The notes below the pieces were generated by a model. It made no database searches, had not been told where the DNA came from, and worked only from the letters and a program-made list of their open reading frames with translations. Below are positions 1 to 63,945 of a DNA stretch of 63,945 nt, one piece after another (position 1 is the first letter of the stretch; every line of letters begins with the position of its first letter). The stretch comes from an uncultured Opitutaceae bacterium. GTDB taxonomy: Bacteria > Verrucomicrobiota > Verrucomicrobiia > Opitutales > Opitutaceae. The translations under genes and the position numbers were made by a program. The stretch is taken from the NCBI GenBank assembly GCA_903919205.1, contig CAIXHE010000006.1:1-63945 (forward strand), read 5' to 3'.

Positions 1-317
1 CGCTTGGGCGTCCCGCCCTCGGCCGGCATCAGGTAGACCTCGGTGTTGCCGTCGTACTGGGCCGTGAAGGCGAGCTCCCGGCCGTCCGGCGAGAACCGCG
101 GGAAGATGGCGTAGCCCGGGGCGTTCGTCAGCCGGCGGGCCTCGCCTCCCGAGAGCGGCGCCGAATAGAGCTGGTCCGCGTAGGAGAACACCACCCGCTT
201 GCCGTCCGTCGACGGGAAGCGAAGGAGGCGGGTCTCGTCCGCCGCGGGCGGGGTCTGGGCGAACGCGGGAGAGGCTAGCAGGGCCAGGGCCGCGAGGAGG
301 GTGATGCGGTGGGTCAT
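1..317 (-). CDS. Tricorn protease homolog, N-terminal part (partial)
   Basis: The gene starts at the ATG ending at 317 and runs off the left edge, so only about 105 residues are visible. Residues 1-20 form a clear signal peptide (MTHRITLLAALALLASPAFA), so the product is exported. What follows is the start of a TolB/tricorn beta-propeller: a TRLLRFP opening, then VVFSYADQLY, GGEARRLTNAPG, PRFSPDGRELAFTAQYDG and TEVYLMPAEGG. These are the typical opening blades of bacterial tricorn-type S41 peptidases, which degrade peptides. The catalytic domain lies outside the window, so protease activity is inferred from the family. A TolB-like or S9 peptidase propeller is the alternative. No Shine-Dalgarno sequence is seen; the start is preceded by a run of C residues. 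Confidence 0.8.
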   Translation of the reverse strand, partial: MTHRITLLAALALLASPAFAQTPPAADETRLLRFPSTDGKRVVFSYADQLYSAPLSGGEARRLTNAPGYAIFPRFSPDGRELAFTAQYDGNTEVYLMPAEGGTPK

Positions 318-339
318 GTGGGGGGTTCGAAGGAGGTGA

Positions 340-368
340 ACCCTAGCCCACAATCCCCGCGGAGCCAA
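340..368 (-). promoter_or_regulatory. Possible promoter of the tricorn homolog
   Basis: On the minus strand TTGGCT (368-363) is followed after exactly 17 bases by TAGGGT (345-340). This fits a loose TTGnnn-N17-TAnnnT sigma-70 pattern and would start transcription about 16 bases before the ATG at 317. The match is weak (-10 only 3 of 6) and unsupported by other data. Confidence 0.25.
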
Positions 369-405
369 CGGGAATCCTTCGGCCCCGGCAGGGGACGCCC
401 CCGGG

Positions 406-2253
406 CTAGGCGGTCTCCAGAATCTTGTAGAGGCGCTTCACCATCGCCGACGCGTCATCTAGCAAGCCAGCGGATATCAACGCGTTGTCAAGGACCTGCT
501 CGGCCACAAGCCGCGCCTTCTCGGGCGAGGAGACGAGGAGCGACGACAGGTGCTTCATGACCGCGTGCGCCGGGTTGATCTCGAGGTCCACGCGCACCGG
601 CTCCTTGGCGCCGTCCTTGTTCATGGCCTTCATGATCCGCCTCATGTGGGGCGACCCGAACTTGTCCGAATTGAGCGCGAGCGCGGGCGAGTCCACGAGG
701 CGTGTGCTGGCACGCACGTCCGACACGCGCTCGCCGAGCGTTTCCTTCAGGGCGGCCACGAGGGCCTGGGTCTCCGCCTCGCCGAGGCCGCCCTCGACCT
801 TCGGCTGGTCCGAGAGCTTCACGTCGGCGTGGTCGGCTGCGGTCAGCTTCTTGCCGTCGAATTCGCGCACGTTGTTCATCACGTACTCGTCGACGGTCTC
901 GTAGCAGAACAGGACCTCCAGGTTGCGGGCCTTGAAGCCCTCGAGGTAGGGCCCGGCCTCGATCGACTCGCGGTTCGGGCCCACCAGGTAGTAAATCTCC
1001 TTCTGGTCGGCGCCCATGCGCGAGACGTAGTCGGCGAGCGACGTGGACTTGCCCTTCTCGGTCAGCGACGAGTCGAACCGCAGCAGCTTGGTGAGGGCGT
1101 CCTTGTGCGTGAAGTCGAGGGCGGCCCCCTCCTTGAGGAACACGCCGAACTCCCTGTAGAAATCGAGGTACTCGACGGGGTGGTTCACGGACTCCTCGTC
1201 CAGGAACTTGATGAAGCGCTTCGTGATGACGCGGTTGAGCTTCTCGACGAGCGAGCGGTCCTGCATCGTCTCGCGCGAGATGTTGAGCGGCAGGTCCTCG
1301 CTGTCGACGACGCCCTTCAGGAAGCGCAGCCACTCCGGCAGCAGGTCCTTGGGCCTGGAGTCGATCAGGACCTTCCGGCAGTACAGGGCCACCGACGGCT
1401 CGAGGCGCGAGAGCCCCAGGCGCTCGGTGTTGTGCCGGGGCACGAAGAGCAGCGCGTTGATCGAGAGCGGGGCATCGGCGCTGAAGTGCAGCCGCAGCAG
1501 CGGCTTCTCGGAGTCGTGGGACTGGAACTTGTAGAACTCGTCGTAGTCCTCCTCCTTGATCTCGCTCTTGCTGCGCAGCCAGAGCGCCTGGACGGTGTTG
1601 ACCCTCTTGCCGTTCAGGTTGATGGGGAATGAGACGAAGGCGCTGTACTTCTCGATGATCTCGCGGATGCGCCAGTCCTGGCTGAACTCGGAGCACTCGT
1701 CCTTCAGCTCGACGACGATCTTGCATCCGCGGCGCTCCCCGGGGCTGTCCTCGATCGTGAAGCTGCCGGCGCCGTTGCTCGTCCAGACGAGGCCGGGCTC
1801 GGACTCGCGCCAGGAGTGGGTGTAGACCTTGACCGACTTGGCCACCATGAACGCCGAGTAGAAGCCCACGCCGAACTGCCCGATGAGGCCGGCCGCCTTC
1901 TGGTCGCCCTCGCCGAGGGCCTTCACGAAGGCCTTGGAGCCCGAGTGGGCGATCGTTCCGAGGTTCTCCACCAGCTCGGCCTGGGTCATCCCGATGCCGA
2001 AGTCCTGAATGGTGAACGTCTTGGCCTTGTCGTCGGTGGTGATGTTGATCTCGAGCTCGAGCTTGTCGTCGAAGACCGACTTCTCGGTGACCGAGAGGTG
2101 GCGCATCTTCTCGAGCGAGTCGGAGGCGTTCGACACCAGCTCGCGCACGAAGATCTCCTTCTCCGTGTAGAGCGAGTGGATGACGATATCGAGCAGCTGC
2201 TTGATCTCAGCCTGAAACTCGAAGGTCTGGGGGGTGGCCGTGGGCATGGTCAT
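406..2253 (-). CDS. htpG: Molecular chaperone HtpG (Hsp90 family, TRAP1-like)
   Basis: ATP-dependent Hsp90-family chaperone of 615 residues, acting as a cytoplasmic dimer that remodels client proteins. The GHKL ATPase domain covers roughly residues 10-225: RELVSNAS with catalytic Glu38 and Asn42, the ATP-contacting Asp84 in QDFGIGM, GTIAHSGSKAF around 99-109, and the lid glycine motif IGQFGVGFYSAFM at 124-136. The middle domain runs to about 490 and a C-terminal dimerisation domain follows. The N-terminal wording (LLDIV.SLYTEKE, TIQDxGIGMTQ, GTIAHSGSKAF) is closer to mitochondrial TRAP1 than to E. coli HtpG. The residue after Asp84 is Phe where Asn or Thr is usual. Start MTMP is chosen; Met3 is an alternative. 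No CIRCE element or Shine-Dalgarno sequence is visible upstream. Confidence 0.97.
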   Translation of the reverse strand: MTMPTATPQTFEFQAEIKQLLDIVIHSLYTEKEIFVRELVSNASDSLEKMRHLSVTEKSVFDDKLELEINITTDDKAKTFTIQDFGIGMTQAELVENLGTIAHSGSKAFVKALGEGDQKAAGLIGQFGVGFYSAFMVAKSVKVYTHSWRESEPGLVWTSNGAGSFTIEDSPGERRGCKIVVELKDECSEFSQDWRIREIIEKYSAFVSFPINLNGKRVNTVQALWLRSKSEIKEEDYDEFYKFQSHDSEKPLLRLHFSADAPLSINALLFVPRHNTERLGLSRLEPSVALYCRKVLIDSRPKDLLPEWLRFLKGVVDSEDLPLNISRETMQDRSLVEKLNRVITKRFIKFLDEESVNHPVEYLDFYREFGVFLKEGAALDFTHKDALTKLLRFDSSLTEKGKSTSLADYVSRMGADQKEIYYLVGPNRESIEAGPYLEGFKARNLEVLFCYETVDEYVMNNVREFDGKKLTAADHADVKLSDQPKVEGGLGEAETQALVAALKETLGERVSDVRASTRLVDSPALALNSDKFGSPHMRRIMKAMNKDGAKEPVRVDLEINPAHAVMKHLSSLLVSSPEKARLVAEQVLDNALISAGLLDDASAMVKRLYKILETA

Positions 2254-2309
2254 TTTGGGAAATGGAGGCCCGACCTTACTCCGCGGGGCCCAAAAATCAA
2301 CGCTGCATC

Positions 2310-2327
2310 GCGCCCAAGGAGGGGCGC
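2310..2327 (-). terminator. Hairpin downstream of the small membrane protein gene
   Basis: A perfect 6-bp stem, GCGCCC/GGGCGC with a 6-base loop, lies just after the stop of the gene ending at 2339 and before htpG. On the minus strand it is followed, 11 bases later, by a T-rich stretch (TTGATTTTT). The T-run is too far away for a textbook intrinsic terminator, so it may only be a partial terminator or an RNA-end stabiliser. Confidence 0.3.
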
Positions 2328-2338
2328 AGTGTCCGCGC

Positions 2339-2494
2339 TCAGCTCTTGGTGCGGAACCCGCCGCACAGCCAGACGATCGCGCAGATCACCAGGATGAAGG
2401 CGAAACCGCCGCCGCCGTAGGCGGGACCACCGTAATAGTAGCCGCCGCCGCCGAACAGGAGCAGGAAGACAAGGAACAGGAGGATGAGGTTCAT
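2339..2494 (-). CDS. Small membrane protein, 51 residues, function unknown
   Basis: A 51-residue protein that is almost entirely two hydrophobic segments. MNLILLFLVFLLLFGGGG leads into a Tyr/Gly-rich turn (YYYGGPAYGGGG), then a second helix FAFILVICAIVWLCGG and a short basic tail, FRTKS. The layout recalls the small DUF3309-type membrane proteins with a Gly/Tyr-rich loop, but I cannot assign a family firmly. The ATG at 2494 is chosen because the hydrophobic segment starts there; a frame extension of 12 residues upstream (to 2530) is rich in Gly/Pro and looks non-coding. It lies between htpG and a larger membrane-anchored protein, all on the minus strand. Function unknown. Confidence 0.6.
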   Translation of the reverse strand: MNLILLFLVFLLLFGGGGYYYGGPAYGGGGFAFILVICAIVWLCGGFRTKS

Positions 2495-2548
2495 GGGGGG
2501 ATCATAGCCCCCGGGCGGAGCCCCCGCCATGGGGTCTACACCGCCCTC

Positions 2549-5017
2549 TCACTCCTGGGTCACCTGGTAGGCGTCGCCGGCCAGCAGCACGTAGGGGCCC
2601 GCCGCCAGGTCGGAGGTCGTGGTGACCAGCAGGTAGCCGTCCGCGGGGCGACGGCCAAAGACCGAGACCCTGGGGCCGACAAGCCGGGCCGCCTTCGTCG
2701 AGGCGCCCCGGACCTCCACGCGCACGCGACCGTCCCTCATGACGTCGGCGGGGGAGATCTCAACCTGCGCGGCCTGCGAGGAGGCCCCGACCATGAGAAG
2801 CGTCCAGGCGGTCGAGTCGCTCTTCACCGGGGTGTCCTTCCCGCTGAACTCCACGTAGGAGACCTTCTGCTTGGCCTTGGCCCTCGAGAGCACGTCGACG
2901 CCGGTCGCGACGATCGCCATCAGGTTCGTCGGCAGCCGCAGCTCGCTCCCGTCGTCGGCCGTCTCGAGCGCGACGTGGCCGAGGTTGTCGGGCAGCCGGG
3001 TCCACGCCCCGTGCTGCAGCAGGTAGGCTCCCGGGGCCTTGGGGAACGAGGGAAAGACCGCGCCGTCCGCCTTGGGCGCGTCCGGCTCCGCGCTCTCCGT
3101 CGTGGCCGAGAGGAAGGCGCTCGCCGAGAACTCGATCGTCCACTGGTCGTTGCCCTCGATTCGGCCCGAGAGCAGGGGGCCCGAGACCGACAGGTGGATC
3201 GTGGCGTCGGCCAGCGACTTGAAGAACGGGGCGTTGAAGCCTTCGCTCGTGTCGAGCGACCCGTGGCCGTTGGTGTGCAGGTCCAGGGACCCAGTGGCCG
3301 GATCGAGCGTGCCCTCGAACTCGCGGCGCACGGAGGGATTGGCGATCGGCGAGAACACCACCCGCACCGTGTGCGAGGCCTCGTCCACCGACAGGATCGA
3401 GAGGCGAACCCGCGCCACGAAGCCCTGCTCCTCGCGCAGCTTGCCGTCAAACTCGATGCCGGGGCGGCAGACCGCCCGAAGCGCCCGCGCCCGCGCCTGG
3501 CCCTCCGCCCTCAGGCGATCGAGGTCGGCCTGCGAGGCGGGTGCCAGGGAGCAGCTGAACGCATCGTCGCCCCCCGAGATCGCGCCGTCGGACACGGCGA
3601 GGCTGAGCTCGATCGCATCGCGGCTGCCGAGGAGGGAGGCCGCGGGGGCATCCTCGACGGCGTCCGCGGCCGGCGAGGACAGGCGCAGCGGCGCGCCTGC
3701 CGATCGGCGGGCGTTCGCGAGGATGCTCCCGTGGAAGGGCCGCTTCCAGGGATGGTCGGGCGACTCGGCCACGGCCTCCACCTCGTCGCCGCCCTCCGAG
3801 CGGCGAAGGATGCGAAGGAGCACCGCCTGCCTCTGGACCGGCGTGCCATAGGCGACGGACCCGAGATAAAGCCTCCCCGGCTCGGTCGCGCCCCAGGCGC
3901 CCCTGAACTCGGCATCCAGGCGCTCGCGCAGGGCGGCCGCGGCGCCTGCGCTCAGGGCCCTGAAGGAGACCTGGTAGCGGCGGTCGCTGCTCGAGAGGGC
4001 GCCCGGGGCCTCGAAGGCGAGCGGGAAGGTCCAAGCCTGCGTCGTCTCGAGGAACGCACCGGCCCCGCGCACGGCCTGGCGCGGCAGGGAGACGAGGGTG
4101 AGGGTCGGGGAGGCGAAGGCCTCGTCCGAAGCCCAGCTGCCGCTGAAGGCCCTCGCCTCGCGCCATCCCCCGTCGTTGCGCAGGAGCGCCGACACCTCGC
4201 GCGTCGGCGAAACCGCCGTGATCTCAAGGTACAGGGGAACGCTGTGCTGGGTGCCCGCCTCGACGGCGGAGCCCTCGAAGAGGGTGCCGGGCGCCAGCCG
4301 CGCCAGGAAGGCCTTCCTGCGGGCGTCCACCTGCGCCGCCGTGGTCTCTTCGGCCAGCCTGCGCGCCTCGCCGGCGCGCGCCGCGAAGGCCCTCAGGTCG
4401 GACACGCCCGAATGCAGGCGCGCGTCGTCCGCCGCGTCCCCGGCCACGAAGGTCGAGTCGCCGAAGGTGGAGCGCGGGTCGCCCCGGGGTGCGCCCCGGT
4501 TGAACGCGCTCGACTCCACCGAGAGCCTCCAGGCACCCGCCTCGCGGCGGGCCTCGACCAGGCATTCGAAGTCGAACTCGGAGCCGGCCGCCGCCGTCTC
4601 GCGCAGCACGGTCCAGAGGTAGGGATCGGCGGGGAAGGGGGCTGCGCTCCGGTAGACCGGGTCGGTGCGCAGGGTCGCCTGGGCAAGAAGCTCGCGCGCG
4701 GGGGCGGTCTCGGCCGGGTCGGCCCCGGTGAGGTGCTGCAGGTAGTCGGCCGAGTCGATCCTCGTGTAGAGGGTCTGGATCGCCCGGGCCCGCGCCTCCA
4801 CCGAGATTTCGAGGCCCGCCTCGTCCTGGCGGACGGTGCTCTGGGAGACGACGGTGAAGCGCACCCGGCCCGCGCCGAGGCTCCGGTCGAGAAATCCCTC
4901 CAGCTGCGAGCGCGGCAGCGGCGGGCGCCCGTGCTGCCAGAGGAGCAGCCCCACCACCGCCACCAGCAGCAGCGCGGCGGCTGCGGCGATGCGCGCCCTC
5001 TGGGCGGGGGCGATCAT
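2549..5017 (-). CDS. Membrane-anchored protein with three internal repeats, function unknown
   Basis: An 822-residue protein with one N-terminal membrane anchor (residues about 9-27, RIAAAAALLLVAVVGLLLW), so most of it is probably periplasmic. I see no known enzyme motif. Three similar units can be picked out by eye. Each is an Ala/Arg/Glu-rich helix followed by a Pro-Gly and then a beta-rich stretch with a [FY]xG step, a hydrophobic LxI strand and a late basic-Phe-x-Gly step. They lie at about 209-308 (APGTLFEGS, LYLEITAVS, AFSGS), 358-447 (EPGRLYLGS, VLLRILRR, RPFHGS) and 496-581 (RPGIEFDGK, VRLSILSVD, REFEGT). The region 40-175 and the C-terminal 180 residues do not follow this pattern. 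A weak Shine-Dalgarno (GGGAG) precedes the ATG. The opposite-strand frame over the same DNA has a biased Arg/Gly composition and is not a gene. Confidence 0.75.
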   Translation of the reverse strand: MIAPAQRARIAAAAALLLVAVVGLLLWQHGRPPLPRSQLEGFLDRSLGAGRVRFTVVSQSTVRQDEAGLEISVEARARAIQTLYTRIDSADYLQHLTGADPAETAPARELLAQATLRTDPVYRSAAPFPADPYLWTVLRETAAAGSEFDFECLVEARREAGAWRLSVESSAFNRGAPRGDPRSTFGDSTFVAGDAADDARLHSGVSDLRAFAARAGEARRLAEETTAAQVDARRKAFLARLAPGTLFEGSAVEAGTQHSVPLYLEITAVSPTREVSALLRNDGGWREARAFSGSWASDEAFASPTLTLVSLPRQAVRGAGAFLETTQAWTFPLAFEAPGALSSSDRRYQVSFRALSAGAAAALRERLDAEFRGAWGATEPGRLYLGSVAYGTPVQRQAVLLRILRRSEGGDEVEAVAESPDHPWKRPFHGSILANARRSAGAPLRLSSPAADAVEDAPAASLLGSRDAIELSLAVSDGAISGGDDAFSCSLAPASQADLDRLRAEGQARARALRAVCRPGIEFDGKLREEQGFVARVRLSILSVDEASHTVRVVFSPIANPSVRREFEGTLDPATGSLDLHTNGHGSLDTSEGFNAPFFKSLADATIHLSVSGPLLSGRIEGNDQWTIEFSASAFLSATTESAEPDAPKADGAVFPSFPKAPGAYLLQHGAWTRLPDNLGHVALETADDGSELRLPTNLMAIVATGVDVLSRAKAKQKVSYVEFSGKDTPVKSDSTAWTLLMVGASSQAAQVEISPADVMRDGRVRVEVRGASTKAARLVGPRVSVFGRRPADGYLLVTTTSDLAAGPYVLLAGDAYQVTQE

Positions 5018-5060
5018 CGCGGCTCCCGCGGGGATCCTCCGCGGGGCGATCCGGTTCCGC

Positions 5061-5414
5061 TCATATCTTGTCGTTCATGCGGCGCAGCCTCTCGGCCATC
5101 ACCGCCATCAGCTGGAGCGAGAAGAACGGGTTCTGCTGGACGAGGAAGGTGAAGCGCCTGCGGTCGATGCGCACCAGCCGCGCGTCGGACTTGACGACCG
5201 CGACCGCGATCCTCGGCTTGTCCTCGACCAGGGCCATCTCGCCGAACACGCCCCCGGCCTCGACCGTCTCGACCACCGTTCCCCGGATCACGATCTCGAC
5301 GGCGCCCTCGATCACCGCGAACATTTCGTGGCCCAGATCGCCCTCCTTGAACACGGTCTGGCCCGCCTTGAACGCCTCGGCCTGGGTATCCCTCGCAAAA
5401 AGATCAATTTTCAT
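5061..5414 (-). CDS. Single cyclic-nucleotide-binding (CRP-type) domain protein
   Basis: A 117-residue protein consisting of one cNMP-binding beta-roll. Visible are FKAGQTVFKEGDLGHEMF, VIEGAVEI, VETVEAGGVFGEMALVED and the C-helix LVQQNPFFSLQLM...AERLRRMND. There is no DNA-binding helix-turn-helix after the domain, so it is not a CRP-type transcription factor by itself. In the phosphate-binding cassette FGEMALVEDKPRIAVA, the usual Arg-Ser/Thr-Ala after the Glu is Arg-Ile-Ala, so real cAMP or cGMP binding is uncertain. Start ATG at 5414 is chosen (MKIDLFARD); upstream in-frame sequence does not look coding. It may act as a protein-protein regulatory domain; the partner is unknown. Confidence 0.85.
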   Translation of the reverse strand: MKIDLFARDTQAEAFKAGQTVFKEGDLGHEMFAVIEGAVEIVIRGTVVETVEAGGVFGEMALVEDKPRIAVAVVKSDARLVRIDRRRFTFLVQQNPFFSLQLMAVMAERLRRMNDKI

Positions 5415-5526
5415 GGGTGTGGAGCGGCGATAGTGGTGGTTTCCGGACCCGAGACAATCTCCGAACCGCACGGCGGCCACCTTCCTCGGGAGTTGCGGGG
5501 CCCGCGGATCGGGCTACGCTTTGCCC

Positions 5527-6035
5527 ATGAGCGAGAACAACCGGGGCCTGCTGAGCGCGGACGTGAGGATCGGGCATGTGCACCTCAAGGTGGCGGACCT
5601 GGACCGCTCCCTGGCCTTCTACTGCGGGGTGCTCGGCTTCGAGCTCATGCAGCGCTTCGGACCGGGCGCCGCGTTCATCTCGGCGGGGGGCTACCACCAC
5701 CACATAGGCCTGAACACCTGGGAGAGCCTCGGCGGCCAGCCCCCGCCTCCGGGCACGACGGGCCTCTACCACCTGGCGGTCCTCTTCCCCACGCGCGGGG
5801 ACCTGGCCCAGGCGCTTCGGCGCCTGGCGACGGCCGGGGTGGAGCTCGACGGCGCCTCCGACCACGGGGTCAGCGAGGCTCTCTACTTGCGGGACCCGGA
5901 CGACAACGGCGTGGAGCTCTACTGGGACCGCCCCCGGGAGGCCTGGCCGAGGGACCCCTCCGGCGGGGTCGCCATGTACACGCGCAGGCTCGACCTGGGA
6001 TCTCTGCTGGCCGAGCCCGACCCGGCTCCCCGCGC

Positions 6036-6039
<4 letters not shown>
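5527..6039 (+). CDS. VOC-fold glyoxalase/dioxygenase-like protein
   Basis: A 170-residue vicinal-oxygen-chelate protein built from two beta-alpha-beta-beta-beta modules. The first opens with VRIGHVHLKVADLDRSLAFY and has YHHHIGLNTW. The second opens with GLYHLAVLFPTR and ends in LRDPDDNGVELYWDRP. The His residues in HVHL and YHLAV, and the Glu of GVELYWD, are the usual metal ligands, so it is probably an active metalloenzyme of the glyoxalase/extradiol dioxygenase/CatE group. The substrate cannot be read from sequence. ATG at 5527 is preferred to a TTG six bases earlier. The last four bases overlap the stop of the convergent livF gene. Confidence 0.9.
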
Positions 6040-6743
<704 letters not shown>

Positions 6744-6750
6744 GGCCGTC

Positions 6751-7542
6751 CTAGTGGTGGGCGCGGCCCGTGTCGTGGGGCTCGCCGAGGTACGCCTCGA
6801 TCACCTTGGGGTCGTTCTGGATCTGCGACGGCGGCCCCTCGGCTATCTTGACGCCGTAGTCGAGGACCGCGATCCGCTTGCAGACCCCCATCACGACCCG
6901 CATCGAGTGCTCGACGAGCAGGATGGTGAGGCCGAACTCCCGGTGGATCCTCTGGATCAGCTCCATCAGCTCGACCTTCTCGGAGGGGTTCATGCCGGCA
7001 GCGGGCTCGTCGAGCAGCAGCAGCTTGGGCTGCGTCGCGAGGCAGCGCACGATCTCGAGGCGGCGCTGCTCGCCGTAGGGCAGGCTGTTCGCCGGGGCGC
7101 CGGCGTGGCGGCGCAGGTGGAAGAGCTCGAGCAGCTCGTTCACGCGGTGGGTGGTCCCGGCCTCGTCCGCCCGGAACGCCTCGCCCCTGACGAGCGTCTG
7201 GAGGGGGCCGGTAGTGCGGTGCAGGTTGCAGGCGACCCGCACGTTGTCGAACACCGAGAGGCTCTTGAAGAGGCGGATGTTCTGGAACGTGCGCGCGAAG
7301 CCCGCCTCCACCACCTGGTCTACCCGCAGGCCCTCCAGGTCGCGGCCGCGCGAGCGGATCCGGCCGCTGGTCGGCTGGTAGACGCTCGTGATCAGGTTGA
7401 AGACGGTGGTCTTGCCGGCCCCGTTGGGTCCGATCAGGCCCACAAGGTCGCCCTCCTTCAAGGTGAGGTCGAGTGCGTTCACGGCCGTCAGACCGCCGAA
7501 GCGGATCGTCACCTTGTCGAGCTCGAGGATCGGTTCGCTCAT
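6751..7542 (-). CDS. livG: Branched-chain amino acid ABC transporter ATPase LivG
   Basis: A 263-residue ATPase subunit that pairs with LivF. Walker A is GPNGAGKTTVFNLITSVY, the ABC signature is the slightly altered LPYGEQRRLEIVRCLA, and Walker B is LLLLDEPAAGMNPSE, where the AAGMNP wording is typical of LivG. The C-terminal segment IAEGPPSQIQNDPKVIEAYLG is also standard for this subunit. A GAGGG Shine-Dalgarno lies before the ATG. The gene sits 15 bases after livM and 7 bases before livF in the same operon. Confidence 0.96.
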   Translation of the reverse strand: MSEPILELDKVTIRFGGLTAVNALDLTLKEGDLVGLIGPNGAGKTTVFNLITSVYQPTSGRIRSRGRDLEGLRVDQVVEAGFARTFQNIRLFKSLSVFDNVRVACNLHRTTGPLQTLVRGEAFRADEAGTTHRVNELLELFHLRRHAGAPANSLPYGEQRRLEIVRCLATQPKLLLLDEPAAGMNPSEKVELMELIQRIHREFGLTILLVEHSMRVVMGVCKRIAVLDYGVKIAEGPPSQIQNDPKVIEAYLGEPHDTGRAHH

Positions 7543-7557
7543 CGGGGTCCCTCGGCC

Positions 7558-8532
7558 CTAGCCGCGCGCGCCCTTCAGGCGCTTCTGCAGGCGGCCGGCG
7601 ATGGCCGCGTAGTCGAAGTTGAAGAGCCCCTTGGGGCGCACCAGCATGAGGGCGATCAGGAGCAGCGAGTAGAGCACCATCCGGTACTGGTCGACCGAGC
7701 GCAGCAGCTCCGGCAGCACGGTCAGCAGGATGGCCGCCATGATCACGCCCGGGGTGTTGCCCATGCCGCCCAGGATCACCATGACGACGATCTCGATGCT
7801 CTTCGTGAAGTCGAAGCCGGTGGGCGTGATCGTGAGCTTGAAGTGCGCGTAGAGGCCGCCCGCGACCCCCGCGAAGAACGCGCTCACGACGAACGCCACG
7901 ATCTTGTAGCGGGTCGTGTTGAGGCCCACCGACTCGCTGGCCACCTCGTCGTCGTGGGTGGCGATGAAGCCGCGGCCGTAGGTCGAGCGCACCAGGCACA
8001 CGACCGTGAACACCGTCAGCGCGGCGACCGAGTAGACCCAGAACACCGTCGTGTAGGCGGGGATCCCGTTGAGGCCGAGGGCGCCCCCCAGGGCGTCCAC
8101 GTTCTGGAAGACGACGCGGATGATCTCGCCGAAGCCGAGGGTGACCAGCGCCAGGTAGTCGCCCTTCAGCCGCAGGGACGGCACGCCGACGGCGAGCCCC
8201 GCGGTCGCCGCCCCGAGGCCGCCCGCCAGGAGGGCGCCGAGGAACAGGAGCCCCTGCTGGAGGGCGCTGCCCCCGTCCTCGCCGAGGAGGCGGGGCCCGA
8301 GGAGGACCGTGATCGCAGCGGCGCCGTAGGCCCCGACCGACATGAAGCCCGCGTGCCCGAGCGAGAACTGCCCGGTGTAGCCGTTCACCAGGTTGAGCGA
8401 CACGGCCAGGATGATGTTGATCCCGACCCCCGTCAGCACGTCGAGGAAGTACGGGTCGAAGTGGTCCGAGTAGTGGGAGACGCCGAAGGCCGCGGCGATG
8501 GCGAGGAGGAGCGCTATGAGCGGCTTCGGCAT
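7558..8532 (-). CDS. livM: Branched-chain amino acid ABC transporter permease LivM
   Basis: A 324-residue inner-membrane permease with about eight to ten hydrophobic segments. The family motifs are VTGVGINIILAVSLNLVNGYTGQFSLGHAGFM near residues 35-66, LRLKGDYLALVTLGFGEI, the cytoplasmic TRYKIVAF stretch and VVMVILGGMGNTPG before the last helices. The conserved YTGQFSLGH turn identifies LivM rather than LivH. It lies between livH (6-base gap) and livG (15-base gap) and forms the channel with LivH. Confidence 0.95.
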   Translation of the reverse strand: MPKPLIALLLAIAAAFGVSHYSDHFDPYFLDVLTGVGINIILAVSLNLVNGYTGQFSLGHAGFMSVGAYGAAAITVLLGPRLLGEDGGSALQQGLLFLGALLAGGLGAATAGLAVGVPSLRLKGDYLALVTLGFGEIIRVVFQNVDALGGALGLNGIPAYTTVFWVYSVAALTVFTVVCLVRSTYGRGFIATHDDEVASESVGLNTTRYKIVAFVVSAFFAGVAGGLYAHFKLTITPTGFDFTKSIEIVVMVILGGMGNTPGVIMAAILLTVLPELLRSVDQYRMVLYSLLLIALMLVRPKGLFNFDYAAIAGRLQKRLKGARG

Positions 8533-8538
8533 GGGGCT

Positions 8539-9429
8539 CTAGACCTTTTCCGCCGAGACGCGGCCCAGGAGGCCGGCGGGCCTGAAGAGAAGGATGGCGA
8601 TCAGGATCGCGAAGGCGATGGCGTCCTTGTAGGTGGACCAGCGCGAGCCGTCGACGAAGGTCTCCACGAGGCCGAGCAGGAGCGCGCCGAGCGCGGCGCC
8701 CTGGATGTTGCCGATGCCGCCCAGGACCGCGGCAACGAAGGCCTTAAGGCCGGGAACGACGCCCATCAGGGGGTCGATGGACGGGTAGTTGAGGGCGTAG
8801 AGGACGCCGCCCGCGCCCGCGAGGGCCGAGCCGAGCGCGAAGGTGAACGAGATCACGATGTCGATGTTGATGCCGACCAGGAGGGCGGCCTTCGGGTTCA
8901 GGGCCACCGCACGCATCGCCGTGCCGATCTTCGTGCGGTGGACGATGAACTCGAGCGCGAACATGAGCACCGTGCTGACGGCGATCACGATCACCTGGTT
9001 CATGGAGATGATCAGCCCGCGGATCTCGATCACCCTGGACGGGAAGATGTCGGGGAACGCGCGCGGGGTCGCCCCGAAGATGAGCTGGCCGGCGTACTCG
9101 AGGAAGAGCGAGACGCCGATCGCCGTGATCAGCACGTTGAGCGTGGGGCCTCCGCGCAGCGGGCGGTAGACCAGGCGCTCGATCACGACGCCGAGGACGG
9201 CGCACCCGAGCATCGCTGCGCCCATGGACGCCATGCCGCCGAGGACGGTGCCGCGGGGCAGGTGCTCGCCGGCGTAGTACCCGATGAAGGCCCCCACCAT
9301 GAACACATCCGAGTGCGCGAAGTTGATGAACCTGAGCACGCCGTACACCATCGTGTACCCGAGCGCGATGAGCGCGTAGATGGCGCCGAGGGATAGCCCG
9401 TTGATCAGCTGCTGCAGGAACTCGGACAT
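8539..9429 (-). CDS. livH: Branched-chain amino acid ABC transporter permease LivH
   Basis: A 296-residue permease with the LivH hallmark N-terminus LINGLSLGAIYALIALGYTMVYGVLRFINFAHSD, an ERLVYRPLR stretch after the third helix, KIGTAMRAVALNP in the cytoplasmic coupling loop, and AVLGGIGNIQGA before the C-terminal helices. The start ATG shares one base with the stop of the upstream substrate-binding protein gene (TGATG junction on the minus strand), which suggests translational coupling. It works with LivM in the inner membrane. Confidence 0.96.
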   Translation of the reverse strand: MSEFLQQLINGLSLGAIYALIALGYTMVYGVLRFINFAHSDVFMVGAFIGYYAGEHLPRGTVLGGMASMGAAMLGCAVLGVVIERLVYRPLRGGPTLNVLITAIGVSLFLEYAGQLIFGATPRAFPDIFPSRVIEIRGLIISMNQVIVIAVSTVLMFALEFIVHRTKIGTAMRAVALNPKAALLVGINIDIVISFTFALGSALAGAGGVLYALNYPSIDPLMGVVPGLKAFVAAVLGGIGNIQGAALGALLLGLVETFVDGSRWSTYKDAIAFAILIAILLFRPAGLLGRVSAEKV

Positions 9430-10559
9430 CAGGGGGCCACGGTCTCCAGGAAGCTGAGCTTCCCGTCCCGGATCGCGATGATGGTTGCGGGCTTCGAGGC
9501 GTCCCTGTTGGAGTCGATGGTCGTGTCGCCGGAGGCCCCGCTGAAGTTCCGTGTCGCGGCGAGCGCCTCACGCACCTTGGGCCCCTCGGTCGAGCCCGCC
9601 TTGGTCATCGCCGCGGCGAGGACCCCCACCGAGTCGTAGCCGAGCGCCGCGAAGGCGTCCGGGGTCTGGTTCTCCCAGCGCGCCTTGAACCGCGCGACGA
9701 CGGCGCGCACGCCGGGGCTGTTGTTCTCGGGCGAGAAGTGGGTGGAGTAGTAGCAGCCGTTGAGCGCGTCGCCGCCGATCTGGAGCAGCTCGTCGGCCAC
9801 CCAGCCGTCGCCCCCGAGGAACGGGACCGTGATGCCGAGCTCGCGGGCCTGTCGCACGATCAGCGCCGCCTCGGTGTAGTAGCCGGGCACGAACACCGCG
9901 TCGCAGCCGGCGGCGCGGATCGCGGTCAGCTGGGCCCGGAAGTCCTTGTCACCCTCGGAGTACTTCTGCTCGACGGGAATCACCCCGCCCCCGGAGACGA
10001 ACCGCTCACGGAAGAACTTGGCCAGCCCGACGCTGTACGCGTTGGACACGCTCGAGATCACGGCGACGCGCTTCGCCTTCAGCTCGTTGGCCGCGAAGGC
10101 CGCCATCACGGTCCCCTGGAACGGGTCGATGAAGCACACGCGGAAGATGTAGCTGCCCACCTGGGTCACCTTGGGGTTGGTCGCTGCCGGTGCGATCATC
10201 GGAACGTGCGCCGCCTGGGCGATCGGGGCCGCCTCGAGCGAGCGTCCCGAGGAGACCTCGCCGATAAGGGCGACCACCTTGTCGCGCGAGATCAGCTTCT
10301 TGGCGGCCGTGGCCGACTGGCCGGGGATCGTCTGGTTGTCCTCGGTCACGAGCTCGAGCGGCCGGCCGAGCACGCCGCCCGCGGCGTTGATCTCCTCGAT
10401 CGCGAGCACGATGCCCTTGTGCGAGGACTGGCCGAAGCTCGCCTCCTTGCCGGTCAGGGAGGCGTACTCGCCCACCTTGATGGTCTCGGCCGCGCGCAGG
10501 CTGCCGAGGGCGAGCGCGGAAGCGAGGGCGAGGGTGAGTATCCGTAGGGGTCTGGGCAT
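9429..10559 (-). CDS. livK: Branched-chain amino acid type substrate-binding protein (second of a tandem pair)
   Basis: A 376-residue periplasmic binding protein, type I fold, that delivers ligand to LivHM. Residues 1-23 are a signal peptide ending in SLRA-AETIKVG. Family signs are IKVGEYASLTGKEASFG, GIVLAIEEINAAGGVLGRPLEL (15-20 residues after the first motif), a GEVSSGRSL turn and FRVCFIDPFQGTVMA. No lipobox Cys is present, so it should be soluble in the periplasm. It lies 14 bases after a close paralogue and overlaps livH by one base. The ligand could be leucine/isoleucine/valine or another amide or amino acid; the family does not decide that. Confidence 0.93.
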   Translation of the reverse strand: MPRPLRILTLALASALALGSLRAAETIKVGEYASLTGKEASFGQSSHKGIVLAIEEINAAGGVLGRPLELVTEDNQTIPGQSATAAKKLISRDKVVALIGEVSSGRSLEAAPIAQAAHVPMIAPAATNPKVTQVGSYIFRVCFIDPFQGTVMAAFAANELKAKRVAVISSVSNAYSVGLAKFFRERFVSGGGVIPVEQKYSEGDKDFRAQLTAIRAAGCDAVFVPGYYTEAALIVRQARELGITVPFLGGDGWVADELLQIGGDALNGCYYSTHFSPENNSPGVRAVVARFKARWENQTPDAFAALGYDSVGVLAAAMTKAGSTEGPKVREALAATRNFSGASGDTTIDSNRDASKPATIIAIRDGKLSFLETVAP

Positions 10560-10573
10560 GGGGGGCGGGGTCT

Positions 10574-11695
10574 TCAGGGGGCGACGCTCTCGACGAACTG
10601 GAAATGGCCGTTGTGAACCTGGATGATGACCGCGTTCTTCGATGCGTTTCGGTTCGCGTCGATCGTGATGCGCCCGGTGACCGCGTCAAAGTTCTTTGTG
10701 GAGGCGATCGCGTCGCGCAGCGCTGCGTGCTCGGTCGTGCCGGCGCGCCGGATCGAGTCGGCGAGGACGAGCACCGAGTCGTAGCCGAGCGAGGCGTTCG
10801 AGTCGGGCTTGTCCCCGCCGTAGCGCTTCTGGTACTCGGCGACGAACGCCTGCACGCGGGGCGAGGGGTCCTCGGGCGAGTAGTGGGAGCAGAGGTAGGC
10901 CCCCTCCATGGCGTCCCCGCCGAGAGTAATGAGGTCCTCGGCCTCCCAGCTGTCGCCGCCGAAGACCGGCACCTTGATGCCGAGCTCGCGGGCCTGCTTC
11001 ACGATCAGCGCCCCCTCGTTGTAGTAGCCCGGGCTGAAGATCGCATCCACGCCGGCCGCCCGGATCGCCGTCAGCTGGGCCTTGAAGTCCTTGTCGCCCT
11101 CCGCGTACTTGGGCTCGGCAGCGACCTCCCCGCCGCCCTCCACGAAGGCCAGCTTGAAGTACTTGGCGAGGCCGACGCTGTAGGCCGAGGTCGAGCTGGA
11201 GAATATGGCCACCCGGTGCGCCTTCAGGTGCGTCAGCGCGAACTTGGCGAGGACCGGGCCCTGGAAGGGGTCGATGTAGCACACCCGGAAGATGTAGTTG
11301 CCGGTCTCGGTCACCTTGGGCGAGGTCGAGCCCGGGGAGATCATCGGAATCTTCGAGTTCTGGCAGATCGGGGCCGCCTCCAGCGAGCGGCTCGAGGCCA
11401 CCTCGCCCAGGACCGCCACCACGTGCTCGCGGGCGATCAGCTTGCGCACCGCGGTGCTGGCCTCGCCCGGCTTTGACTGCGTGTCCTCGGAGATGAGCTC
11501 GAGCTTGCGTCCGAGGACCCCGCCGGCGGCGTTCACGTCGTCGATCGCGAGCTGGGTGCCCTGGTGGGACGAGGTGCCCAGGCTCGCCTCCTTGCCCGTC
11601 AGGCAGGCGATCTCGCCCACCCGGATGGTCTCCTGGGCCCGGGCGGCCAGGGCGGTTGCGGCGAGGAGGGGGAGGAGTCGCAGGAGGCGGGTCAT
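10574..11695 (-). CDS. Branched-chain amino acid type substrate-binding protein (first of a tandem pair)
   Basis: A 373-residue paralogue of the next gene in the operon and its first cistron. It has a signal peptide (MTRLLRLLPLLAATALAARA), then ETIRVGEIACLTGKEASLG, LAIDDVNAAGGVLGRKLEL, GEVASSRSLEAAPICQ and FRVCYIDPFQGPVLA. These match the downstream paralogue almost motif for motif, with differences concentrated in the C-terminal lobe. Two binding proteins feeding one LivHMGF complex usually widen the ligand range. The start at 11695 is chosen from the signal peptide; the open frame extends far upstream but only as an antisense shadow of the plus-strand genes there. No Shine-Dalgarno is present; a CCACCCTCC tract precedes the ATG. 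Confidence 0.92.
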   Translation of the reverse strand: MTRLLRLLPLLAATALAARAQETIRVGEIACLTGKEASLGTSSHQGTQLAIDDVNAAGGVLGRKLELISEDTQSKPGEASTAVRKLIAREHVVAVLGEVASSRSLEAAPICQNSKIPMISPGSTSPKVTETGNYIFRVCYIDPFQGPVLAKFALTHLKAHRVAIFSSSTSAYSVGLAKYFKLAFVEGGGEVAAEPKYAEGDKDFKAQLTAIRAAGVDAIFSPGYYNEGALIVKQARELGIKVPVFGGDSWEAEDLITLGGDAMEGAYLCSHYSPEDPSPRVQAFVAEYQKRYGGDKPDSNASLGYDSVLVLADSIRRAGTTEHAALRDAIASTKNFDAVTGRITIDANRNASKNAVIIQVHNGHFQFVESVAP

Positions 11696-11711
11696 GGAGG
11701 GTGGCGTTGGA

Positions 11712-11740
11712 GTGAAAAGGGAACCCCGCGGCCGTGACAA
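11712..11740 (-). promoter_or_regulatory. Possible promoter of the liv operon
   Basis: Minus-strand TTGTCA (11740-11735, 5 of 6 matches to TTGACA) is followed after 17 bases by TTTCAC (11717-11712, 3 of 6). Transcription would begin about 10 bases before the ATG at 11695, giving an almost leaderless mRNA. The -35 element overlaps one copy of the CGTGACAA direct repeat. Good -35, weak -10. Confidence 0.35.
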
Positions 11741-11769
11741 CCGAATTGCCAGAGCAGATTTCGTGACAA
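11733..11769. repeat. Two CGTGACAA direct repeats, possible operator
   Basis: An identical 8-mer, CGTGACAA, occurs at 11733-11740 and 11762-11769, 29 bases apart start to start, in the 132-base region between the divergent liv operon and the LPS permease gene. Spacing near three helical turns and position between two divergent starts would suit a regulator binding site. No matching known operator is recognised. Confidence 0.35.
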
Positions 11770-11806
11770 GCGGGGCCCGAGGGGTAACTATTTGATTGTG
11801 GAGGTC

Positions 11807-11812
11807 TAAAAT
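11807..11812 (+). promoter_or_regulatory. Possible -10 element for the LptF/LptG-type gene
   Basis: TAAAAT (5 of 6 to the -10 consensus) ends 15 bases before the TTG start at 11828. No convincing -35 hexamer lies 16-18 bases upstream. If used, the transcript would have only a very short leader, which agrees with the lack of a Shine-Dalgarno sequence before this gene. Confidence 0.3.
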
Positions 11813-11827
11813 GATCTCCTCGCCCCG

Positions 11828-12940
11828 TTGAACACCTTTGACCGGCACCTTCTTCGCGAGTGGTTCACCATCTTTTTGCTCGTGGTCGTCCTCGCGTGCG
11901 GGCTGCTGCTCGTGCAGGTCATGTTCGACGACTTCCGGGACCTGCGAGAGGCCGGAGCCCGGGTCTCCGACCTGGGCCTGTACGTGCTCTACGACATCCC
12001 TCAGTTCCTGTCCGTCACGCTGCTGCTCGTCCTTCTGGTCTCGACCCTCTTCGTGCTTGGCAAGCTGCACAAGGCCAACGAACTGACGGCGATGAGGGCG
12101 GCCGGCGTCGGCTTCGGCCGCATGATGGCCCCGATCTGGATCGTGGGGCTGCTCTTCTGCGCGCTCTCGGGCTGGCTCAACTCGACCGTGGTGCCGTGGT
12201 CGGTCGAGACGACGCGCCTCATGAAGGAGGGCCTGCAGTACCGCAAGCAGGCCCAGTCGATCCCTCCCGACCGAGTCGGCTCGGTCGACAGCGTCGGCTT
12301 TGACAGCCCCGAGGGCCGCCGGATGTGGTTCTTCAACCGCTACAGCAAGTTCACCGGCCGCGCGTACGGGGCCTCGGTGACCGAGATGGACGTGCGCAGG
12401 CGGGCGACCAACCGCGTGGAGGCGACCGAGGCCTGGTACGACGGGCGGCGCAGGGGCTGGGTCTTCAGCCGCGGCCGCGAGATGGGCTTCAACCCCGAGA
12501 CCGGCGAGAACCTGAGCTCGGTGCCCTTCACGGAGCGCTTCTACGCCCGATTCCAGGAGGATCCCCGCCTCATGATGCTGATCGACCGCCGCCCGATCGA
12601 CCTCTCGCCGACCGAGCTGCGGGAGCTGATGGACTACTTCTCCCAGGAGAACAACCCGAAGGGCGTTCCCTACGCGGTGCGCTTCTACGGGCTGCTCGCC
12701 GACATCCTGGGGCCGCTGATCGTGATCGCCATCTCGATCCCCTTCGCGGTGTCCGGCGTGCGCGTGAACCCCGCCGTCGGGGTGTCCAAGGCGATCGGTC
12801 TCTTCTTCCTCTACTTCGTCCTCGAGAACCTCGCGGCCACGCTCGCGATGAAGCAGGTCCTCGACCCGGAGCTCGCCGCCTGGCTTCCCAACATGGGCAT
12901 GGCCGGCCTCGCCGTCATCCTGTTCGCCCGGCTGCGCTAG
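11828..12940 (+). CDS. LptF/LptG family LPS export permease
   Basis: A 370-residue inner-membrane permease of the YjgP/YjgQ family. In known systems two such proteins with LptB pull lipopolysaccharide from the inner membrane into the Lpt bridge. The N-terminus reads NTFDRHLLREWFTIFLLV, typical of the family. Three membrane helices fall at about 15-35, 53-77 and 98-120, a periplasmic beta-jellyroll-like domain at about 125-275, and three helices at the C-terminus (about 285-365). HKANELTAMRAAGV is the cytoplasmic coupling motif. The only workable start is TTG at 11828: an in-frame stop lies at 11807 and the ATG at 11811 is out of frame. No Shine-Dalgarno is seen. The partner permease and LptB are not in the window. 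Confidence 0.9.
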   Translation: MNTFDRHLLREWFTIFLLVVVLACGLLLVQVMFDDFRDLREAGARVSDLGLYVLYDIPQFLSVTLLLVLLVSTLFVLGKLHKANELTAMRAAGVGFGRMMAPIWIVGLLFCALSGWLNSTVVPWSVETTRLMKEGLQYRKQAQSIPPDRVGSVDSVGFDSPEGRRMWFFNRYSKFTGRAYGASVTEMDVRRRATNRVEATEAWYDGRRRGWVFSRGREMGFNPETGENLSSVPFTERFYARFQEDPRLMMLIDRRPIDLSPTELRELMDYFSQENNPKGVPYAVRFYGLLADILGPLIVIAISIPFAVSGVRVNPAVGVSKAIGLFFLYFVLENLAATLAMKQVLDPELAAWLPNMGMAGLAVILFARLR

Positions 12941-12945
12941 GGCGC

Positions 12946-13710
12946 CTACGTGCGCAGGTAGGACGCGCCGTTCACGTCGATCACGCCCCCGGTCATCGCG
13001 GCGGGGGCGTCGAGCGAGCAGAACACCGCCACCCGGGCCACCTCGTCGGCCTGGTTCACGCGACCCAGGGGATGCTGGCCGCGGATCTCGTCGCCGCGCG
13101 GCCCCGCGAGCAGGCCGGCTGCCATCTCGGTCTCGACCCAGCCCGGCGCCAGGCAGAACACGAGGACGCCGCTCGGGGCCAGGGCCTTGGCCATCGACTG
13201 GCTGAGCGCGTTCAGGCCCGCCTTGCTGGCCCCGTAGGCGGGCGCCTCGGGCTCGCCGCGGAACGCCCCCCGCGACGAGACGTTCACGATCCGGCCCCCG
13301 CCGCCCCGCGCCATGTCGCGCGCCGCGGCGTGCGAGAGGCTGGCGGGTCCGAGCAGGTTGACCGAGAGGATCCGCTCCCAGGCCCGCCGCCATGCGTCGG
13401 GCTCGGTCGAGAGCGGCGGATGCTCGCCGTGGGCCGCCGCGTTGTTCACGAGGATGTCGATCGGGCCCATGCGCGCGACCGCGGCGGCCCAGAGCCCCGC
13501 CGCGGCGGCCGCATCGCCAAGGTCCGCTGCGAACGCCGCGTGCCCCTCGCCGGGAAGCTCGGCCAGCACGGACTCGGCCGCGGCGCGTTGGTCGCGGTAG
13601 TGGAGGGCGACCCTCACGCCGCGGGCCGCGAGCTGCAGGGCGATCTGGCGGCCGATTCCCCTGGAGCTGCCGGTGACGAGGGCGGCCTTGTGCGTGCGGG
13701 TGTGGGTCAT
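12946..13710 (-). CDS. Short-chain dehydrogenase/reductase (FabG-like)
   Basis: A 254-residue classical SDR. The dinucleotide-binding motif TGSSRGIG is at residues 13-20, the NNAA motif at 89-92, the catalytic Ser at 145/146 (VNVSSRGAF) and the Tyr159-x-x-x-Lys163 pair in YGASKAG. The late motif PGWVETEM and the final GGVIDVNGASYLR are as in 3-oxoacyl-ACP reductases and related sugar or alcohol dehydrogenases. The Rossmann loop HYRDQRAAAE suggests NADP(H). The substrate is not determined. It is convergent with the LPS permease gene (5-base gap) and stands alone on its side; the 2OG oxygenase lies 13 bases upstream on the same strand. Confidence 0.93.
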   Translation of the reverse strand: MTHTRTHKAALVTGSSRGIGRQIALQLAARGVRVALHYRDQRAAAESVLAELPGEGHAAFAADLGDAAAAAGLWAAAVARMGPIDILVNNAAAHGEHPPLSTEPDAWRRAWERILSVNLLGPASLSHAAARDMARGGGGRIVNVSSRGAFRGEPEAPAYGASKAGLNALSQSMAKALAPSGVLVFCLAPGWVETEMAAGLLAGPRGDEIRGQHPLGRVNQADEVARVAVFCSLDAPAAMTGGVIDVNGASYLRT

Positions 13711-13723
13711 CGTCCGGGCGGGC

Positions 13724-14338
13724 CTAGCTCCAGTTGTAGTTGAAGCTGATGCTGATCCTCTCGGCGTCCACGCGGTTCTGGGCGACCTCGTGGCGCAGCC
13801 AGCTCTCGAAGAGCACCAGGTTGCCGGCCCGCGCGGGGTAGGTCACGTGGGGCCGGTTCAAGGGACGCGCTCCGGGCAGCTTCGGGGGCGCCGCCATGAA
13901 GCGGTCGAGCCGGGGGTCCTCAAACTTGAGCCCCGGGCAGCCGGAAGGCGTGGCGACGTAGTAGGTGCCGCTCACGAAGGCGAGCGGGTGGAGGTGGAGC
14001 GAGTGCGCTGCCGACGGGGGCATGATGTTCACCCAGCAGTCGGTCATGCGGATCTCGCGGCCCCTGAGGTCCATGTCCAGGCTGCGCGCGAATAGGCGGA
14101 CGTGGCGGCGGATGCGCTCCTCCAGGCGCGTGAACGTGCTCGAGAAGCGGTGGAGCTCGTTGAGCGAAGCGTAGCTCGTGTAGCCGCCCGGGTAGTTGCG
14201 CCGCGACCAGGCCCGGCCGGCCTTGTCGAAGTCCCGAAGCGAGCGGCACTCCTCGGCGAGCCCCGCGTTGAAGCGCTCGAGGCCCGCGCGCGCGAGCGGG
14301 GCCGAGTAGATCTGGGTCGCAAACCAGGCGCGCGTCAT
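13724..14338 (-). CDS. Putative 2OG-Fe(II) oxygenase (TIGR02466-like)
   Basis: A 204-residue protein with a double-stranded beta-helix oxygenase pattern. CWVNIMPPSAAHSLHLHP at about 101-118 supplies the first iron-ligand histidine(s), SGTYYVATP follows, LVLFESWLRHEV at about 174-185 contains the distal His183, and AERISISFNYNW has the Arg194 expected to bind 2-oxoglutarate. This order is that of the TIGR02466/PF13759 family. The acidic ligand of the usual HxD motif is not evident, as in many members of that family. The substrate is unknown. The start ATG has a C/G-rich upstream and no Shine-Dalgarno. It may be co-transcribed with the SDR 13 bases downstream. Confidence 0.8.
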   Translation of the reverse strand: MTRAWFATQIYSAPLARAGLERFNAGLAEECRSLRDFDKAGRAWSRRNYPGGYTSYASLNELHRFSSTFTRLEERIRRHVRLFARSLDMDLRGREIRMTDCWVNIMPPSAAHSLHLHPLAFVSGTYYVATPSGCPGLKFEDPRLDRFMAAPPKLPGARPLNRPHVTYPARAGNLVLFESWLRHEVAQNRVDAERISISFNYNWS

Positions 14339-14453
14339 GGTCGGGGGCCCCCCGCGGGTCGACCCGGGCGCGGGCTGGGGCTGGGAGGGGGCACGCGGTG
14401 CATCATGGCGATCGTGGCGACGCCCCGTCGCTGGGCAAATCCCAAACGCGGCG

Positions 14454-16271
14454 TCAGCGCCCGCGCGCCGCCCTTGCGGCGCGCGCGAGGCCCTGCTTGC
14501 CCTGCGCCTGCGCGAGCGCCTCGATCCGCCGGAGGAACTCGGCCCGCTGCGGCCCGGGCAGGCGGGGCGCGTAGGCCTCCGCGTAGAGGAAGCTCCTGAG
14601 CGCGTCCTCGGGCCGACCGAGGTCCACGAGCACGAGCGCCCGGTCGAACGCCGCCTGGTAGAAGCGCTCGTCCATGGCCAGAGCGTCCTCGAAGTGGTCG
14701 TTCGCCTCTCGAAGCTGCCCCTGCCTGGCGAAGTCGAGCGCCAGCTTGTCCTGCAGGATGGCGAGGAAGGGGGCCGAGCCGTAGTAGGGCTCCACCCGCC
14801 GCTTGTCGGCGATGATCGCGGCGGCCTTCTGGTAGCCCGGGCTCGCGGGGTTCGAGCGCAGGTGCTCGCGCACGGCCTCCTCGGAGGGGCCCTCGTTGCC
14901 GCGCAGGAATTCCAGGATCAGCTGCCGGCTCGTGAAATCGTCGAGGAGCGGCTGCTTCGAGAGGCCCGTGAGCACGTACGCGTGCTGGGTGCGGTCGTCG
15001 GACCAGATGCGCAGCTGGCGGTGGGTGAGCGCGCCGAGGAGAGCGAGGCCCGCGAGCGAGGCGACGAGGGCCGCCGCGCGCGCCCCGCGAGAGGCGAGGG
15101 CCGAGAGGGCCGCGGCCAGGGCGGCCGCCTCCATGGCCGAGAGGAAGTAGCCGTAGCGGTCGCTCGGGAAGTGCGGCTTCTCGGTGAGTCCGAAGAAGGG
15201 GGCCGCCATCACGAGGTAGCCGAACCAGAGGGCCGCGAGCCCGGGCCGGGAGCGCAGCAGGGCGAGGGCCGCGGCGGTGAGGGCGGCCACGAGGACGGCG
15301 CTCAGGATGAAGGCCGGGTCGGCCGGGTGGAACCCGACCAGCGTGTCGTAGAGCGGGGAGAGGTGCGCGGGCCACCAGGGCCTCCATAGGTAGTACGCGG
15401 CGATGTAGGCGGACTGCGCGAGGCGGGAGGAGAGGGGCATCTCGGAGAGGCCCGGGACGCCCCCGAACACCTCGCGGCTGGATGAGCGCGCCACGAGCGT
15501 CACGGCGAGCGCGGCGGCCAGCAGGCCGAGGAACGCGGCCTTCTCGGCCCGCATCCGGCGGACCGGGGCGCCGGGGTGCCCGCGCGCGTAGAGCCAGTCG
15601 AGCGCGACGAAGAGAAGCGGCAGCGGAAGGGCCACCGGGTAGGTGAGCAGCGAGGCCGCGTAGGCCACGAGGGAGGCGAGGAGCCACGCGGTGCGCCCGG
15701 GCCCCTGCCGCCCGTAGGTCAGGAGGTAGGCGAGCGCCGAGGCCATGAGCAGGCCCATCGACTGGCCGTAGAGGTTGCCGGAGACCCACGCCGTCGTCTC
15801 GACCCGCAGCGGGTGGAGCGCCCACCACGCTGCGGCCAGGGCCGCCGCGCACACGGGCCACGCCCCGAGGGGCGCCGCCCCGGGGCCGAAGAGCCGCAGC
15901 ACCCGGAGCACAAGCAGGTAGACGAGCGCCGTGTTGGCGGCGTAGAGGGCGAGGCCGGCGGCGTGGTAGGGGCCGGGGTGCAGGCCGGCGACCTCGTACA
16001 CGGCCGAGAAGCCGAGCCATCCGAGCGGCATGTAGCGGCGCACGTAGCTCCAGTCGGTGAACATCCAGTGCAGCCGGGCCCATCCGAGCCCACCCATGTG
16101 CGGGTTGAGCACCACGTTCACGTCGTCATCGCGCAGGTAGAGGAAGCCGAAGCCTAGGACGCCCCGGCACAGGGCGAACGCAACGAGGAGAAGCGCTGCG
16201 CCCAGCAGCCACGAGAGCCGTCGGGCGTCGCCGGAGGCGAAGAGCGGGGTAGGTTCGCTTGGACTCTGCAC
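14454..16271 (-). CDS. Multi-span GT-C-like membrane protein with C-terminal TPR region
   Basis: A 605-residue protein with about ten hydrophobic helices, then a soluble tail. The first periplasmic loop has RDDDVNVVLNPHMGGLGW followed by LHWMFTDWSY, MPLGWLGFS and GLHPGPYHAAGLALYAAN. After that comes HPLRVETTAWVSGNLYGQS. This is the pattern of TMTC-like and other PVC-type TPR membrane proteins related to GT-C O-mannosyltransferases, where the acidic loop residues are catalytic. The tail (about 490-600) has TPR-like helices such as QGQLREANDHFEDALAMDERFYQAAFDRA, given here in part. Start: GTG at 16271 with AAGGA five bases upstream; the G of this start is the last base of the preceding MFS stop (TAGTG). 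Glycosyl transfer is inferred, not shown. Confidence 0.75.
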   Translation of the reverse strand: MQSPSEPTPLFASGDARRLSWLLGAALLLVAFALCRGVLGFGFLYLRDDDVNVVLNPHMGGLGWARLHWMFTDWSYVRRYMPLGWLGFSAVYEVAGLHPGPYHAAGLALYAANTALVYLLVLRVLRLFGPGAAPLGAWPVCAAALAAAWWALHPLRVETTAWVSGNLYGQSMGLLMASALAYLLTYGRQGPGRTAWLLASLVAYAASLLTYPVALPLPLLFVALDWLYARGHPGAPVRRMRAEKAAFLGLLAAALAVTLVARSSSREVFGGVPGLSEMPLSSRLAQSAYIAAYYLWRPWWPAHLSPLYDTLVGFHPADPAFILSAVLVAALTAAALALLRSRPGLAALWFGYLVMAAPFFGLTEKPHFPSDRYGYFLSAMEAAALAAALSALASRGARAAALVASLAGLALLGALTHRQLRIWSDDRTQHAYVLTGLSKQPLLDDFTSRQLILEFLRGNEGPSEEAVREHLRSNPASPGYQKAAAIIADKRRVEPYYGSAPFLAILQDKLALDFARQGQLREANDHFEDALAMDERFYQAAFDRALVLVDLGRPEDALRSFLYAEAYAPRLPGPQRAEFLRRIEALAQAQGKQGLARAARAARGR

Positions 16272-17683
16272 TAGTTCCTTTGCTGGCTGACCGACGCGCC
16301 GTCCCCGGGGCGGAGCTGCGCGAAGAGTAGGGAGGTGGCGATCGTGATCACCCCGAGCGTCAAAAAGGTCCAATGGATTCCCGCGACCATGCCCGCAGCC
16401 CCGGGCCGCTTTTCGCCGCCCAGGAAGACGGACGCCAGGAGCGACGAGATGGCGACTCCGAAGCTCATCGACATCTGCTGGACCGTGCTCGAGATGCTGC
16501 TGCCCGCGCTCGCGTCCTGGTCGTCCAGGTCCGCGAAGACCAGCGTGTTCATGGCCGTGTACTGCATCGAGGAGACGAACCCGAGGCAGAAGGCGAGCGC
16601 GACGATCGCGGGCAGGGGGGTGCCCGGGCCGACCAGCATGAACAGGATGATCACGGCGCCGATGGCGATGGTGTTCATCAGCAGCACCCTGCGGTAGCCC
16701 AGGCGGTGGAGGATACCCGGCATCAGCATCTTCAGGCTCATGGCCGCCAGCGGCTGGGGCATGATGAGCAGGCCCGACTGCACCGGGGTGTAGCCGAGCC
16801 CGATCTGGTAGAGGAGCGGCATGAGGAACGGCAGGCCTCCGACGCCCAGCCGCGTCGCGAAGCTGCCCACCACCGCCGTTCGAAAGGTCCGCACGCGGAA
16901 GAGGCCGATCTTCAGGAGGGGCCACGGGGCGCGCAGCGCGTGGCGCACGTAGCCCGTCAGGAGGATCGCGGAGAGGGCGGCGAGGGCCGTGATCGCGGCC
17001 GGCCCGAGCGTGTTGTCGCCGAAGATCTCGAGCAGGTAGGAGAGCAGGCCGATGCCGCCGCCGAAGAGGGCCAGGCCCACGAGGTCAACCGGCACGTACT
17101 TCGGGGAGCGATAGTCGGGCAGGTACTTGAACACGAGGAGGATCCCGGCGACGCCGATCGGAAGGTTGACGAAGAAGATCACCCTCCAGTGGAAATACCC
17201 CACGATCAGGCCGCCCACCAAGGGCCCGAGCAGCGGCCCGATGAGGCCGGGTATGGCCACGAAGCTCATGGCCCGCACCAGCTCGGAGCGGGGGAACGTG
17301 CGCACCATCGTGATGCGGCCGACCGGCATCATGAGCGCGCCCCCGCAGCCCTGAAGGATCCTGGACGCGACCAGCATGGGCATGTTCACCGAGAGCCCGC
17401 ACAGGAGCGAGCCGAGCGTGAACACGCCGATCGCCGTGGAGAACACGCGGCGGGTTCCGAAGCGGTCCGCGATCCAGCCGCTGATCGGGATGAACACGGC
17501 CAGGCTGATCGTGTAGCTGGTGAGCGCGGCCTTCATGCTGAGAGGCGCGATCCTGAGCGCCTCTGCGATCGTGGGCACGGCGGTGTTCAGGATCGTCGCG
17601 TCGAGCGACTCCATGAAGAACGCGACCGCCACGAGCCAGGGGAGCAGGCGCTTGTTGGTGGCGGTCTCGGGTGCCTCGTTCAT
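16271..17683 (-). CDS. MFS transporter, DHA2 (EmrB/QacA-type) family
   Basis: A 470-residue drug/metabolite:proton antiporter with about 14 membrane segments. The opening LPWLVAVAFFMESLDATILNTAVPTI carries the DHA2 motif D1 (LDxTIvNvAlP-like). Motif A, GWIADRFGTRRVF, lies between helices 2 and 3, motif B/C-like RILQGCGGALMMPV follows, and GPLLGPLVGGLIV lies near helix 5. The substrate is unknown. The start ATG at 17683 (MNEAPETATNKR) begins just before the first helix; the longer open frame upstream is not membrane-like. The gene is divergent from an NTF2-like gene and its stop codon overlaps the start of the GT-C-like gene by one base, so the two are probably translated together. Confidence 0.9.
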   Translation of the reverse strand: MNEAPETATNKRLLPWLVAVAFFMESLDATILNTAVPTIAEALRIAPLSMKAALTSYTISLAVFIPISGWIADRFGTRRVFSTAIGVFTLGSLLCGLSVNMPMLVASRILQGCGGALMMPVGRITMVRTFPRSELVRAMSFVAIPGLIGPLLGPLVGGLIVGYFHWRVIFFVNLPIGVAGILLVFKYLPDYRSPKYVPVDLVGLALFGGGIGLLSYLLEIFGDNTLGPAAITALAALSAILLTGYVRHALRAPWPLLKIGLFRVRTFRTAVVGSFATRLGVGGLPFLMPLLYQIGLGYTPVQSGLLIMPQPLAAMSLKMLMPGILHRLGYRRVLLMNTIAIGAVIILFMLVGPGTPLPAIVALAFCLGFVSSMQYTAMNTLVFADLDDQDASAGSSISSTVQQMSMSFGVAISSLLASVFLGGEKRPGAAGMVAGIHWTFLTLGVITIATSLLFAQLRPGDGASVSQQRN

Positions 17684-17780
17684 CGGTGTGCCCGAGATGA
17701 AGGCCTCGGCGCCCGATTGGCAACCGGGGGTTCGCGCGGCGCTCCGTCCTTGGCACAGGCCCTGCTCGCAGGCGCCCGCC

Positions 17781-18287
17781 ATGCGCCCCACAATTCTCAT
17801 CGCGGCACTTGTCGCCCTCTCGGCATCCCCGGCCCCGGCCGCGGCGCCCTCGCGCGACCAGGTCCTCGCCACCGTGACCGCCTTCGCCAAGTCCTGGGAA
17901 ACCGGCGACCTGGCCCAGTTCGAGTCGACGCTCGATGACCACCTGCTCTGGGCACATCCCGGCGGCACCCTCGACAAGGCCGGTGCCGTCGCCTTCTTCA
18001 AGAAGTGGAAGTCCGAGTGGTCTAACACCCGGATCTATGCGACGCAGTTCATCGTGGAGGGCAACCGGGTGCTGGCCGAATACCAGTTCTGCGCGACCAA
18101 CATCGCCACCGGCAAGCGGGAGGCCGAAGGAACGGCGGCCATCGGGGAGGTGAAGGACGGCAAGCTCGTCGTCTGGAAGGAATATTACGACCACACGGTG
18201 GGGGCGCTCCAGGCCGAGGGCGTCATACCGGTCGACGAGGGGGCGACCGCCTTCCCGTACCCCCGCTCGGCCAAGAACCGCTGGTAG
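17781..18287 (+). CDS. Secreted NTF2-like/SnoaL-like protein
   Basis: A 168-residue protein with a signal peptide (MRPTILIAALVALSASPAPAAA) and one NTF2-like domain. Visible parts are QVLATVTAFAKSWETGDLAQFESTLDDHLLWAHPGG, VAFFKKWKSEWSN and GEVKDGKLVVWKEYYD. The His-Pro-Gly and the late WKEYYDH are common in SnoaL-like polyketide cyclase or ketosteroid-isomerase relatives. Whether it is catalytic cannot be told. It is divergent from the MFS transporter with 97 bases between the starts. The domain starts right after the signal peptide, supporting ATG at 17781. Confidence 0.85.
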   Translation: MRPTILIAALVALSASPAPAAAPSRDQVLATVTAFAKSWETGDLAQFESTLDDHLLWAHPGGTLDKAGAVAFFKKWKSEWSNTRIYATQFIVEGNRVLAEYQFCATNIATGKREAEGTAAIGEVKDGKLVVWKEYYDHTVGALQAEGVIPVDEGATAFPYPRSAKNRW

Positions 18288-18421
18288 CCGGGCGTCCCCG
18301 CGGCCCGTGTTACAGCCGCGCGCAGGACCGCGGGCTTAAAATCGCTTGCGTCGCCCCCCCGGGCCAGTGGAAACTCCGGGGCGTCTGTCACCGCGGACGC
18401 ACACCGTGCACCTTTGACTAC

Positions 18422-20080
18422 ATGGACGACGACGCCTCCAAGGACAGCCCGGCAGCGGGCTTTAACAAGATCGATCTGACCCAACTCCAGGGCTTCAGCT
18501 TTGGGACCCAATGGGCCAAGGACAAGGAGTCGCCGTCGGACGGTCGTGACCGCCCGCGCAGGGATGACCGCGCGTCGGGCCCGGGAGCAGGCCCCGACCG
18601 ACGGGACCGTCGGGCGTTCAGGAAGCCCGCCGGCGAGGGCACGGGTGCCCCCGCCCGCGAGCCGCAGGGCGAGCGCGGGCCGCGCAGGGACTCCGAGTAC
18701 TCGGGGGCACCCCAGCGCCGCAGCGGGCCCCCGATGGAGCGCCAGGAGCGCGGTCCCTACGACAGCCCCTTCTTCAACGTCGCCTTCTTCCCGGAGGACA
18801 CGAGCTTCAACGCCCTGGTGAAGATGATGCGCGCCACCGCCCGCACGATTGAGCTCTTCGAGATCGCGCGCACGGTGCTCGGGAAGCCCGAGCGCTTCAT
18901 CGTGGTGGTCACCCGCAAGCCTCGGCCGGTGGGCGCCCCCGAGGCGCCGGCCCAGCCGATCTACGTGGCCACCCCGGACGGAGTGCCCTTCGAAAGCGAG
19001 GAGGCGGCGGTCTCCTACGTGCTCGGAAAGTACCTTGGCACCTTCTTCGACTCCGCGGACGCGGAGGTGGAGCCGCCCAAGGGCAACTTCCTCGTCATCA
19101 ACCGCTGCGGCGTCACGGGCGAGCTCCTCGGGCCCCCGAACTACCACCGTTACAACCAGTTGGTCCAGCAGCACTTCGCGGCCAAGGTCGCGCGCATGCC
19201 CTTCGAGGCCTTCCGCTCGCGGATCGAGACGGTGCGCGACCCCGAGGTCGTCAACCAGTGGCTTGAGAAGATGAAGAAGGTGACCCGCTACACCTGGAAG
19301 GGTGCCGTGGCCGAGGGCCAGACCGCGCCGACCTTCGACAGCCTGGAGGACGCGCGCACCTACCTCCTTACGCAGGCCCGCGAGAGCGTCGTGAAGGCCG
19401 TCGAGGGCGCCCGATTCCACGGCAAGGCGCTCGATACCATGCCGCGCGGCGAAATCCTGATGGCGATCGAGGGCGCCTACGACCGCCAGGTGCGCTTCCC
19501 GCTCGACACCGCCAACCAGCTGCGCGGCCGACTGCGCCGCGAGCACTTCACGATCTTCAAGAAGGGATCGAAGGGCGTCTCCTACGTGTGCGCGGTGAAG
19601 CGCAAGTTCCGCGTTCCGGGGCAGGTGTTCGGCGACACGATTGGCAGCCTGATCGCGTTCATCGAGGCCAATCCGCTCGTCAAGGCGAGCGATCTCGCCT
19701 CGAAGATGCTCGGCATCAGCGCCCCGGCCGAGGGCGCGCCGCTGCCTCAGGAGCACCGCGAGAAGATCCTCCGCATGCAGGGGGACCTCATCTGGCTCGT
19801 GCGCGAGGGCTACGTGACGGAGTTCATCGACGGCGGCCTCTACGCGCCGCCGGCCATGGTGGAGGCACGCAAGAAGGAGGTGGAATCCGAGGAGGTGGAT
19901 CCCGAGAACTTCCCCGAGGCCCCGCGCCCCGTCCCCTCCGCGCCCGCCCCGGCGGCTGCCGCCGCCGAGGCGGAGCCCGTTGCAGACGCTGAGCCGGTCG
20001 CCGAGCTCGCGCCCGCTGCCGAGGTCCCCGCTCCGGCTACCGAAGTTCCGGTTGCGCCCAACCCGCCGGGCGAAGCCTGA
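18422..20080 (+). CDS. Conserved-looking protein of unknown function, disordered Arg/Asp/Gly-rich N-terminus
   Basis: A 552-residue protein I cannot assign to a named family. Residues 13-33 (GFNKIDLTQLQGFSFGTQW) look like a short conserved motif. Residues 36-112 are rich in Arg, Asp, Gly and Pro (RPRRDDRASGPGAGPDRRDRR type) and probably disordered. A compact core follows from about 113 to 475, with SPFFNVAFFPEDTSFN, FEIARTVLGKPERFIVVVTRKPR, FLVINRCGVTGELLGPPNYH, FTIFKKGSKGVSYVCAVKRKFRVPG and a C-terminal winged-helix-like stretch (DLIWLVREGYVTEFIDGGLYAP). The tail from 485 is Ala/Pro/Glu-rich. Basic disordered segments of this kind are common in RNA-binding proteins, which is only a guess here. 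The last 44 bases overlap the antisense tsaE gene. Confidence 0.85.
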   Translation: MDDDASKDSPAAGFNKIDLTQLQGFSFGTQWAKDKESPSDGRDRPRRDDRASGPGAGPDRRDRRAFRKPAGEGTGAPAREPQGERGPRRDSEYSGAPQRRSGPPMERQERGPYDSPFFNVAFFPEDTSFNALVKMMRATARTIELFEIARTVLGKPERFIVVVTRKPRPVGAPEAPAQPIYVATPDGVPFESEEAAVSYVLGKYLGTFFDSADAEVEPPKGNFLVINRCGVTGELLGPPNYHRYNQLVQQHFAAKVARMPFEAFRSRIETVRDPEVVNQWLEKMKKVTRYTWKGAVAEGQTAPTFDSLEDARTYLLTQARESVVKAVEGARFHGKALDTMPRGEILMAIEGAYDRQVRFPLDTANQLRGRLRREHFTIFKKGSKGVSYVCAVKRKFRVPGQVFGDTIGSLIAFIEANPLVKASDLASKMLGISAPAEGAPLPQEHREKILRMQGDLIWLVREGYVTEFIDGGLYAPPAMVEARKKEVESEEVDPENFPEAPRPVPSAPAPAAAAAEAEPVADAEPVAELAPAAEVPAPATEVPVAPNPPGEA

Positions 20081-20507
20081 CCGAGTGCCTGCCGTCGGCC
20101 TCGATCCCGAGGTCGAAGTGCCAGGCGTCGGGCGGCAGCCATCCGGCCACCCGCTCCGGCCATTCCACGGCCAGGCACCAGGGACTCACCAGGAACTCCT
20201 CGAGCAGCAGGTCGAAGGCCTCCCTTTCCGAGCCCAGCCGGTAGGCGTCTAGATGGGCCAGCAGGCGGGTGCCGCCCCGATGCAGGTTGTAGAGGGTGAA
20301 CGTGGGGCTCGTCACGGCCCCCGTGATGCCGAGGCCCCGGGCCAGGCCCTGGACCCACGTCGTCTTGCCGGCCCCGAGGTCGCCGTGCAGCGCGAGCGTC
20401 GCGTCCTCCGGAAGCTCGGCCGCCAGCTCCGCGGCGAGCGCCCGGGACTCCTCGGCCGACCCGGTGGTGACGCCGGCCCGCAACCTATCGCAGATGCTCG
20501 TAGGCAT
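20037..20507 (-). CDS. tsaE: tRNA threonylcarbamoyladenosine biosynthesis ATPase TsaE
   Basis: A 156-residue P-loop ATPase needed with TsaB, TsaC and TsaD for t6A37 modification of tRNAs reading ANN codons. Walker A GDLGAGKTT is at residues 42-50. ITGAVTSPTFTLYNLH (the switch-like SPTFTL motif) and LLAHLDAYRLGSEREAFDLLLEEF follow, and the late WPERVAGWLP with Glu is typical. ATG at 20507 overlaps the end of thiL by 23 bases; a TTG at 20483, just after the thiL stop, is the alternative. It is the last gene of the pyr-thiL operon. Its 3' end overlaps the convergent unknown gene by 44 bases, both frames being coding. Confidence 0.93.
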   Translation of the reverse strand: MPTSICDRLRAGVTTGSAEESRALAAELAAELPEDATLALHGDLGAGKTTWVQGLARGLGITGAVTSPTFTLYNLHRGGTRLLAHLDAYRLGSEREAFDLLLEEFLVSPWCLAVEWPERVAGWLPPDAWHFDLGIEADGRHSVRLRPAGWAQPELR

Positions 20508-21420
20508 GGTAGCCTGCCAGGTCGACCGCGTCCGGCGGCAGATGGCCGGCGCGCACGAAGCGGCCGATGCAGGTGAGGCGCGTGCCGGGAAACGCCCGGC
20601 GCCACGCGGCCTCGAGGGCGGCCCTGCGCGAGGCCGCAGCCACACTGAAGACGAGCTCGTAGTCCTCTCCGTCGCAGAGGACCTCCCTCAGGCCGGCTCC
20701 CTGCCTTCGGGGCAGCAGCGACGCATACACGGCCGGCACGGCGCCGGGCGGGCAGAGCGACGGGAGATCCCGGGCGAGGCCGTCGCTCACGTCCATCATG
20801 GCCCGCACGCTCGGCTGGCGGGCGAGCCACTGGCCCTCGGCGAGCCGGGGCCGGAAGCGGTGGTGGTGGCCGCTCGGCAGGCTGCGACCGAGGGAGCCCG
20901 TGACGTAGATCCAGTCCCCCACGCGCGAGCCCGAGCGCGCGAGCACGCGGCCCGGGGCCTCGCCCGTCAGCGCCAGGGTGGCGACGAAGTGCCCGTCCAG
21001 GCGGGCCACGTCGCCGCCGACCACGGGCAGTCCCTGGCGGAGGGCCTCGCGGGCAAGCCCGCGGTAGAAGACCCCGAGCCAGGCCGTCGACACGCGCCCG
21101 TCGAGGGCGAGGGCCACCACGGCCGCGAGCGGCCGGCCCCCCATTGCGGCGATGTCGCTCACGTTGCGCCGTACGAGCTTGGCGCCCGCCTGGGCCGCGC
21201 TGACGCGCCCGTCGAAGTGCACCCCGTAGATCACCGGGTCTATCGTGATGAGGCCGCGGCCCCGCGCAGGCCGGATCACCGCGCAGTCGTCGCCCATCCC
21301 GAAGGGGCTCGGCGGGTTGGCGCGACCAAGCCAGGTGCGGATGCGGCGTATCAGCCCGCCCTCGCCGAGGGAGGACACCGAGCCGGCCGCCGTGCGCGAG
21401 AAGAGGGGCTGCGCGCTCAT
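20485..21420 (-). CDS. thiL: Thiamine-monophosphate kinase ThiL
   Basis: A 311-residue enzyme that phosphorylates thiamine monophosphate to the active diphosphate cofactor. Motifs are FGMGDDCAVI (residues 40-49), the metal site LITIDPVIYGVHF with Asp61, NVSDIAAMGG at 86-95, GGDVARLDG, VTGSLGRS, MMDVSDGLARDL and CDGEDYELVF. The first metal/substrate loop reads IDPVIYGVHF where many ThiL have TDxxVEGVHF; the Asp and the VHF remain. It is translationally coupled to the CPBP gene before it (ATGA overlap) and overlaps tsaE after it. Confidence 0.94.
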   Translation of the reverse strand: MSAQPLFSRTAAGSVSSLGEGGLIRRIRTWLGRANPPSPFGMGDDCAVIRPARGRGLITIDPVIYGVHFDGRVSAAQAGAKLVRRNVSDIAAMGGRPLAAVVALALDGRVSTAWLGVFYRGLAREALRQGLPVVGGDVARLDGHFVATLALTGEAPGRVLARSGSRVGDWIYVTGSLGRSLPSGHHHRFRPRLAEGQWLARQPSVRAMMDVSDGLARDLPSLCPPGAVPAVYASLLPRRQGAGLREVLCDGEDYELVFSVAAASRRAALEAAWRRAFPGTRLTCIGRFVRAGHLPPDAVDLAGYHAYEHLR

Positions 21421-22265
21421 GAGCCGATGCCCGCGAAGATGAGGACGAACGTGTTCAGGTTGAAGAGGGCGTGGGCCACGACCACGGTGCCCAGGGTCCC
21501 GGTGCGTTCATAGGCGAGACAGAAGAGGACCGCGAGCGCCGAGAGCGGCATGAGGCTCGCGAGGCCCGTCACGGGGTGGCCCCATCCGACGTGCAGCGCA
21601 CCGAAGATGAGCGAGGTGAGGACGACGGCGGCCCAGCGGTTCATGCGGGTGCGCGCGTACCTGAAGAGGCCGCCCCGGAACAGGAGCTCCTCGCTGAAGG
21701 GGACAAGCAGGGTCGCCTCCAGGATCAGGGTGGTGCGCAGCCCCGTCGAGCGGGTGTTCTCGACGATGTCGACGAGCGTCTGCCTGTCCGCGGGGATCCC
21801 GGCCCGATCGAGCAGGTACTCCCAGGCGTTGCTGACGACGAAGAGAACCGGGATCGCGACCATGAAGGTGGCGATGCCGCTGCGCAGGGCGGCGAGCACC
21901 TCGGCGGCCGCGGGCGGCCGCAGGCGCCGGCGGTAAAGCTGGGCGAAGCCTATGACACCCGCGAGGACGCCCAGGTGCAGGGCCGCCGCCCCGGCCGCCA
22001 TCGAGGCCTCCTCGCTCAGGTGGCTTCCCCGCAGCAGCAGGGCGCCCGCCCAGCTGAGCAGGGTGGCCCCGAGGAACGGGAGGCACAGGTAGCAGGCGAA
22101 GTCGACCGGCGCGAGGTTCCAGGCCTCGAGGCGGGGCCTGCGCTCGGGCGCGCCCCGGCCGCGCAGGACCCGGCTCCACAGGATCCAGAGCCCCGCGAGC
22201 CCGAGGCCTATCTCGTAGGCCCACGCCGCGTAGGCGAGGGGAGTCGACTGGTCGGGCCCGCTCAC
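21417..22265 (-). CDS. CPBP family intramembrane metalloprotease
   Basis: A 282-residue membrane protein of the CAAX-protease/bacteriocin-processing family. About seven to eight hydrophobic helices are visible. The catalytic motifs are in the second half: EELLFRGGLFRYAR (EExxxR), then SLIFGALHVGW (FxxxH) and a late VVVAHALFNLNTF (HxxxN). All three are intact, so glutamic intramembrane protease activity is likely. The start is GTG at 22265, formed by the GTGA that also gives the pyrC stop; the gene ends in an ATGA overlap with thiL. Its place between pyrimidine and thiamine genes gives no clear hint of its substrate. Confidence 0.9.
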   Translation of the reverse strand: MSGPDQSTPLAYAAWAYEIGLGLAGLWILWSRVLRGRGAPERRPRLEAWNLAPVDFACYLCLPFLGATLLSWAGALLLRGSHLSEEASMAAGAAALHLGVLAGVIGFAQLYRRRLRPPAAAEVLAALRSGIATFMVAIPVLFVVSNAWEYLLDRAGIPADRQTLVDIVENTRSTGLRTTLILEATLLVPFSEELLFRGGLFRYARTRMNRWAAVVLTSLIFGALHVGWGHPVTGLASLMPLSALAVLFCLAYERTGTLGTVVVAHALFNLNTFVLIFAGIGS

Positions 22266-23548
22266 GAGGCCCCGAGCGCGAAGGCGATTCGCCCGTCGAC
22301 CAGGGTCGCGTGCACCCGGCCACGAAGCGTCTGGCCGCTCCAGGGGGAGTTGCTCGACTTGCTCGCCCCGGCCTTGGCGTTGTAGGTCCAGGTCTCCTCG
22401 GGGTCGAAGAGGCAGACGTCCGCGGCCGCGCCCTCGGCGAGCGTGCCCGCAGGCAGGCCGAGCAGGGCGGCTGGTTTGGCCGTCATCAGGTCGATCACGT
22501 GCGAAAGCCTGAAGCGGTTCTGGCGCACGAGGACGTCGAGGGTGACCGCGAGCGCCGTCTCGAGGCCGAGGATGCCGTTCGGCGCGTAGTCGAACTCCTT
22601 GTCCTTCTCGTAGTCGGTGTGGGGCGCGTGGTCGGTGGCGACGCAGTCGAGCGTCCCGTCGCGCAGCCCGGCGATGATGGCCTGGCGGTCGGCCTCCGTC
22701 CGAAGGGGCGGGTTCATCTTGAAGTGCGTGTCGTAGGTGCTGAGCGCGGCGTCGGTGAGGGCGATGTGGTGCGGCGTCGCCTCCGCCGTCACGCGCACGC
22801 CGTCGGCCTTGGCGCGGCGCATGATCTCGACGGAGCGCGCCGAGGAGATGTGCTGCATGTGGATGTGCGCGCCGGTGTAGGCCGAGATGATGACGTTGCG
22901 CGAGACGATCAGGTCCTCCGCCGCGTTGGGCCAGCCCCGCAGGCCGAGCCGGATGGACACGTCGCCCTCGTTCATGACCGCGCCCTCGGTCATCGAGTGG
23001 TCCTGGCAGTGGTCCATCACCGGCAGGTCGAACATCCGCGCGTACTCGGCCGCCCTCCTCATAAGCTCGTTGGACTGCACGCAGTCGCCGTCGTCGGTGA
23101 TGGCGACGACGCCGGCCCGCTTGAGCGAGCCGATCGGCGCCAGGGTCTCGCCCTTCATGCCGATCGTGATGCAGCCGGTGGGCAGCACCTTGACGACCGC
23201 GTCGCGCCTGACGGCGTCCAGGATATACTGGATCGTGCCGGCGTTGTCGGCCGGGGGCGAGGTGTTGGGCATGCACACGACGGTCGTGAAGCCGCCCGCC
23301 GCGGCGGCGCGGGTCCCGGAGCCGATCGTCTCCTTGTGGGTCTGGCCTGGCTCGCGGAAATGCACGTGGATGTCGACCAGGCCCGGCGCCGCCACGAGGC
23401 CCTTCGCCTCGATCTTGCGCGCCCGCTTGCGCTCGGCGGGGCTCAGGCGCGCGACAAGCCGCCCGTCGCGCACGAAGAGGTCCCCGGTGCCGTCCCGCTT
23501 GGAGGCCGGGTCGATGACGCGCGCGTTTCTGATCCAGAGGGCGGGCAT
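22262..23548 (-). CDS. pyrC: Dihydroorotase PyrC (type I)
   Basis: A 428-residue amidohydrolase that closes carbamoyl aspartate to dihydroorotate, the third step of UMP synthesis. Zinc ligands His61 and His63 lie in VDIHVHFREPG, the bridging Asp is in AITDDGDCV (about 152-153), His180 and His233 follow (MDHCQDHS and HMQHIS), and the catalytic Asp306 is in CVATDHAPH. All are present, so this is an active type I enzyme and not the inactive partner subunit found beside some PyrB proteins. It lies 6 bases after pyrB and its TGA stop overlaps the GTG start of the CPBP gene. Confidence 0.96.
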   Translation of the reverse strand: MPALWIRNARVIDPASKRDGTGDLFVRDGRLVARLSPAERKRARKIEAKGLVAAPGLVDIHVHFREPGQTHKETIGSGTRAAAAGGFTTVVCMPNTSPPADNAGTIQYILDAVRRDAVVKVLPTGCITIGMKGETLAPIGSLKRAGVVAITDDGDCVQSNELMRRAAEYARMFDLPVMDHCQDHSMTEGAVMNEGDVSIRLGLRGWPNAAEDLIVSRNVIISAYTGAHIHMQHISSARSVEIMRRAKADGVRVTAEATPHHIALTDAALSTYDTHFKMNPPLRTEADRQAIIAGLRDGTLDCVATDHAPHTDYEKDKEFDYAPNGILGLETALAVTLDVLVRQNRFRLSHVIDLMTAKPAALLGLPAGTLAEGAAADVCLFDPEETWTYNAKAGASKSSNSPWSGQTLRGRVHATLVDGRIAFALGAS

Positions 23549-23554
23549 GGGGCC

Positions 23555-24502
23555 TTATTGCGTGGAGGAGATGACGTGCTCGGGCTGGTTGCCCGCGCAC
23601 AGGTAGAGGACGGCCATCCGGACTGCGATCCCGTTGGTCACCTGCTCGAGGATGACGCTGCGCTCCCCGTCGGCCAATTCGCTGTCGATCTCGACGCCGC
23701 GGTTGATGGGCCCGGGATGCATGATGATGGCCTTCGGGTTGAGCCAGGAGGCGCGCGTCTTGTTGAGCCCGAACATGCTCGTGTACTCGCCGAGGGAGGG
23801 GAAGTGGCGGTGACCCTGCCGCTCGTGCTGGATGCGCAGCAGCATGACGACGTCCGCGTCGGCGAGCGCCGACTTGAGGTCGTGCGACACCCTGGCCCCA
23901 AGGGCCGTGAAGCCGTGGGGCACGAGCGTCGACGGACCCACGAGCGTCACGTCGGCGCCCATCTTTCGGAGGGCGTGGATGTTCGAGCGGGCGACGCGGC
24001 TAAAGAGGATGTCGCCGAGGATCGCCACCTTTCGGCCCTTCAGCGAGCCCAGGTGCTCCTTCATCGTGAAGGTGTCGAGGAGGCCCTGGGTCGGGTGCTC
24101 GTGGGATCCGTCGCCCGCGTTGATGACGGGGATGTCCAGGATCTTGCTCAGGTACAGCGGCGAGCCGGCGGCGGCGTGCCGGATCACGATCATGTCGGCG
24201 TTCAGGGCCTGGATGTTCTCGGCGGTGTCTCGCAGGGTCTCGCCCTTCTGGGTGGAGGAGCTCGCCGCGTCGAAGGCGATCACGTCGGCGCTCAGGCGCT
24301 TCGCCGCCATATCGAAGGCCATGCGCGTGCGCGTGCTCGGCTCGAGGAAGAGGTTGACGATCGTCTTGCCCCGCAGGGCCGGCACCTTCTTCACGCTGCG
24401 GCCGAGGATCTTCTTGAAGGCCGCGGCGGTCGAGTGGATCTGCTCGATCTCGAGCAGGCTCAGCTCCTCGATCGTGATCAGGTGGCGTCGGGTCCAGGTC
24501 AT
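23555..24502 (-). CDS. pyrB: Aspartate carbamoyltransferase catalytic subunit PyrB
   Basis: A 315-residue enzyme forming carbamoyl aspartate from carbamoyl phosphate and aspartate. The carbamoyl phosphate loop FLEPSTRTR (STRTR at residues 56-60), the neighbouring-subunit loop SSSTQKGETLRDT with Lys86, AGDGSHEHPTQGLLD with the HPTQ motif at 136-139, and MHPGPINRGVEI near the C-terminus are all present. No pyrI regulatory subunit follows. Its ATG overlaps the pyrR stop (ATGA), and pyrC follows after 6 bases. Confidence 0.97.
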   Translation of the reverse strand: MTWTRRHLITIEELSLLEIEQIHSTAAAFKKILGRSVKKVPALRGKTIVNLFLEPSTRTRMAFDMAAKRLSADVIAFDAASSSTQKGETLRDTAENIQALNADMIVIRHAAAGSPLYLSKILDIPVINAGDGSHEHPTQGLLDTFTMKEHLGSLKGRKVAILGDILFSRVARSNIHALRKMGADVTLVGPSTLVPHGFTALGARVSHDLKSALADADVVMLLRIQHERQGHRHFPSLGEYTSMFGLNKTRASWLNPKAIIMHPGPINRGVEIDSELADGERSVILEQVTNGIAVRMAVLYLCAGNQPEHVISSTQ

Positions 24503-25047
24503 CGGGCTAGGGGGGCGCGGGCCGCGGCCTTCTTGGGGCGGATGTCGATCCGGTCGTCCTCCGGGTCCGTCCCGAGGGTGACGACCACCTGCTCGTCCTC
24601 GCGAGCCTGCACGCTCGTGCCGGCGAAGTCGGCCACGACGGGAAGCTTGCGCTGGCCCCGGTCTACCAGGACCGCCAGCTCGACCACCGCGGGGCGCCCG
24701 TGGTCGAAGAGCTCATCCAGGGCCGCCTTGATGGTCCGCCCGCTAAACAGCACGTCGTCGACCAGGACAACCGTGGCCCCGTTCACGTCGCCGGGCAGCA
24801 GCGTGGGGGTGAACTCCTTGGGGATCGGGTGGTTGCCTATGTCATCGCGGTGGAACGAGATATCGAGGTCTCCCACGCGGCGCACGCCGAGGCGCGTCCC
24901 CAGGCGCCGGGCGAGCGGGATGCCCCCGTTCGCGATGCCGAGCATGAGCAGGTCCTCGGTTCGGCTGTGGCGCGCCTCAATGGCGGCGGCGAGCCGTTCT
25001 ATGGCGGCATGAACATCCCGGAATCCGATGGTCTTGGGGGAAGCCAC
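24499..25047 (-). CDS. pyrR: Bifunctional pyr operon regulator / uracil phosphoribosyltransferase PyrR
   Basis: A 182-residue type I phosphoribosyltransferase. In Firmicutes PyrR binds pyr mRNA in response to UMP and causes attenuation; it also makes UMP from uracil weakly. The PRPP loop VVLVDDVLFSGRT is at residues 93-105, the N-terminal GIANGGIPLARRL hydrophobic-GG motif at 37-49, and DISFHRDDI near 62-70 is a PyrR signature. The start is GTG at 25047. As first gene of pyrR-pyrB-pyrC it likely regulates the operon; two mutually exclusive hairpins in its leader are described separately. Confidence 0.94.
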   Translation of the reverse strand: MASPKTIGFRDVHAAIERLAAAIEARHSRTEDLLMLGIANGGIPLARRLGTRLGVRRVGDLDISFHRDDIGNHPIPKEFTPTLLPGDVNGATVVLVDDVLFSGRTIKAALDELFDHGRPAVVELAVLVDRGQRKLPVVADFAGTSVQAREDEQVVVTLGTDPEDDRIDIRPKKAAARAPLAR

Positions 25048-25073
25048 TCGGCCAAGTAGTGTCTGCCCGCGCT

Positions 25074-25116
25074 CCGCCGGTAAAGCGAAATAGAGTGGCC
25101 GGCGGCATTCCGCCGG
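25074..25116 (-). promoter_or_regulatory. Three-segment alternative hairpin in the pyrR leader
   Basis: On the minus strand the segment CCGGCGG (25116-25110) can pair with CCGCCGG (25105-25099) over a 4-base loop, and that same middle segment can pair with a second CCGGCGG (25080-25074) over an 18-base loop. Both stems are perfect 7-bp and cannot form together. A pyrimidine/T-rich stretch (CCACTCTATTTCGCTTTA) follows the first hairpin. This could be an attenuator for pyrR, or the first hairpin could simply terminate the upstream esterase gene, whose stop is 15 bases away. No PyrR-binding-loop consensus is recognised. Confidence 0.4.
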
Positions 25117-25130
25117 GGCGCAGGCCCGCG

Positions 25131-26333
25131 CTACGGGGCCGCGGACGTCGGCTTGGGAGTCGGCGCCCCGGTGGGCGTGGGCGTCGGGGCCGCGGTGGGC
25201 GTGGGTGTCGGGGCCGCGGTGGGCCTGGGGCCCCCCATCGCGCTTCGCTTGACCCGTGCGAGGCTTGCCGCAACGTCCCGGGCGGCCTGGGTCTCGACCC
25301 CGGGCTTGTCGAGGAAGCCCAGCTCGCGGAACCAGTCGATGAACCGCAACGGCCAGGTTGCAAACGAGATGAAGCCGCGGTCGCTCAGGCCCCCCGTCGA
25401 GGGCGGCTCGTCCGGCCGCACCTTGTCGCCGGGGTGGTGGCCGCGGGCGTAGATGTGCATCTCCACGTTCGGGACGCCGTCGTTCAGGAGCGCCGTGAAG
25501 TATTCGGTCGCCCACACCGCGTGGATCCAGTCGCCCCAGCCCGAGCAGGTGATGAAGGCCGGGGGGGCGTCGCGCGGGATCGCCGGCGTGCCTCCGCGCG
25601 CGAAGAGTGAGGGGCCGGGGTAGACCAGGACCACGAAGTCCGGCCTCGAGGAGACCTTGGCAAGCGGGTTGCCGGGGACGTCGTTCTTGGCGTCGAAGGC
25701 CGTCCACTCGAGGCCGGCCGCCGACGCCAGCTCGGCTCCCGCGGAGAATCCCATGATGCCGATCTTGTTGGGATCGAGCTTCCAGTCCTTGGCGTGCGCG
25801 CGCACGAGCTTGATCGCCTGAAGCGCGTCGTTCACGCCGTCCACCTTGGGCTCGTACCCGTCGCTGCGAAGCCGGTTGCGCAGGATCACCGTGTTCACCC
25901 CGTAGTTGGCGAAGAAATGCACCTCGTCGGCGCTTTCCCCCCCGACGTTGAGGGTGTTGTGGCCGCCGCCTGCGGCCAGGATGATCGTCGCCCCGGTGTT
26001 GAGCTGGCCATTGCCCGGGTGGAACTCGATCGAGGGGTTGTGGATGCCGACGATGTAGCTGATCTCGCCGGGGGCGCCCATCGCGTACTTCTCCGGCTCG
26101 CGCACCTTGTCATGGTTCAGGTAGGGCGAGTCCGGCGGGTAGAGGGTCACGACCACGCCGCCGGGAAGGATGGCCTGGGGGGCGTAGGGATGCTCGGTCT
26201 TCGGTCCGGGCGTCGGGATCGCCTGGGGGGCGGGCAGCGGGGGCAGCACGGGGGTCGCCGCCTCTTCGGCGGCAAGGCCGGAGCTCAGGGCCACTAGAAG
26301 CGAGCCTGCGAGGATCAGGGATCGTGGGGTCAT
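25131..26333 (-). CDS. Secreted alpha/beta-hydrolase (esterase/lipase family)
   Basis: A 400-residue protein with a signal peptide (MTPRSLILAGSLLVALSSGLAAE). The alpha/beta-hydrolase core shows an oxyanion region AAGGGHNTLNVGGES in place of the usual HGGG, then NTVILRNRL, DALQAIKLVRAHAKDW, the nucleophile elbow GIMGFSAGAE and a likely acid/base pair in SGWGDWIHAVW and YARGHHPGD. This is the layout of xylan or acetyl esterase-like BD-FAE enzymes; the substrate is inferred only. The C-terminus, from about residue 365, is a Pro/Thr/Ala linker-like tail (PTPTPTAA repeats) with no domain behind it. The start lacks a Shine-Dalgarno and follows a C-rich tract. Confidence 0.85.
   Translation of the reverse strand: MTPRSLILAGSLLVALSSGLAAEEAATPVLPPLPAPQAIPTPGPKTEHPYAPQAILPGGVVVTLYPPDSPYLNHDKVREPEKYAMGAPGEISYIVGIHNPSIEFHPGNGQLNTGATIILAAGGGHNTLNVGGESADEVHFFANYGVNTVILRNRLRSDGYEPKVDGVNDALQAIKLVRAHAKDWKLDPNKIGIMGFSAGAELASAAGLEWTAFDAKNDVPGNPLAKVSSRPDFVVLVYPGPSLFARGGTPAIPRDAPPAFITCSGWGDWIHAVWATEYFTALLNDGVPNVEMHIYARGHHPGDKVRPDEPPSTGGLSDRGFISFATWPLRFIDWFRELGFLDKPGVETQAARDVAASLARVKRSAMGGPRPTAAPTPTPTAAPTPTPTGAPTPKPTSAAP
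25171..25218. repeat. 24-bp tandem repeat in the esterase gene
   Basis: Two adjacent 24-bp units (25171-25194 and 25195-25218) differ at one base; a partial third copy follows from 25219. They encode the Pro/Thr/Ala-rich tail of the esterase, so the copy number could vary without shifting the frame. Confidence 0.75.
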
Positions 26334-26375
26334 GCGGGTGGGGTGGGGTGTCCCGGCGCCGGCGCGCCCGGGCGC

Positions 26376-27770
26376 TCAGACGTTGCTCAGGCGGCCGGTC
26401 GAGTCGCCGAAGCGGTCGATCCCGGTCACCCCCGCCGTGTCGGCGAGGTTCAGGAAGAGGTTGGAGAGCGGCTTGGAGCCGTGCTGCACGTAGCGGCCCC
26501 CCCGGAACGCTCCGCCGCCCGCGCCCGCGAGCAGCACCGGGAGGTTCTCGTGGGTGTGGCGGTTGCCGTCGGCGTTGCCGCTCCCGTAGATGATGCGTGA
26601 GTTGTGCAGGATCGAGTGGCCGTCGACGTCGGGGATGGCGTCCATGCGCGCCAGGAACTTGGAGAACTGCTCGGCGTACCAGCGGTCGATCTGGGCGACC
26701 TTGGCCACGCGCTCCGGGTTGTTCTGGTGGTGCGAAAGGTCGTGGTGTCCCTCGGTGATGCCGATCTCGCTGAACGAGCGGTTGTCGCCGTCGTGGCCCA
26801 ATACGAAGGTCGCCACGCGCGTCGAGTCGGTCTTGAAGGCGAGCAGCATGATGTCGTACATGAGCTCGACATACTCAGCCTGGGCCGCGGGGATGCCCGC
26901 GGGCGTCGCCTGGTCGGGGTCCACGTTCGGGCCGAAGCGCTCGGCCTTCTCGATGCGCTTCTCCACGTCGCGGATGCCGGTCAGGTACTGGTCCAGCTTT
27001 TCCTGGTCGCGCCGCGCGAGGCGACGCTCCATGTCATGGGCGTCGGAGAGCACGAAGTCGAGGACGCTCCGGCGCGCCATCATGCGCTGCTGGGCGTTGC
27101 GGGCCCGCTCGCCATGGGCGCCGGCGCCGAACAGGCGCTCGAAGGCGAGCCTCGGGTTGGCCTCGGCCGGCATGGGGGTGGTGGGCGACTGCCACGAGAG
27201 ATTGTACTGGTAGGCGCAGGAGTAGCCCGAGTCGCAGTCGGCCGACTTGCGGGTCGAGTCGCAGCAGAGCTCGAGGGACGGGAAGCGCGTGAGGTGGCCG
27301 ACGTGGTTGGCGATCACCTGGTCGATCGAGATACCCGCCCGGATGTCCGTGGCGCTCTTGTTGAGGCGCACGCCGGTCAGGAACACGCCGTTGCCACGGG
27401 CGTGGTCGCCGCCGCCGTCGTTGCCTGCGTTGGCATTCTTGTGGGCGAGGCCGCCTAGCACCTGGACGTAGCGGCGCACCGGGTCCAGGGGCTGCAGGGT
27501 CGGACTCAGGCTGAAGTCGGTCTCTCCGCCCTGCGGCCACCAGCTACCGGGTATGGCCCCGTTCGGGAAGAACACGAAAGCCGTGCGCAGCGGCGCCCCC
27601 GTCGGCGTGGTCGCCAGCTGAAGGTCGCCCGAGCCGGCGCCGAGCACCCGGGTGGGCAGCAGGGAGCCGAACGCGGGCATCGCGATGCAGGCGCCGAGCC
27701 CGCGCAGGAAGTTGCGGCGGCTCATGGCCGCGAGGTGACGTTCGGTGGCGAGGTCTTGGGGAGTCTTCAT
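26376..27770 (-). CDS. DUF1552 domain protein with Tat-type signal
   Basis: A 464-residue protein of the DUF1552 family found mostly in Planctomycetes and Verrucomicrobia. A twin-arginine motif SRRNFLRGLG at residues 17-26 points to folded export by the Tat system. Beyond that are AFVFFPNGAIPGSWWPQG, LGGLAHKNANAGNDGGGDHARG, SVLDFVLSDAHDMERRL, GHHDLSHHQNN and GSGNADGNRHTHENLPVLLAG, the family's His-rich stretches that resemble DUF1501/sulfatase-like folds. Activity is not known. It follows the DUF1592 cytochrome gene by 7 bases. Met1 at 27770 is used; Met16 at 27725, directly before the RR motif, is an alternative start. Confidence 0.9.
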   Translation of the reverse strand: MKTPQDLATERHLAAMSRRNFLRGLGACIAMPAFGSLLPTRVLGAGSGDLQLATTPTGAPLRTAFVFFPNGAIPGSWWPQGGETDFSLSPTLQPLDPVRRYVQVLGGLAHKNANAGNDGGGDHARGNGVFLTGVRLNKSATDIRAGISIDQVIANHVGHLTRFPSLELCCDSTRKSADCDSGYSCAYQYNLSWQSPTTPMPAEANPRLAFERLFGAGAHGERARNAQQRMMARRSVLDFVLSDAHDMERRLARRDQEKLDQYLTGIRDVEKRIEKAERFGPNVDPDQATPAGIPAAQAEYVELMYDIMLLAFKTDSTRVATFVLGHDGDNRSFSEIGITEGHHDLSHHQNNPERVAKVAQIDRWYAEQFSKFLARMDAIPDVDGHSILHNSRIIYGSGNADGNRHTHENLPVLLAGAGGGAFRGGRYVQHGSKPLSNLFLNLADTAGVTGIDRFGDSTGRLSNV

Positions 27771-27777
27771 GTGTGGG

Positions 27778-30417
27778 CTACTGAGTGGTTTCTTCCTTGG
27801 ATCGCCCGGCGGGCGGCAGCGACGCCAGGTGCTGCTCCGCAGGCTGCCTGCGCTGCTGAAAGGGTGCCGAGTTAATGATTCCTTGCAACAGCACAGAGGG
27901 GCGCCCGCCCGACGCCTCGAGCGCGTCCACCAGGCGGTCCTCGGTCACGACGTCGTAGTAGTCGAGCGTGCGGCCGAGCGCGTACGTGAGGAGCTTGTCC
28001 GTGATGCAGTAGTAGAAGTCGCGGCGGCGGCTGGTCGCCAGCACGTGCTTGAGCTCGCGGATGTTGGAGAAGGTCTCCCCGGTGATCAGCTTGCCCGCCG
28101 GGTCGATGGACCGGGAAAGCTCGGCGTCCCGCCACTGGCCCATGGCGTTGAAGTTCTCGAGGGCCAGGCCGAGGGGGTCCATCCGGCTGTGGCACGCCGC
28201 GCAGGTCTTGTTGGACGCGTGGAGAGACAGGTTTTCCCTCAGCGTCATCGTTCGCAGCTTCTCCGGGCTCGCCGCGTCCTCGAGGGCGGGGATGTTCGGC
28301 GGGGGCGGGGGAGGACGCGTGCCGAGGATCGAGTCGAGGATGAACACCCCCCGCTTGACGGGCGAGGTGCGCGTGGGGTTCGACGTCACGGCGAGCACCG
28401 TGCCCTCGGTGAGCACGCCCCCGCGCGGGCTGTCGGGCGGCAGCGTGACGCGGCGCATCTGCTTACCCGTGACGCCGGGGATCCCGTAGTGCTTGGCAAG
28501 GTCCTCGTTGAGGAAGGTGTAGTCGCTGTCCACGAGCTCCAGTAGGCTGCGGTCGTCCCGGATGATGTAGGCGAACACCATCTCGCTCTCGCGGCGCATC
28601 GCCTCGCGCAGCGGGTTCGTGAGCTGGGGTTTTGGGGCCCTGAACATGGTCACGGCCACCTTGCGCGCCTTCGCGAAGGCCTCCTTGTCCTCGGGCGTTC
28701 GCTTCTCGTCCGGGATGCGCACGATGCGCCGGAACGTGGCCAGGGCCTGCTCCACGGCGGGATCCGGGTGCTCGCGCATGTAGACGGCGACCGGGTCGAT
28801 CTGGACCGTGGAGATATCGCGCGCCTCGAGCCACTGCCCCGTGAAGTTGCGCACGAATTCGGACGAGCGGGCATCCGCGAGCATCCGCGCGATCTGCGTG
28901 CCCAGGTTGGCCCGCAGCTGGCCGGCGGCGGCAAGCCGGAAAAGCTCGTCGTCGGGCATCGAGGACCAGAGGAAATAGGACAGGCGCGAGGCGAGCGCAT
29001 ACTCGTCGACATCCGGGTTCACCTGTCCGGGCTTGAGCGGCTCGACGTCCTCCTCCCTGAAGATGAAGCGGGGTGAGGCGAGGACAGCCACCATGGCCTG
29101 CGCCACGCCCGCCTCGAAGGTCCCCCCCGGCTGCCCGGAAACAGTCTCCTGCAGCGCCACCAGCCGGTCGAGGGTCGCTCGGTCAACGGGCCTGCGGAAG
29201 GCCCGACTGGCGAAGTGCGCCAGCAGGTCGCGAGCGTAGGCCTTGCGGCTTGGCGGCCACCACGGGACCTTGCCCGGGAAGAACATCTCGTAATGGTCGG
29301 GCTTCACCCAGAACTCGGGCGCCTGCGGGCCGCTGACGGTGACCGAGCCGAGGCGCAGGCGCAGCTGGCGCTTCTGGTCCTGGTCCGGCCCGAGGGGCTC
29401 CACCCGGAAGGCGAGGGGGTGGTCGCCCGGGTGCCAGGTGCGGTTGAAGGTGAACTCGAAGGTCTTCTCCGACTCGCGCACGAATTCCTGGCTAAGGAGC
29501 GTCTCGCCGTCGCACGTGAACACCAGCCGGCAGCGGTTCAGGTCGAACTGGTCGTCCACATAGGACTCGTCCGCGCGCAGGCTGACCGCGATCTGGTACT
29601 TGCCGTCGTGCTCCGCCCGGTAGGTGGCCGCAACCGTCGCCGGCGTATAGTAGGACAGCGTGAGCGCCTCCCCGTCCGCCTTGGGCGCGGGCCGCGCGAA
29701 CGGGCCGGCGGCCGGGGCGGCTCCGGGCCGGCTGCCGGCCAGGGTCGCCGGGGACTCGACCTTGACCGTGGCGAACTGGCTGCCCGGGATCTCGTGGTGG
29801 GCCACGACCTTCGGCTGCGTCGGGACCGCCACGCCGACAATGGTCTGAGCCGCGTCGAGGTAGTGCTCGAGCAGCAAGGGCGAGATGGTCAGCACGTCGG
29901 CGATGTTGTCGAAGCCCTGGCCGGTGTCGTCCGCTGGAAACTCCCTGAGCGTGTCGAAGTCCACTCCTGTCAGCTCGCGCACGCTGTTGCGGTACTCGAC
30001 CCGGTTCAGGCGCCTCAGGGTCACGCGGCCCGGGTCCGGGTGGTCGGGGTCCAGGTCGAAGGCCTTCAGCTTGATCCAGGTCATCAGGCGCTTCGTCTCC
30101 TCGGCGCTCAGGCGCTCCTCCTTTGCGGGCGGCATGATCCCGGCTCGCACGTTCTTCATCACGCGCCACCACAGAGCGTGGTTGCTCACGTCGGCGTCGC
30201 TCATGAACCCGTCGAGCTGCACGCCGCCCTTCTTGGCGCCGTCGCCGTGGCAGTCGTAGCAGTGCTCCTGGAGCACCGGCTCGGCTTCCTTCGTGAACGA
30301 CGCGAGCACCGATTCGGCGGACCTGCAGGGTAGCGCACCGATCGCGAGGCCAATTATCCCAAGCCACGCCCGAGGGGGGCGCGCGCCGGGGCGGGCTTGC
30401 GGAGTCGTCAATCGCAT
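27778..30417 (-). CDS. DUF1592 family cytochrome-like protein (DUF1587/1592/1588/1585)
   Basis: An 879-residue exported protein. After an N-terminal hydrophobic segment (about 18-33) there is a planctomycete-type cytochrome c domain with haem motif CYDCH at residues 53-57 and a distal Met in GIMPPAKEE. Then follow the DUF1587 stretch RRLNRVEYRNSVRELTG, a beta-sandwich middle (PSD-like) region, DUF1592 (SRLSYFLWSSMPDDELF), DUF1588 (a second CxxCH, CAACHSRMDPLGLALENF) and DUF1585 at the end. Two haems suggest electron transfer to a partner, possibly the DUF1552 protein encoded 7 bases downstream. The substrate is unknown. It has the best Shine-Dalgarno in the window, AGAGGAGG four bases before ATG. 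Confidence 0.92.
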   Translation of the reverse strand: MRLTTPQARPGARPPRAWLGIIGLAIGALPCRSAESVLASFTKEAEPVLQEHCYDCHGDGAKKGGVQLDGFMSDADVSNHALWWRVMKNVRAGIMPPAKEERLSAEETKRLMTWIKLKAFDLDPDHPDPGRVTLRRLNRVEYRNSVRELTGVDFDTLREFPADDTGQGFDNIADVLTISPLLLEHYLDAAQTIVGVAVPTQPKVVAHHEIPGSQFATVKVESPATLAGSRPGAAPAAGPFARPAPKADGEALTLSYYTPATVAATYRAEHDGKYQIAVSLRADESYVDDQFDLNRCRLVFTCDGETLLSQEFVRESEKTFEFTFNRTWHPGDHPLAFRVEPLGPDQDQKRQLRLRLGSVTVSGPQAPEFWVKPDHYEMFFPGKVPWWPPSRKAYARDLLAHFASRAFRRPVDRATLDRLVALQETVSGQPGGTFEAGVAQAMVAVLASPRFIFREEDVEPLKPGQVNPDVDEYALASRLSYFLWSSMPDDELFRLAAAGQLRANLGTQIARMLADARSSEFVRNFTGQWLEARDISTVQIDPVAVYMREHPDPAVEQALATFRRIVRIPDEKRTPEDKEAFAKARKVAVTMFRAPKPQLTNPLREAMRRESEMVFAYIIRDDRSLLELVDSDYTFLNEDLAKHYGIPGVTGKQMRRVTLPPDSPRGGVLTEGTVLAVTSNPTRTSPVKRGVFILDSILGTRPPPPPPNIPALEDAASPEKLRTMTLRENLSLHASNKTCAACHSRMDPLGLALENFNAMGQWRDAELSRSIDPAGKLITGETFSNIRELKHVLATSRRRDFYYCITDKLLTYALGRTLDYYDVVTEDRLVDALEASGGRPSVLLQGIINSAPFQQRRQPAEQHLASLPPAGRSKEETTQ

Positions 30418-30530
30418 GATCCTCCTCTAACGAATCAAGAAAGACACCTCTGGCAAGGCGTCATCCGGTCCGGTCCCAAAATATCTTCCGAAACCTTTTT
30501 GCCCCGGCCCCGTCAGGGTGCGGGCGACCC

Positions 30531-32846
30531 TCAGGAGAGCCACGCCTCGAGGTCGTCGTCGTCGAGCAGCCTGCGCCCCCCGCGGTACTCTGGGGAGAGT
30601 AGCCGCTCGTAGCCCGCCTCGGCGAACCGCCTGCAGTGCAGGAGCACGCGAGCGCGCTGTCCCGGGGCGCGCACCAGCCGGCCCAGGGCCTGGTTCACCT
30701 TCTGCATCCCCGGAATGCGGTACACGCGGTCGAACGCCGCGTCCCGCTCCATGCGCGCGAGCCCGGCGAGCTTGGCCCTCTGCACGGGGTTCACCTCGGG
30801 GAGCGCCGGCCCGACCACCATCGCGCGGCTGACGCGGCCCCCGAGGAGGTCGATGCCCTCCGAGAAGCCGGACCCGAGGACGAGAAAGAGCGCGCTGCCG
30901 TCGGCGAGGGCGGTCTCGATCCACGCCCCCTGGGCGGAGAGGTCGCTGCGCCTCGGCTGGAGCACCGCCGAGGCGTACTCGCGCGCCACGGCCTCGGCAT
31001 AGGCGTAGCTCGGGAAGAACACGGCGATCGGCGCCCCCGTCCCCGCGCTCCGGTGGAGCCCCGCCACCGCGCGAACGGTGTCCGGCAGGAAGCGCTGACG
31101 CTGCTGGAACGAGGTGTCGACGCGCAGGTCCACCGCGACGTCGTAGGCGCCGTCGCGCCAGGGCGTCGACGCTCGCACGTGGGCGAGTCCGGCCAGCTCG
31201 CAGCTCTCCGCAAAGCGCTCGATCGGGCCGGGGGTCGCGGTCGAGAGGACCACCCCGCCGAAGTCGCGCAGGCTGGCCCCGATCGCGGCCGCCGGGTCGA
31301 GGCAGGCGACTGAGAGCGTCCCGTCGCGAGGGCTCCACCAGAGTCGGGGCAGTTCGATGCCCCCGAGCTGCTGGACCGCCGCCGGCACTCGCCAGAGGAT
31401 CGCGGAGGCGTGCGGCCCGAGCTCCGACGGGTCGATCGGATGGGCCGCCGCGCCCTCGGCGAGCCGCGACATGAGGCTCACCGCGTCCTCGCGCTCGGCC
31501 TCCGTCAGGGCGCCCGAGCGCCGCCGCAGCTCGAGGAGGCGCGCCCACTCGTCCCAGAGGGCGACCCACCGCGGGTGCGCGCGCACCCGCCCGAGCTCCC
31601 CGGCCACCTCGCGGGCCTCGCCCGCCTCGAAGGCGTGCGAGTGCGCGTCGGCGACGCGGCCCGGCAGGTTGTGGGCCTCGTCGATCAGGAGCAGCGTGCG
31701 CGATGGGTCGAAGCCGGGCCTCTCGTAGAACAGGCCCCGGCTCTCCGGCGAGAAGACGTAGTTGTAGTCGCCGATCCAGACGTCGTTGAAGGCGAGCGCG
31801 GCCCGCGTGATCTCGTAGGGGCAGATGCGGGCCCCGATGCCCGCGCTGCGCAGGGAGGCGAGGTCCCTGGGCTGGTCCTCAAGGAGGTAGAAGCGCGCCA
31901 GCCCGCTCTCGGGCCAGCGGCGCTCGGCCCCGTCAAGGTAGGCGCACGCCTCGCGCACGCACTGGAAGACCGCGTTGACGCAGTGCTCCGACTTGTTGCG
32001 CACGTGCCACGCCGCCACGGGCGCCCCCGCGCCGAGCCCGGGCCCGGGCGCGGTCATGGAGCGCAGGGTCTCGGACACGTGGAGCTGCCCCGTCGACTTG
32101 CTGGTCAGGTAGAGCACGCGCTCGAAGTGGCCGCCCCTCAGGGCGCCGAGGGCGACCTCGAGGAGGACGCCCGTCTTGCCGAAGCCGGTCGGGGCCTCGA
32201 GGAGGACGGCCGACTGGCCGAACTCGAGGGCCTGCCGGAGCTCGACGAGCGCCGCCTCCTGGCCCGGCCGCGGCACCTCGAAGGCCGGCCTGAAGCGCAG
32301 GTCGCGCAGCCTCGCCCGCGCCCTCAGGCGCAGGTCCAGGAACTCGACCACCCGCCGGAGCTGGACCTCGAGCAGGCGGTGGTCGCCCGCGTGGAGCGCC
32401 ACAGTCTGGGCGAGGCCGGTGTCGACCTCGACAAAGACGAGCTCGCAGGCCTCGCCCAGGCCCCGAAGGGCCGCGTAGGCGGCCACCTGCGCGAAGTAGT
32501 GCGGGTAGTCCGCCCGCAGCTCGTCCTCGCGGGTCGGGAGCGCGCGCGTCACGGTCTTTATCTCCCGCAGGACGGCGGCGCCCCCGGAGCGCACCACCTG
32601 GTCGATGCGGCCGCTGAGGGCGATCAGCCATCCCCCGCGTGCCAGCTCCCCGCTCACCGCCACCTCGAACTGCGTGTCCCCGCCCTCGGAGAGCGCCTGG
32701 GCCCGGAGGGCGTTGTGCCACTGCGTGCCCTGCTGGGCGCGCCAGAGGCCCCCGGACGAGCCGGACGAGCCGCGGGGCCCGAGCGTGAAGTCCGAGAGGT
32801 CGCCGACGCTCAGCTCGGCCCGGCGCCGGTCGAGGTCGACGTTCAC
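30531..32846 (-). CDS. PD-(D/E)XK nuclease fused to an Fe-S XPD/DinG-type helicase
   Basis: A 771-residue protein. Residues about 35-185 are a RecB/Cas4-like nuclease: His44 (QWHNAL), Asp82 (SGRIDQV), Glu95-x-Lys97 (LREIKTV) and Gln120 (YFAQVAAYA). Residues about 190-771 form a superfamily 2 XPD/DinG helicase: Walker A EAPTGFGKT (217-225), four cysteines at 289, 296, 301 and 342 for a 4Fe-4S cluster, with the last in ICPYEITRAAL followed by the typical WIGDYNYVFSP, DEAH at 389-392, and motif VI QALGRLVRAPGQR. All catalytic residues are intact. It probably unwinds and cuts DNA, a Dna2-like combination built on a different helicase class. GTG start at 32846 overlaps the upstream stop (GTGA), tying it to the RecO-like gene. 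Confidence 0.9.
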   Translation of the reverse strand: MNVDLDRRRAELSVGDLSDFTLGPRGSSGSSGGLWRAQQGTQWHNALRAQALSEGGDTQFEVAVSGELARGGWLIALSGRIDQVVRSGGAAVLREIKTVTRALPTREDELRADYPHYFAQVAAYAALRGLGEACELVFVEVDTGLAQTVALHAGDHRLLEVQLRRVVEFLDLRLRARARLRDLRFRPAFEVPRPGQEAALVELRQALEFGQSAVLLEAPTGFGKTGVLLEVALGALRGGHFERVLYLTSKSTGQLHVSETLRSMTAPGPGLGAGAPVAAWHVRNKSEHCVNAVFQCVREACAYLDGAERRWPESGLARFYLLEDQPRDLASLRSAGIGARICPYEITRAALAFNDVWIGDYNYVFSPESRGLFYERPGFDPSRTLLLIDEAHNLPGRVADAHSHAFEAGEAREVAGELGRVRAHPRWVALWDEWARLLELRRRSGALTEAEREDAVSLMSRLAEGAAAHPIDPSELGPHASAILWRVPAAVQQLGGIELPRLWWSPRDGTLSVACLDPAAAIGASLRDFGGVVLSTATPGPIERFAESCELAGLAHVRASTPWRDGAYDVAVDLRVDTSFQQRQRFLPDTVRAVAGLHRSAGTGAPIAVFFPSYAYAEAVAREYASAVLQPRRSDLSAQGAWIETALADGSALFLVLGSGFSEGIDLLGGRVSRAMVVGPALPEVNPVQRAKLAGLARMERDAAFDRVYRIPGMQKVNQALGRLVRAPGQRARVLLHCRRFAEAGYERLLSPEYRGGRRLLDDDDLEAWLS

Positions 32847-33460
32847 GGGATGAGGATGTCCGTGCTCGAGGCGAGGTAGCGCTCGAGGCTGTGGCGCAGC
32901 CGCTCGACCGCCTCGGCGGAGGCCTCCTGGCCGTCCAGGGGGCGGTTCAGCACCGAGGCGGCGGCCGGGCGGTCCGCCTCGCTGAGCGAGGGCATCCACT
33001 CCTGCTTCACCGGGTAGCCCTCGTCCCGCGCAAAGAGGTAGAGGCTCTTCAGGTACACCACGTCGGGCCTCGCCGCCTTGCAGAACGCGTCGAAGCCGGT
33101 CCGAAGCAGCCGGGTGACGGCCTCGCGGCTCTCCTCGTGGACGGGGTTGCGGCTGATCACCGCCGCCAGCGCGCTCGCGAAGCGCAGGGAGTCGTAGCTG
33201 CGCCCGATGGACGAGCGGCGGGTGAGGACGCGTGCCTCCCGCACGAACCAGGAGCGCCCCTGGTTGGAGCTCTCGAGCATCACCGAGAGGTCGTCAAAGA
33301 GGTCGGGCGCGACGTGCGTGCCCGAGGGCTTCCGCGGCATCCTCTGCAGGGCGAGCAGGTTGCCGTGCTCGGGCGAGAACAGCCCGAATCCCTGGAATGC
33401 GTCGGTGGGCGGCCGCTTCTCGATGACGAACGCCTCGGTGGTGAGCGTCTGGCCGGGCAC
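32843..33460 (-). CDS. RecO-like protein (divergent recombination mediator)
   Basis: A 205-residue protein. The first 75 residues resemble the RecO OB-fold (TEAFVIEKRPPTDAFQGFGLFSPEHGNLLALQR), and the helical part has ASALAAVISRNPVHEES, LLRTGFDAFC and LKSLYLFARDEGYPVKQEW, similar in order to RecO. The four-cysteine zinc finger of many RecO proteins is absent. Gene order supports the call: phoH-pgpH(yqfF)-ybeY lead towards recO in Firmicutes, and the same three genes precede this one here. RecO loads RecA on SSB-coated DNA and anneals strands. The start is GTG at 33460 with AGGAG about 11 bases upstream. It overlaps the nuclease-helicase gene by four bases. The assignment remains an inference; a structure comparison would decide. 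Confidence 0.6.
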   Translation of the reverse strand: MPGQTLTTEAFVIEKRPPTDAFQGFGLFSPEHGNLLALQRMPRKPSGTHVAPDLFDDLSVMLESSNQGRSWFVREARVLTRRSSIGRSYDSLRFASALAAVISRNPVHEESREAVTRLLRTGFDAFCKAARPDVVYLKSLYLFARDEGYPVKQEWMPSLSEADRPAAASVLNRPLDGQEASAEAVERLRHSLERYLASSTDILIP

Positions 33461-33474
33461 CGTGGGGCTCGCTC

Positions 33475-34155
33475 CTACTGCCGGGGCGCTTCGCCGGAGG
33501 CCGCCTCGGCGGGCCAGGGCGGTACGACCGCTCCCCCGGAGATGATCATCTTCATCCCGTCGCCGACGCTCATGTCGAGCTCGATGGCCTCGCTCTTGGG
33601 CAGCATGAGCAGGAAGCCGCCGGTCGGGTTCGGGGTGGTCGGCACGAACACCGTCCAGATCTCCTGGCCGGCCCTGGACTGCGCCTCCCCCTGCACGGTG
33701 TTGGTGAGGAAGCCGATGGTCCAGCAGCCCTTCCTTGGGAACTCGACCAGCACGACCTTGTTGAAGAGGTTGCGGTTCTGGGAGCTGAAGGTGTTCACGA
33801 TCTGGCGCACCGTGTTGTACACGGGGCTCACGCCCGGGATGCTCTGCATGAACCGGTGGCCCATGCGGAAGAAGTACTTGCCGAAGACGTAGCGCGATAC
33901 GAAGCCGAGCAGGGTCACCAGGAGGATGACGAGCAAGGTTGCCAGGATGTCCCAGACCATCTCCAGGCTGTGACGGTCCCGCAGGGTTTCGGGGACGAGC
34001 TTGAGGAAGAGCGGCCGGAAGGTGCCCCCCACGAGCACCACGATGTAGCTGAAGACCCAGACGGTGATCGAGAGCGGGGCCACCAGCACCACGCCCGAGA
34101 AGAAGGCGTTGCGCAGCGTGACGTAGCGGGAGTCTCTGGTCGCGGGATCGGGCAT
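33475..34155 (-). CDS. DUF502 family membrane protein
   Basis: A 226-residue protein with two membrane helices, at about 18-42 (FSGVVLVAPLSITVWVFSYIV) and 66-90 (VWDILATLLVILLVTLLGFVS). The family motif follows: MQSIPGVSPVYNTVRQIVNTF, then KVVLVEFPRKGCWTIGFLTN, WTVFVPTTPNPTGGFLLMLPKSEAIELDMSVGDGMKMIISGG, quoted in part. This PNPTSG-like loop defines DUF502. Function is unknown; homologues in plants (LCV) affect membrane trafficking. It lies between ybeY (34-base gap) and the RecO-like gene (14-base gap) on the same strand. Confidence 0.92.
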   Translation of the reverse strand: MPDPATRDSRYVTLRNAFFSGVVLVAPLSITVWVFSYIVVLVGGTFRPLFLKLVPETLRDRHSLEMVWDILATLLVILLVTLLGFVSRYVFGKYFFRMGHRFMQSIPGVSPVYNTVRQIVNTFSSQNRNLFNKVVLVEFPRKGCWTIGFLTNTVQGEAQSRAGQEIWTVFVPTTPNPTGGFLLMLPKSEAIELDMSVGDGMKMIISGGAVVPPWPAEAASGEAPRQ

Positions 34156-34189
34156 CGGGTGGGTGCTGAGTCGAACGGCAGAACGCCGC

Positions 34190-34666
34190 CTACGCCAGCT
34201 TGAAGCGGGGCAGCGCCCCGGCGGAGTCGATCAATGTGAGCGCGCGGGCCTCGGCGCGGCGCATGGAGCGCTTGAGGTCGGGGCGCAGGTCGTCGTAGCC
34301 CGCCAGGTGCAGCCAGCCGTGCACCACGTAGAGGGTGAGCTCGCGCGAGAAGGCGGCCGCGGAGCGGCCTGCGACCCGCGCGGCCGCGTCGGCGGAGACG
34401 CAGATCTCCCCGGCGTGCCCGAGCGCGGGGTCCCCCCTGAAGGTGATCACGTCGGTGCGGGACGGGTCGCCGAGGAACCGCCCGTGGAGCGAGGCGAGGG
34501 CCCGGTCCGTGACGAAGGCGACCGAGAGATCGCCGTCGGGGCATCCCCCGCGGAAGGAGGCGCCCCGGGCGTCCAGGAGGGCGATCGCCGCGGCGACGGC
34601 GGCTCGGTCCAGCCGCAGGCGGGGGTGGCGGCTCGCGATGTCCAGGGCGCGACGGGCGCCCGTCAT
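34190..34666 (-). CDS. ybeY: Endoribonuclease/rRNA maturation factor YbeY
   Basis: A 158-residue protein with the YbeY zinc motif HGWLHLAGYDD: His116, His120 and, in the third ligand position, Asp126, where E. coli has His. The upstream TDVITFRGD (71-79) and GEICVSADAA (86-95) are the other conserved parts. YbeY is required for 16S rRNA 3' end maturation and ribosome quality control. The Asp in place of the third His also occurs in other YbeY-like proteins and could still bind metal. Its ATG overlaps the stop of the PgpH gene (ATGA), the usual operon partner along with phoH. Confidence 0.93.
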   Translation of the reverse strand: MTGARRALDIASRHPRLRLDRAAVAAAIALLDARGASFRGGCPDGDLSVAFVTDRALASLHGRFLGDPSRTDVITFRGDPALGHAGEICVSADAAARVAGRSAAAFSRELTLYVVHGWLHLAGYDDLRPDLKRSMRRAEARALTLIDSAGALPRFKLA

Positions 34667-37002
34667 GCCTTGGCCTCGCTCGGCTGCTCCCCGGGCGTCG
34701 TGTACGCGACCCTCGAGTGCAGCATGTTCAGGAGCGTGAAGGTGAAGCTGTTCTTGATCTTCGCCAGGTCCTCGAAGGTGAGCGGCGCCTCGTCCAGCTG
34801 CCCGTCGGCCACGCGCTCGGCGATCATCCGGTCGATCAGGGCGCCCAGCTTCTCGGCCGTGATGGTGCGCACCGAGCGCGTCACGGCCTCGACGCCGTCG
34901 GCCAGCGAGATGACGGCGCTCTCCTTGAACTGGGGCTTCGGGCCGTCGTAGCGGAAGGGGGTCTCGGGCACCGAGGGCGGGGCGACCCCGGGGAAGGGCG
35001 ACTGCGAGAGCTCCTGGGCCCGCAGGTAGAAGTACTTCACGAGCGTCGTGCCGTGGTGCTGGCGGATCACGTCGATCACCGCGCGCGGCAGCCGGTGGCG
35101 CACCGCCAGCTCGACACCGTCAGTCACGTGCTGGCGGATGATCGCCGCCGAGGACGCGGGGTCCTTCTCGTTGTGGGGGTTGCCCCCGTCCCTCTGGTTC
35201 TCGGTGAAGTACGCGGGGTTGGCCGCCTTGCCGATGTCGTGGAAGAGCGCGCAGGTGCGCGCCAGCAGCGCGTTCGCCCCCACCGCGTTGCAGGCGTTCT
35301 CCGAGAGCTGCGCCACGACGAGCGAATGGTGGTAGGTTCCCGGGGCCTCGAGCTGCATGCGGCGCAGAAGCGGGTGGTTGAAGTCCGTGAGCTCGAGGAG
35401 CGTGATGTCGGTCGTGCGCTTGAAGAGGGACTCGAGGACGGGAAGGAGGCCGACGACGGCGATGCCGGTGAGGAGCCCGGTCAGGAGCCCGGCGGCCATC
35501 TGCCAGACGAGCGTGTCGACCGGCGTCTGCTGCGCCACGCCGATCAGGGCCGCGAAGGCCGCCACCGTGAGGCCGCCCATGCCCGCCGCCCGCACGACCC
35601 GACCGCGCCTGCGCGCGTCGCGGCAGCCGAAGATGGCGACCATGGAGGCGAGGAACGTGAGCACCAGCAGGTCCAGGCGGTTGCCGTAGATGACGCCCGT
35701 GAAGATCGAGATGAGCAGCGCCATGAAGATGGCCGAGCCGGCGTCGATCAGGATGGCCACGATCAGCGGGGCGAGCGCCGTCGGGGCGAGGTAGGGGAGC
35801 GCCGAGGCCCAGGTCGAGTCCCGCACGAAGAGCTCCGCGCCCCCGACCGAGTACACGGCGCGCACGAGCGCCAGGTTGAAGATGACGACGAGCGCCAGGA
35901 GCCCCAGGCGCACGTTGCTGGCGAGGGTCTCCGGGTCCTCGAGCCGGACATAGAGGATCGAGGCGAGCACCATCGCGAGCACCAGCAGCACGCGCCCGAA
36001 GAGCTCGAGGCCGTCGTCCAGGTCGGCCGAGCTGCCCTCGAGCGCCGCCTTGCGATAGGCCGTGGCCATCTCGTACTGCTCCTCGGTCACCCGGTCGCCG
36101 GCGTCGACGATCGTTCGGCCGGGCGACACGCTGACCGTGACGGGCTTCAGCTTGCTCAAGACGGCGGCCTCGCGGGTCGCGGCGGCCTCCCGGTCGAACA
36201 CGAGGTTCGACTGCACGCCGCCCCTGAACAGGCGGAAGAGGGCGCGCGCGGCCGGCTTCGGCACGCCCTCGGCGGCCAGGCTCACCCGCAGGAAGGTGAG
36301 CGCGTCCTCGAGGGACTGGACGGGCCTCGCGGCCACGCCGCCCGACGGGCGCTCGATCTCGAACATCTCGACGGCGTCCGGGGCGGCGCCCACGGCCGAC
36401 GAGTCGTGCACGCCCTCGCTGTAGATCTGCCGCAGGGCCGCGAAGCCGTTCTCGAAGTACGTGGCTCGGGCGGACGCGTCGCCGGCCGACAGCAGCGCCG
36501 CCAGGTCGTCCGCGTTGGTCTCGTAGCGGCCGCTCGAGTTGAACTCGTCGGCGATCGCCCCGAGGGCGGCCTTGCGGTTGAAGAAGAGCGCCGTCGGGTC
36601 CGGGTGGGCCGCCTCGAAGGCCGCGAGCTTCTGGAGGAGCTGCTGGGCGGCCGACTCGAAGCGCTCGAGGGGCGCCGTGTCGAGGCGGTAGATGGGGGGC
36701 AGGCGGCTCAGGCGCTGCTCGCGCTCGGCGCGGGTGCGCTCGGTGCTCACGTACGAGAACGGCACGCCGGCCACGATCCGGACCGGGGCGATCTGATTGG
36801 GCAGGACGGGCAGGTCGAGCACGCGCATCCCGGCCGAGCTCACGACCACGATGGCCGCGACCGTGACGACGAAGATCAGGCCGGCCACGAGCCGGCTCTG
36901 GTCTAGGAAGTCCCGGAAGGCCGAGCCCGAGCTCGTCGTCAGGTCGCCCCGGCGCGCCCCGAGGCCGCCCATCAGGAGCTCAAGCTGGTTGCGGACCGAC
37001 AT
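34663..37002 (-). CDS. 7TM-HD phosphohydrolase, PgpH/YqfF-type (probable c-di-AMP phosphodiesterase)
   Basis: A 779-residue membrane protein. A single helix at about 38-58 is followed by an extracytoplasmic 7TMR-HDED sensor region (about 65-340, with PVLPNQIAPVRIVAGVPFSY and SVSPGRTIVDAGDRVTEEQYE, shown in part), seven membrane helices (about 345-550) and a cytoplasmic HD domain with HHSLVVAQLSENAC, ALFHDIGKAANPAYFTENQ and RHRLPRAVIDVIRQHHG. In Listeria PgpH this domain hydrolyses c-di-AMP to pApA. The HD ligands are intact. The gene sits between phoH (3-base gap) and ybeY (ATGA overlap), the conserved arrangement of this family. Confidence 0.92.
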   Translation of the reverse strand: MSVRNQLELLMGGLGARRGDLTTSSGSAFRDFLDQSRLVAGLIFVVTVAAIVVVSSAGMRVLDLPVLPNQIAPVRIVAGVPFSYVSTERTRAEREQRLSRLPPIYRLDTAPLERFESAAQQLLQKLAAFEAAHPDPTALFFNRKAALGAIADEFNSSGRYETNADDLAALLSAGDASARATYFENGFAALRQIYSEGVHDSSAVGAAPDAVEMFEIERPSGGVAARPVQSLEDALTFLRVSLAAEGVPKPAARALFRLFRGGVQSNLVFDREAAATREAAVLSKLKPVTVSVSPGRTIVDAGDRVTEEQYEMATAYRKAALEGSSADLDDGLELFGRVLLVLAMVLASILYVRLEDPETLASNVRLGLLALVVIFNLALVRAVYSVGGAELFVRDSTWASALPYLAPTALAPLIVAILIDAGSAIFMALLISIFTGVIYGNRLDLLVLTFLASMVAIFGCRDARRRGRVVRAAGMGGLTVAAFAALIGVAQQTPVDTLVWQMAAGLLTGLLTGIAVVGLLPVLESLFKRTTDITLLELTDFNHPLLRRMQLEAPGTYHHSLVVAQLSENACNAVGANALLARTCALFHDIGKAANPAYFTENQRDGGNPHNEKDPASSAAIIRQHVTDGVELAVRHRLPRAVIDVIRQHHGTTLVKYFYLRAQELSQSPFPGVAPPSVPETPFRYDGPKPQFKESAVISLADGVEAVTRSVRTITAEKLGALIDRMIAERVADGQLDEAPLTFEDLAKIKNSFTFTLLNMLHSRVAYTTPGEQPSEAKA

Positions 37003-37005
37003 GGC

Positions 37006-37989
37006 TCAGCGGGCCGGCGCCGTCCCGGCGTCGGACATGGGGTTCTTGAAGCGGTCGTAGGCCTCGATGATGCGCTGGACCAGGGGGTGGCGCACGACGT
37101 CGGAGCCGCTGAAGGTGTGGAAGACGATCCCGGGCACGTCGCGCAGGATGTGGCGCACCTCGAGGAGCCCGGACTGCTTGGAGCGGGGCAGGTCGATCTG
37201 GGTCACGTCGCCGGTCACGACCATCCTCGAGTCCTCGCCCAGGCGGGTGAGGAACATCATCATCTGCTCCGGGGTCGTGTTCTGGGCCTCGTCGAGCACC
37301 ACGAAGGCGCGCGAGAGCGTGCGCCCGCGCATGTAGGCGAGGGGCGCGATCTCGATCACGCCCTTCTCGGTCAGCTTCACGACCTCCTCGGGCTCGAGCA
37401 TGTCGTTGAGGGCGTCGTAGAGCGGCCTCAGGTAGGGAAGGATCTTCTCACGGAGGTCGCCGGGCAGGAAGCCCAGGGTCTCGCCGGCCTCGACGGCGGG
37501 CCGGGTGAGGATGATCCGCTCGACCTCGTGGTTGAGGAGGGCGGAGACGGCGGCGGCCATGGCGAGGTAGGTCTTGCCGGTGCCGGCAGGCCCGATACCG
37601 AAGACGATCGGCTCGCGCAGCACCGACTGGAGGTACTCCTTCTGGCCAAGGGTCTTCGGGACGACGCTGCGGCGGTGGGTCGCGATCACGAGCGGATCGT
37701 CAAGCAGCGCCTGCCACTTGCCACCCTCGCCGCGGGCGAACGCGTCGACCAGGCGGGCGAAGTCCGGCGAGCGGATCGTCATGCCCTGCGTGCGCGCCTC
37801 GTTCAGGAAGCCGAAGAACTCCTCGGCCACGGCGAGCGGGTTCTCCGGGGCCTCGATCTTGAGCCAGTCCTCCCGGGTGACGAGCGTGACCCCGAGCGCC
37901 CTCTCGGCGTGGACGAGGTTCTCCTCGCGGCCCGCGTAGAGCTGGCTCAGGTGCCTCGGGCTCTGGAAATGCAGCGTCTTTGCAGGCAT
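37006..37989 (-). CDS. phoH: PhoH family ATPase
   Basis: A 327-residue cytoplasmic P-loop ATPase related to superfamily 1 helicases. An N-terminal KH-like region (LHFQSPRHLSQLYAGREENLVHAERALGV, quoted in part) is followed by GQKEYLQSVLREPIVFGIGPAGTGKT with Walker A at 133-140, RPAVEAGETLGFLPGDL, Walker B AFVVLDEAQNTTPEQ and TGDVTQIDLPR. It is the long PhoH (YbeZ-like) type that interacts with YbeY in rRNA metabolism, consistent with its place directly before pgpH and ybeY. ATG at 37989 is 12 bases after the HIT gene stop. Confidence 0.95.
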   Translation of the reverse strand: MPAKTLHFQSPRHLSQLYAGREENLVHAERALGVTLVTREDWLKIEAPENPLAVAEEFFGFLNEARTQGMTIRSPDFARLVDAFARGEGGKWQALLDDPLVIATHRRSVVPKTLGQKEYLQSVLREPIVFGIGPAGTGKTYLAMAAAVSALLNHEVERIILTRPAVEAGETLGFLPGDLREKILPYLRPLYDALNDMLEPEEVVKLTEKGVIEIAPLAYMRGRTLSRAFVVLDEAQNTTPEQMMMFLTRLGEDSRMVVTGDVTQIDLPRSKQSGLLEVRHILRDVPGIVFHTFSGSDVVRHPLVQRIIEAYDRFKNPMSDAGTAPAR

Positions 37990-38001
37990 CGGGGAGCCGC
38001 C

Positions 38002-38502
38002 TCAGGCGGCGGCGAGCACCTCGGGGAGCACGGCGGAGAGCCGGGTCCACGTGGACTCGAGGGACTGGGGAAGGACCCGCGTCTGGCCGATCACGGGCAT
38101 GAAGTTGGTGTCGCCGTTCCAGCGGGGCACGATGTGGCCGTGGAGGTGGGCGATGCTCCCGCCTGCGGCCGAGCCCAGGTTGAAGCCGATGTTGACCCCG
38201 TCCGGCTTCATCGCGGCCGAGAGCAGGCGCTTGGCGAGGATGATCTCGGCCATCAGGTCGGCGTGCTCCTCGGCCCGCAGCTCCTCCAGCTCGACCACCT
38301 CCCGGAAGGGGACGGCGAGCAGGTGGCCGGGATTGTAGGGAAAGATGTTCAGGACCAGGTAGGTAAAGCGGCTGCGGTGGACGATGAAGGCGGCGCGGTC
38401 GTCGCCCAGGGCCGGCAGCTCCGTGAAGGGACGCTTCATCGACGCCGGGTAACGCGGCGCCTCAATGTATTCCATGCGCCAGTAGGCGTGAAGCTGCTGC
38501 AT
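38002..38502 (-). CDS. HIT domain protein (Ap4A phosphorylase/hydrolase-like)
   Basis: A 166-residue histidine-triad protein. The catalytic triad HLHGHIVPRW is at residues 119-128 (His119, His121, His123), preceded by DGVNIGFNLGSAAGGSIAHLHG. YLVLNIFPYNPGHLLAVPFREV, in part, gives the nucleotide-binding half. This wording matches HIT proteins annotated as Ap4A phosphorylases or hydrolases in Actinobacteria and Verrucomicrobia. It is the first gene of the phoH-pgpH-ybeY-recO-like operon. Start ATG at 38502; Met10 and Met22 are possible alternatives. A promoter with an extended -10 lies directly upstream. Confidence 0.93.
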   Translation of the reverse strand: MQQLHAYWRMEYIEAPRYPASMKRPFTELPALGDDRAAFIVHRSRFTYLVLNIFPYNPGHLLAVPFREVVELEELRAEEHADLMAEIILAKRLLSAAMKPDGVNIGFNLGSAAGGSIAHLHGHIVPRWNGDTNFMPVIGQTRVLPQSLESTWTRLSAVLPEVLAAA

Positions 38503-38517
38503 CGGTGGTAGCCGGAT

Positions 38518-38546
38518 ATAGGATCAGAATTGGGGGGCAAAGTCAA
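38518..38546 (-). promoter_or_regulatory. Promoter candidate for the HIT-phoH-pgpH-ybeY operon
   Basis: Minus-strand TTGACT (38546-38541, 5 of 6) is followed after 17 bases by TCCTAT (38523-38518), with a TG one base before the -10 (extended -10). The start of transcription would be about 10 bases before the ATG at 38502, implying a very short leader. The region is divergent with the ketoacyl synthase gene. Confidence 0.4.
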
Positions 38547-38589
38547 AGACTTGCCTTGGGGCGCCCGGATGGTGTCTTCTGGGATCACC

Positions 38590-39909
38590 ATGCTCGCAGC
38601 CAGCCCCCCCCGCAGAGTAGCCATCACCGGACTCGGAGCCGTCACGCCCGTGGGACTGACGGCGCCCGCCACCTGGGCCTCCCTGGCCGAGGGTCGCAGC
38701 GGAATCGGTCCCATAACCCATTTTGATGCAACAGGATGTACCGCTAGGATCGCGGGCGAGGTGCGGGGATATGACCCCACGCAGGCCCTCGCGCAGGCCC
38801 TGTACCCCGCCGGACCCGGAACCGAGCCCGTGACCCAGGCATTGAGCCCCAAGGAATTGCGCAAGTTGGGCCGCTTCACGCACTTGGGGATGGGAGCGGG
38901 CCTGGAGGCCTACATCGACTCGGGACTCGACGCCCACCGGGGCACGCTGGCCTCCGAGCGGATCGGCGTCAGCCTCGGAGTGGGGCTGGGCGGACTTCCC
39001 GAGATCGTGGCAACGCACGAGACCTGGCGGCTCGGCGGCTGGCGCAAGATCTCCCCGTTCTTCATCCTTCAGTCGGCGCCCAACATCCTCGCGGGCCAGC
39101 TGGCCATCCTGCTCAACTGCCGCGGCCCGAACATGAGCATCGCCTCCGCGTGCGCGACGAGCGGGCACGCGCTCGGCGAGTCGGCCCGGGCGATCGCGCG
39201 CGGCGACGCGGACGTGATGCTGGCCGGGGGCTCCGAGGCCGTCATCACGCCGGTGGCGGTCGGCGCCTTCGCCCAGATGAAGGCGCTCTCGACCCGCAAC
39301 GACGAGCCCGCCCGGGCCTCCCGGCCCTACGACGCGGACCGGGACGGCTTCGTGATCGGCGAGGGTGCGGTCGTGTTCGTCCTTGAGGAGTGGGAGCACG
39401 CGCGCGCCCGCGGTGCGCGCATCTACGCGGAAGTCCTGGGCTACGGGGCCACTGCCGACGCCTACCACCTCTCCTCGCTTGCGCCGCAGGCCGAGGGCTC
39501 GCGCCGATCGATGACGCTGGCGCTCAGGGACGCGGCGCTCGACCCGTCCCGGGTCGGCTACGTCTCCGCGCACGCGACGTCGACGCCCGGGGGCGACGGC
39601 GAGGAGGCCGCTGCGATCGCGGCCGTGTTCGCGGGCAGCCTCTCAGGCCTCCACGTGAGCGCCGTCAAGTCGATGACCGGCCACCTGCTGGGCGCGGCCG
39701 GGGCGCTCGGGGCCCTGGCCGCGGTCCTCGCGATCGACCGCGGCGTCGTGCCTCCCACCCTCAACCTGGAGACCCTCGATCCCGCGTGCGGCGCCCTGGG
39801 GCTCAACTTCACGCCCGGGGTGGCGGTCGAGAAGCGGGTCGACGCGGCGCTCGCCAACAGCTTCGGCTTCGGCGGCACCAACGCGTCGCTCGTGTTCGGG
39901 CGCGCCTGA
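38590..39909 (+). CDS. Beta-ketoacyl-ACP synthase II-like (KAS)
   Basis: A 439-residue condensing enzyme that elongates acyl-ACP with malonyl-ACP. The Cys-His-His triad is intact: Cys188 in IASACATSGHA, His328 in SAHATSTPGGDG and His365 in KSMTGHLLGAAGA with Lys360. The N-terminal RRVAITGLGAVTPVG and C-terminal ANSFGFGGTNASLVF are standard. It is about 25 residues longer than E. coli FabF because of an insert at about 60-92 (RGYDPTQALAQALYPAGPGTEP, cut here). No acyl carrier protein or other fab gene is next to it. ATG at 38590 is chosen; an ATG at 38569 and a TTG at 38530 are in frame. The insert and its isolation leave a specialised role possible. Confidence 0.9.
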   Translation: MLAASPPRRVAITGLGAVTPVGLTAPATWASLAEGRSGIGPITHFDATGCTARIAGEVRGYDPTQALAQALYPAGPGTEPVTQALSPKELRKLGRFTHLGMGAGLEAYIDSGLDAHRGTLASERIGVSLGVGLGGLPEIVATHETWRLGGWRKISPFFILQSAPNILAGQLAILLNCRGPNMSIASACATSGHALGESARAIARGDADVMLAGGSEAVITPVAVGAFAQMKALSTRNDEPARASRPYDADRDGFVIGEGAVVFVLEEWEHARARGARIYAEVLGYGATADAYHLSSLAPQAEGSRRSMTLALRDAALDPSRVGYVSAHATSTPGGDGEEAAAIAAVFAGSLSGLHVSAVKSMTGHLLGAAGALGALAAVLAIDRGVVPPTLNLETLDPACGALGLNFTPGVAVEKRVDAALANSFGFGGTNASLVFGRA

Positions 39910-39917
39910 GGCTCGGG

Positions 39918-42800
39918 CTACATGCCGTCGGGCGGGGGCGTGACCGCGAGCGGGCTGGCGGCCGGGGCCGCGTAGGGGTGGATGACGACCCGCGAGGCGC
40001 TGGCGGGAGCCAAATACGCCTTCGCTAGCTGGTCGATGTCGGCCTTGGTGATCGACTCGAAGTCGGCGTGCCGGCTGCGGGCCCAGTCGAGCACCTCCGG
40101 GCGCTCCTGCGCGCGGCCGATCACGGTCATCCAGTAGCCGTTCGTGCGCTCGGTCTCGGTGATGTTCTTGAGGATCGGGTTCTTGGCGCGGTCGAGCTCG
40201 TCCTGGGTGATGCCGTTCGCGTTCATCTCGCCGGCCACCGCCACGACGACGTCCTGGATCTCCTTGGCCTTGGCGGGGTCCGTGATGATGATCGCGGCCA
40301 TGTAGCCGTAGCCCGGGAAGACGTCGCTGGCGGCGCTCGCCACCGACGGGGAGTAGGTTCCGCCCATCTGCTCGCGCACGCGCACGCGCAGCCGGTCGGC
40401 GAGGACCTCCTTCATGATGCCCAGGCGGCGGCCGCGGTGCACGTCCATGGCGTCGGCGGTCGGCCAGTAGACGCCGACCAGGCTTTTCGGGATCTGGGTG
40501 GTGATGGCGAAGTCGCGGGTGAACGGCTGGCTCGGGAAGTGCACCCTGCGGAGATCGTCCAGGGCCCGCCGCGGCTCGCGCGGGGGCAGCGTCCCGAGGG
40601 TCTTGGCGACCGCCTCGATCGTGGCCTCGATGTCGATGTCGCCCGAGATGGCCACCTCGAGGGCGCCCGACTTGAGGACCGGGTTCACCCAGGCCTTCAC
40701 CTCGGCAAGGTTGCGCTGGAGCATGATGCCCTCGGTGGCCGGCAGCCCGAAGCGCGGGTCGCCGTCCACCAGCAGCTTCGAGACCTGCAGGGCGAGCGGG
40801 CCGCCCTCCGTGTGGGCGAACTGGATGTAGCTCGCGTCGATGCGCTTGCGCGCCTCGCGCAGGGCCTCGGGCCGGTAGCCCGGGTCGGTCAGGGTCGCCG
40901 TCATGAACTGCAGCTCGAGCGGGAGGTCCTGGCGGTTGGTGTCGCCCTTCAGCACGAAGGTGTCGATCACCGAGGAGAAGTTCACCCCGACCGTCTTGCC
41001 CGAGAGGATGCGCTCCAGGTCGTCGACGCTGTGCTTGCCCAGGCCGCCGGCCGTGAAGACCAAGCTCGTGAAGGCCGAGAGCCCGGGCTCCGTGGCCGCG
41101 GGCTCGGTCAGTTGCCCGTTGCCAAGGCGGGCCGAGACGTGGATCACGTTGGCCTCGAAGTCGGTCTTCTTCAGGTTGAGCTGCACGCCGTTGGCGAAGG
41201 TCACCTCGGTGAAGTCGAGGTCGTCGATGTGCGTGCGGCTGGCGACCGTGCCCGCGGGCCCGAAGTCGCTGTAGGCCCACGCGGTCGCCTTGCGCGTCGG
41301 ATCGGCCCTGAGCGCCACCGCCCGCGACGCGCTGTAGGCGTCCATGATCGCCTTGGTGGAGTCGCCCGGGATGGTCGCGTTGCCCGAGACGAAGACGTAG
41401 GTGCCGGGCAGGCGCCAGGCGTCGATCAGCGCCTGGGCGCAGTCGACCGTGCTCACGTTGTCGAGCGCAGGGCCGTAGAGCGCCAGGTCGTCGGCGGGGC
41501 TCGTGAACACGTCGCGGTCGACCAGGCTGTCCGCCAGCTCCCCGGCGAGCTCGTCTGAGTGGCGGGTCGAGGCGGACTTGGCCGCCTGCTCGAGGTCGTT
41601 GCGGAAGTCGGCGGCGGCCTCCTTCAGTTCATCGGGCTGGAAACCGAAGGTGAGGGCCCGGCGCAGCTCCTGCTCGGCCACGCCGAGCGCCGGCACCCAC
41701 TGGTCCGCCTTGCACGCGACCTGCACCGAGGACTCGCGGTAGAGGTTGAAGACCTCCTCGACCCCCGCGCTCGCCCGGATGAACGGGGCGTTCTCCTTCT
41801 TCGCGAGGACCGAGAGGCGCCTGTTCAGCATCTCGATCGCGAGCATGCGTGGCAGGAGCTTGATGCGCTGGGCGGCCGTGTCCGGCACGTGGGAGTAGGG
41901 GGCGATCGAAGCCAGCACGACCTCGGTCGTCGGCGCCTCGGGCTCGCTGTGGAAGAGCGCGCGCACCCCCGTGAAGGAGGGGGTCTTGCCGAGGTCGACC
42001 GGGGCGGGCTCGGGGCTGCGGGCCTTGACGCCCGAAAAGAGGTCGACGATCTGCCTCTCGATCGAGGCCGGGTCGATGTCCCCGACCACGATCACGGTCA
42101 GGAGGTCGGGCCGGTACCAGGTGTTGTAGAAGTCGACGAACGTGTCGCGCGTCGACTTCTGGATCACGTCCTCCAGGCCGATCGGCAGGCGCTTCGGCAC
42201 GAGCGTGTCGCCCTCCATGAAGTTCACCTGGGCGACGAAGGTGCGGTAGTCGACGGAATCGCGGGTGCGCTTCTCGCTCAGAATGATGCCGCGCTCCTTG
42301 TCCACCATCTTGGACTCGAGGAGCAGGCCGTCGCTGTAGTCGGCGAGGATCTGGAGGCCCTCGGAGATCGTGGCCGGCTCGACGTTGGGCAGCTCGAGCT
42401 TGTAGATCGTGTGGTCAAACGAGGTCCCGGCGTTCGTGTCCGCCCCGAAGGCCATGCCCAGGCGCTGGAGGCGCTCGACGAGGGTACCCGGCGCGAAGTG
42501 CGTGCTCCCGTTGAAGGCCATGTGCTCCAGGAAGTGGGCGAGGCCGCGCTGGGACTCGGTCTCCTCGAACGAGCCGGCGAGGACCAGGAGGCGCAGCGAC
42601 ACGCGGGCCTTCGGCTCGTGGTTCGGCATGACGACGTAGCGCAGGCCGTTCGGCAGCGTCCCGAAGCGCGCGGTGGCCTCGGCGTGCAGGTCGCTCTCGG
42701 CCTGCGGGAACGGAAGGGGGGCGGCCCCGAGCGAGACCGCTAGGGCGGCGGACATGACCGCCAGGGTGAGTGCGAGGAAGCGTCTCATGGGAGTGTGCAT
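39918..42800 (-). CDS. M16 family zinc metallopeptidase (two-domain, exported)
   Basis: A 960-residue pitrilysin-type peptidase with a signal peptide (residues 1-27, RRFLALTLAVMSAALAVSLGAA). The inverted zinc motif HFLEH is at residues 89-93 in GLAHFLEHMAFNG, and the third ligand Glu169 is in MVDKERGIILSE. The second half holds an inactive M16 domain (VTFANGVQLNLKKTDFEANV) and a C-terminal pair (GTYSPSVAS, HPYAAP). Such proteins degrade peptides in the periplasm or outer membrane. ATG at 42800 is used; ATG at 42788, four codons later, is the alternative. It is convergent with the ketoacyl synthase gene with 8 bases between the stops. The 197 bases upstream hold no gene. Confidence 0.93.
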   Translation of the reverse strand: MHTPMRRFLALTLAVMSAALAVSLGAAPLPFPQAESDLHAEATARFGTLPNGLRYVVMPNHEPKARVSLRLLVLAGSFEETESQRGLAHFLEHMAFNGSTHFAPGTLVERLQRLGMAFGADTNAGTSFDHTIYKLELPNVEPATISEGLQILADYSDGLLLESKMVDKERGIILSEKRTRDSVDYRTFVAQVNFMEGDTLVPKRLPIGLEDVIQKSTRDTFVDFYNTWYRPDLLTVIVVGDIDPASIERQIVDLFSGVKARSPEPAPVDLGKTPSFTGVRALFHSEPEAPTTEVVLASIAPYSHVPDTAAQRIKLLPRMLAIEMLNRRLSVLAKKENAPFIRASAGVEEVFNLYRESSVQVACKADQWVPALGVAEQELRRALTFGFQPDELKEAAADFRNDLEQAAKSASTRHSDELAGELADSLVDRDVFTSPADDLALYGPALDNVSTVDCAQALIDAWRLPGTYVFVSGNATIPGDSTKAIMDAYSASRAVALRADPTRKATAWAYSDFGPAGTVASRTHIDDLDFTEVTFANGVQLNLKKTDFEANVIHVSARLGNGQLTEPAATEPGLSAFTSLVFTAGGLGKHSVDDLERILSGKTVGVNFSSVIDTFVLKGDTNRQDLPLELQFMTATLTDPGYRPEALREARKRIDASYIQFAHTEGGPLALQVSKLLVDGDPRFGLPATEGIMLQRNLAEVKAWVNPVLKSGALEVAISGDIDIEATIEAVAKTLGTLPPREPRRALDDLRRVHFPSQPFTRDFAITTQIPKSLVGVYWPTADAMDVHRGRRLGIMKEVLADRLRVRVREQMGGTYSPSVASAASDVFPGYGYMAAIIITDPAKAKEIQDVVVAVAGEMNANGITQDELDRAKNPILKNITETERTNGYWMTVIGRAQERPEVLDWARSRHADFESITKADIDQLAKAYLAPASASRVVIHPYAAPAASPLAVTPPPDGM

Positions 42801-42997
42801 CGTTGACTGTGTGCGGGGCCGCTCAAGTGCAAAAGGGATGGCTCTGAGATGCGGACAAGCGCGGCCTGCGTTGGTTGCATGCGCGTCATTCCGGTGCTCG
42901 CCAAGGGCTCGCGGTGGAGATCTGAAGGCGTTGAGCAGCGCTGGCTGGATCGATCTGACACGAGGGCCGGTGCGCTCCGTCAATGGCGTCCGACAGC

Positions 42998-45538
42998 CTA
43001 GTAAGCGACGCTTACCCCATGAACCCCGCCGGTCACCGCGAAATCGGCGTAGGCCGATCCGAGCACGGTCTGGTTTCGGAATTCCGCAGGCACGCCGTCG
43101 ATCTCGACGGCTCGCGCCGGGGCCGGGACGAGGACGTGGCAGGCAGCCCCGTCCCCGCCCTGCGTGATGGTCAAATGGAGGGTCCTCGAGCCCCGATCCA
43201 CTGCGTATCGGTAGGCAGCGTAGCCCTTTGAGGCGGGATACTGCACCGTCACCCGGATCGGGCCGGATTCCGGGTCCCAGCGCGGCGCAAGCAGGGGATG
43301 CCCGAGGGCGACGGTCCCCGGGCTGTCGGAAACGCCCGCGAGGCCCTCGATGAGGGCTGCCATGGCGGTTGCGGCGGCCCAGTTGTCGGGCCCGCCGAAT
43401 GAGATCTCGGGTGGCCTCTCGAAGTGGGGCCGGTCGGCGAGCGTGAGTCCCGCCACCACATAGATGCCGTCGTCCTCGGGTGCGCTCAGGCGGACGGCTG
43501 CCAGGAGCTTCTCGGGCTCGGGGTTGTCGATGACAGACCAGGACAGGCCAACGTCTGCGGCGACCGGACTCGGCCCGTGCCATGCCACCCCGGAGGTCGC
43601 CGTCTTGAGTTCGGGGAACCACCAGTAGGTAAGCTGCTTTCCCATGACGATGTACTGGACGCGGCTTGTGCCGTCCGCGTAGACGAAGGCGACGCTCCCG
43701 CATACGCCCTCGGAGGTGGGCTTCGTCGAGGTGTGCAGCAGGTAGAGGCTGCCGACCTTGCGGGCCACCGCTACCTCAACGCGCGGCGGCAGCCCCCCGC
43801 GGTGCGAGACGGCCACCGCGACCCGTCCGCCGTTCGCCCCGGGATCGGCGACCCGGTACGGAACGCCCTCGAGCACGACCTCGCCCGTCGGCAGGTTCCG
43901 AAGATCGTCACCGGCCTTTCCGCCGAGCATCCAGGGAACCGATCCCGGCTCCCGCCGGTCGCGGATGTCCATGTTGGCGATGCGCGAGAGGTCGACGGGG
44001 CTGAAGGCGGCAGGGGGCGGTGGAGGGGGGTAGGCGCCCGTGTAGGCGAAGGCTATCTTGTGGCCGGTGCGCTCCCCAAGGGCCGCAAGGCGGTCGAGGA
44101 TGTCGCGACCGTACGACTCAAACCCATTCTCGAGGGCTCCGCGCGCGAGCTCCCCGGCCACGTGCCCGCCCACGCCCCCGTTCATGTACTGCCAGACCTC
44201 GTCATGGTGGGAGAAGCCCTTTCCAAAGGGCGGGTAGATTGCATACCACTCCCCCGGGGAACCCGGCGGCAGGTGGGCGCGCAGGTCCTGGTACGTGCGG
44301 ATGATGGCCGCAGCGTGGTCGAGACCTATCCCCCGGTTGAGGGCATAGGCGTTTCCCTGCGCGATCTGGGTTCTTTCGTCGACGCCGAGGTCGCGGTGGA
44401 CGGTGGGATCCTCGTCGATGAAGTGCGTGTAGAACCTGCCATTCCACGAAAGCGCGTCCAAGCGCTTGCGGATCTCCGAGGCCCGATCGCGGTAGCGCGA
44501 GGCCCGGGCCTCATCACCCGAGCTTGCGAGCATCTCGGCCAGCTCTTCGCACGCCGCGGCGTAGTAGACGTTGTCCCCGAAGAACACGCCGAACTTTGAC
44601 CTGTCCGGGTCGATCAGCATCGTGTTTGTCAGGCCGATGTCGGGCGTATACGCGTCATCGACCTGGAAGTCCCAGGAATCGATCGTGTAGACGCGCTTGA
44701 GGAGACTGAAGCGCCGGCTCCAGCGCGACCGATCCGTGACGCTGTACTCGAGGGCCCGCATCGCCGACGCCAGCGAGGCCCTCATCCAGGCCGAGTCCCC
44801 GGTCGTCTTCCATGTCTGGTAGATGGAGCTCACGTAGATGTACTCCGGGTGGTTCTCCGCGGGCTGGCGAACGAAGGTCCTGTCGCCGTATTTCCGCACG
44901 TAGCCAAAGGGCCCGTAGGCCGTGTTATAGTAAGCTGTCCCGCCCTCGTTTAGGTTGCTCCAGATCATCCCATCCTCGCGCTGGGTCTCTCGCATCATGT
45001 CGAGCAGGTCGGTAACCCAGGGGCTGAAGTACCTCATCCCCTTCGTGGTGTGGTAGTTGTCCAGTCCCCAGTTCACGAAGAACCGATACGTTCGATGGTT
45101 CCAAACCTCGGTCTGCACCCCGTCGGCGCTGTAGGCGTTCATGCCGCTGCGGAACAGGTCGAACATCGCGCGGTATTTCCCCGAGTCCTCGATCGAGGTA
45201 TCGGGCTTCAGTTCAAAGCTTGAGCGGGAAACCAAGGCGCCGGAAGCCTCCACGAGGCTCACGGTCTGCGCCCCCGGGGAACCCCCTGCCAGGAAGCTCA
45301 CCCGTCCCCGCGTTTCTGCCGCAAAGTAGACCCGGCCCTTGCTGTCTCTCACCTCCACTCGACCGTGGCCGGTCGACTGGACGACCAACGTGTCGAGCGG
45401 CCTGGCCTCGCGGGCTTGGACGGGGCCCCCGGCGCCGTCGCCCAGCAGGAGCTCAACCGTGCCCCCGGAAGCGAGGGCCGCCGAGGCGCATGCGAACAGG
45501 GCGCAGGCGGCGGCCAGGTTCTTGGCGATGCGCTTCAT
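42998..45538 (-). CDS. Secreted six-hairpin glycosidase-like protein
   Basis: An 846-residue protein with a signal peptide (MKRIAKNLAAACALFACASAALA). A small N-terminal beta domain is followed by a large (alpha/alpha)6-like region of about residues 120-560: TYRFFVNWGLDNYHTTKGMRYFSPWV (in part), REDGMIWSN, AENHPEYIYVSSIYQTW, YTIDSWDFQVDDAY, DNVYYAAACEELAEML, LDALSWNGRFYTHFIDED and WQYMNGGVGGHVAGELARGALENG. These repeated Trp/Tyr/Asp helices resemble glucoamylase- or rhamnosidase-type hydrolases (GH15, GH63, GH78 clans). A C-terminal beta domain follows. No family can be fixed. Codon choice looks less extreme in G+C than the neighbours. Start ATG at 45538 from the signal peptide. Confidence 0.7.
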   Translation of the reverse strand: MKRIAKNLAAACALFACASAALASGGTVELLLGDGAGGPVQAREARPLDTLVVQSTGHGRVEVRDSKGRVYFAAETRGRVSFLAGGSPGAQTVSLVEASGALVSRSSFELKPDTSIEDSGKYRAMFDLFRSGMNAYSADGVQTEVWNHRTYRFFVNWGLDNYHTTKGMRYFSPWVTDLLDMMRETQREDGMIWSNLNEGGTAYYNTAYGPFGYVRKYGDRTFVRQPAENHPEYIYVSSIYQTWKTTGDSAWMRASLASAMRALEYSVTDRSRWSRRFSLLKRVYTIDSWDFQVDDAYTPDIGLTNTMLIDPDRSKFGVFFGDNVYYAAACEELAEMLASSGDEARASRYRDRASEIRKRLDALSWNGRFYTHFIDEDPTVHRDLGVDERTQIAQGNAYALNRGIGLDHAAAIIRTYQDLRAHLPPGSPGEWYAIYPPFGKGFSHHDEVWQYMNGGVGGHVAGELARGALENGFESYGRDILDRLAALGERTGHKIAFAYTGAYPPPPPPAAFSPVDLSRIANMDIRDRREPGSVPWMLGGKAGDDLRNLPTGEVVLEGVPYRVADPGANGGRVAVAVSHRGGLPPRVEVAVARKVGSLYLLHTSTKPTSEGVCGSVAFVYADGTSRVQYIVMGKQLTYWWFPELKTATSGVAWHGPSPVAADVGLSWSVIDNPEPEKLLAAVRLSAPEDDGIYVVAGLTLADRPHFERPPEISFGGPDNWAAATAMAALIEGLAGVSDSPGTVALGHPLLAPRWDPESGPIRVTVQYPASKGYAAYRYAVDRGSRTLHLTITQGGDGAACHVLVPAPARAVEIDGVPAEFRNQTVLGSAYADFAVTGGVHGVSVAY

Positions 45539-45641
45539 GGGTGCGCCACGATCGGACCGCGGATGCGGTGGGTGTTCAATCCGAAACGCCCGGGACCGCG
45601 GCGATGCGGCTTGATGCTCCCTAGGCGTCGCGAACACTGCG

Positions 45642-46463
45642 TCAATGGCTGTTCCGATATCGTCCCGACTCGCCGCGCTTGGCCATCACCTCCGGGTACG
45701 CGCGCCCCGGATCGGCGTAGGTGTTGCCGCCCAGGTCCCGTCCCTTCGCGAGGTAGACCTGGTGCGCGCCGCCGAAGCGCCCGTGGTTGAAGCGGACCCG
45801 GGTGGAGCAGAACCTTAGCGTCCAGCCGCACCGCCGGACGGCCGAGGTGTTGGGTTCGGATCCGTGCTGGATCCGGGCGTCGTGCAGCGAGCACTGGTTC
45901 GGCTGCAGTTCGATGTACGCGCGGTTCGCCTCGTCGCGCTGGTCCTTCACGATTTCCGTCGAGAAGACCGAGGTCCGAGCGTCGACCGACTCGTAGTCGC
46001 TGAAGCCCGCGCGACCCTCCTGGTGGGAGCGCGGGATCACCATCATGCAGCCGTTCACCCGGGTCGAGGGGTCGATCGCGAGCCAGACCGTGCAGACCTC
46101 CATGGGCTCGATCTGGCCCTTCCAGTACGCGCTGTCCTCGTGCCAGGGCACGCGTTTGCCGCTTCCCCGGGGCTTGCAGATGAAATGGGTCGAGAAGAGC
46201 GCGAGGTCGCTGCCCAGGATGGGCTCGACCAGGGCGAGGACGGCCGGGTCGAGCGCCCAGTCCAGGAGCTTGTGGTGCATGAAGTGCGGCACGTCCATCG
46301 ATTCCGGCCGCTCGCCGGGCGGCAGTTCCGCGAGGACGGTCTCAAAGTAGGCCCTGAGCGCCTCGAACCGTGCCTGTTCCAGCACGGGCTCGTTGTAGAT
46401 GACGTAGCCCTCGGTCCGGTAGCGCTCGACTTGGAGGGGGCTGAGGCGGGCGGGCGGGTTCAT
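45642..46463 (-). CDS. Phytanoyl-CoA dioxygenase (PhyH) family protein
   Basis: A 273-residue 2-oxoglutarate/Fe(II) dioxygenase. The iron triad is His108 and Asp110 in VPWHEDSAYW and His200 in ARIQHGSEPN, followed by the 2OG-binding Arg in RRCGWTLRF near 217. The opening LQVERYRTEGYVIYNEP and VTVWLAIDPST-like TVWLAIDPSTRVNGCMMVIP are standard for PhyH. Targets of such bacterial enzymes range from lipids to small metabolites; none is evident. It lies 103 bases upstream of the glycosidase-like gene on the same strand and is divergent from the Kdo transferase gene. Confidence 0.92.
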   Translation of the reverse strand: MNPPARLSPLQVERYRTEGYVIYNEPVLEQARFEALRAYFETVLAELPPGERPESMDVPHFMHHKLLDWALDPAVLALVEPILGSDLALFSTHFICKPRGSGKRVPWHEDSAYWKGQIEPMEVCTVWLAIDPSTRVNGCMMVIPRSHQEGRAGFSDYESVDARTSVFSTEIVKDQRDEANRAYIELQPNQCSLHDARIQHGSEPNTSAVRRCGWTLRFCSTRVRFNHGRFGGAHQVYLAKGRDLGGNTYADPGRAYPEVMAKRGESGRYRNSH

Positions 46464-46549
46464 GGGGAAGCGGCGGGGCGGGGCGCCAAGGCGTCAATCT
46501 GCGGCCCCGCTTGTCCCTACACAACGAGGGCCTGCCACGACAAGCCTCG

Positions 46550-46561
46550 CCTGGCGCCAGG
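46550..46561. other. 12-bp perfect palindrome between divergent genes
   Basis: CCTGGCGCCAGG lies in the 253-base region between the PhyH-like gene and waaA. The region holds no gene, no tRNA and no convincing promoter; this palindrome is the only clear element and could be an operator or chance in GC-rich DNA. Confidence 0.2.
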
Positions 46562-46716
46562 GCCTCCGCAGATCCAGCCACGCGGACTTCACGCAGCCCG
46601 GAGGGCCGCGCCCTGGAATCGCTGCCTGCGGCCCACGGGAAAAAGGCACTCCTTCAAACTTGTTGTGGCCTATCCGGGGGGTTTCGGTGTCTGCTCGCGG
46701 GGTCACGCGTCCCCGC

Positions 46717-48003
46717 ATGATCTGGATCTATAGGCTCCTCTTCCCCTTTGTTCTCCTGGCCTCGTCGCCCTACTACCTGCTGCGCATGTGGAAGCGGGGC
46801 GGCTACCGCAGGGGCTTCCTCCAGAGGTTCGGGGTGCTGGCCACCGTGCCCCCGCGGCGCCCCGGGGTCCGCCGGGTGTGGCTGCAGGCGGTCAGCGTGG
46901 GCGAGGTCCTGGCCGTCGGCCCCCTGCTCGCAGCGCTCAAGGCCGACGGGGTCGAGGTCGTCCTGACGACGACGACCAGCACCGGGCGCCGCGTCGCGGC
47001 CGACACCCATGCGGGCCAGGCGGCGGCGGTGGCCTACTTCCCGATGGACTGGTGGCCGTTCTCGTCGCGAGCCTGGTCGCGCATCGACCCGGACCTGGCG
47101 GTCGTGACGGAGGGCGAGCGCTGGCCCGAGCACATGCGCCAGGCCGCCCGGCGCCGCGTGCCGGTCCTCTGCATCAACGCCCGCATCTCGGACCGCAGCT
47201 ACCGGCGCCTGCGAAGCGTGCGTCCCGTGGCTTCGTTCGTCCTGGGGGGGATCCACCGGCTCCTTGCCGGGTCGCGCCCCGATGCCGAGCGGTTCATCGA
47301 GCTCGGGGTCCCTGCGGACCGGGTCTCGGTGACCGGCAACATCAAGTTTGATGTCGACATCCCTCGCTTGGACGCCGCGGCCCGCTCGGCTCTTCGCCGC
47401 TCGCTTGGACTTCCGGACTCGGGCGTCGTGCTGCTCGGCTCTTCGACCTGGCCGGGCGAGGAGGAGGCCCTCCTCGGGGCCCTGCGGGCGGCCCGGGCGG
47501 GCGGCGTCGAATGCTCGCTCGTGCTGGTGCCGCGGCACGCCGAGCGCCGCCTTGAGGTGGCACGGCTCCTGGGGACGAGCGGCTTCTCGTTCCACCTGCG
47601 CTCCCAGGGGCCGGCCCCGGCAACCGTCGACGTCGCCGTCGGCGACACGACCGGGGAGCTCCGCGCGATCACCCAGGTGGCGGACGTGGTCTTCGTGGGC
47701 AAGAGCCTCTCGCCCCACACCGAGGGCCAGACCCCGGTGGAGGCGGCCGCGCTCGGCAAGCCGCTCCTGCTGGGACCCGGCATGGCGAACTTCAGGGCCC
47801 TGACCGGCGACCTTCTGGAGAGGGGCGCTGCGGTCCGGGTGGCCGACGCCGCCCAGCTGGCCGAGCGCGCCCGCGAGCTCCTCGCCTCGCCCGAGGCGCG
47901 GGCCCCCCTGGCCGAGGCCGCCGCCCGCTGGCACGCGGACAACCGGGGCGGCGTCGAGCGCACGCTCGCGGCCCTGCGCGCGGTCCTGGCGACGGCCCGC
48001 TAG
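46717..48003 (+). CDS. waaA: 3-deoxy-D-manno-octulosonic acid (Kdo) transferase
   Basis: A 428-residue inner-membrane glycosyltransferase (GT30) that adds Kdo to lipid IV-A, a core step in LPS synthesis. The N-terminal anchor MIWIYRLLFPFVLLASSPYY is followed by the acceptor-side RRGFLQRFG and WLQAVSVGEVLA with catalytic Glu63. In the donor half are VTGNIKFDVDIP, LLGSSTWPGEE, VPRHAERRLEVARLL and FVGKSLSPHTEGQTPVEAAALGKPL (in part). The ATG at 46717 starts exactly at the membrane anchor; no Shine-Dalgarno is present. A hairpin terminator follows 14 bases after the stop. Confidence 0.95.
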   Translation: MIWIYRLLFPFVLLASSPYYLLRMWKRGGYRRGFLQRFGVLATVPPRRPGVRRVWLQAVSVGEVLAVGPLLAALKADGVEVVLTTTTSTGRRVAADTHAGQAAAVAYFPMDWWPFSSRAWSRIDPDLAVVTEGERWPEHMRQAARRRVPVLCINARISDRSYRRLRSVRPVASFVLGGIHRLLAGSRPDAERFIELGVPADRVSVTGNIKFDVDIPRLDAAARSALRRSLGLPDSGVVLLGSSTWPGEEEALLGALRAARAGGVECSLVLVPRHAERRLEVARLLGTSGFSFHLRSQGPAPATVDVAVGDTTGELRAITQVADVVFVGKSLSPHTEGQTPVEAAALGKPLLLGPGMANFRALTGDLLERGAAVRVADAAQLAERARELLASPEARAPLAEAAARWHADNRGGVERTLAALRAVLATAR

Positions 48004-48017
48004 GTCGGGCGGCGTCG

Positions 48018-48037
48018 CGGGGCCCCGCGCGGCCCCG
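48018..48037 (+). terminator. Probable intrinsic terminator of waaA
   Basis: A 7-bp perfect GC stem CGGGGCC/GGCCCCG with a 6-base loop lies 14 bases after the waaA stop and is followed by TTGCCTTT. The T-run is short, so strength is uncertain, but position and stem fit. Confidence 0.45.
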
Positions 48038-48106
48038 TTGCCTTTCCAATGTCATATCTTGGCATTCGGAATGAACGCCCTTGCCTTAAGGGGAGCGGTC
48101 CGTTGA

Positions 48107-50463
<2,357 letters not shown>

Positions 50464-50482
50464 CGCAGCCCGAGCCCCCCTC

Positions 50483-51250
50483 ATGAGCCGCAAAAAACTG
50501 ATCGCCGGTAACTGGAAGATGAACAAGACGTCGGCCGACGGGGCCGCCCTCGCGCGCGAGCTGGTGCTCGCCGTGGGTAGCTACTCCGACGCCGACATCG
50601 TCGTCTGCCCGCCGTTCACCGCGCTCGAGAGCGTGGCGACGGCGATCGACGGCTCGCTGATCAAGCTCGGCGCCCAGAACATGCACTTCGAGCCCTCGGG
50701 CGCCTTCACCGGAGAGGTGTCGGCCCCGATGCTGCGCGCGCTCTTCGCGACGCACGTGATCCTCGGCCACAGCGAGCGGCGCGACCTCTTCGGCGAGACC
50801 GACGAGCTCGTGAACAAGAAGGTGCTCGCGGCCTTCAAGAACCAGCTTCGCCCGATCCTCTGCGTCGGCGAGAGCCTGGCCGAGCGCGAGGCCGGCTCCA
50901 CCCTCAAGAAGGTCCAGTCCCAGCTCGAGCGCGACCTGGAGGGCGTCAGCCGCGATCAGGCCGCCGGCCTGATCGTCGCCTACGAGCCGATCTGGGCAAT
51001 CGGCACCGGCAAGGTCGCGACCGCCGAGCAGGCGCAGGAGGTGCACGCGTTCATCCGCGGGCTCCTGACCAAGCTCCAGGGAGAGGCCGCCGCGCAGCGC
51101 ATCCGCATCCTCTACGGCGGTTCAATGAAGCCGGCCAACGCGGCCGAGCTCCTTTCCCAGAAGGACATCGACGGGGGCCTGATCGGCGGAGCGGCCCTCG
51201 AGGCCCGCAGCTTCGTCGAGCTGGTCAAGGCCGCCGGCGGCAAGCCCTGA
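50483..51250 (+). CDS. tpiA: Triosephosphate isomerase
   Basis: A 255-residue TIM-barrel enzyme interconverting dihydroxyacetone phosphate and glyceraldehyde 3-phosphate. Catalytic residues are Lys12 in AGNWKMN, His96 in ILGHSERR and Glu168 in VAYEPIWAIGTG; the phosphate loop ILYGGSMKPANA and IGGAALEARSF follow. The gene is the third in the glycolytic operon. Its TGA stop abuts the stop of the convergent gene without a single base between them. Confidence 0.98.
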   Translation: MSRKKLIAGNWKMNKTSADGAALARELVLAVGSYSDADIVVCPPFTALESVATAIDGSLIKLGAQNMHFEPSGAFTGEVSAPMLRALFATHVILGHSERRDLFGETDELVNKKVLAAFKNQLRPILCVGESLAEREAGSTLKKVQSQLERDLEGVSRDQAAGLIVAYEPIWAIGTGKVATAEQAQEVHAFIRGLLTKLQGEAAAQRIRILYGGSMKPANAAELLSQKDIDGGLIGGAALEARSFVELVKAAGGKP

Positions 51251-51257
51251 TCAGGGC
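51244..51257. other. 14-bp palindrome spanning two abutting stop codons
   Basis: GCCCTGATCAGGGC is a perfect palindrome centred between the tpiA stop (TGA, 51248-51250) and the stop of the convergent gene (51251-51253). It could fold on either strand, but there is no loop or T-run, so use as a bidirectional terminator is only possible, not likely. Confidence 0.3.
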
Positions 51258-51850
51258 ACCGACGTGACGGCCGTCTGGGGCGTCGACTGCGCCCCGGGCC
51301 CGTACGCGCGGCTCAGCTTGTCCTTGGAGCGGTTGAGCGCCTCGGCGGCGAACGCCTCGAGCGTGCCGTCCCTCTGCTTGGCGAGCAGCACCTCGGCCTC
51401 GGGCACGGCGACATCCTCTCGCACCTTCATCGCCCGGTACACCCGCAGCATGGCGGTCCAGCCCGCGTAGGGGTTGGGGTCGCGCCGGCCGCTCTGAAGC
51501 TGAGACTTGACGCTGCCCGAGAGGTAGGCGGCGAGGAGGAGCCCGCGCTCGCCGGAGTGGGTCATGTCGGCGATGCCGCGCTTCACGTCGCACCAGGGCA
51601 CCGAGTCCATGCCGAGGTCGACCACCACGTCGTCGCTGTCGAGGGCGAACCGCAGGAGGGTGTTGGACGCCTTGGCGACGGCGTCGCTCGCCTGCTGGGG
51701 CGTGGCCGTGCCGGTCAGGTTGCCGAGCGCGTTCGCGTCGAAGACGCGGACGGCGTCCAGCGCCTGCTCGCGGGTGACGGTTTCGGACGCGCACAGGGGT
51801 GCTGCCAGGAGGAGCGCCGCGGCGCAGCTACGCAGAAGGGTGAGGGGCAT
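51251..51850 (-). CDS. Small secreted protein, function unknown
   Basis: A 199-residue protein with a signal peptide (MPLTLLRSCAAALLLAAPLCASE). The mature part is mostly helical: VTREQALDAVRVFDANALGN, TPQQASDAVAKASNTLLRFA, VVVDLGMDSVPWCDV, GERGLLLAAYLSGSVKSQLQSG and PYAGWTAMLRVYRAMK. I do not recognise the family. The ATG at 51850 is preferred because the hydrophobic signal starts there; 20 in-frame residues upstream look non-coding. It is convergent with tpiA and lies downstream of the prenyl synthase gene (56-base gap, same strand). Confidence 0.75.
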   Translation of the reverse strand: MPLTLLRSCAAALLLAAPLCASETVTREQALDAVRVFDANALGNLTGTATPQQASDAVAKASNTLLRFALDSDDVVVDLGMDSVPWCDVKRGIADMTHSGERGLLLAAYLSGSVKSQLQSGRRDPNPYAGWTAMLRVYRAMKVREDVAVPEAEVLLAKQRDGTLEAFAAEALNRSKDKLSRAYGPGAQSTPQTAVTSVP

Positions 51851-51906
51851 GGGGTGGGGGTAAACCGACCCCCGAACTTGACCGCAATCGGCCGCAATTG
51901 CAAACG

Positions 51907-52794
51907 TCAACGCACCCGGCCGAGCATGTTCTGCGCGAGGGCCGCCAGGAATCCGCCGTCACCGGGGAGCGACGAGAGGAGCTCGACCGCCGAGTCCGAG
52001 CGCTCCCGGGCGAGGCGCCGGGCGGCCTCGATCCCGTGCACCGAGACGTAGGTCGCCTTTCCCGCCCGGGCGTCCTTCCCGGCGGTCTTCCCCAGCGTCT
52101 GCGTGTCGGACGTGGCGTCCAGGATGTCGTCGACGATCTGGAAGGCGAGGCCGAGCTCGCGGCCGCCCGAGCGCAGCCGGACCAGGGCCTCCTCGGGGGC
52201 GCCCCCGCAGAGGCCCCCCATGACGAGCGAGGCCTCGATCATCGCGGCGGTCTTGCTCAGGTGGATGTACTCGAGGCCGAGCGGGCCGGGCGCCCCGGTC
52301 CGCTCGGCCAGGAGGTCCTCCATCTGGCCGCCGATCAGACGACGGCTGCCGGCGGCTCGGGCGAGCTCGAGGGTGAGCGCGGAGGCGAGGGCGGGGTCGC
52401 CCCGGTAGGAGTCGGCGAGGATCTCGAAGGCGAGCGTCAAGAGGGCGTCGCCGGCCAGGAGCGCGGTCGCCTCGTCGAAGGCCCGGTGCGCGGTCGGCCG
52501 GCCGCGGCGCAGGTCGTCGTTGTCCATGCAGGGCAGGTCGTCGTGGACGAGCGAGTAGGCGTGCACGCATTCGACCGCCACCGCGGCGGCGAGTGCGTCG
52601 GCCCTCGGGTGCTCCCTGAAGAGGCGCGCGGCCGAGAGGACCATCACCGGACGCAGACGCTTGCCGCCGCCCTGCATGGCGTAGCGCATCGCCGTGTGCA
52701 GCCGCGGGGAGGGCTCGCCCGCGCCCGGCAGCAGGCGCTCGATCCCTCCCTCGACCCGCGCCACCCGCGCCCGCAGTTCCTCCGAAAGGTCCAT
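51907..52794 (-). CDS. ispA: Polyprenyl synthetase (farnesyl/geranylgeranyl diphosphate synthase)
   Basis: A 295-residue trans-prenyltransferase condensing isopentenyl diphosphate with allylic diphosphates. The first Asp-rich motif DDLPCMDNDD is at residues 85-94 and the second DDILD at 222-226; GGGKRLRP (42-49) and KTAAMIEAS (181-189) bind the diphosphates. Length and the two-residue insert in the first motif fit the short-chain bacterial IspA type. ATG at 52794 (MDLSEELRARV) is chosen; a longer upstream frame overlaps the divergent FmdB gene and does not look coding. Confidence 0.93.
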   Translation of the reverse strand: MDLSEELRARVARVEGGIERLLPGAGEPSPRLHTAMRYAMQGGGKRLRPVMVLSAARLFREHPRADALAAAVAVECVHAYSLVHDDLPCMDNDDLRRGRPTAHRAFDEATALLAGDALLTLAFEILADSYRGDPALASALTLELARAAGSRRLIGGQMEDLLAERTGAPGPLGLEYIHLSKTAAMIEASLVMGGLCGGAPEEALVRLRSGGRELGLAFQIVDDILDATSDTQTLGKTAGKDARAGKATYVSVHGIEAARRLARERSDSAVELLSSLPGDGGFLAALAQNMLGRVR

Positions 52795-52885
52795 CGCGCA
52801 CAATTGAGCGGAAACGCTGCACGGCTGCCGAGAACAAACTCGCCAAGGCGCGACCCATTGGCCATAAACCGCCCGTCGCCCAATC

Positions 52886-53155
52886 ATGCCCACCTACGAG
52901 TACGCCTGCACCAAGTGCGGCCACCAGTTCGAGCAGTTCCAGTCGATGCGGGACGAGCCGCTGAAGATCTGCCCGGAGTGCAAGAAGCGCTCGCTCAAGC
53001 GCCTGGTCGGCGGCGGCGCGGGGCTCATCTTCAAGGGCAGCGGCTTCTACATCACCGACTACAAGAACAAGGGCATGGCCTCGGCGGCCGCGGCCGAGTC
53101 CAAGCCGGCGACCCCCGCAAAGGCGCCCGAGGCGAAGCCCGCCGCGAAGAAGTAA
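52886..53155 (+). CDS. FmdB family zinc ribbon protein
   Basis: An 89-residue protein. The N-terminal zinc ribbon has Cys8-x-x-Cys11 (YEYACTKCGHQFE) and Cys29-x-x-Cys32 (LKICPECKK), followed by KRLVGGGAGLIFKGSGFYITDYK, in part, the usual FmdB ending. The last 30 residues are a Lys/Ala/Pro-rich tail. FmdB proteins are named as putative regulators, but the role is unproven. It is divergent from ispA (91 bases) and is followed after 9 bases by a membrane-anchored unknown protein. Confidence 0.95.
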   Translation: MPTYEYACTKCGHQFEQFQSMRDEPLKICPECKKRSLKRLVGGGAGLIFKGSGFYITDYKNKGMASAAAAESKPATPAKAPEAKPAAKK

Positions 53156-53164
53156 TTTTCCACC

Positions 53165-53845
53165 ATGTGCGCTGCCAGAAAATCCGTCGTCAAGGGCCCG
53201 AGCTGGTTTGAGGTCGGCTTCGGGGCCTTCTTGGCCATCCTTCTCGGTGCCATCCTCGGCGCCCTCTACCTGATCACGCGGCCGGTCACGAAGGCGAAGG
53301 ACCTGCCCAAGGACGCCCCCGCGGGCGCCGTCTACTTCCTCGAGGGCATCAAGGACTACAACTCCTCCCACGCCGAGCAGAAGCGCAAGGCGTTCGCGGC
53401 GGGCGAGTCCGTCTCGATCGAGGAGGGCGACCTGAACGCGTTCCTTGCCACCGCGGTAAAGAGCGGGGGCGATGCCAAGGCTAAGCCGGGCGACAAGGCC
53501 CCGCCGCACACGGACAACCTGATCGAGCTGTCGGCGCTCAACGTGCGCATCCGCGCCGGCACGATCCAGTTTGGAGACACCGTCAGCTACAACATCTTCG
53601 GCTTCACCGGCGACGTGATCGTGCAGTCGACGGGAAGCTTCTCGAGGCACGGGAGCACGATCGAGTTCGACCCCGACAAGCTCCTGATCGGCGGCCTGCC
53701 GCTCCAGAACTTCCCCTTCCTCCGGGGCTGGGCGCTCCACAAGTTCCTGTTCGCCTCGACTCCCCCCGAGGACCTCGTGGCCTCGTGGAACAAGCTCGTG
53801 GACGTCTCGATCGAGGGCAACACCCTCAAGCTGAGGATGCCGTAG
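53165..53845 (+). CDS. Membrane-anchored protein of unknown function
   Basis: A 226-residue protein with a short basic N-terminus and one membrane helix at about 15-38 (VGFGAFLAILLGAILGALYLI). The rest is probably periplasmic: VYFLEGIKDYNSSHAEQKRKAF, VSIEEGDLNAFLATAV, a Lys/Asp/Pro linker, then a beta-rich part with NVRIRAGTIQFGDTVSYNIFGFTGDVIVQ (in part), GSFSRHGSTIEFDPDKLLIGGLPLQ and VDVSIEGNTLKLRMP. The LLIGGLPLQ and beta-strand pattern resemble lipid-binding AsmA/LEA-like folds, but no family can be named. It lies between fmdB and murJ in one direction with small gaps (9 and 16 bases). Confidence 0.8.
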   Translation: MCAARKSVVKGPSWFEVGFGAFLAILLGAILGALYLITRPVTKAKDLPKDAPAGAVYFLEGIKDYNSSHAEQKRKAFAAGESVSIEEGDLNAFLATAVKSGGDAKAKPGDKAPPHTDNLIELSALNVRIRAGTIQFGDTVSYNIFGFTGDVIVQSTGSFSRHGSTIEFDPDKLLIGGLPLQNFPFLRGWALHKFLFASTPPEDLVASWNKLVDVSIEGNTLKLRMP

Positions 53846-53861
53846 GCGGGGCTTGGTCCTC

Positions 53862-55436
53862 GTGTCGAAGAGCCTCAAGAGCATCGGGGTCGTCTCTTTC
53901 CTGACAGTGGTCTCGCGGGTGCTCGCGCTCCTTCGCGACTCGCTCGCCTTCGCGATCTTCGGCTCGGGCTGGCTCTACTCGGCGTTCCTCGCCGCGTTCA
54001 TGCTTCCGAACCTCTTCCGCCGGCTGCTCGCCGAGGGCTCGATGACGGCGGCCTTCGTGCCGACGCTCCAGGAGGAGCTCCAGGCGAACGGCCGGGAGGG
54101 GACGTTCCGTCTGCTCTCCAAGGTCACCTCGTGGCTCCTGGTCGTCACGGGCGCCCTGGTCCTCGCGGCGGCGGCGCTCTTCAGCCAGTCGAGGCGGCTG
54201 CCGGGCCACGAGGAGAAGTGGTACATGGCGGCCGACTTGACCGTACTCCTCTTCCCGTACCTGGGGCTGATCAGCCTCGCCGCCGCCTGCAGCGCCGCCC
54301 TGAACGTGCACCGGCACTTCGTCGAGCCGGCCCTCTCGCCCGTATGGCTCAACCTCTGCATGATCGCCGCCCTCGCCGGGGCGGGCCTGCACTTCGCGAG
54401 GACTCCGCTCGGCGAGGTGCACTGGCTCTGCGCGGGCGTGCTCGCCGGCGGCGTCCTCCAGCTCGCGGTGCCGGCCGGCGTCCTCGTCTCGATGGGGTGG
54501 CGGCCGGCCCTCGACCTCGGCCTCTCCCCGCGGGTCCGCGAGATCGCGCTCCTGATGACGCCGGGCATCTTCGGGACGGCGATCTACCAGATCAACTTCA
54601 CGGTCTCTCGCCTGCTCGCCTTCTGGATCGACGACTCCTCGAACACCTACCTCTACACGGTCAACCGCCTGATGGAGTTCCCGATCGGCGTCTTCGCGGT
54701 GGCGGTCTCGACGGTCGTCTACCCGCTGATCGCGGCGCATGCGGCGAAGAGGGACTTCGCCGCGATGTCGACGGACTTCCAGAGGGGCATCCGCCTGATC
54801 CTCGTCATCAACGTTCCGGCGGCCGTGGGCCTGGCGCTGATCAGCGGCCCGCTGATCCGGCTGATCTACCAGCACGGCCACGGCACGGCGGCCGACTCCC
54901 AGCGCATGTCGCTTCTGCTGGCGCTCATGGTGATCGGGCTGCCGTTCTTCTCGGTCGTGAACCTGACGATCCGGGCCTTCTACGCGGTCAAGGACACGCG
55001 CACCCCCGTGCGGGTGGCGCTCGTGGACTTCCTGATCAACGCGACCCTGAGCCTTGTGCTCGCGCGCTGGCTGGGCGTCATCGGCATCGTGATCGCGAGC
55101 ACGACGTCCATCATCGCCCAGACCCTCCTGCTAGGCCGGGCGCTCGTCCGGCGCCTGCCCGAGGTGCACCTGGGACCGCTCGTTCCGAGCCTCGCCAAGG
55201 TGGCGGCCTCCTCGGCCGCGATGGCGGTGGTGGTGGCCGTGGGCCTGCGCCTGGTCCCCCTTGCCGGGCTCGGCGCGCGGGGTGCGGACCTGGCGTCGGT
55301 GGCCGTGCTCGTGCCCGCGGGCGTCGCCGCCTACGGGCTCGTCCTCTGGCGCCTGCGGATCGAGGGCCGCGACGAGATCGAGGCCCTGCTCGTGCGCCTC
55401 CCCCTGGCCGGCCGCTTTTTCGCCCGGGTCCTTTGA
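53862..55436 (+). CDS. murJ: Lipid II flippase MurJ
   Basis: A 524-residue MOP-superfamily flippase that moves lipid II across the inner membrane for peptidoglycan synthesis. About 14 hydrophobic helices are visible. Signature parts: VSRVLALLRDSLAFAIFG, AFMLPNLFRRLLAEGSMTAAFVP (in part), RDFAAMSTDFQRGIRL, FYAVKDTRTPVRVAL. The Arg-rich loop and the NLFRRLLAEG motif are diagnostic. GTG at 53862 (giving SKSLKSIGVVSF) is chosen because it fits homologue N-termini and has GGCGGGG about ten bases upstream; a TTG nine bases earlier is the alternative. Confidence 0.95.
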   Translation: MSKSLKSIGVVSFLTVVSRVLALLRDSLAFAIFGSGWLYSAFLAAFMLPNLFRRLLAEGSMTAAFVPTLQEELQANGREGTFRLLSKVTSWLLVVTGALVLAAAALFSQSRRLPGHEEKWYMAADLTVLLFPYLGLISLAAACSAALNVHRHFVEPALSPVWLNLCMIAALAGAGLHFARTPLGEVHWLCAGVLAGGVLQLAVPAGVLVSMGWRPALDLGLSPRVREIALLMTPGIFGTAIYQINFTVSRLLAFWIDDSSNTYLYTVNRLMEFPIGVFAVAVSTVVYPLIAAHAAKRDFAAMSTDFQRGIRLILVINVPAAVGLALISGPLIRLIYQHGHGTAADSQRMSLLLALMVIGLPFFSVVNLTIRAFYAVKDTRTPVRVALVDFLINATLSLVLARWLGVIGIVIASTTSIIAQTLLLGRALVRRLPEVHLGPLVPSLAKVAASSAAMAVVVAVGLRLVPLAGLGARGADLASVAVLVPAGVAAYGLVLWRLRIEGRDEIEALLVRLPLAGRFFARVL

Positions 55437-55477
55437 CAACGATACGTAACGAAGCACGCTGTGGGCCCTCTCCTACC

Positions 55478-56128
55478 ATGACCTCCATTCCCACGCAGAC
55501 CCTCACCGAAGCCCTCCACTGGCGTTACGCCACGAAGAAGTTCGACCCGACGAAGAAGATCCCGGCCGAGACCTGGGCCGCCCTGCAGCAGTCCCTCGTC
55601 CTCGCGCCCTCCTCCTACGGCCTCGAGCCCTGGAAGTTCGTCATCGTGGACGACCCGGCCACCCGCGAGAAGATCTCGGCGGCGGCCTACGGCCAGCGCC
55701 AGCCGGTCGACTGCTCGCACCTGGTCGTGTTCGCGGGCCGAAAGAACATGGACGCCAAGGACGTCGAGAAATTCATCACGCACACGGCCGCCGTGCGCGG
55801 GCTCCCGAAGGACAGCCTGAAGGGCTACCAGGACACCATCGAGGGCAGCGTCGAGCGCGCCCGCAAGGGCGGCTACCTGGACGTCTGGAACAGCCGCCAG
55901 GTCTACATCGCGCTCGGCGTGTACCTGGCCTCGGCCGCGCTGCTCGGCGTCGACACCTGCCCGATGGAGGGTTTTGATCCGGCCAAGGTGGACGAGATCC
56001 TCGGCCTCTCGGCGAAGGGTTACGGCGCGCTGGTGCTCGGGCCCGCGGGCTACCGGGCGGCGGACGACAAGTACGCCGGCCTCGCCAAGGTGCGCTACCC
56101 GGCGCAGGACGTCTTCATCCAGGCCTGA
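55478..56128 (+). CDS. NfsB-like NAD(P)H nitroreductase
   Basis: A 216-residue flavoprotein of the nitroreductase family. FMN contacts are in EALHWRYATKKFDP near the N-terminus and APSSYGLEPWKFVIV around 43-57; the C-terminal CPMEGFDPAKVDEILGL and GYGALVLGPAGYRAADD are typical of the NfsB/dihydropteridine-reductase branch. It likely reduces quinones or nitro compounds with NAD(P)H in the cytoplasm. It is followed after 14 bases by an MDR-type oxidoreductase. There is no Shine-Dalgarno; CCTACC precedes the ATG. Confidence 0.93.
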   Translation: MTSIPTQTLTEALHWRYATKKFDPTKKIPAETWAALQQSLVLAPSSYGLEPWKFVIVDDPATREKISAAAYGQRQPVDCSHLVVFAGRKNMDAKDVEKFITHTAAVRGLPKDSLKGYQDTIEGSVERARKGGYLDVWNSRQVYIALGVYLASAALLGVDTCPMEGFDPAKVDEILGLSAKGYGALVLGPAGYRAADDKYAGLAKVRYPAQDVFIQA

Positions 56129-56142
56129 GCGGCCGTCGCCCC

Positions 56143-57132
56143 ATGCGCGCCCTGCGGATCGAGGCGGTAGGCCAGGTGTCGGTGGGCGAGGTCGAGGACC
56201 CGGTGGCCGGCCCCGGCGAGGCGCTGGTCGAGATCAAGGCTGCCGCGCTCAACCACCGCGACCTCTGGATCAAGCTCGGCCAGTACGCGGGCCTCAAGTT
56301 CCCCTGCATCCCCGGCTCCGACGGCGCGGGCGTCGTGGCGTCGGTGGGGCCGGGTGCGGACCCGGCGTGGGTCGGGCGCGAGGTCATCATCAACCCCTCC
56401 TTCAACTGGGGGGACCGCGACGGCGCCCAGGGCAGGGACTTCGCGATCCTCGGGCTTCCTCGCGACGGCACCCTCGCCGAGCGGATCGCGGTGCCGGTCG
56501 GCCAGCTCGCTCCGAAGCCCGCGCACCTGTCCTGGGAGGAGGCCGCCGCCCTACCGCTCGCGGGGCTGACCGCCTGGCGCGCGCTCTTCGGGCGCGCCCG
56601 TGCGGAGGCGGGTGAGCGCGTGCTCGTGACCGGCATCGGCGCTGGTACGGCGCTCTTCGCCCTCCAGTTCGCGGTCGCCTCCGGCAACGAGACTTGGGTC
56701 ACCTCGAGCTCCGACGACAAGATCCGCCGCGCGGTGACGCTCGGCGCCCAGGGCGGCTTCCGCTACGACCAGGAGGGATGGCTCGACCGGGCGAAGGAGC
56801 GCGGGCCCTTCGACGTGATTGTCGACAGCGCCGGCGGCGCCGGCTTCGGTCACCTCCTCGACCTCGCCGCGCCCGGGGGCAAGATCGTCTTCTTTGGAGC
56901 CACCCGGGGCAACGCCCCGGAACTCGCCCTACGCAAGGTGTTCTGGAAGCAGCTCTCGCTCCTCGGCACCACGATGGGAAGCCCCGGCGACTGGGTCGCC
57001 ATGACCGGCTTCACGGCGCTCCACCGCGTGCGGCCCGTCGTGAGCGAGGTCTTCCCGCTCGAGCGGGGGGCGGAGGCCCTGGCGCTGATGGAGCGGGGAG
57101 GGCAGTTCGGCAAGATTGTGGTCGTCCCCTAG
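56143..57132 (+). CDS. MDR family NAD(P)-dependent oxidoreductase (zinc-independent type)
   Basis: A 329-residue medium-chain dehydrogenase/reductase. The GroES-like half has LNHRDLWIKLGQYAGLKFPCIPGSDGAGVV (in part); the Rossmann half has LVTGIGAGTALFALQFAVASG and FDVIVDSAGGAGF. The GHE zinc motif is absent, which places it with quinone oxidoreductase/enoyl reductase-like members rather than zinc alcohol dehydrogenases. The catalytic substrate is not evident. Position 14 bases after the nitroreductase suggests co-transcription and perhaps a shared stress or detoxification role. Confidence 0.92.
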   Translation: MRALRIEAVGQVSVGEVEDPVAGPGEALVEIKAAALNHRDLWIKLGQYAGLKFPCIPGSDGAGVVASVGPGADPAWVGREVIINPSFNWGDRDGAQGRDFAILGLPRDGTLAERIAVPVGQLAPKPAHLSWEEAAALPLAGLTAWRALFGRARAEAGERVLVTGIGAGTALFALQFAVASGNETWVTSSSDDKIRRAVTLGAQGGFRYDQEGWLDRAKERGPFDVIVDSAGGAGFGHLLDLAAPGGKIVFFGATRGNAPELALRKVFWKQLSLLGTTMGSPGDWVAMTGFTALHRVRPVVSEVFPLERGAEALALMERGGQFGKIVVVP

Positions 57133-57235
57133 CGCGGGCCGGCGGATCCTCCCCAGCGTTGCACCGGCGGTCGTCCCCGGCTACAAGCGGTGCCCAGATG
57201 CGTCCTGTTCACACCCACGCCGCCAAGTCCCCCTC

Positions 57236-59113
57236 ATGCGCAACCTGAGCCCGGGCGGCTGGTCGGGGTCGTACTCCCTTCAGAAGGACGCCGAGGTCCT
57301 CAAGCACAAGGTTGCTCCGGGCACGGTACCGCGCGTCATCGCCTTCGGCAGGCCCTACCTCGGGATCCTCTCGTTCTTCCTAGCCCTCGTCGTGCTCGAC
57401 GCGGCGGCCGGCGTCGTCAACCCGCTCATCTACCGCGAGCTGATCAACAAGGGCATCCTGGCGGGCAACGAGGGCCTGGTCGTGCGGCTCGCGCTCCTCG
57501 CGGCCGCCGGGTCGGTCGTCGACTCGGGCCTCACCTTCTGGCAGCGCCAGATCGCGGCGAAGATCGGCCTCGAGGTGGTGCTCGATCTCAGGGTAAAGGT
57601 CTTCGCGCACATCCAGGAGATGTCGCTCGCCTTCTTCACGCGGGCCCGCACGGGCGCGCTCGTCAGCCGGCTGAACAACGACGTGTCGGGCGTGCGGGAC
57701 GCCTTCAGCAACATCCTCTCAACGACCCTTGGCAACCTGGTGACGGTCGTCCTCGTGCTGGCCGCGATGTTCAGCCTCTCCTGGCGCCTGACGCTCGCGA
57801 CGCTCATCCTGGTTCCGGTCTTCCTGCTGCCGGCGCGCTACGTCGGGCGCAGGATCAAGGCGCTCACTCGTGAGAGCTACGACCGGGCCGCGGACCTCAA
57901 CAACCTGATGGTCGAGCGCTTCAACGTCGCCGGGGCGATGGTGTCCAAGGTCTTCGGGCGCCCCCGCGACGAGACGCGGGCCTTCGAGCAGCAGGCCGGG
58001 CGGGTGCGCGACATCAGCCTCAAGGTGGGCCTCTACTCGCGCCTGCTCTTCATCGGCCTCGGGCTCGTCGCCTCGCTTGCCGTGTCGCTCGTCTACGGCT
58101 GGGGGGGCCTCCAGGCCGTGCGCCACGCGCTCGACGTGGGCACGGTGGTCGCCCTCATCTCCTACCTCCTGCGCCTCTACGGCCCGCTGACAGCCCTCTC
58201 CAACCTCCAGGTCGACGTGATGACGACCCTCGTCTCCTTCGAGCGGGTCTTCGAGGTGCTCGACCTGAAGCCGATGGTGGCCGAGAGGGCGGACGCCCGG
58301 CCGGTACCGCCCGGCCCCGCGCGGATCGAGTTCGACGCCGTGTCCTTTCGCTATCCCTCGCCGAACGAGGTGTCGCTCGCCTCGCTTGAGGCGGTGTCCG
58401 GCCCCGGCCGGCAGGCGGAGCGCACCGTGCTGGAGGACATTTCCTTCGTCGCCGAGCCCGGCCAGATGGTGGCCCTGGTCGGGCCCTCGGGCGCGGGCAA
58501 GACGACGCTCGCGCAGTTGGTGGCCCGGCTCTACGACGTGACGTCCGGCTCCCTCCGCGTGAACGGCCTCGACCTGAGGGACGCCACGCTCGAGTCGGTG
58601 CGCGCCACCGTCGGCATGGTGATGCAGGACGCGCACCTCTTCCACGATACGGTGCGGTCCAACCTGCTCTACGCCCGGCCCGGAGCGAGCGAGGCGGAGC
58701 TCGCCGCCGCGCTCGCCGACGCCCAGGTCGCCTCGGTCGTGGCCGCGCTTCCGCAGGGGCTCGACACCGTGATCGGGGACCGGGGCCACCGGCTCTCCGG
58801 GGGCGAGCGCCAGCGTGTGGCGATCGCCCGGCTTCTGCTGAAGGCGCCGCCCGTCGTCATCCTGGACGAGGCCACCGCGCACCTGGACTCCGAGTCCGAG
58901 CGCGCGATCCAGGAGGCCTTCCGCTCGGCGCTCAGGGGCCGGACCTCGCTCGTGATCGCCCACCGCCTCTCCACCGTCCAGAACGCCGACCAGATCCTGG
59001 TTCTCGACAAGGGGCGCATCGTGGAGAGGGGCCGGCACGCGGAGCTCCTCGCCGCGGGCCGCCTGTACGCGCACCTCTACCGAACGCAGTTCACCGAGAA
59101 GCCCCAGGCCTAG
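57236..59113 (+). CDS. ABC exporter, fused transmembrane and ATPase domains
   Basis: A 625-residue half-transporter that works as a dimer in the inner membrane. Six helices fall between about 38 and 320. The nucleotide-binding domain has Walker A GPSGAGKTT at 416-424, Q-loop VMQDAHLFHDTV, signature LSGGERQRV from 520, Walker B VVILDEATAHLD (540-551) and H-loop VIAHRLSTV. A short insert (EAVSGPGRQAER, about 385-396) sits before the Walker A core. Cargo is unknown; MsbA-like lipid or multidrug export is possible. ATG at 57236 starts the conserved part (MRNLSPGGWSGSY). Confidence 0.93.
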   Translation: MRNLSPGGWSGSYSLQKDAEVLKHKVAPGTVPRVIAFGRPYLGILSFFLALVVLDAAAGVVNPLIYRELINKGILAGNEGLVVRLALLAAAGSVVDSGLTFWQRQIAAKIGLEVVLDLRVKVFAHIQEMSLAFFTRARTGALVSRLNNDVSGVRDAFSNILSTTLGNLVTVVLVLAAMFSLSWRLTLATLILVPVFLLPARYVGRRIKALTRESYDRAADLNNLMVERFNVAGAMVSKVFGRPRDETRAFEQQAGRVRDISLKVGLYSRLLFIGLGLVASLAVSLVYGWGGLQAVRHALDVGTVVALISYLLRLYGPLTALSNLQVDVMTTLVSFERVFEVLDLKPMVAERADARPVPPGPARIEFDAVSFRYPSPNEVSLASLEAVSGPGRQAERTVLEDISFVAEPGQMVALVGPSGAGKTTLAQLVARLYDVTSGSLRVNGLDLRDATLESVRATVGMVMQDAHLFHDTVRSNLLYARPGASEAELAAALADAQVASVVAALPQGLDTVIGDRGHRLSGGERQRVAIARLLLKAPPVVILDEATAHLDSESERAIQEAFRSALRGRTSLVIAHRLSTVQNADQILVLDKGRIVERGRHAELLAAGRLYAHLYRTQFTEKPQA

Positions 59114-59206
59114 GGCCCGCGGGGCAGGGGACGGGAAAACCCGCGCGCGGGATCATTCCGGCTTGGCGCGGGAGCCCCGGCGCATGAGGCTCTGGCCGAA
59201 CCCCTG

Positions 59207-60292
59207 ATGAACACCGACCCCCGTTTCCACGCCTGCATCATCGCCGGCGGAAGTGGCGAGAGATTCTGGCCCATGAGCCGCACGAGTGCGCCCAAGCACC
59301 TCCTGAAGCTCTTCGGCGAGAGGACCCTCCTGGAGGAGACCCTCCTGCGCCTGCAGGGCGTCGTGGCCCGGGAGAACACGTGGATCCTGACGAATGCGCT
59401 CCAGGTTCCCCTGATCCAGAGCGCCATCCCGTGGTTTCCGGCATCGCAGATCATCGCCGAGCCCGCCAAGCGCGACACGGCGCCTGCCGCGGCGCTCGCC
59501 ACCGGGCTCGTGCGGGCCCGCCATCCCGGCGCGGTCCTGGCGCTCCTGCCGGCCGACGCGCTCATCGGGAACGCCCCGCGCTTTGCCGAGCAGCTTGCCC
59601 AGGCGTTTGCGTGGGCGGCCGACGACGCCGGCACGGGCACGGGGAGGAACCTCCTCACCTTTGCCGTCACCCCCACGTACCCGGCCACGGGCTTCGGCTA
59701 CCTGGAACTCGGCGACGGCCTGGCGACCGGCGCCGACGGCAGCCGGCTGCGCCGGGTCGGCCGCTTCGTAGAGAAGCCCGACGAGGCCACCGCCCGGGGC
59801 TACCTCGCGGGCGGCCGCCACGCCTGGAACGCCGGGATCTTCGTCTGGTCCGCGGCACGGTTCCTGGCCGAGGCCGATCGGTCCGCCCCCGAACTCGCGT
59901 CCTTCGTGCGCGACTTCCCGGGCGGCGACCCCGCGGCCTACCTCTCCGCGCGCTTCGCCTCGCTCCCCAAGATCTCGGTCGACTACGCGATCCTCGAGAA
60001 GGCCGAGTCGGTGGCGACCGTCGTGGCGGCGTTCGACTGGGACGATGTCGGCTCCTGGGAGGCGCTGCCCAAGCACCTGCCGGCGGACGCCTCGGGCAAC
60101 GTCGGCCGGGGCGCCGTGCTCTCGGTGGACTCGAGCCGCAACATCGCCGTCAGCAACGGGCGGCTGATCGCCCTTGTGGGGGTCCAGAACTTGGTCGTGG
60201 TCGAGACGGCCGACGCGGTGCTGGTGTGCCACCGGGACTCGGTCCAGCACCTGAAGAGGTTGATGCCGCAGCTGCCGGGCGACAAGGTCTAG
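59207..60292 (+). CDS. manC: Mannose-1-phosphate guanylyltransferase
   Basis: A 361-residue nucleotidyltransferase making GDP-mannose from mannose 1-phosphate and GTP, a precursor of surface polysaccharides. The pyrophosphorylase loop IIAGGSGERFWPMSR (11-25), LLPADALI, VTPTYPATGFGYLE, GRFVEKPDEATA and WNAGIFVWSA are standard. It has the single-domain length, without the phosphomannose isomerase domain of bifunctional ManC/AlgA enzymes. The left-handed beta-helix end is short. It is followed by recN after 11 bases. Confidence 0.94.
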   Translation: MNTDPRFHACIIAGGSGERFWPMSRTSAPKHLLKLFGERTLLEETLLRLQGVVARENTWILTNALQVPLIQSAIPWFPASQIIAEPAKRDTAPAAALATGLVRARHPGAVLALLPADALIGNAPRFAEQLAQAFAWAADDAGTGTGRNLLTFAVTPTYPATGFGYLELGDGLATGADGSRLRRVGRFVEKPDEATARGYLAGGRHAWNAGIFVWSAARFLAEADRSAPELASFVRDFPGGDPAAYLSARFASLPKISVDYAILEKAESVATVVAAFDWDDVGSWEALPKHLPADASGNVGRGAVLSVDSSRNIAVSNGRLIALVGVQNLVVVETADAVLVCHRDSVQHLKRLMPQLPGDKV

Positions 60293-60303
60293 CCGCTCCG
60301 CCC

Positions 60304-61968
60304 ATGCTCCAGTCCCTCAGCATCCGCAACCTCGCGCTCCTCGACCAGGTCTCGGTGGACTTCGAGCCCGGGTTCACGGCCGTGACGGGCGAAACCGGGG
60401 CGGGCAAGAGCGTGCTGATCGGCGCGCTCTCGCTCCTCGCGGGCGAGCGCGCCGACAAGACGCTGATCCGCCAGGGCGCGGCGGCGTGCGAGGTCGAGGC
60501 CTCGCTCTACTTCAGCGACGCCAAGGCCATCGACGCGGAGCTCGCCTCGCTCGACCTGCCCCCCTGCGAGGACGGGCTGCTGGTCCTGAAGCGCAGCCTC
60601 CCCAGGGACCGCGCCCCCAAGATCACGGTCAACGGCGGCCTGGCGACCCTCTCCGCCCTCCAGCGCCTCGGCGAGCGCTGGATCGACTTCCATGGTCCCA
60701 GCGAGCCGAGGAGGCTCCTGCGCGAGGGCTGCCAGCTCGAGCTGCTCGACCTCTACGCCCGGGCGGGGCCCTCCCTCGACGCCTACCGCGCGCCCTACGG
60801 GCAGTGGTGCGCTCTCAAGGCCGAGCGCGAGCGGCTGGCCGGCGAGGCCCAGATGTCGCCGGACGAGCTGGCTTTCCTGGAGTCCCAGCTCGCGAAGCTC
60901 GACCGGCTGGACCTCTCCGAGGAGGCCATCGCTGCGCTCGAGCGCGACTTCCAGCGGATGAGCCGCGCCCAGGAGATCGCCGAACTCGCCTCGGGCCTGG
61001 AGGCGGGGCTCTCGGGCGAGGACGGAGCCCTCTCGCGCCTGGCGCTGCTCCTGCGCGAGGCGCGCCGACTGGAGTCGGTCGACCCGACGAGCCGGGAGTT
61101 GGCGGAGCGGCTGGCCGCGGCGGCGGCCGAGCTCGGGGAGCTCGCCTCGGAATTCGGCTCGCTGGGCCGCGAACTGCAGGGCGACCCCGAGGGTCTCGGT
61201 CCCCTGGAGGAGCGCATGAACGCCTGGCTCGAGGCGCGCAGGCGCCACGGTCCCGACGTCCGGTCGGTGGCCGCGGCCCGCGAGGCGATGCGCCTTCGGA
61301 TCGCCTCGCACGGCGATCTGGAGGGATCCCTCGCCAGGCTGGACGCCCAGATCGAGGTTGCCGCGCGCGACGCCCGCAAGGCGGCGGCGGCGCTGCGAGC
61401 GGTGCGCGAGAAGGCGGCCCGCACCTTGGGCCGCGCGGCGGCGCAGCGGATCTCCGAGCTCGGCTTCGCGAAGAGCGACTTCCGGATCGAGGTGACGGAC
61501 GGCCCGGGGCTCGGTCCCAACGGCGACTCGGCCTGCGAGTTCCTGTTCTCGGCGAACGTCGGGGAGCCGGCGCTGCCGCTCGGTCGGATCGCGTCCAGCG
61601 GGGAGCTCGCCCGCGTGATGCTTGCCCTCAAGTCGGTCCTGGCGGACCTGGACTCGGTGCCCGTCCTTGTCTTCGACGAGGTCGACGCGAACGTGGGCGG
61701 CGAGATCGGCGGCGTGGTGGGCGAGCGCATGGCCGAGATCGCCCGGCGCCACCAGGTGCTCTGCGTCACGCACCTGCCCCAGGTGGCCGCGCGGGCGACC
61801 GGGCACTTTGTGGTTGAGAAGGACCAGTCGGGAGAGCGCGCCGTCGTGCGCATCGCGCCGATCCACGCCGACCGCAAGGCGCGCGTGGCCGAGCTCGCGC
61901 GGATGCTCGGCGACCGAAACGCCAAGAGTGCGATCGCCCATGCCGAGAAGCTGCTTCGGGCGGGTTAG
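60304..61968 (+). CDS. recN: DNA repair protein RecN
   Basis: A 554-residue SMC-like ATPase that acts early in double-strand break repair. The N-terminal Walker A is TGETGAGKSVLIGAL (28-42). A long coiled-coil middle (about 150-360, rich in Ala/Glu/Arg/Leu) is followed by the C-terminal ATPase half with SSGELARVMLALK, VLVFDEVDANVGG (Walker B), CVTHLPQVAARA. The length equals that of E. coli RecN. The Q-loop region reads WIDFHGPSEPRRLL where Gly-Gln-His-(Asp/Glu)-His is usual (HGQHEHQ); here it is HGPSEPR, a visible departure. It lies between manC and the 5-oxoprolinase genes. Confidence 0.95.
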   Translation: MLQSLSIRNLALLDQVSVDFEPGFTAVTGETGAGKSVLIGALSLLAGERADKTLIRQGAAACEVEASLYFSDAKAIDAELASLDLPPCEDGLLVLKRSLPRDRAPKITVNGGLATLSALQRLGERWIDFHGPSEPRRLLREGCQLELLDLYARAGPSLDAYRAPYGQWCALKAERERLAGEAQMSPDELAFLESQLAKLDRLDLSEEAIAALERDFQRMSRAQEIAELASGLEAGLSGEDGALSRLALLLREARRLESVDPTSRELAERLAAAAAELGELASEFGSLGRELQGDPEGLGPLEERMNAWLEARRRHGPDVRSVAAAREAMRLRIASHGDLEGSLARLDAQIEVAARDARKAAAALRAVREKAARTLGRAAAQRISELGFAKSDFRIEVTDGPGLGPNGDSACEFLFSANVGEPALPLGRIASSGELARVMLALKSVLADLDSVPVLVFDEVDANVGGEIGGVVGERMAEIARRHQVLCVTHLPQVAARATGHFVVEKDQSGERAVVRIAPIHADRKARVAELARMLGDRNAKSAIAHAEKLLRAG

Positions 61969-61977
61969 GCCGGCCCA

Positions 61978-62664
61978 ATGAAGCTCGAGCCCCTAGGAGA
62001 TTCGGCGGTGGTGGCCACCCTGGGGGAAGACACCAGCCCCGAGACCCTCGCCTCGGTGCTTCGGCTGGCCGATGCCGTGGCGGCGGCGGGCTCGCCGGCG
62101 ATCACGGACCTCGTGCCCTCCTTCGGGACCCTGACGGCCTTCTACGACCGGCCGCGCGTGGGGGAGAACGCCGCGGAGGCCTATGCCGCGGTCTGCCGCC
62201 TCCTCGAGGCCTGCGCCGGGCGAGGGGCCGTCGGCCCGCCCCGCGCCTCGAGGTCCGTGGAGGTGCCGGTCTGCTACGGGGGCGCCTGCGGTCCCGATCT
62301 CGAGGCGCTCTCGACCCTCCTCGGGCGCACCCCCGCCGAGGTGGTGGGACTCCACTCGAGCATCGAGTACCTCGTTCACGCCGTCGGCTTCACCCCTGGC
62401 TTCCCGTACCTGGGCGGCCTTCCCGAGGCGCTGCGGGCTCCCCGCCGGTCGACCCCGCGCGTGCAGGTTCCCGCGGGCTCGGTCGGCATCGGCGGCTCGC
62501 AGACGGGCATCTATCCGGTGGCCTCGCCCGGCGGATGGCACCTGATCGGGCGCACGCCCCTGCGGCTCTTCAGCCCGGCCGGCCAGCCGGCCGCGCTGCT
62601 TCGCCCGGGGGACCGGGTGTGGTTCACGCCCATGACGCAGGAGCAATTCGAGTCATGGAGGTGA
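61978..62664 (+). CDS. pxpB: 5-oxoprolinase subunit PxpB (KipI family)
   Basis: A 228-residue protein of the KipI/PxpB family. MKLEPLGDSAVVATLGED opens it; RSVEVPVCYGG, IEYLVHAVGFTPGFPYLGGLPEAL (in part), RVQVPAGSVGIGGSQTGIYPVASPGGW and LRPGDRVWFTPMT follow, all diagnostic. With PxpA and PxpC it forms the ATP-dependent 5-oxoprolinase that opens pyroglutamate to glutamate. The stop overlaps the start of pxpC by ten bases, so the subunits are probably made in step. Confidence 0.95.
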   Translation: MKLEPLGDSAVVATLGEDTSPETLASVLRLADAVAAAGSPAITDLVPSFGTLTAFYDRPRVGENAAEAYAAVCRLLEACAGRGAVGPPRASRSVEVPVCYGGACGPDLEALSTLLGRTPAEVVGLHSSIEYLVHAVGFTPGFPYLGGLPEALRAPRRSTPRVQVPAGSVGIGGSQTGIYPVASPGGWHLIGRTPLRLFSPAGQPAALLRPGDRVWFTPMTQEQFESWR

Positions 62665-63584
62665 AGGTCCTACGGGCGGGCCAGCTGACGACGGTCCAGG
62701 ACCTGGGCCGCCGCGGCCACCGGGGAGAGGGGGTCGCCTCGGGCGGGGCCATGGACCCGTTCTCGCTGCGCCTTGCGAACCTGCTCGTGGGCAACGCCGA
62801 GCACGCTCCCGCGCTCGAGATCACGCTCACGGCCCCGGAGCTCGAGTTCTCGGAAGGGGCCTGGGTGGCGCTCTGCGGCGCCCGTTTCTCGGACCTGCCC
62901 GGGGGCAAGCCGGCCTGGGTCGAGCCCGGACAGCGCCTGGTGCTGGGAAAGCGGCTCGACGGCTGCCGGGCGTACCTGGCGATCGCGGGCGGGCTCGATG
63001 TCGAGCCCGTGCTCGGGGGCAGGGGCACGCATCTGGGGGCCGGATTCGGCGGGTTCGCGGGGCGGGCTCTCAGGGAGGGCGACGTTCTTCGCGCGGTGAA
63101 GTCCGAGTGGCTGCTCACGGGGCACTGGAGCGTGGACGAGCGGATGCTGCCGCGCTACGGACGAGAGCCGGTCGTGCGCGCGCTCTCGGGCGCCCATGCA
63201 CTGGAGTTCGCGGACGCCTTGTACACCGGCAGCTTCCGCGTGAGCGCCCAGTCCGATCGGATGGGCCTGCGCCTCGAGGGCGGCGTGCTCGAGCGGTCGA
63301 CGTCCAGGGAGCTCCTCTCGAGCGCCGTCTCTCCGGGCACGGTCCAGGTTCCCCCCGACGGCCGCCCGATCGTCCTCATGGCCGACGCCCAGACGCTGGG
63401 CGGCTACCCGAGGGTCGCCCACGTCGCCTCGGTCGACCTGCCGCTCCTCGCGCAGCTGGCGCCGGGCGACTCGGTGCGCTTCGCGCGCGTCACGCTCGCC
63501 GAGGCCCATGCGCTTGCGCACGCCCAGGAGCACCGATTCGCCCTCCTTCGCCAGGGACTGGCCGCCAAGATCCTTCGCGCATGA
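62655..63584 (+). CDS. pxpC: 5-oxoprolinase subunit PxpC (KipA family)
   Basis: A 309-residue biotin-dependent-carboxylase-like protein (AHS2 domain). VLRAGQLTTVQDLGRRGHR starts it; SGGAMDPFSLRLANLLVGN, ALEITLTAPELEF, YLAIAGGLDVEPVLGGRGTHLGAGFGG (in part), SDRMGLRLEG and GTVQVPPDGRPIVLMADAQTLGGYPR (in part) are characteristic. It partners PxpB and PxpA in 5-oxoproline hydrolysis. ATG at 62655 overlaps pxpB by ten bases; the stop overlaps pxpA (ATGA). Confidence 0.95.
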   Translation: MEVKVLRAGQLTTVQDLGRRGHRGEGVASGGAMDPFSLRLANLLVGNAEHAPALEITLTAPELEFSEGAWVALCGARFSDLPGGKPAWVEPGQRLVLGKRLDGCRAYLAIAGGLDVEPVLGGRGTHLGAGFGGFAGRALREGDVLRAVKSEWLLTGHWSVDERMLPRYGREPVVRALSGAHALEFADALYTGSFRVSAQSDRMGLRLEGGVLERSTSRELLSSAVSPGTVQVPPDGRPIVLMADAQTLGGYPRVAHVASVDLPLLAQLAPGDSVRFARVTLAEAHALAHAQEHRFALLRQGLAAKILRA

Positions 63585-63945
63585 GCGGGTCGCGCAGCCT
63601 CGACCTGAATGCGGACGTGGGGGAGGGCGCCGGCTCGGACGCCGAGCTGGTCCCGCTCGTCAGCTCGGTGAACATCGCCTGCGGTGCGCACGCCGGAGAT
63701 GACGCCACGATGCGGGAGACGGTGGCGCTCGCCATGCGCCACGGAGTGGCGCTCGGCGCCCACCCGGGCTTCGCGGACAGGGAGCATTTCGGCCGGCGCG
63801 AGCTTCCGCTCGCCCCGGGAGAGGCGGCCACGCTCGTCCTCGGGCAGGTGGCGGCGCTCAAGGGCGTCGTTCAGACGGCGGGAGGGCGCCTCTCGCACGT
63901 GAAGCTTCACGGTGCCCTGTACAACATGGCCGCCCGCGACCTCCG
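63581..63945 (+). CDS. pxpA: 5-oxoprolinase subunit PxpA (LamB/YcsF family), 5' part
   Basis: The gene runs off the right edge; 121 residues are visible. Family motifs: SLDLNADVGEG, VSSVNIACGAHAGDD, MRHGVALGAHPGFADREHFGRR and SHVKLHGALYN. In nearly all LamB/YcsF proteins the last motif reads HVKPHGALYN; here Leu replaces Pro between Lys and His, read from a CTT codon. PxpA is the hydrolase subunit working with PxpBC. The gene order B-C-A differs from the A-first layouts seen in some genomes. Confidence 0.93.
   Translation, partial: MSGSRSLDLNADVGEGAGSDAELVPLVSSVNIACGAHAGDDATMRETVALAMRHGVALGAHPGFADREHFGRRELPLAPGEAATLVLGQVAALKGVVQTAGGRLSHVKLHGALYNMAARDL

Follow-up and report, generated by a model that had tools for sequence, protein, structure and literature searches.

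An EndoDinG-type nuclease-helicase gene downstream of a divergent recO in an uncultured Opitutaceae bacterium

In the window, the whole 63,945-nucleotide stretch of Opitutaceae DNA analysed here, a gene fusing a PD-(D/E)XK nuclease to an XPD/DinG-type helicase overlaps the end of a gene for a 205-residue protein, and we are confident that the two encode an EndoDinG-type enzyme and a RecO, respectively. What may be new is the setting downstream of recO, rather than the fusion. EndoDinG enzymes have been named and a structure has been solved, and the limited literature covered, some of it in excerpt, gives no cellular role for them; the recO neighbourhood offers a concrete hypothesis, namely RecFOR-type gap or fork repair. 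The two genes lie where the initial annotation had placed them, at 30531-32846 (fusion, with its GTG start) and 32843-33460, and share the GTGA overlap that it described. The features of the locus are as follows.

30531..32846, minus strand: endoDinG-type gene (PD-(D/E)XK nuclease plus XPD/DinG-type helicase), 771 aa, GTG start
32307..32846, minus strand: N-terminal PD-(D/E)XK nuclease domain, about residues 1-180 (H44, E61, D82, E95, K97, Q120), from PDDEXK_1, conservation and secondary structure
32172..32195, minus strand: helicase motif I, APTGFGKT, residues 218-225
31821..31982, minus strand: Fe-S cluster region, C289-C296-C301-C342, conserved in 81 of 81 near rows
31671..31682, minus strand: helicase motif II, DEAH, residues 389-392
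32843..33460, minus strand: predicted divergent recO, OB fold plus helical domain, 205 aa; no other credible RecO in its own genome (88% complete)
32843..32846, minus strand: GTGA shared by the end of recO and the start of the fusion, 4 bases
33475..34155, minus strand: DUF502 protein gene (PF04367, 2.3e-34), 14 bp upstream of recO
34190..34666, minus strand: ybeY (PF02130, 3.1e-20)
34663..37002, minus strand: pgpH-like 7TM-HD hydrolase gene (PF07698, PF07697, PF01966)
37006..37989, minus strand: phoH (PF02562, 4.7e-93)

The order phoH-pgpH-ybeY-DUF502-recO resembles what we take to be the recO neighbourhoods of other bacteria, and the six flanking genes scanned in the window belong to housekeeping or unrelated families.

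Both halves of the fusion are intact, in agreement with the initial annotation. Three Pfam families match above their cut-offs: PDDEXK_1 at residues 58-149 (E 7.4e-5), DEAD_2 at residues 282-406 (E 6.4e-12) and Helicase_C_2 at residues 607-751 (E 1.1e-19). In an alignment of 81 rows, made up of the window and the best 80 of 139 relatives, the nuclease residues that had been singled out, H44, D82, E95, K97 and Q120, are kept in 77, 78, 81, 81 and 81 rows, and E61 in 78; the exceptions at H44 and D82 are gaps, not substitutions. The cluster cysteines C289, C296, C301 and C342 are each present in all 81 rows. The sole cysteine of the nuclease part, C134, occurs in only 7 rows and is therefore not conserved. 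The relatives' frames were read to the first stop and lack internal stops by construction, so that conservation at the C-terminus is the real test of an open frame; since C738 and W769 are present in 81 of 81 rows, the fusion frames are open to their end, which chance does not explain. A comparison across the order, covering 35 distinct proteins (33 of the order plus G004 and G218; 36 rows, as the window enters twice), reads HDEKQ at the nuclease positions in every one of the 35.

The predicted structure of the fusion (AlphaFold2, 43 aligned sequences; mean pLDDT 88.1, pTM 0.87) has a helix, three strands and helices over residues 33-128, and this order of elements fits the description given for EndoDinG. 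Its top Foldseek match is 9KQH (E 4.8e-43), the crystal structure of Finegoldia magna DinG bound to ssDNA and ADPNP, and VIA-align superposes the two with Z 27.0 and an rmsd of 5.6 A over 702 aligned residues across 7-755, at 22% identity. The secondary structure and this alignment agree on the PD-(D/E)XK fold that the initial annotation had anticipated. XPD and DinG structures rank after 9KQH and cover the model only from about residue 172 onward; VIA-align barely tests residues 1-170, where 9KQH alone spans the nuclease part, and the assignment of the nuclease draws on the HMM match, the conserved residues, the secondary structure and one solved full-length relative together. Among the literature matches listed there was no paper describing 9KQH.

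The combination of a nuclease with a DinG-like helicase was named EndoDinG in a 2025 review, with DinG of Bdellovibrio bacteriovorus HD100 as the representative (PMC11981726). The part of the review available names the nuclease residues as H, E, D, E and K, counts a shortened Arch domain and a missing beta7 in motor domain 2 among the traits, and cites as unpublished data an endonuclease rather than exonuclease activity of the Bdellovibrio protein (PMC11981726). Judged from its sequence, the window protein fits this subgroup: the H, E, D, E and K residues lie at its N-terminus, its motor is recognisable by Helicase_C_2, DEAD_2, motifs I, II and VI and fold, and it carries the CCCC motif together with all 81 near rows, a motif that fails in several other families of the order. 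The earlier remark that such fusions are poorly characterised is thus partly out of date and, because the architecture has been named in the part of the review available (PMC11981726) and 9KQH aligns over both domains, the fusion itself is not new.

The neighbouring gene had been called RecO-like, a description that was borne out and can be made firmer. Family profile searches with the window's 205-residue protein listed no family for it, and no RecO family even at E up to 1; among 67 aligned sequences of this type, the same threshold gave matches to RecO_N in 35 (best 6.5e-5), to TIGR00613 in 20 (best 2.4e-5) and to RecO_C in one. Searching PDB sequences with the RecO-like alignment gave 15 weak matches (best E 0.059), of which most were sulerythrin/rubrerythrin and none was a RecO, and a profile comparison of the alignment with the RecO of G004 gave no significant match (probability 0.5%). 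The predicted model (mean pLDDT 92.0) has the arrangement of RecO, with an N-terminal OB fold and a C-terminal helical domain, and all 11 Foldseek matches at E < 0.001 are RecO or RecO-RecR entries. By VIA-align, seven solved RecO entries match at Z 13.7-18.4, the best being 1W3S of D. radiodurans (Z 18.4, rmsd 3.0 A, 194 residues); non-RecO structures start at Z 10.1, over just 75 residues of the OB fold. Elsewhere in its own genome, which is 88% complete, there is a single chance-level RecO_N match (E 0.39, with a stop inside) and no RecO_C match. In 19 of 39 genomes of the order TIGR00613 points to the same recO locus, never over its cut-off, and weak off-locus matches to it (E 0.09-0.88) occur in G163, G228 and G010. 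The fold match, the recO-type neighbourhood and the lack of another credible RecO in the incomplete own genome make this a stronger call than RecO-like; on its predicted model, the 205-residue gene is the lineage's divergent recO.

How closely are the two genes tied to one another? The initial annotation had suggested a two-gene DNA processing module, in which resection or flap cutting would precede strand annealing or RecA loading. As a fixed pairing such a module is not supported: the linkage holds among close relatives but is partial across the order. Upstream of the fusion, recO is found in 70 of the 80 closest loci, the best 80 of 139 relatives and a set biased to close kin; of the other ten loci, six start no more than 250 bases from a contig end, and the stretch available for the remaining four (L021, L039, L054 and L065) contains no recO. 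Among 240 genomes sampled across the phylum, picked independently of the fusion and searched at E up to 0.001, the fusion was found in 47 and a RecO-like gene in 41. Within the order (Opitutaceae and relatives, Verrucomicrobiota), 39 sampled genomes carry a RecO-like gene and 35 of those the fusion, always in single copy (two pieces in G119 are one gene); no sampled genome of the order has the fusion without a RecO-like gene, and four keep recO without the fusion. The two genes lie within 300 bp of each other in 14 of the 35 genomes, within 1.1 kb in 4 more (18 cumulatively) and within 7 kb in a further 3 (21 cumulatively), and are unlinked in 14, on the same contig but far apart in 3 and on separate contigs in 11 (one of these 11, G145, is cut by a contig end, and linkage is not judgeable there). 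An obligate two-gene module is ruled out by the 14 unlinked genomes and the four without the fusion, which also indicate that RecO does not depend on it. Of 17 genomes checked for RecR, 16 have it; no RecR was found in the own genome, which is 88% complete.

Twelve fusion-bearing sampled genomes lie outside the order, and in 10 of them the best recO match is far away or on another contig (the recO position of G218 is not listed). The sole linked pair outside the order is that of G004, from another class, in which RecO overlaps the fusion start by four bases, ATGA. This RecO is of the zinc-finger type with CxxC pairs, and matches RecO_C over its cut-off (4.6e-11) and RecO_N and TIGR00613 below theirs; the pair counts as one case, as G004 is alone in its order and class within the collection. 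A tree of 42 fusions puts G004 next to the clade of the order, with 96/97 support for the split between these two together and the remaining fusions; a common origin of the recO-linked fusions is possible on this tree, the root of which is only a midpoint. Among stretches from other bacteria or phage-collection records, three annotated ones list no recO, such gene tables being incomplete, and eight unannotated ones gave no match to an iterative RecO profile, a weak test because the profile had drifted onto overlapping and shadow frames. None of the literature matches listed describes a RecO-EndoDinG pair, which is weak evidence that no such report exists, and none was relevant to a RecO-DinG operon in Verrucomicrobia.

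The frequent pairing with recO in the order suggests a shared repair job. We lean slightly towards a reading in which the EndoDinG-type enzyme is a housekeeping helicase-nuclease for flaps, gaps or blocked forks, with RecO acting on the resulting single strand. A housekeeping rather than mobile gene is indicated by the single match per genome in 35 of 39 genomes and by the position beside phoH-pgpH-ybeY in the window. Motors of the XPD family travel along single strands in the 5' to 3' direction, and nucleases of the RecB/Cas4 type use bound metal for cleavage. The motor may load on single-stranded DNA at a gap, a 5' flap or a blocked fork and would be expected to move 5' to 3', unwinding as it advances and feeding or exposing the strand to the nuclease; the RecB/Cas4-like nuclease would then cut the displaced or threaded strand, and RecO might anneal the leftover single-stranded DNA or, together with RecR, load RecA on it. 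We give this course of events, as told from entry to RecO action, an even chance of being right; we infer the polarity, the substrate, the role at flaps or gaps and any connection, physical or functional, between the two proteins. A direct functional link between the fusion and RecO is a more tentative proposal, and we would sooner bet against it.

The recO-fusion pairing might instead be inherited gene order only, with recO in its usual cluster, the fusion having landed downstream of it in an ancestor, and no functional link between the two; we put this just short of an even chance. Such an origin would fit the looseness of the pairing, with 14 of 35 genomes unlinked, and the fact that phoH, pgpH, ybeY and the DUF502 gene share no evident function with the fusion; related genomes, moreover, are not independent samples. 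It sits less easily with pairs no more than 300 bp apart in 13 genomes of family f1 and one of f3 and about 1 kb apart in three of f5, with the overlapping pair in another class (G004), and with a 4-base overlap shared by the window and its eight nearest relatives (L003-L010).

The comparison across the order also bears on which half of the enzyme matters most. The four cluster cysteines noted at the outset are, by alignment, true of the window and its near relatives but not of the whole order. Of 19 proteins from the window's family, 18 have CCCC at the four cysteine positions, as does G004, and the remaining one, G045, has CCFC. The first cysteine is gone in families f5 (3 proteins), f2 (6) and f6 (2); f5 and f2 also have a residue other than cysteine in the third column, though another cysteine lies nearby. 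The Fe-S stretch is without any cysteine in f4 (G134 and G157) and f3 (G102), and G218 has one of the four left. According to the available part of the review, a variant in which one of the four cysteines is replaced may keep the ability to bind a cluster, and CasDinG proteins contain domains that lack this ability (PMC11981726). A series from four cysteines to none in one order lets the role of the Fe-S site in an XPD-family motor be probed. The same series could mean that the nuclease is the main activity, with the motor serving mostly as a regulatory ATPase or translocase, as reported for Hna, and the cluster dispensable: nuclease residues persist in all 35 proteins while G102, G134 and G157 have no cysteine left at the Fe-S site and f2, f5 and f6 carry an altered one, and Hna, as far as the excerpted report goes, lacks a cluster and has a nuclease inhibited by ATP (PMC13381803). 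We nonetheless regard this as unlikely, as none of the 36 rows, Fe-S-less members included, has lost helicase motif I, II or VI, and the four cysteines are whole in the window and nearly all of its family.

A broader proposal would see in RecO and EndoDinG an ancient bacterial pair dedicated to end or gap processing of the Dna2 type, in which the helicase-nuclease would produce single-stranded DNA, the co-translated RecO would pass it to RecA and, in this order, the nuclease would be indispensable; the last point would follow from an active site that no compared row has lost, against a stepwise dismantling of the Fe-S site by which XPD-family motors are usually recognised. We consider the proposal as a whole improbable. 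A simple AddAB replacement was also rejected as a reading of the enzyme, as a putative AddAB, recognised by size and pairing, is present in 9 of 16 genomes of the order checked: paired large PDDEXK_1-bearing frames with starts 3.3-3.9 kb apart occur in G010, G018, G060, G088, G091, G099, G116, G122 and G206. The PDDEXK_1 scan gave no match in G102 and the fusion alone in G000. An anti-phage or CRISPR-linked gene of the CasDinG or Hna kind, suggested by the PADLOC typeIV_DinG profile (PDLC01439, 1.1e-54, residues 186-751) and by the existence of Hna as a DinG-like helicase-nuclease serving defence (PMC13381803, in part), is very unlikely and was rejected, since it rests on that label while the gene is single-copy in 35 of 39 genomes of the order and sits among housekeeping genes, the window has no CRISPR-like direct repeats, and the domain order is opposite to that of Hna, with the Fe-S site present.

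Among known systems, EndoDinG is the closest: it shares the N-terminal PD-(D/E)XK nuclease with H/E/D/E/K, followed by an XPD/DinG-type motor with a CCCC Fe-S motif, whereas relatives of the window protein from other families of the order have lost the Fe-S cysteines, and the section of the review seen makes no mention of recO (PMC11981726). Finegoldia magna DinG (9KQH) aligns over nuclease and helicase alike, but is only about a fifth identical to the window protein, and its deposited sequence has A where the window protein has D82. CasDinG of type IV-A CRISPR systems is set apart by the company of type IV CRISPR genes or arrays; no such genes are among the six flanking genes scanned here, and the window shows no array-like repeats. 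Hna combines a DinG-like SF2 motor and a PD-(D/E)XK nuclease in one chain, and its motor matches the fusion model with Z 16.8 (VIA-align); in the available part of its description, however, it is an anti-phage defence gene with the nuclease at the C-terminus and no Fe-S cluster (PMC13381803), and the window fusion, with its nuclease first and four cysteines present, is not an Hna. Known RecO proteins (D. radiodurans 1U5K/1W3S, E. coli 3Q8D, T. thermophilus 8AB0) match both domains of the window RecO over near-full length (Z 15.8-18.4), although the latter is too divergent for the RecO HMMs and has no zinc-finger cysteines, with one Cys in 205 aa. With Dna2 the fusion shares the nuclease-then-helicase layout, and flap or end processing is proposed for it by analogy. 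Eukaryotic Dna2 has a superfamily 1 motor and an Fe-S cluster within its nuclease, whereas the window fusion has, by Pfam and fold, an SF2 motor of the XPD type that bears the cluster site, and a nuclease part that lacks a conserved cysteine; it is thus not a Dna2.

Outside the window's own family, relatives of the 771-aa EndoDinG-type fusion have lost the Fe-S cysteines of the helicase in part or entirely at several loci (L102-L105, L107-L113, L173, L185 and L187, from families f2-f6 of the order), and despite this loss the nuclease and ATPase motifs are still intact in the same loci. In the single-contig genome G088, the span matched by the fusion (locus L094) contains one in-frame TAA, which possibly stems from the edge of the match or means that the gene is disrupted.

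The window's own genome also encodes a second DinG-like helicase, on contig C145:

L002, 271-2337: 689-aa DinG-like helicase that matches Helicase_C_2 and DEAD

Its DEAD_2 match falls slightly below the cut-off, and no nuclease domain is present among the domain matches listed for this protein.

Downstream of the fusion in the window lie two further genes:

27778-30417: gene with planctomycete-type PSD/PSCyt domains
26376-27770: second gene, following the PSD/PSCyt gene

The latter looks like the usual partner of a PSD/PSCyt-domain gene.

Two Legionella plasmids (L195 and L217) carry the EndoDinG-type gene in overlap with a GIY-YIG gene. Ku is encoded upstream, and the downstream side holds umuD and Y-family polymerase genes; this neighbourhood is a repair-gene island on a plasmid. 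The GIY-YIG protein of L195 has an additional, borderline RNase_T match (23.1 bits against a 24-bit cut-off).

At the nuclease active-site position D82, aspartate is found in the window protein and in 26 other homologues compared, and alanine in the deposited sequence of the Finegoldia magna DinG crystal structure (9KQH_A), where it is perhaps, as we would guess, an engineered catalytic mutation.
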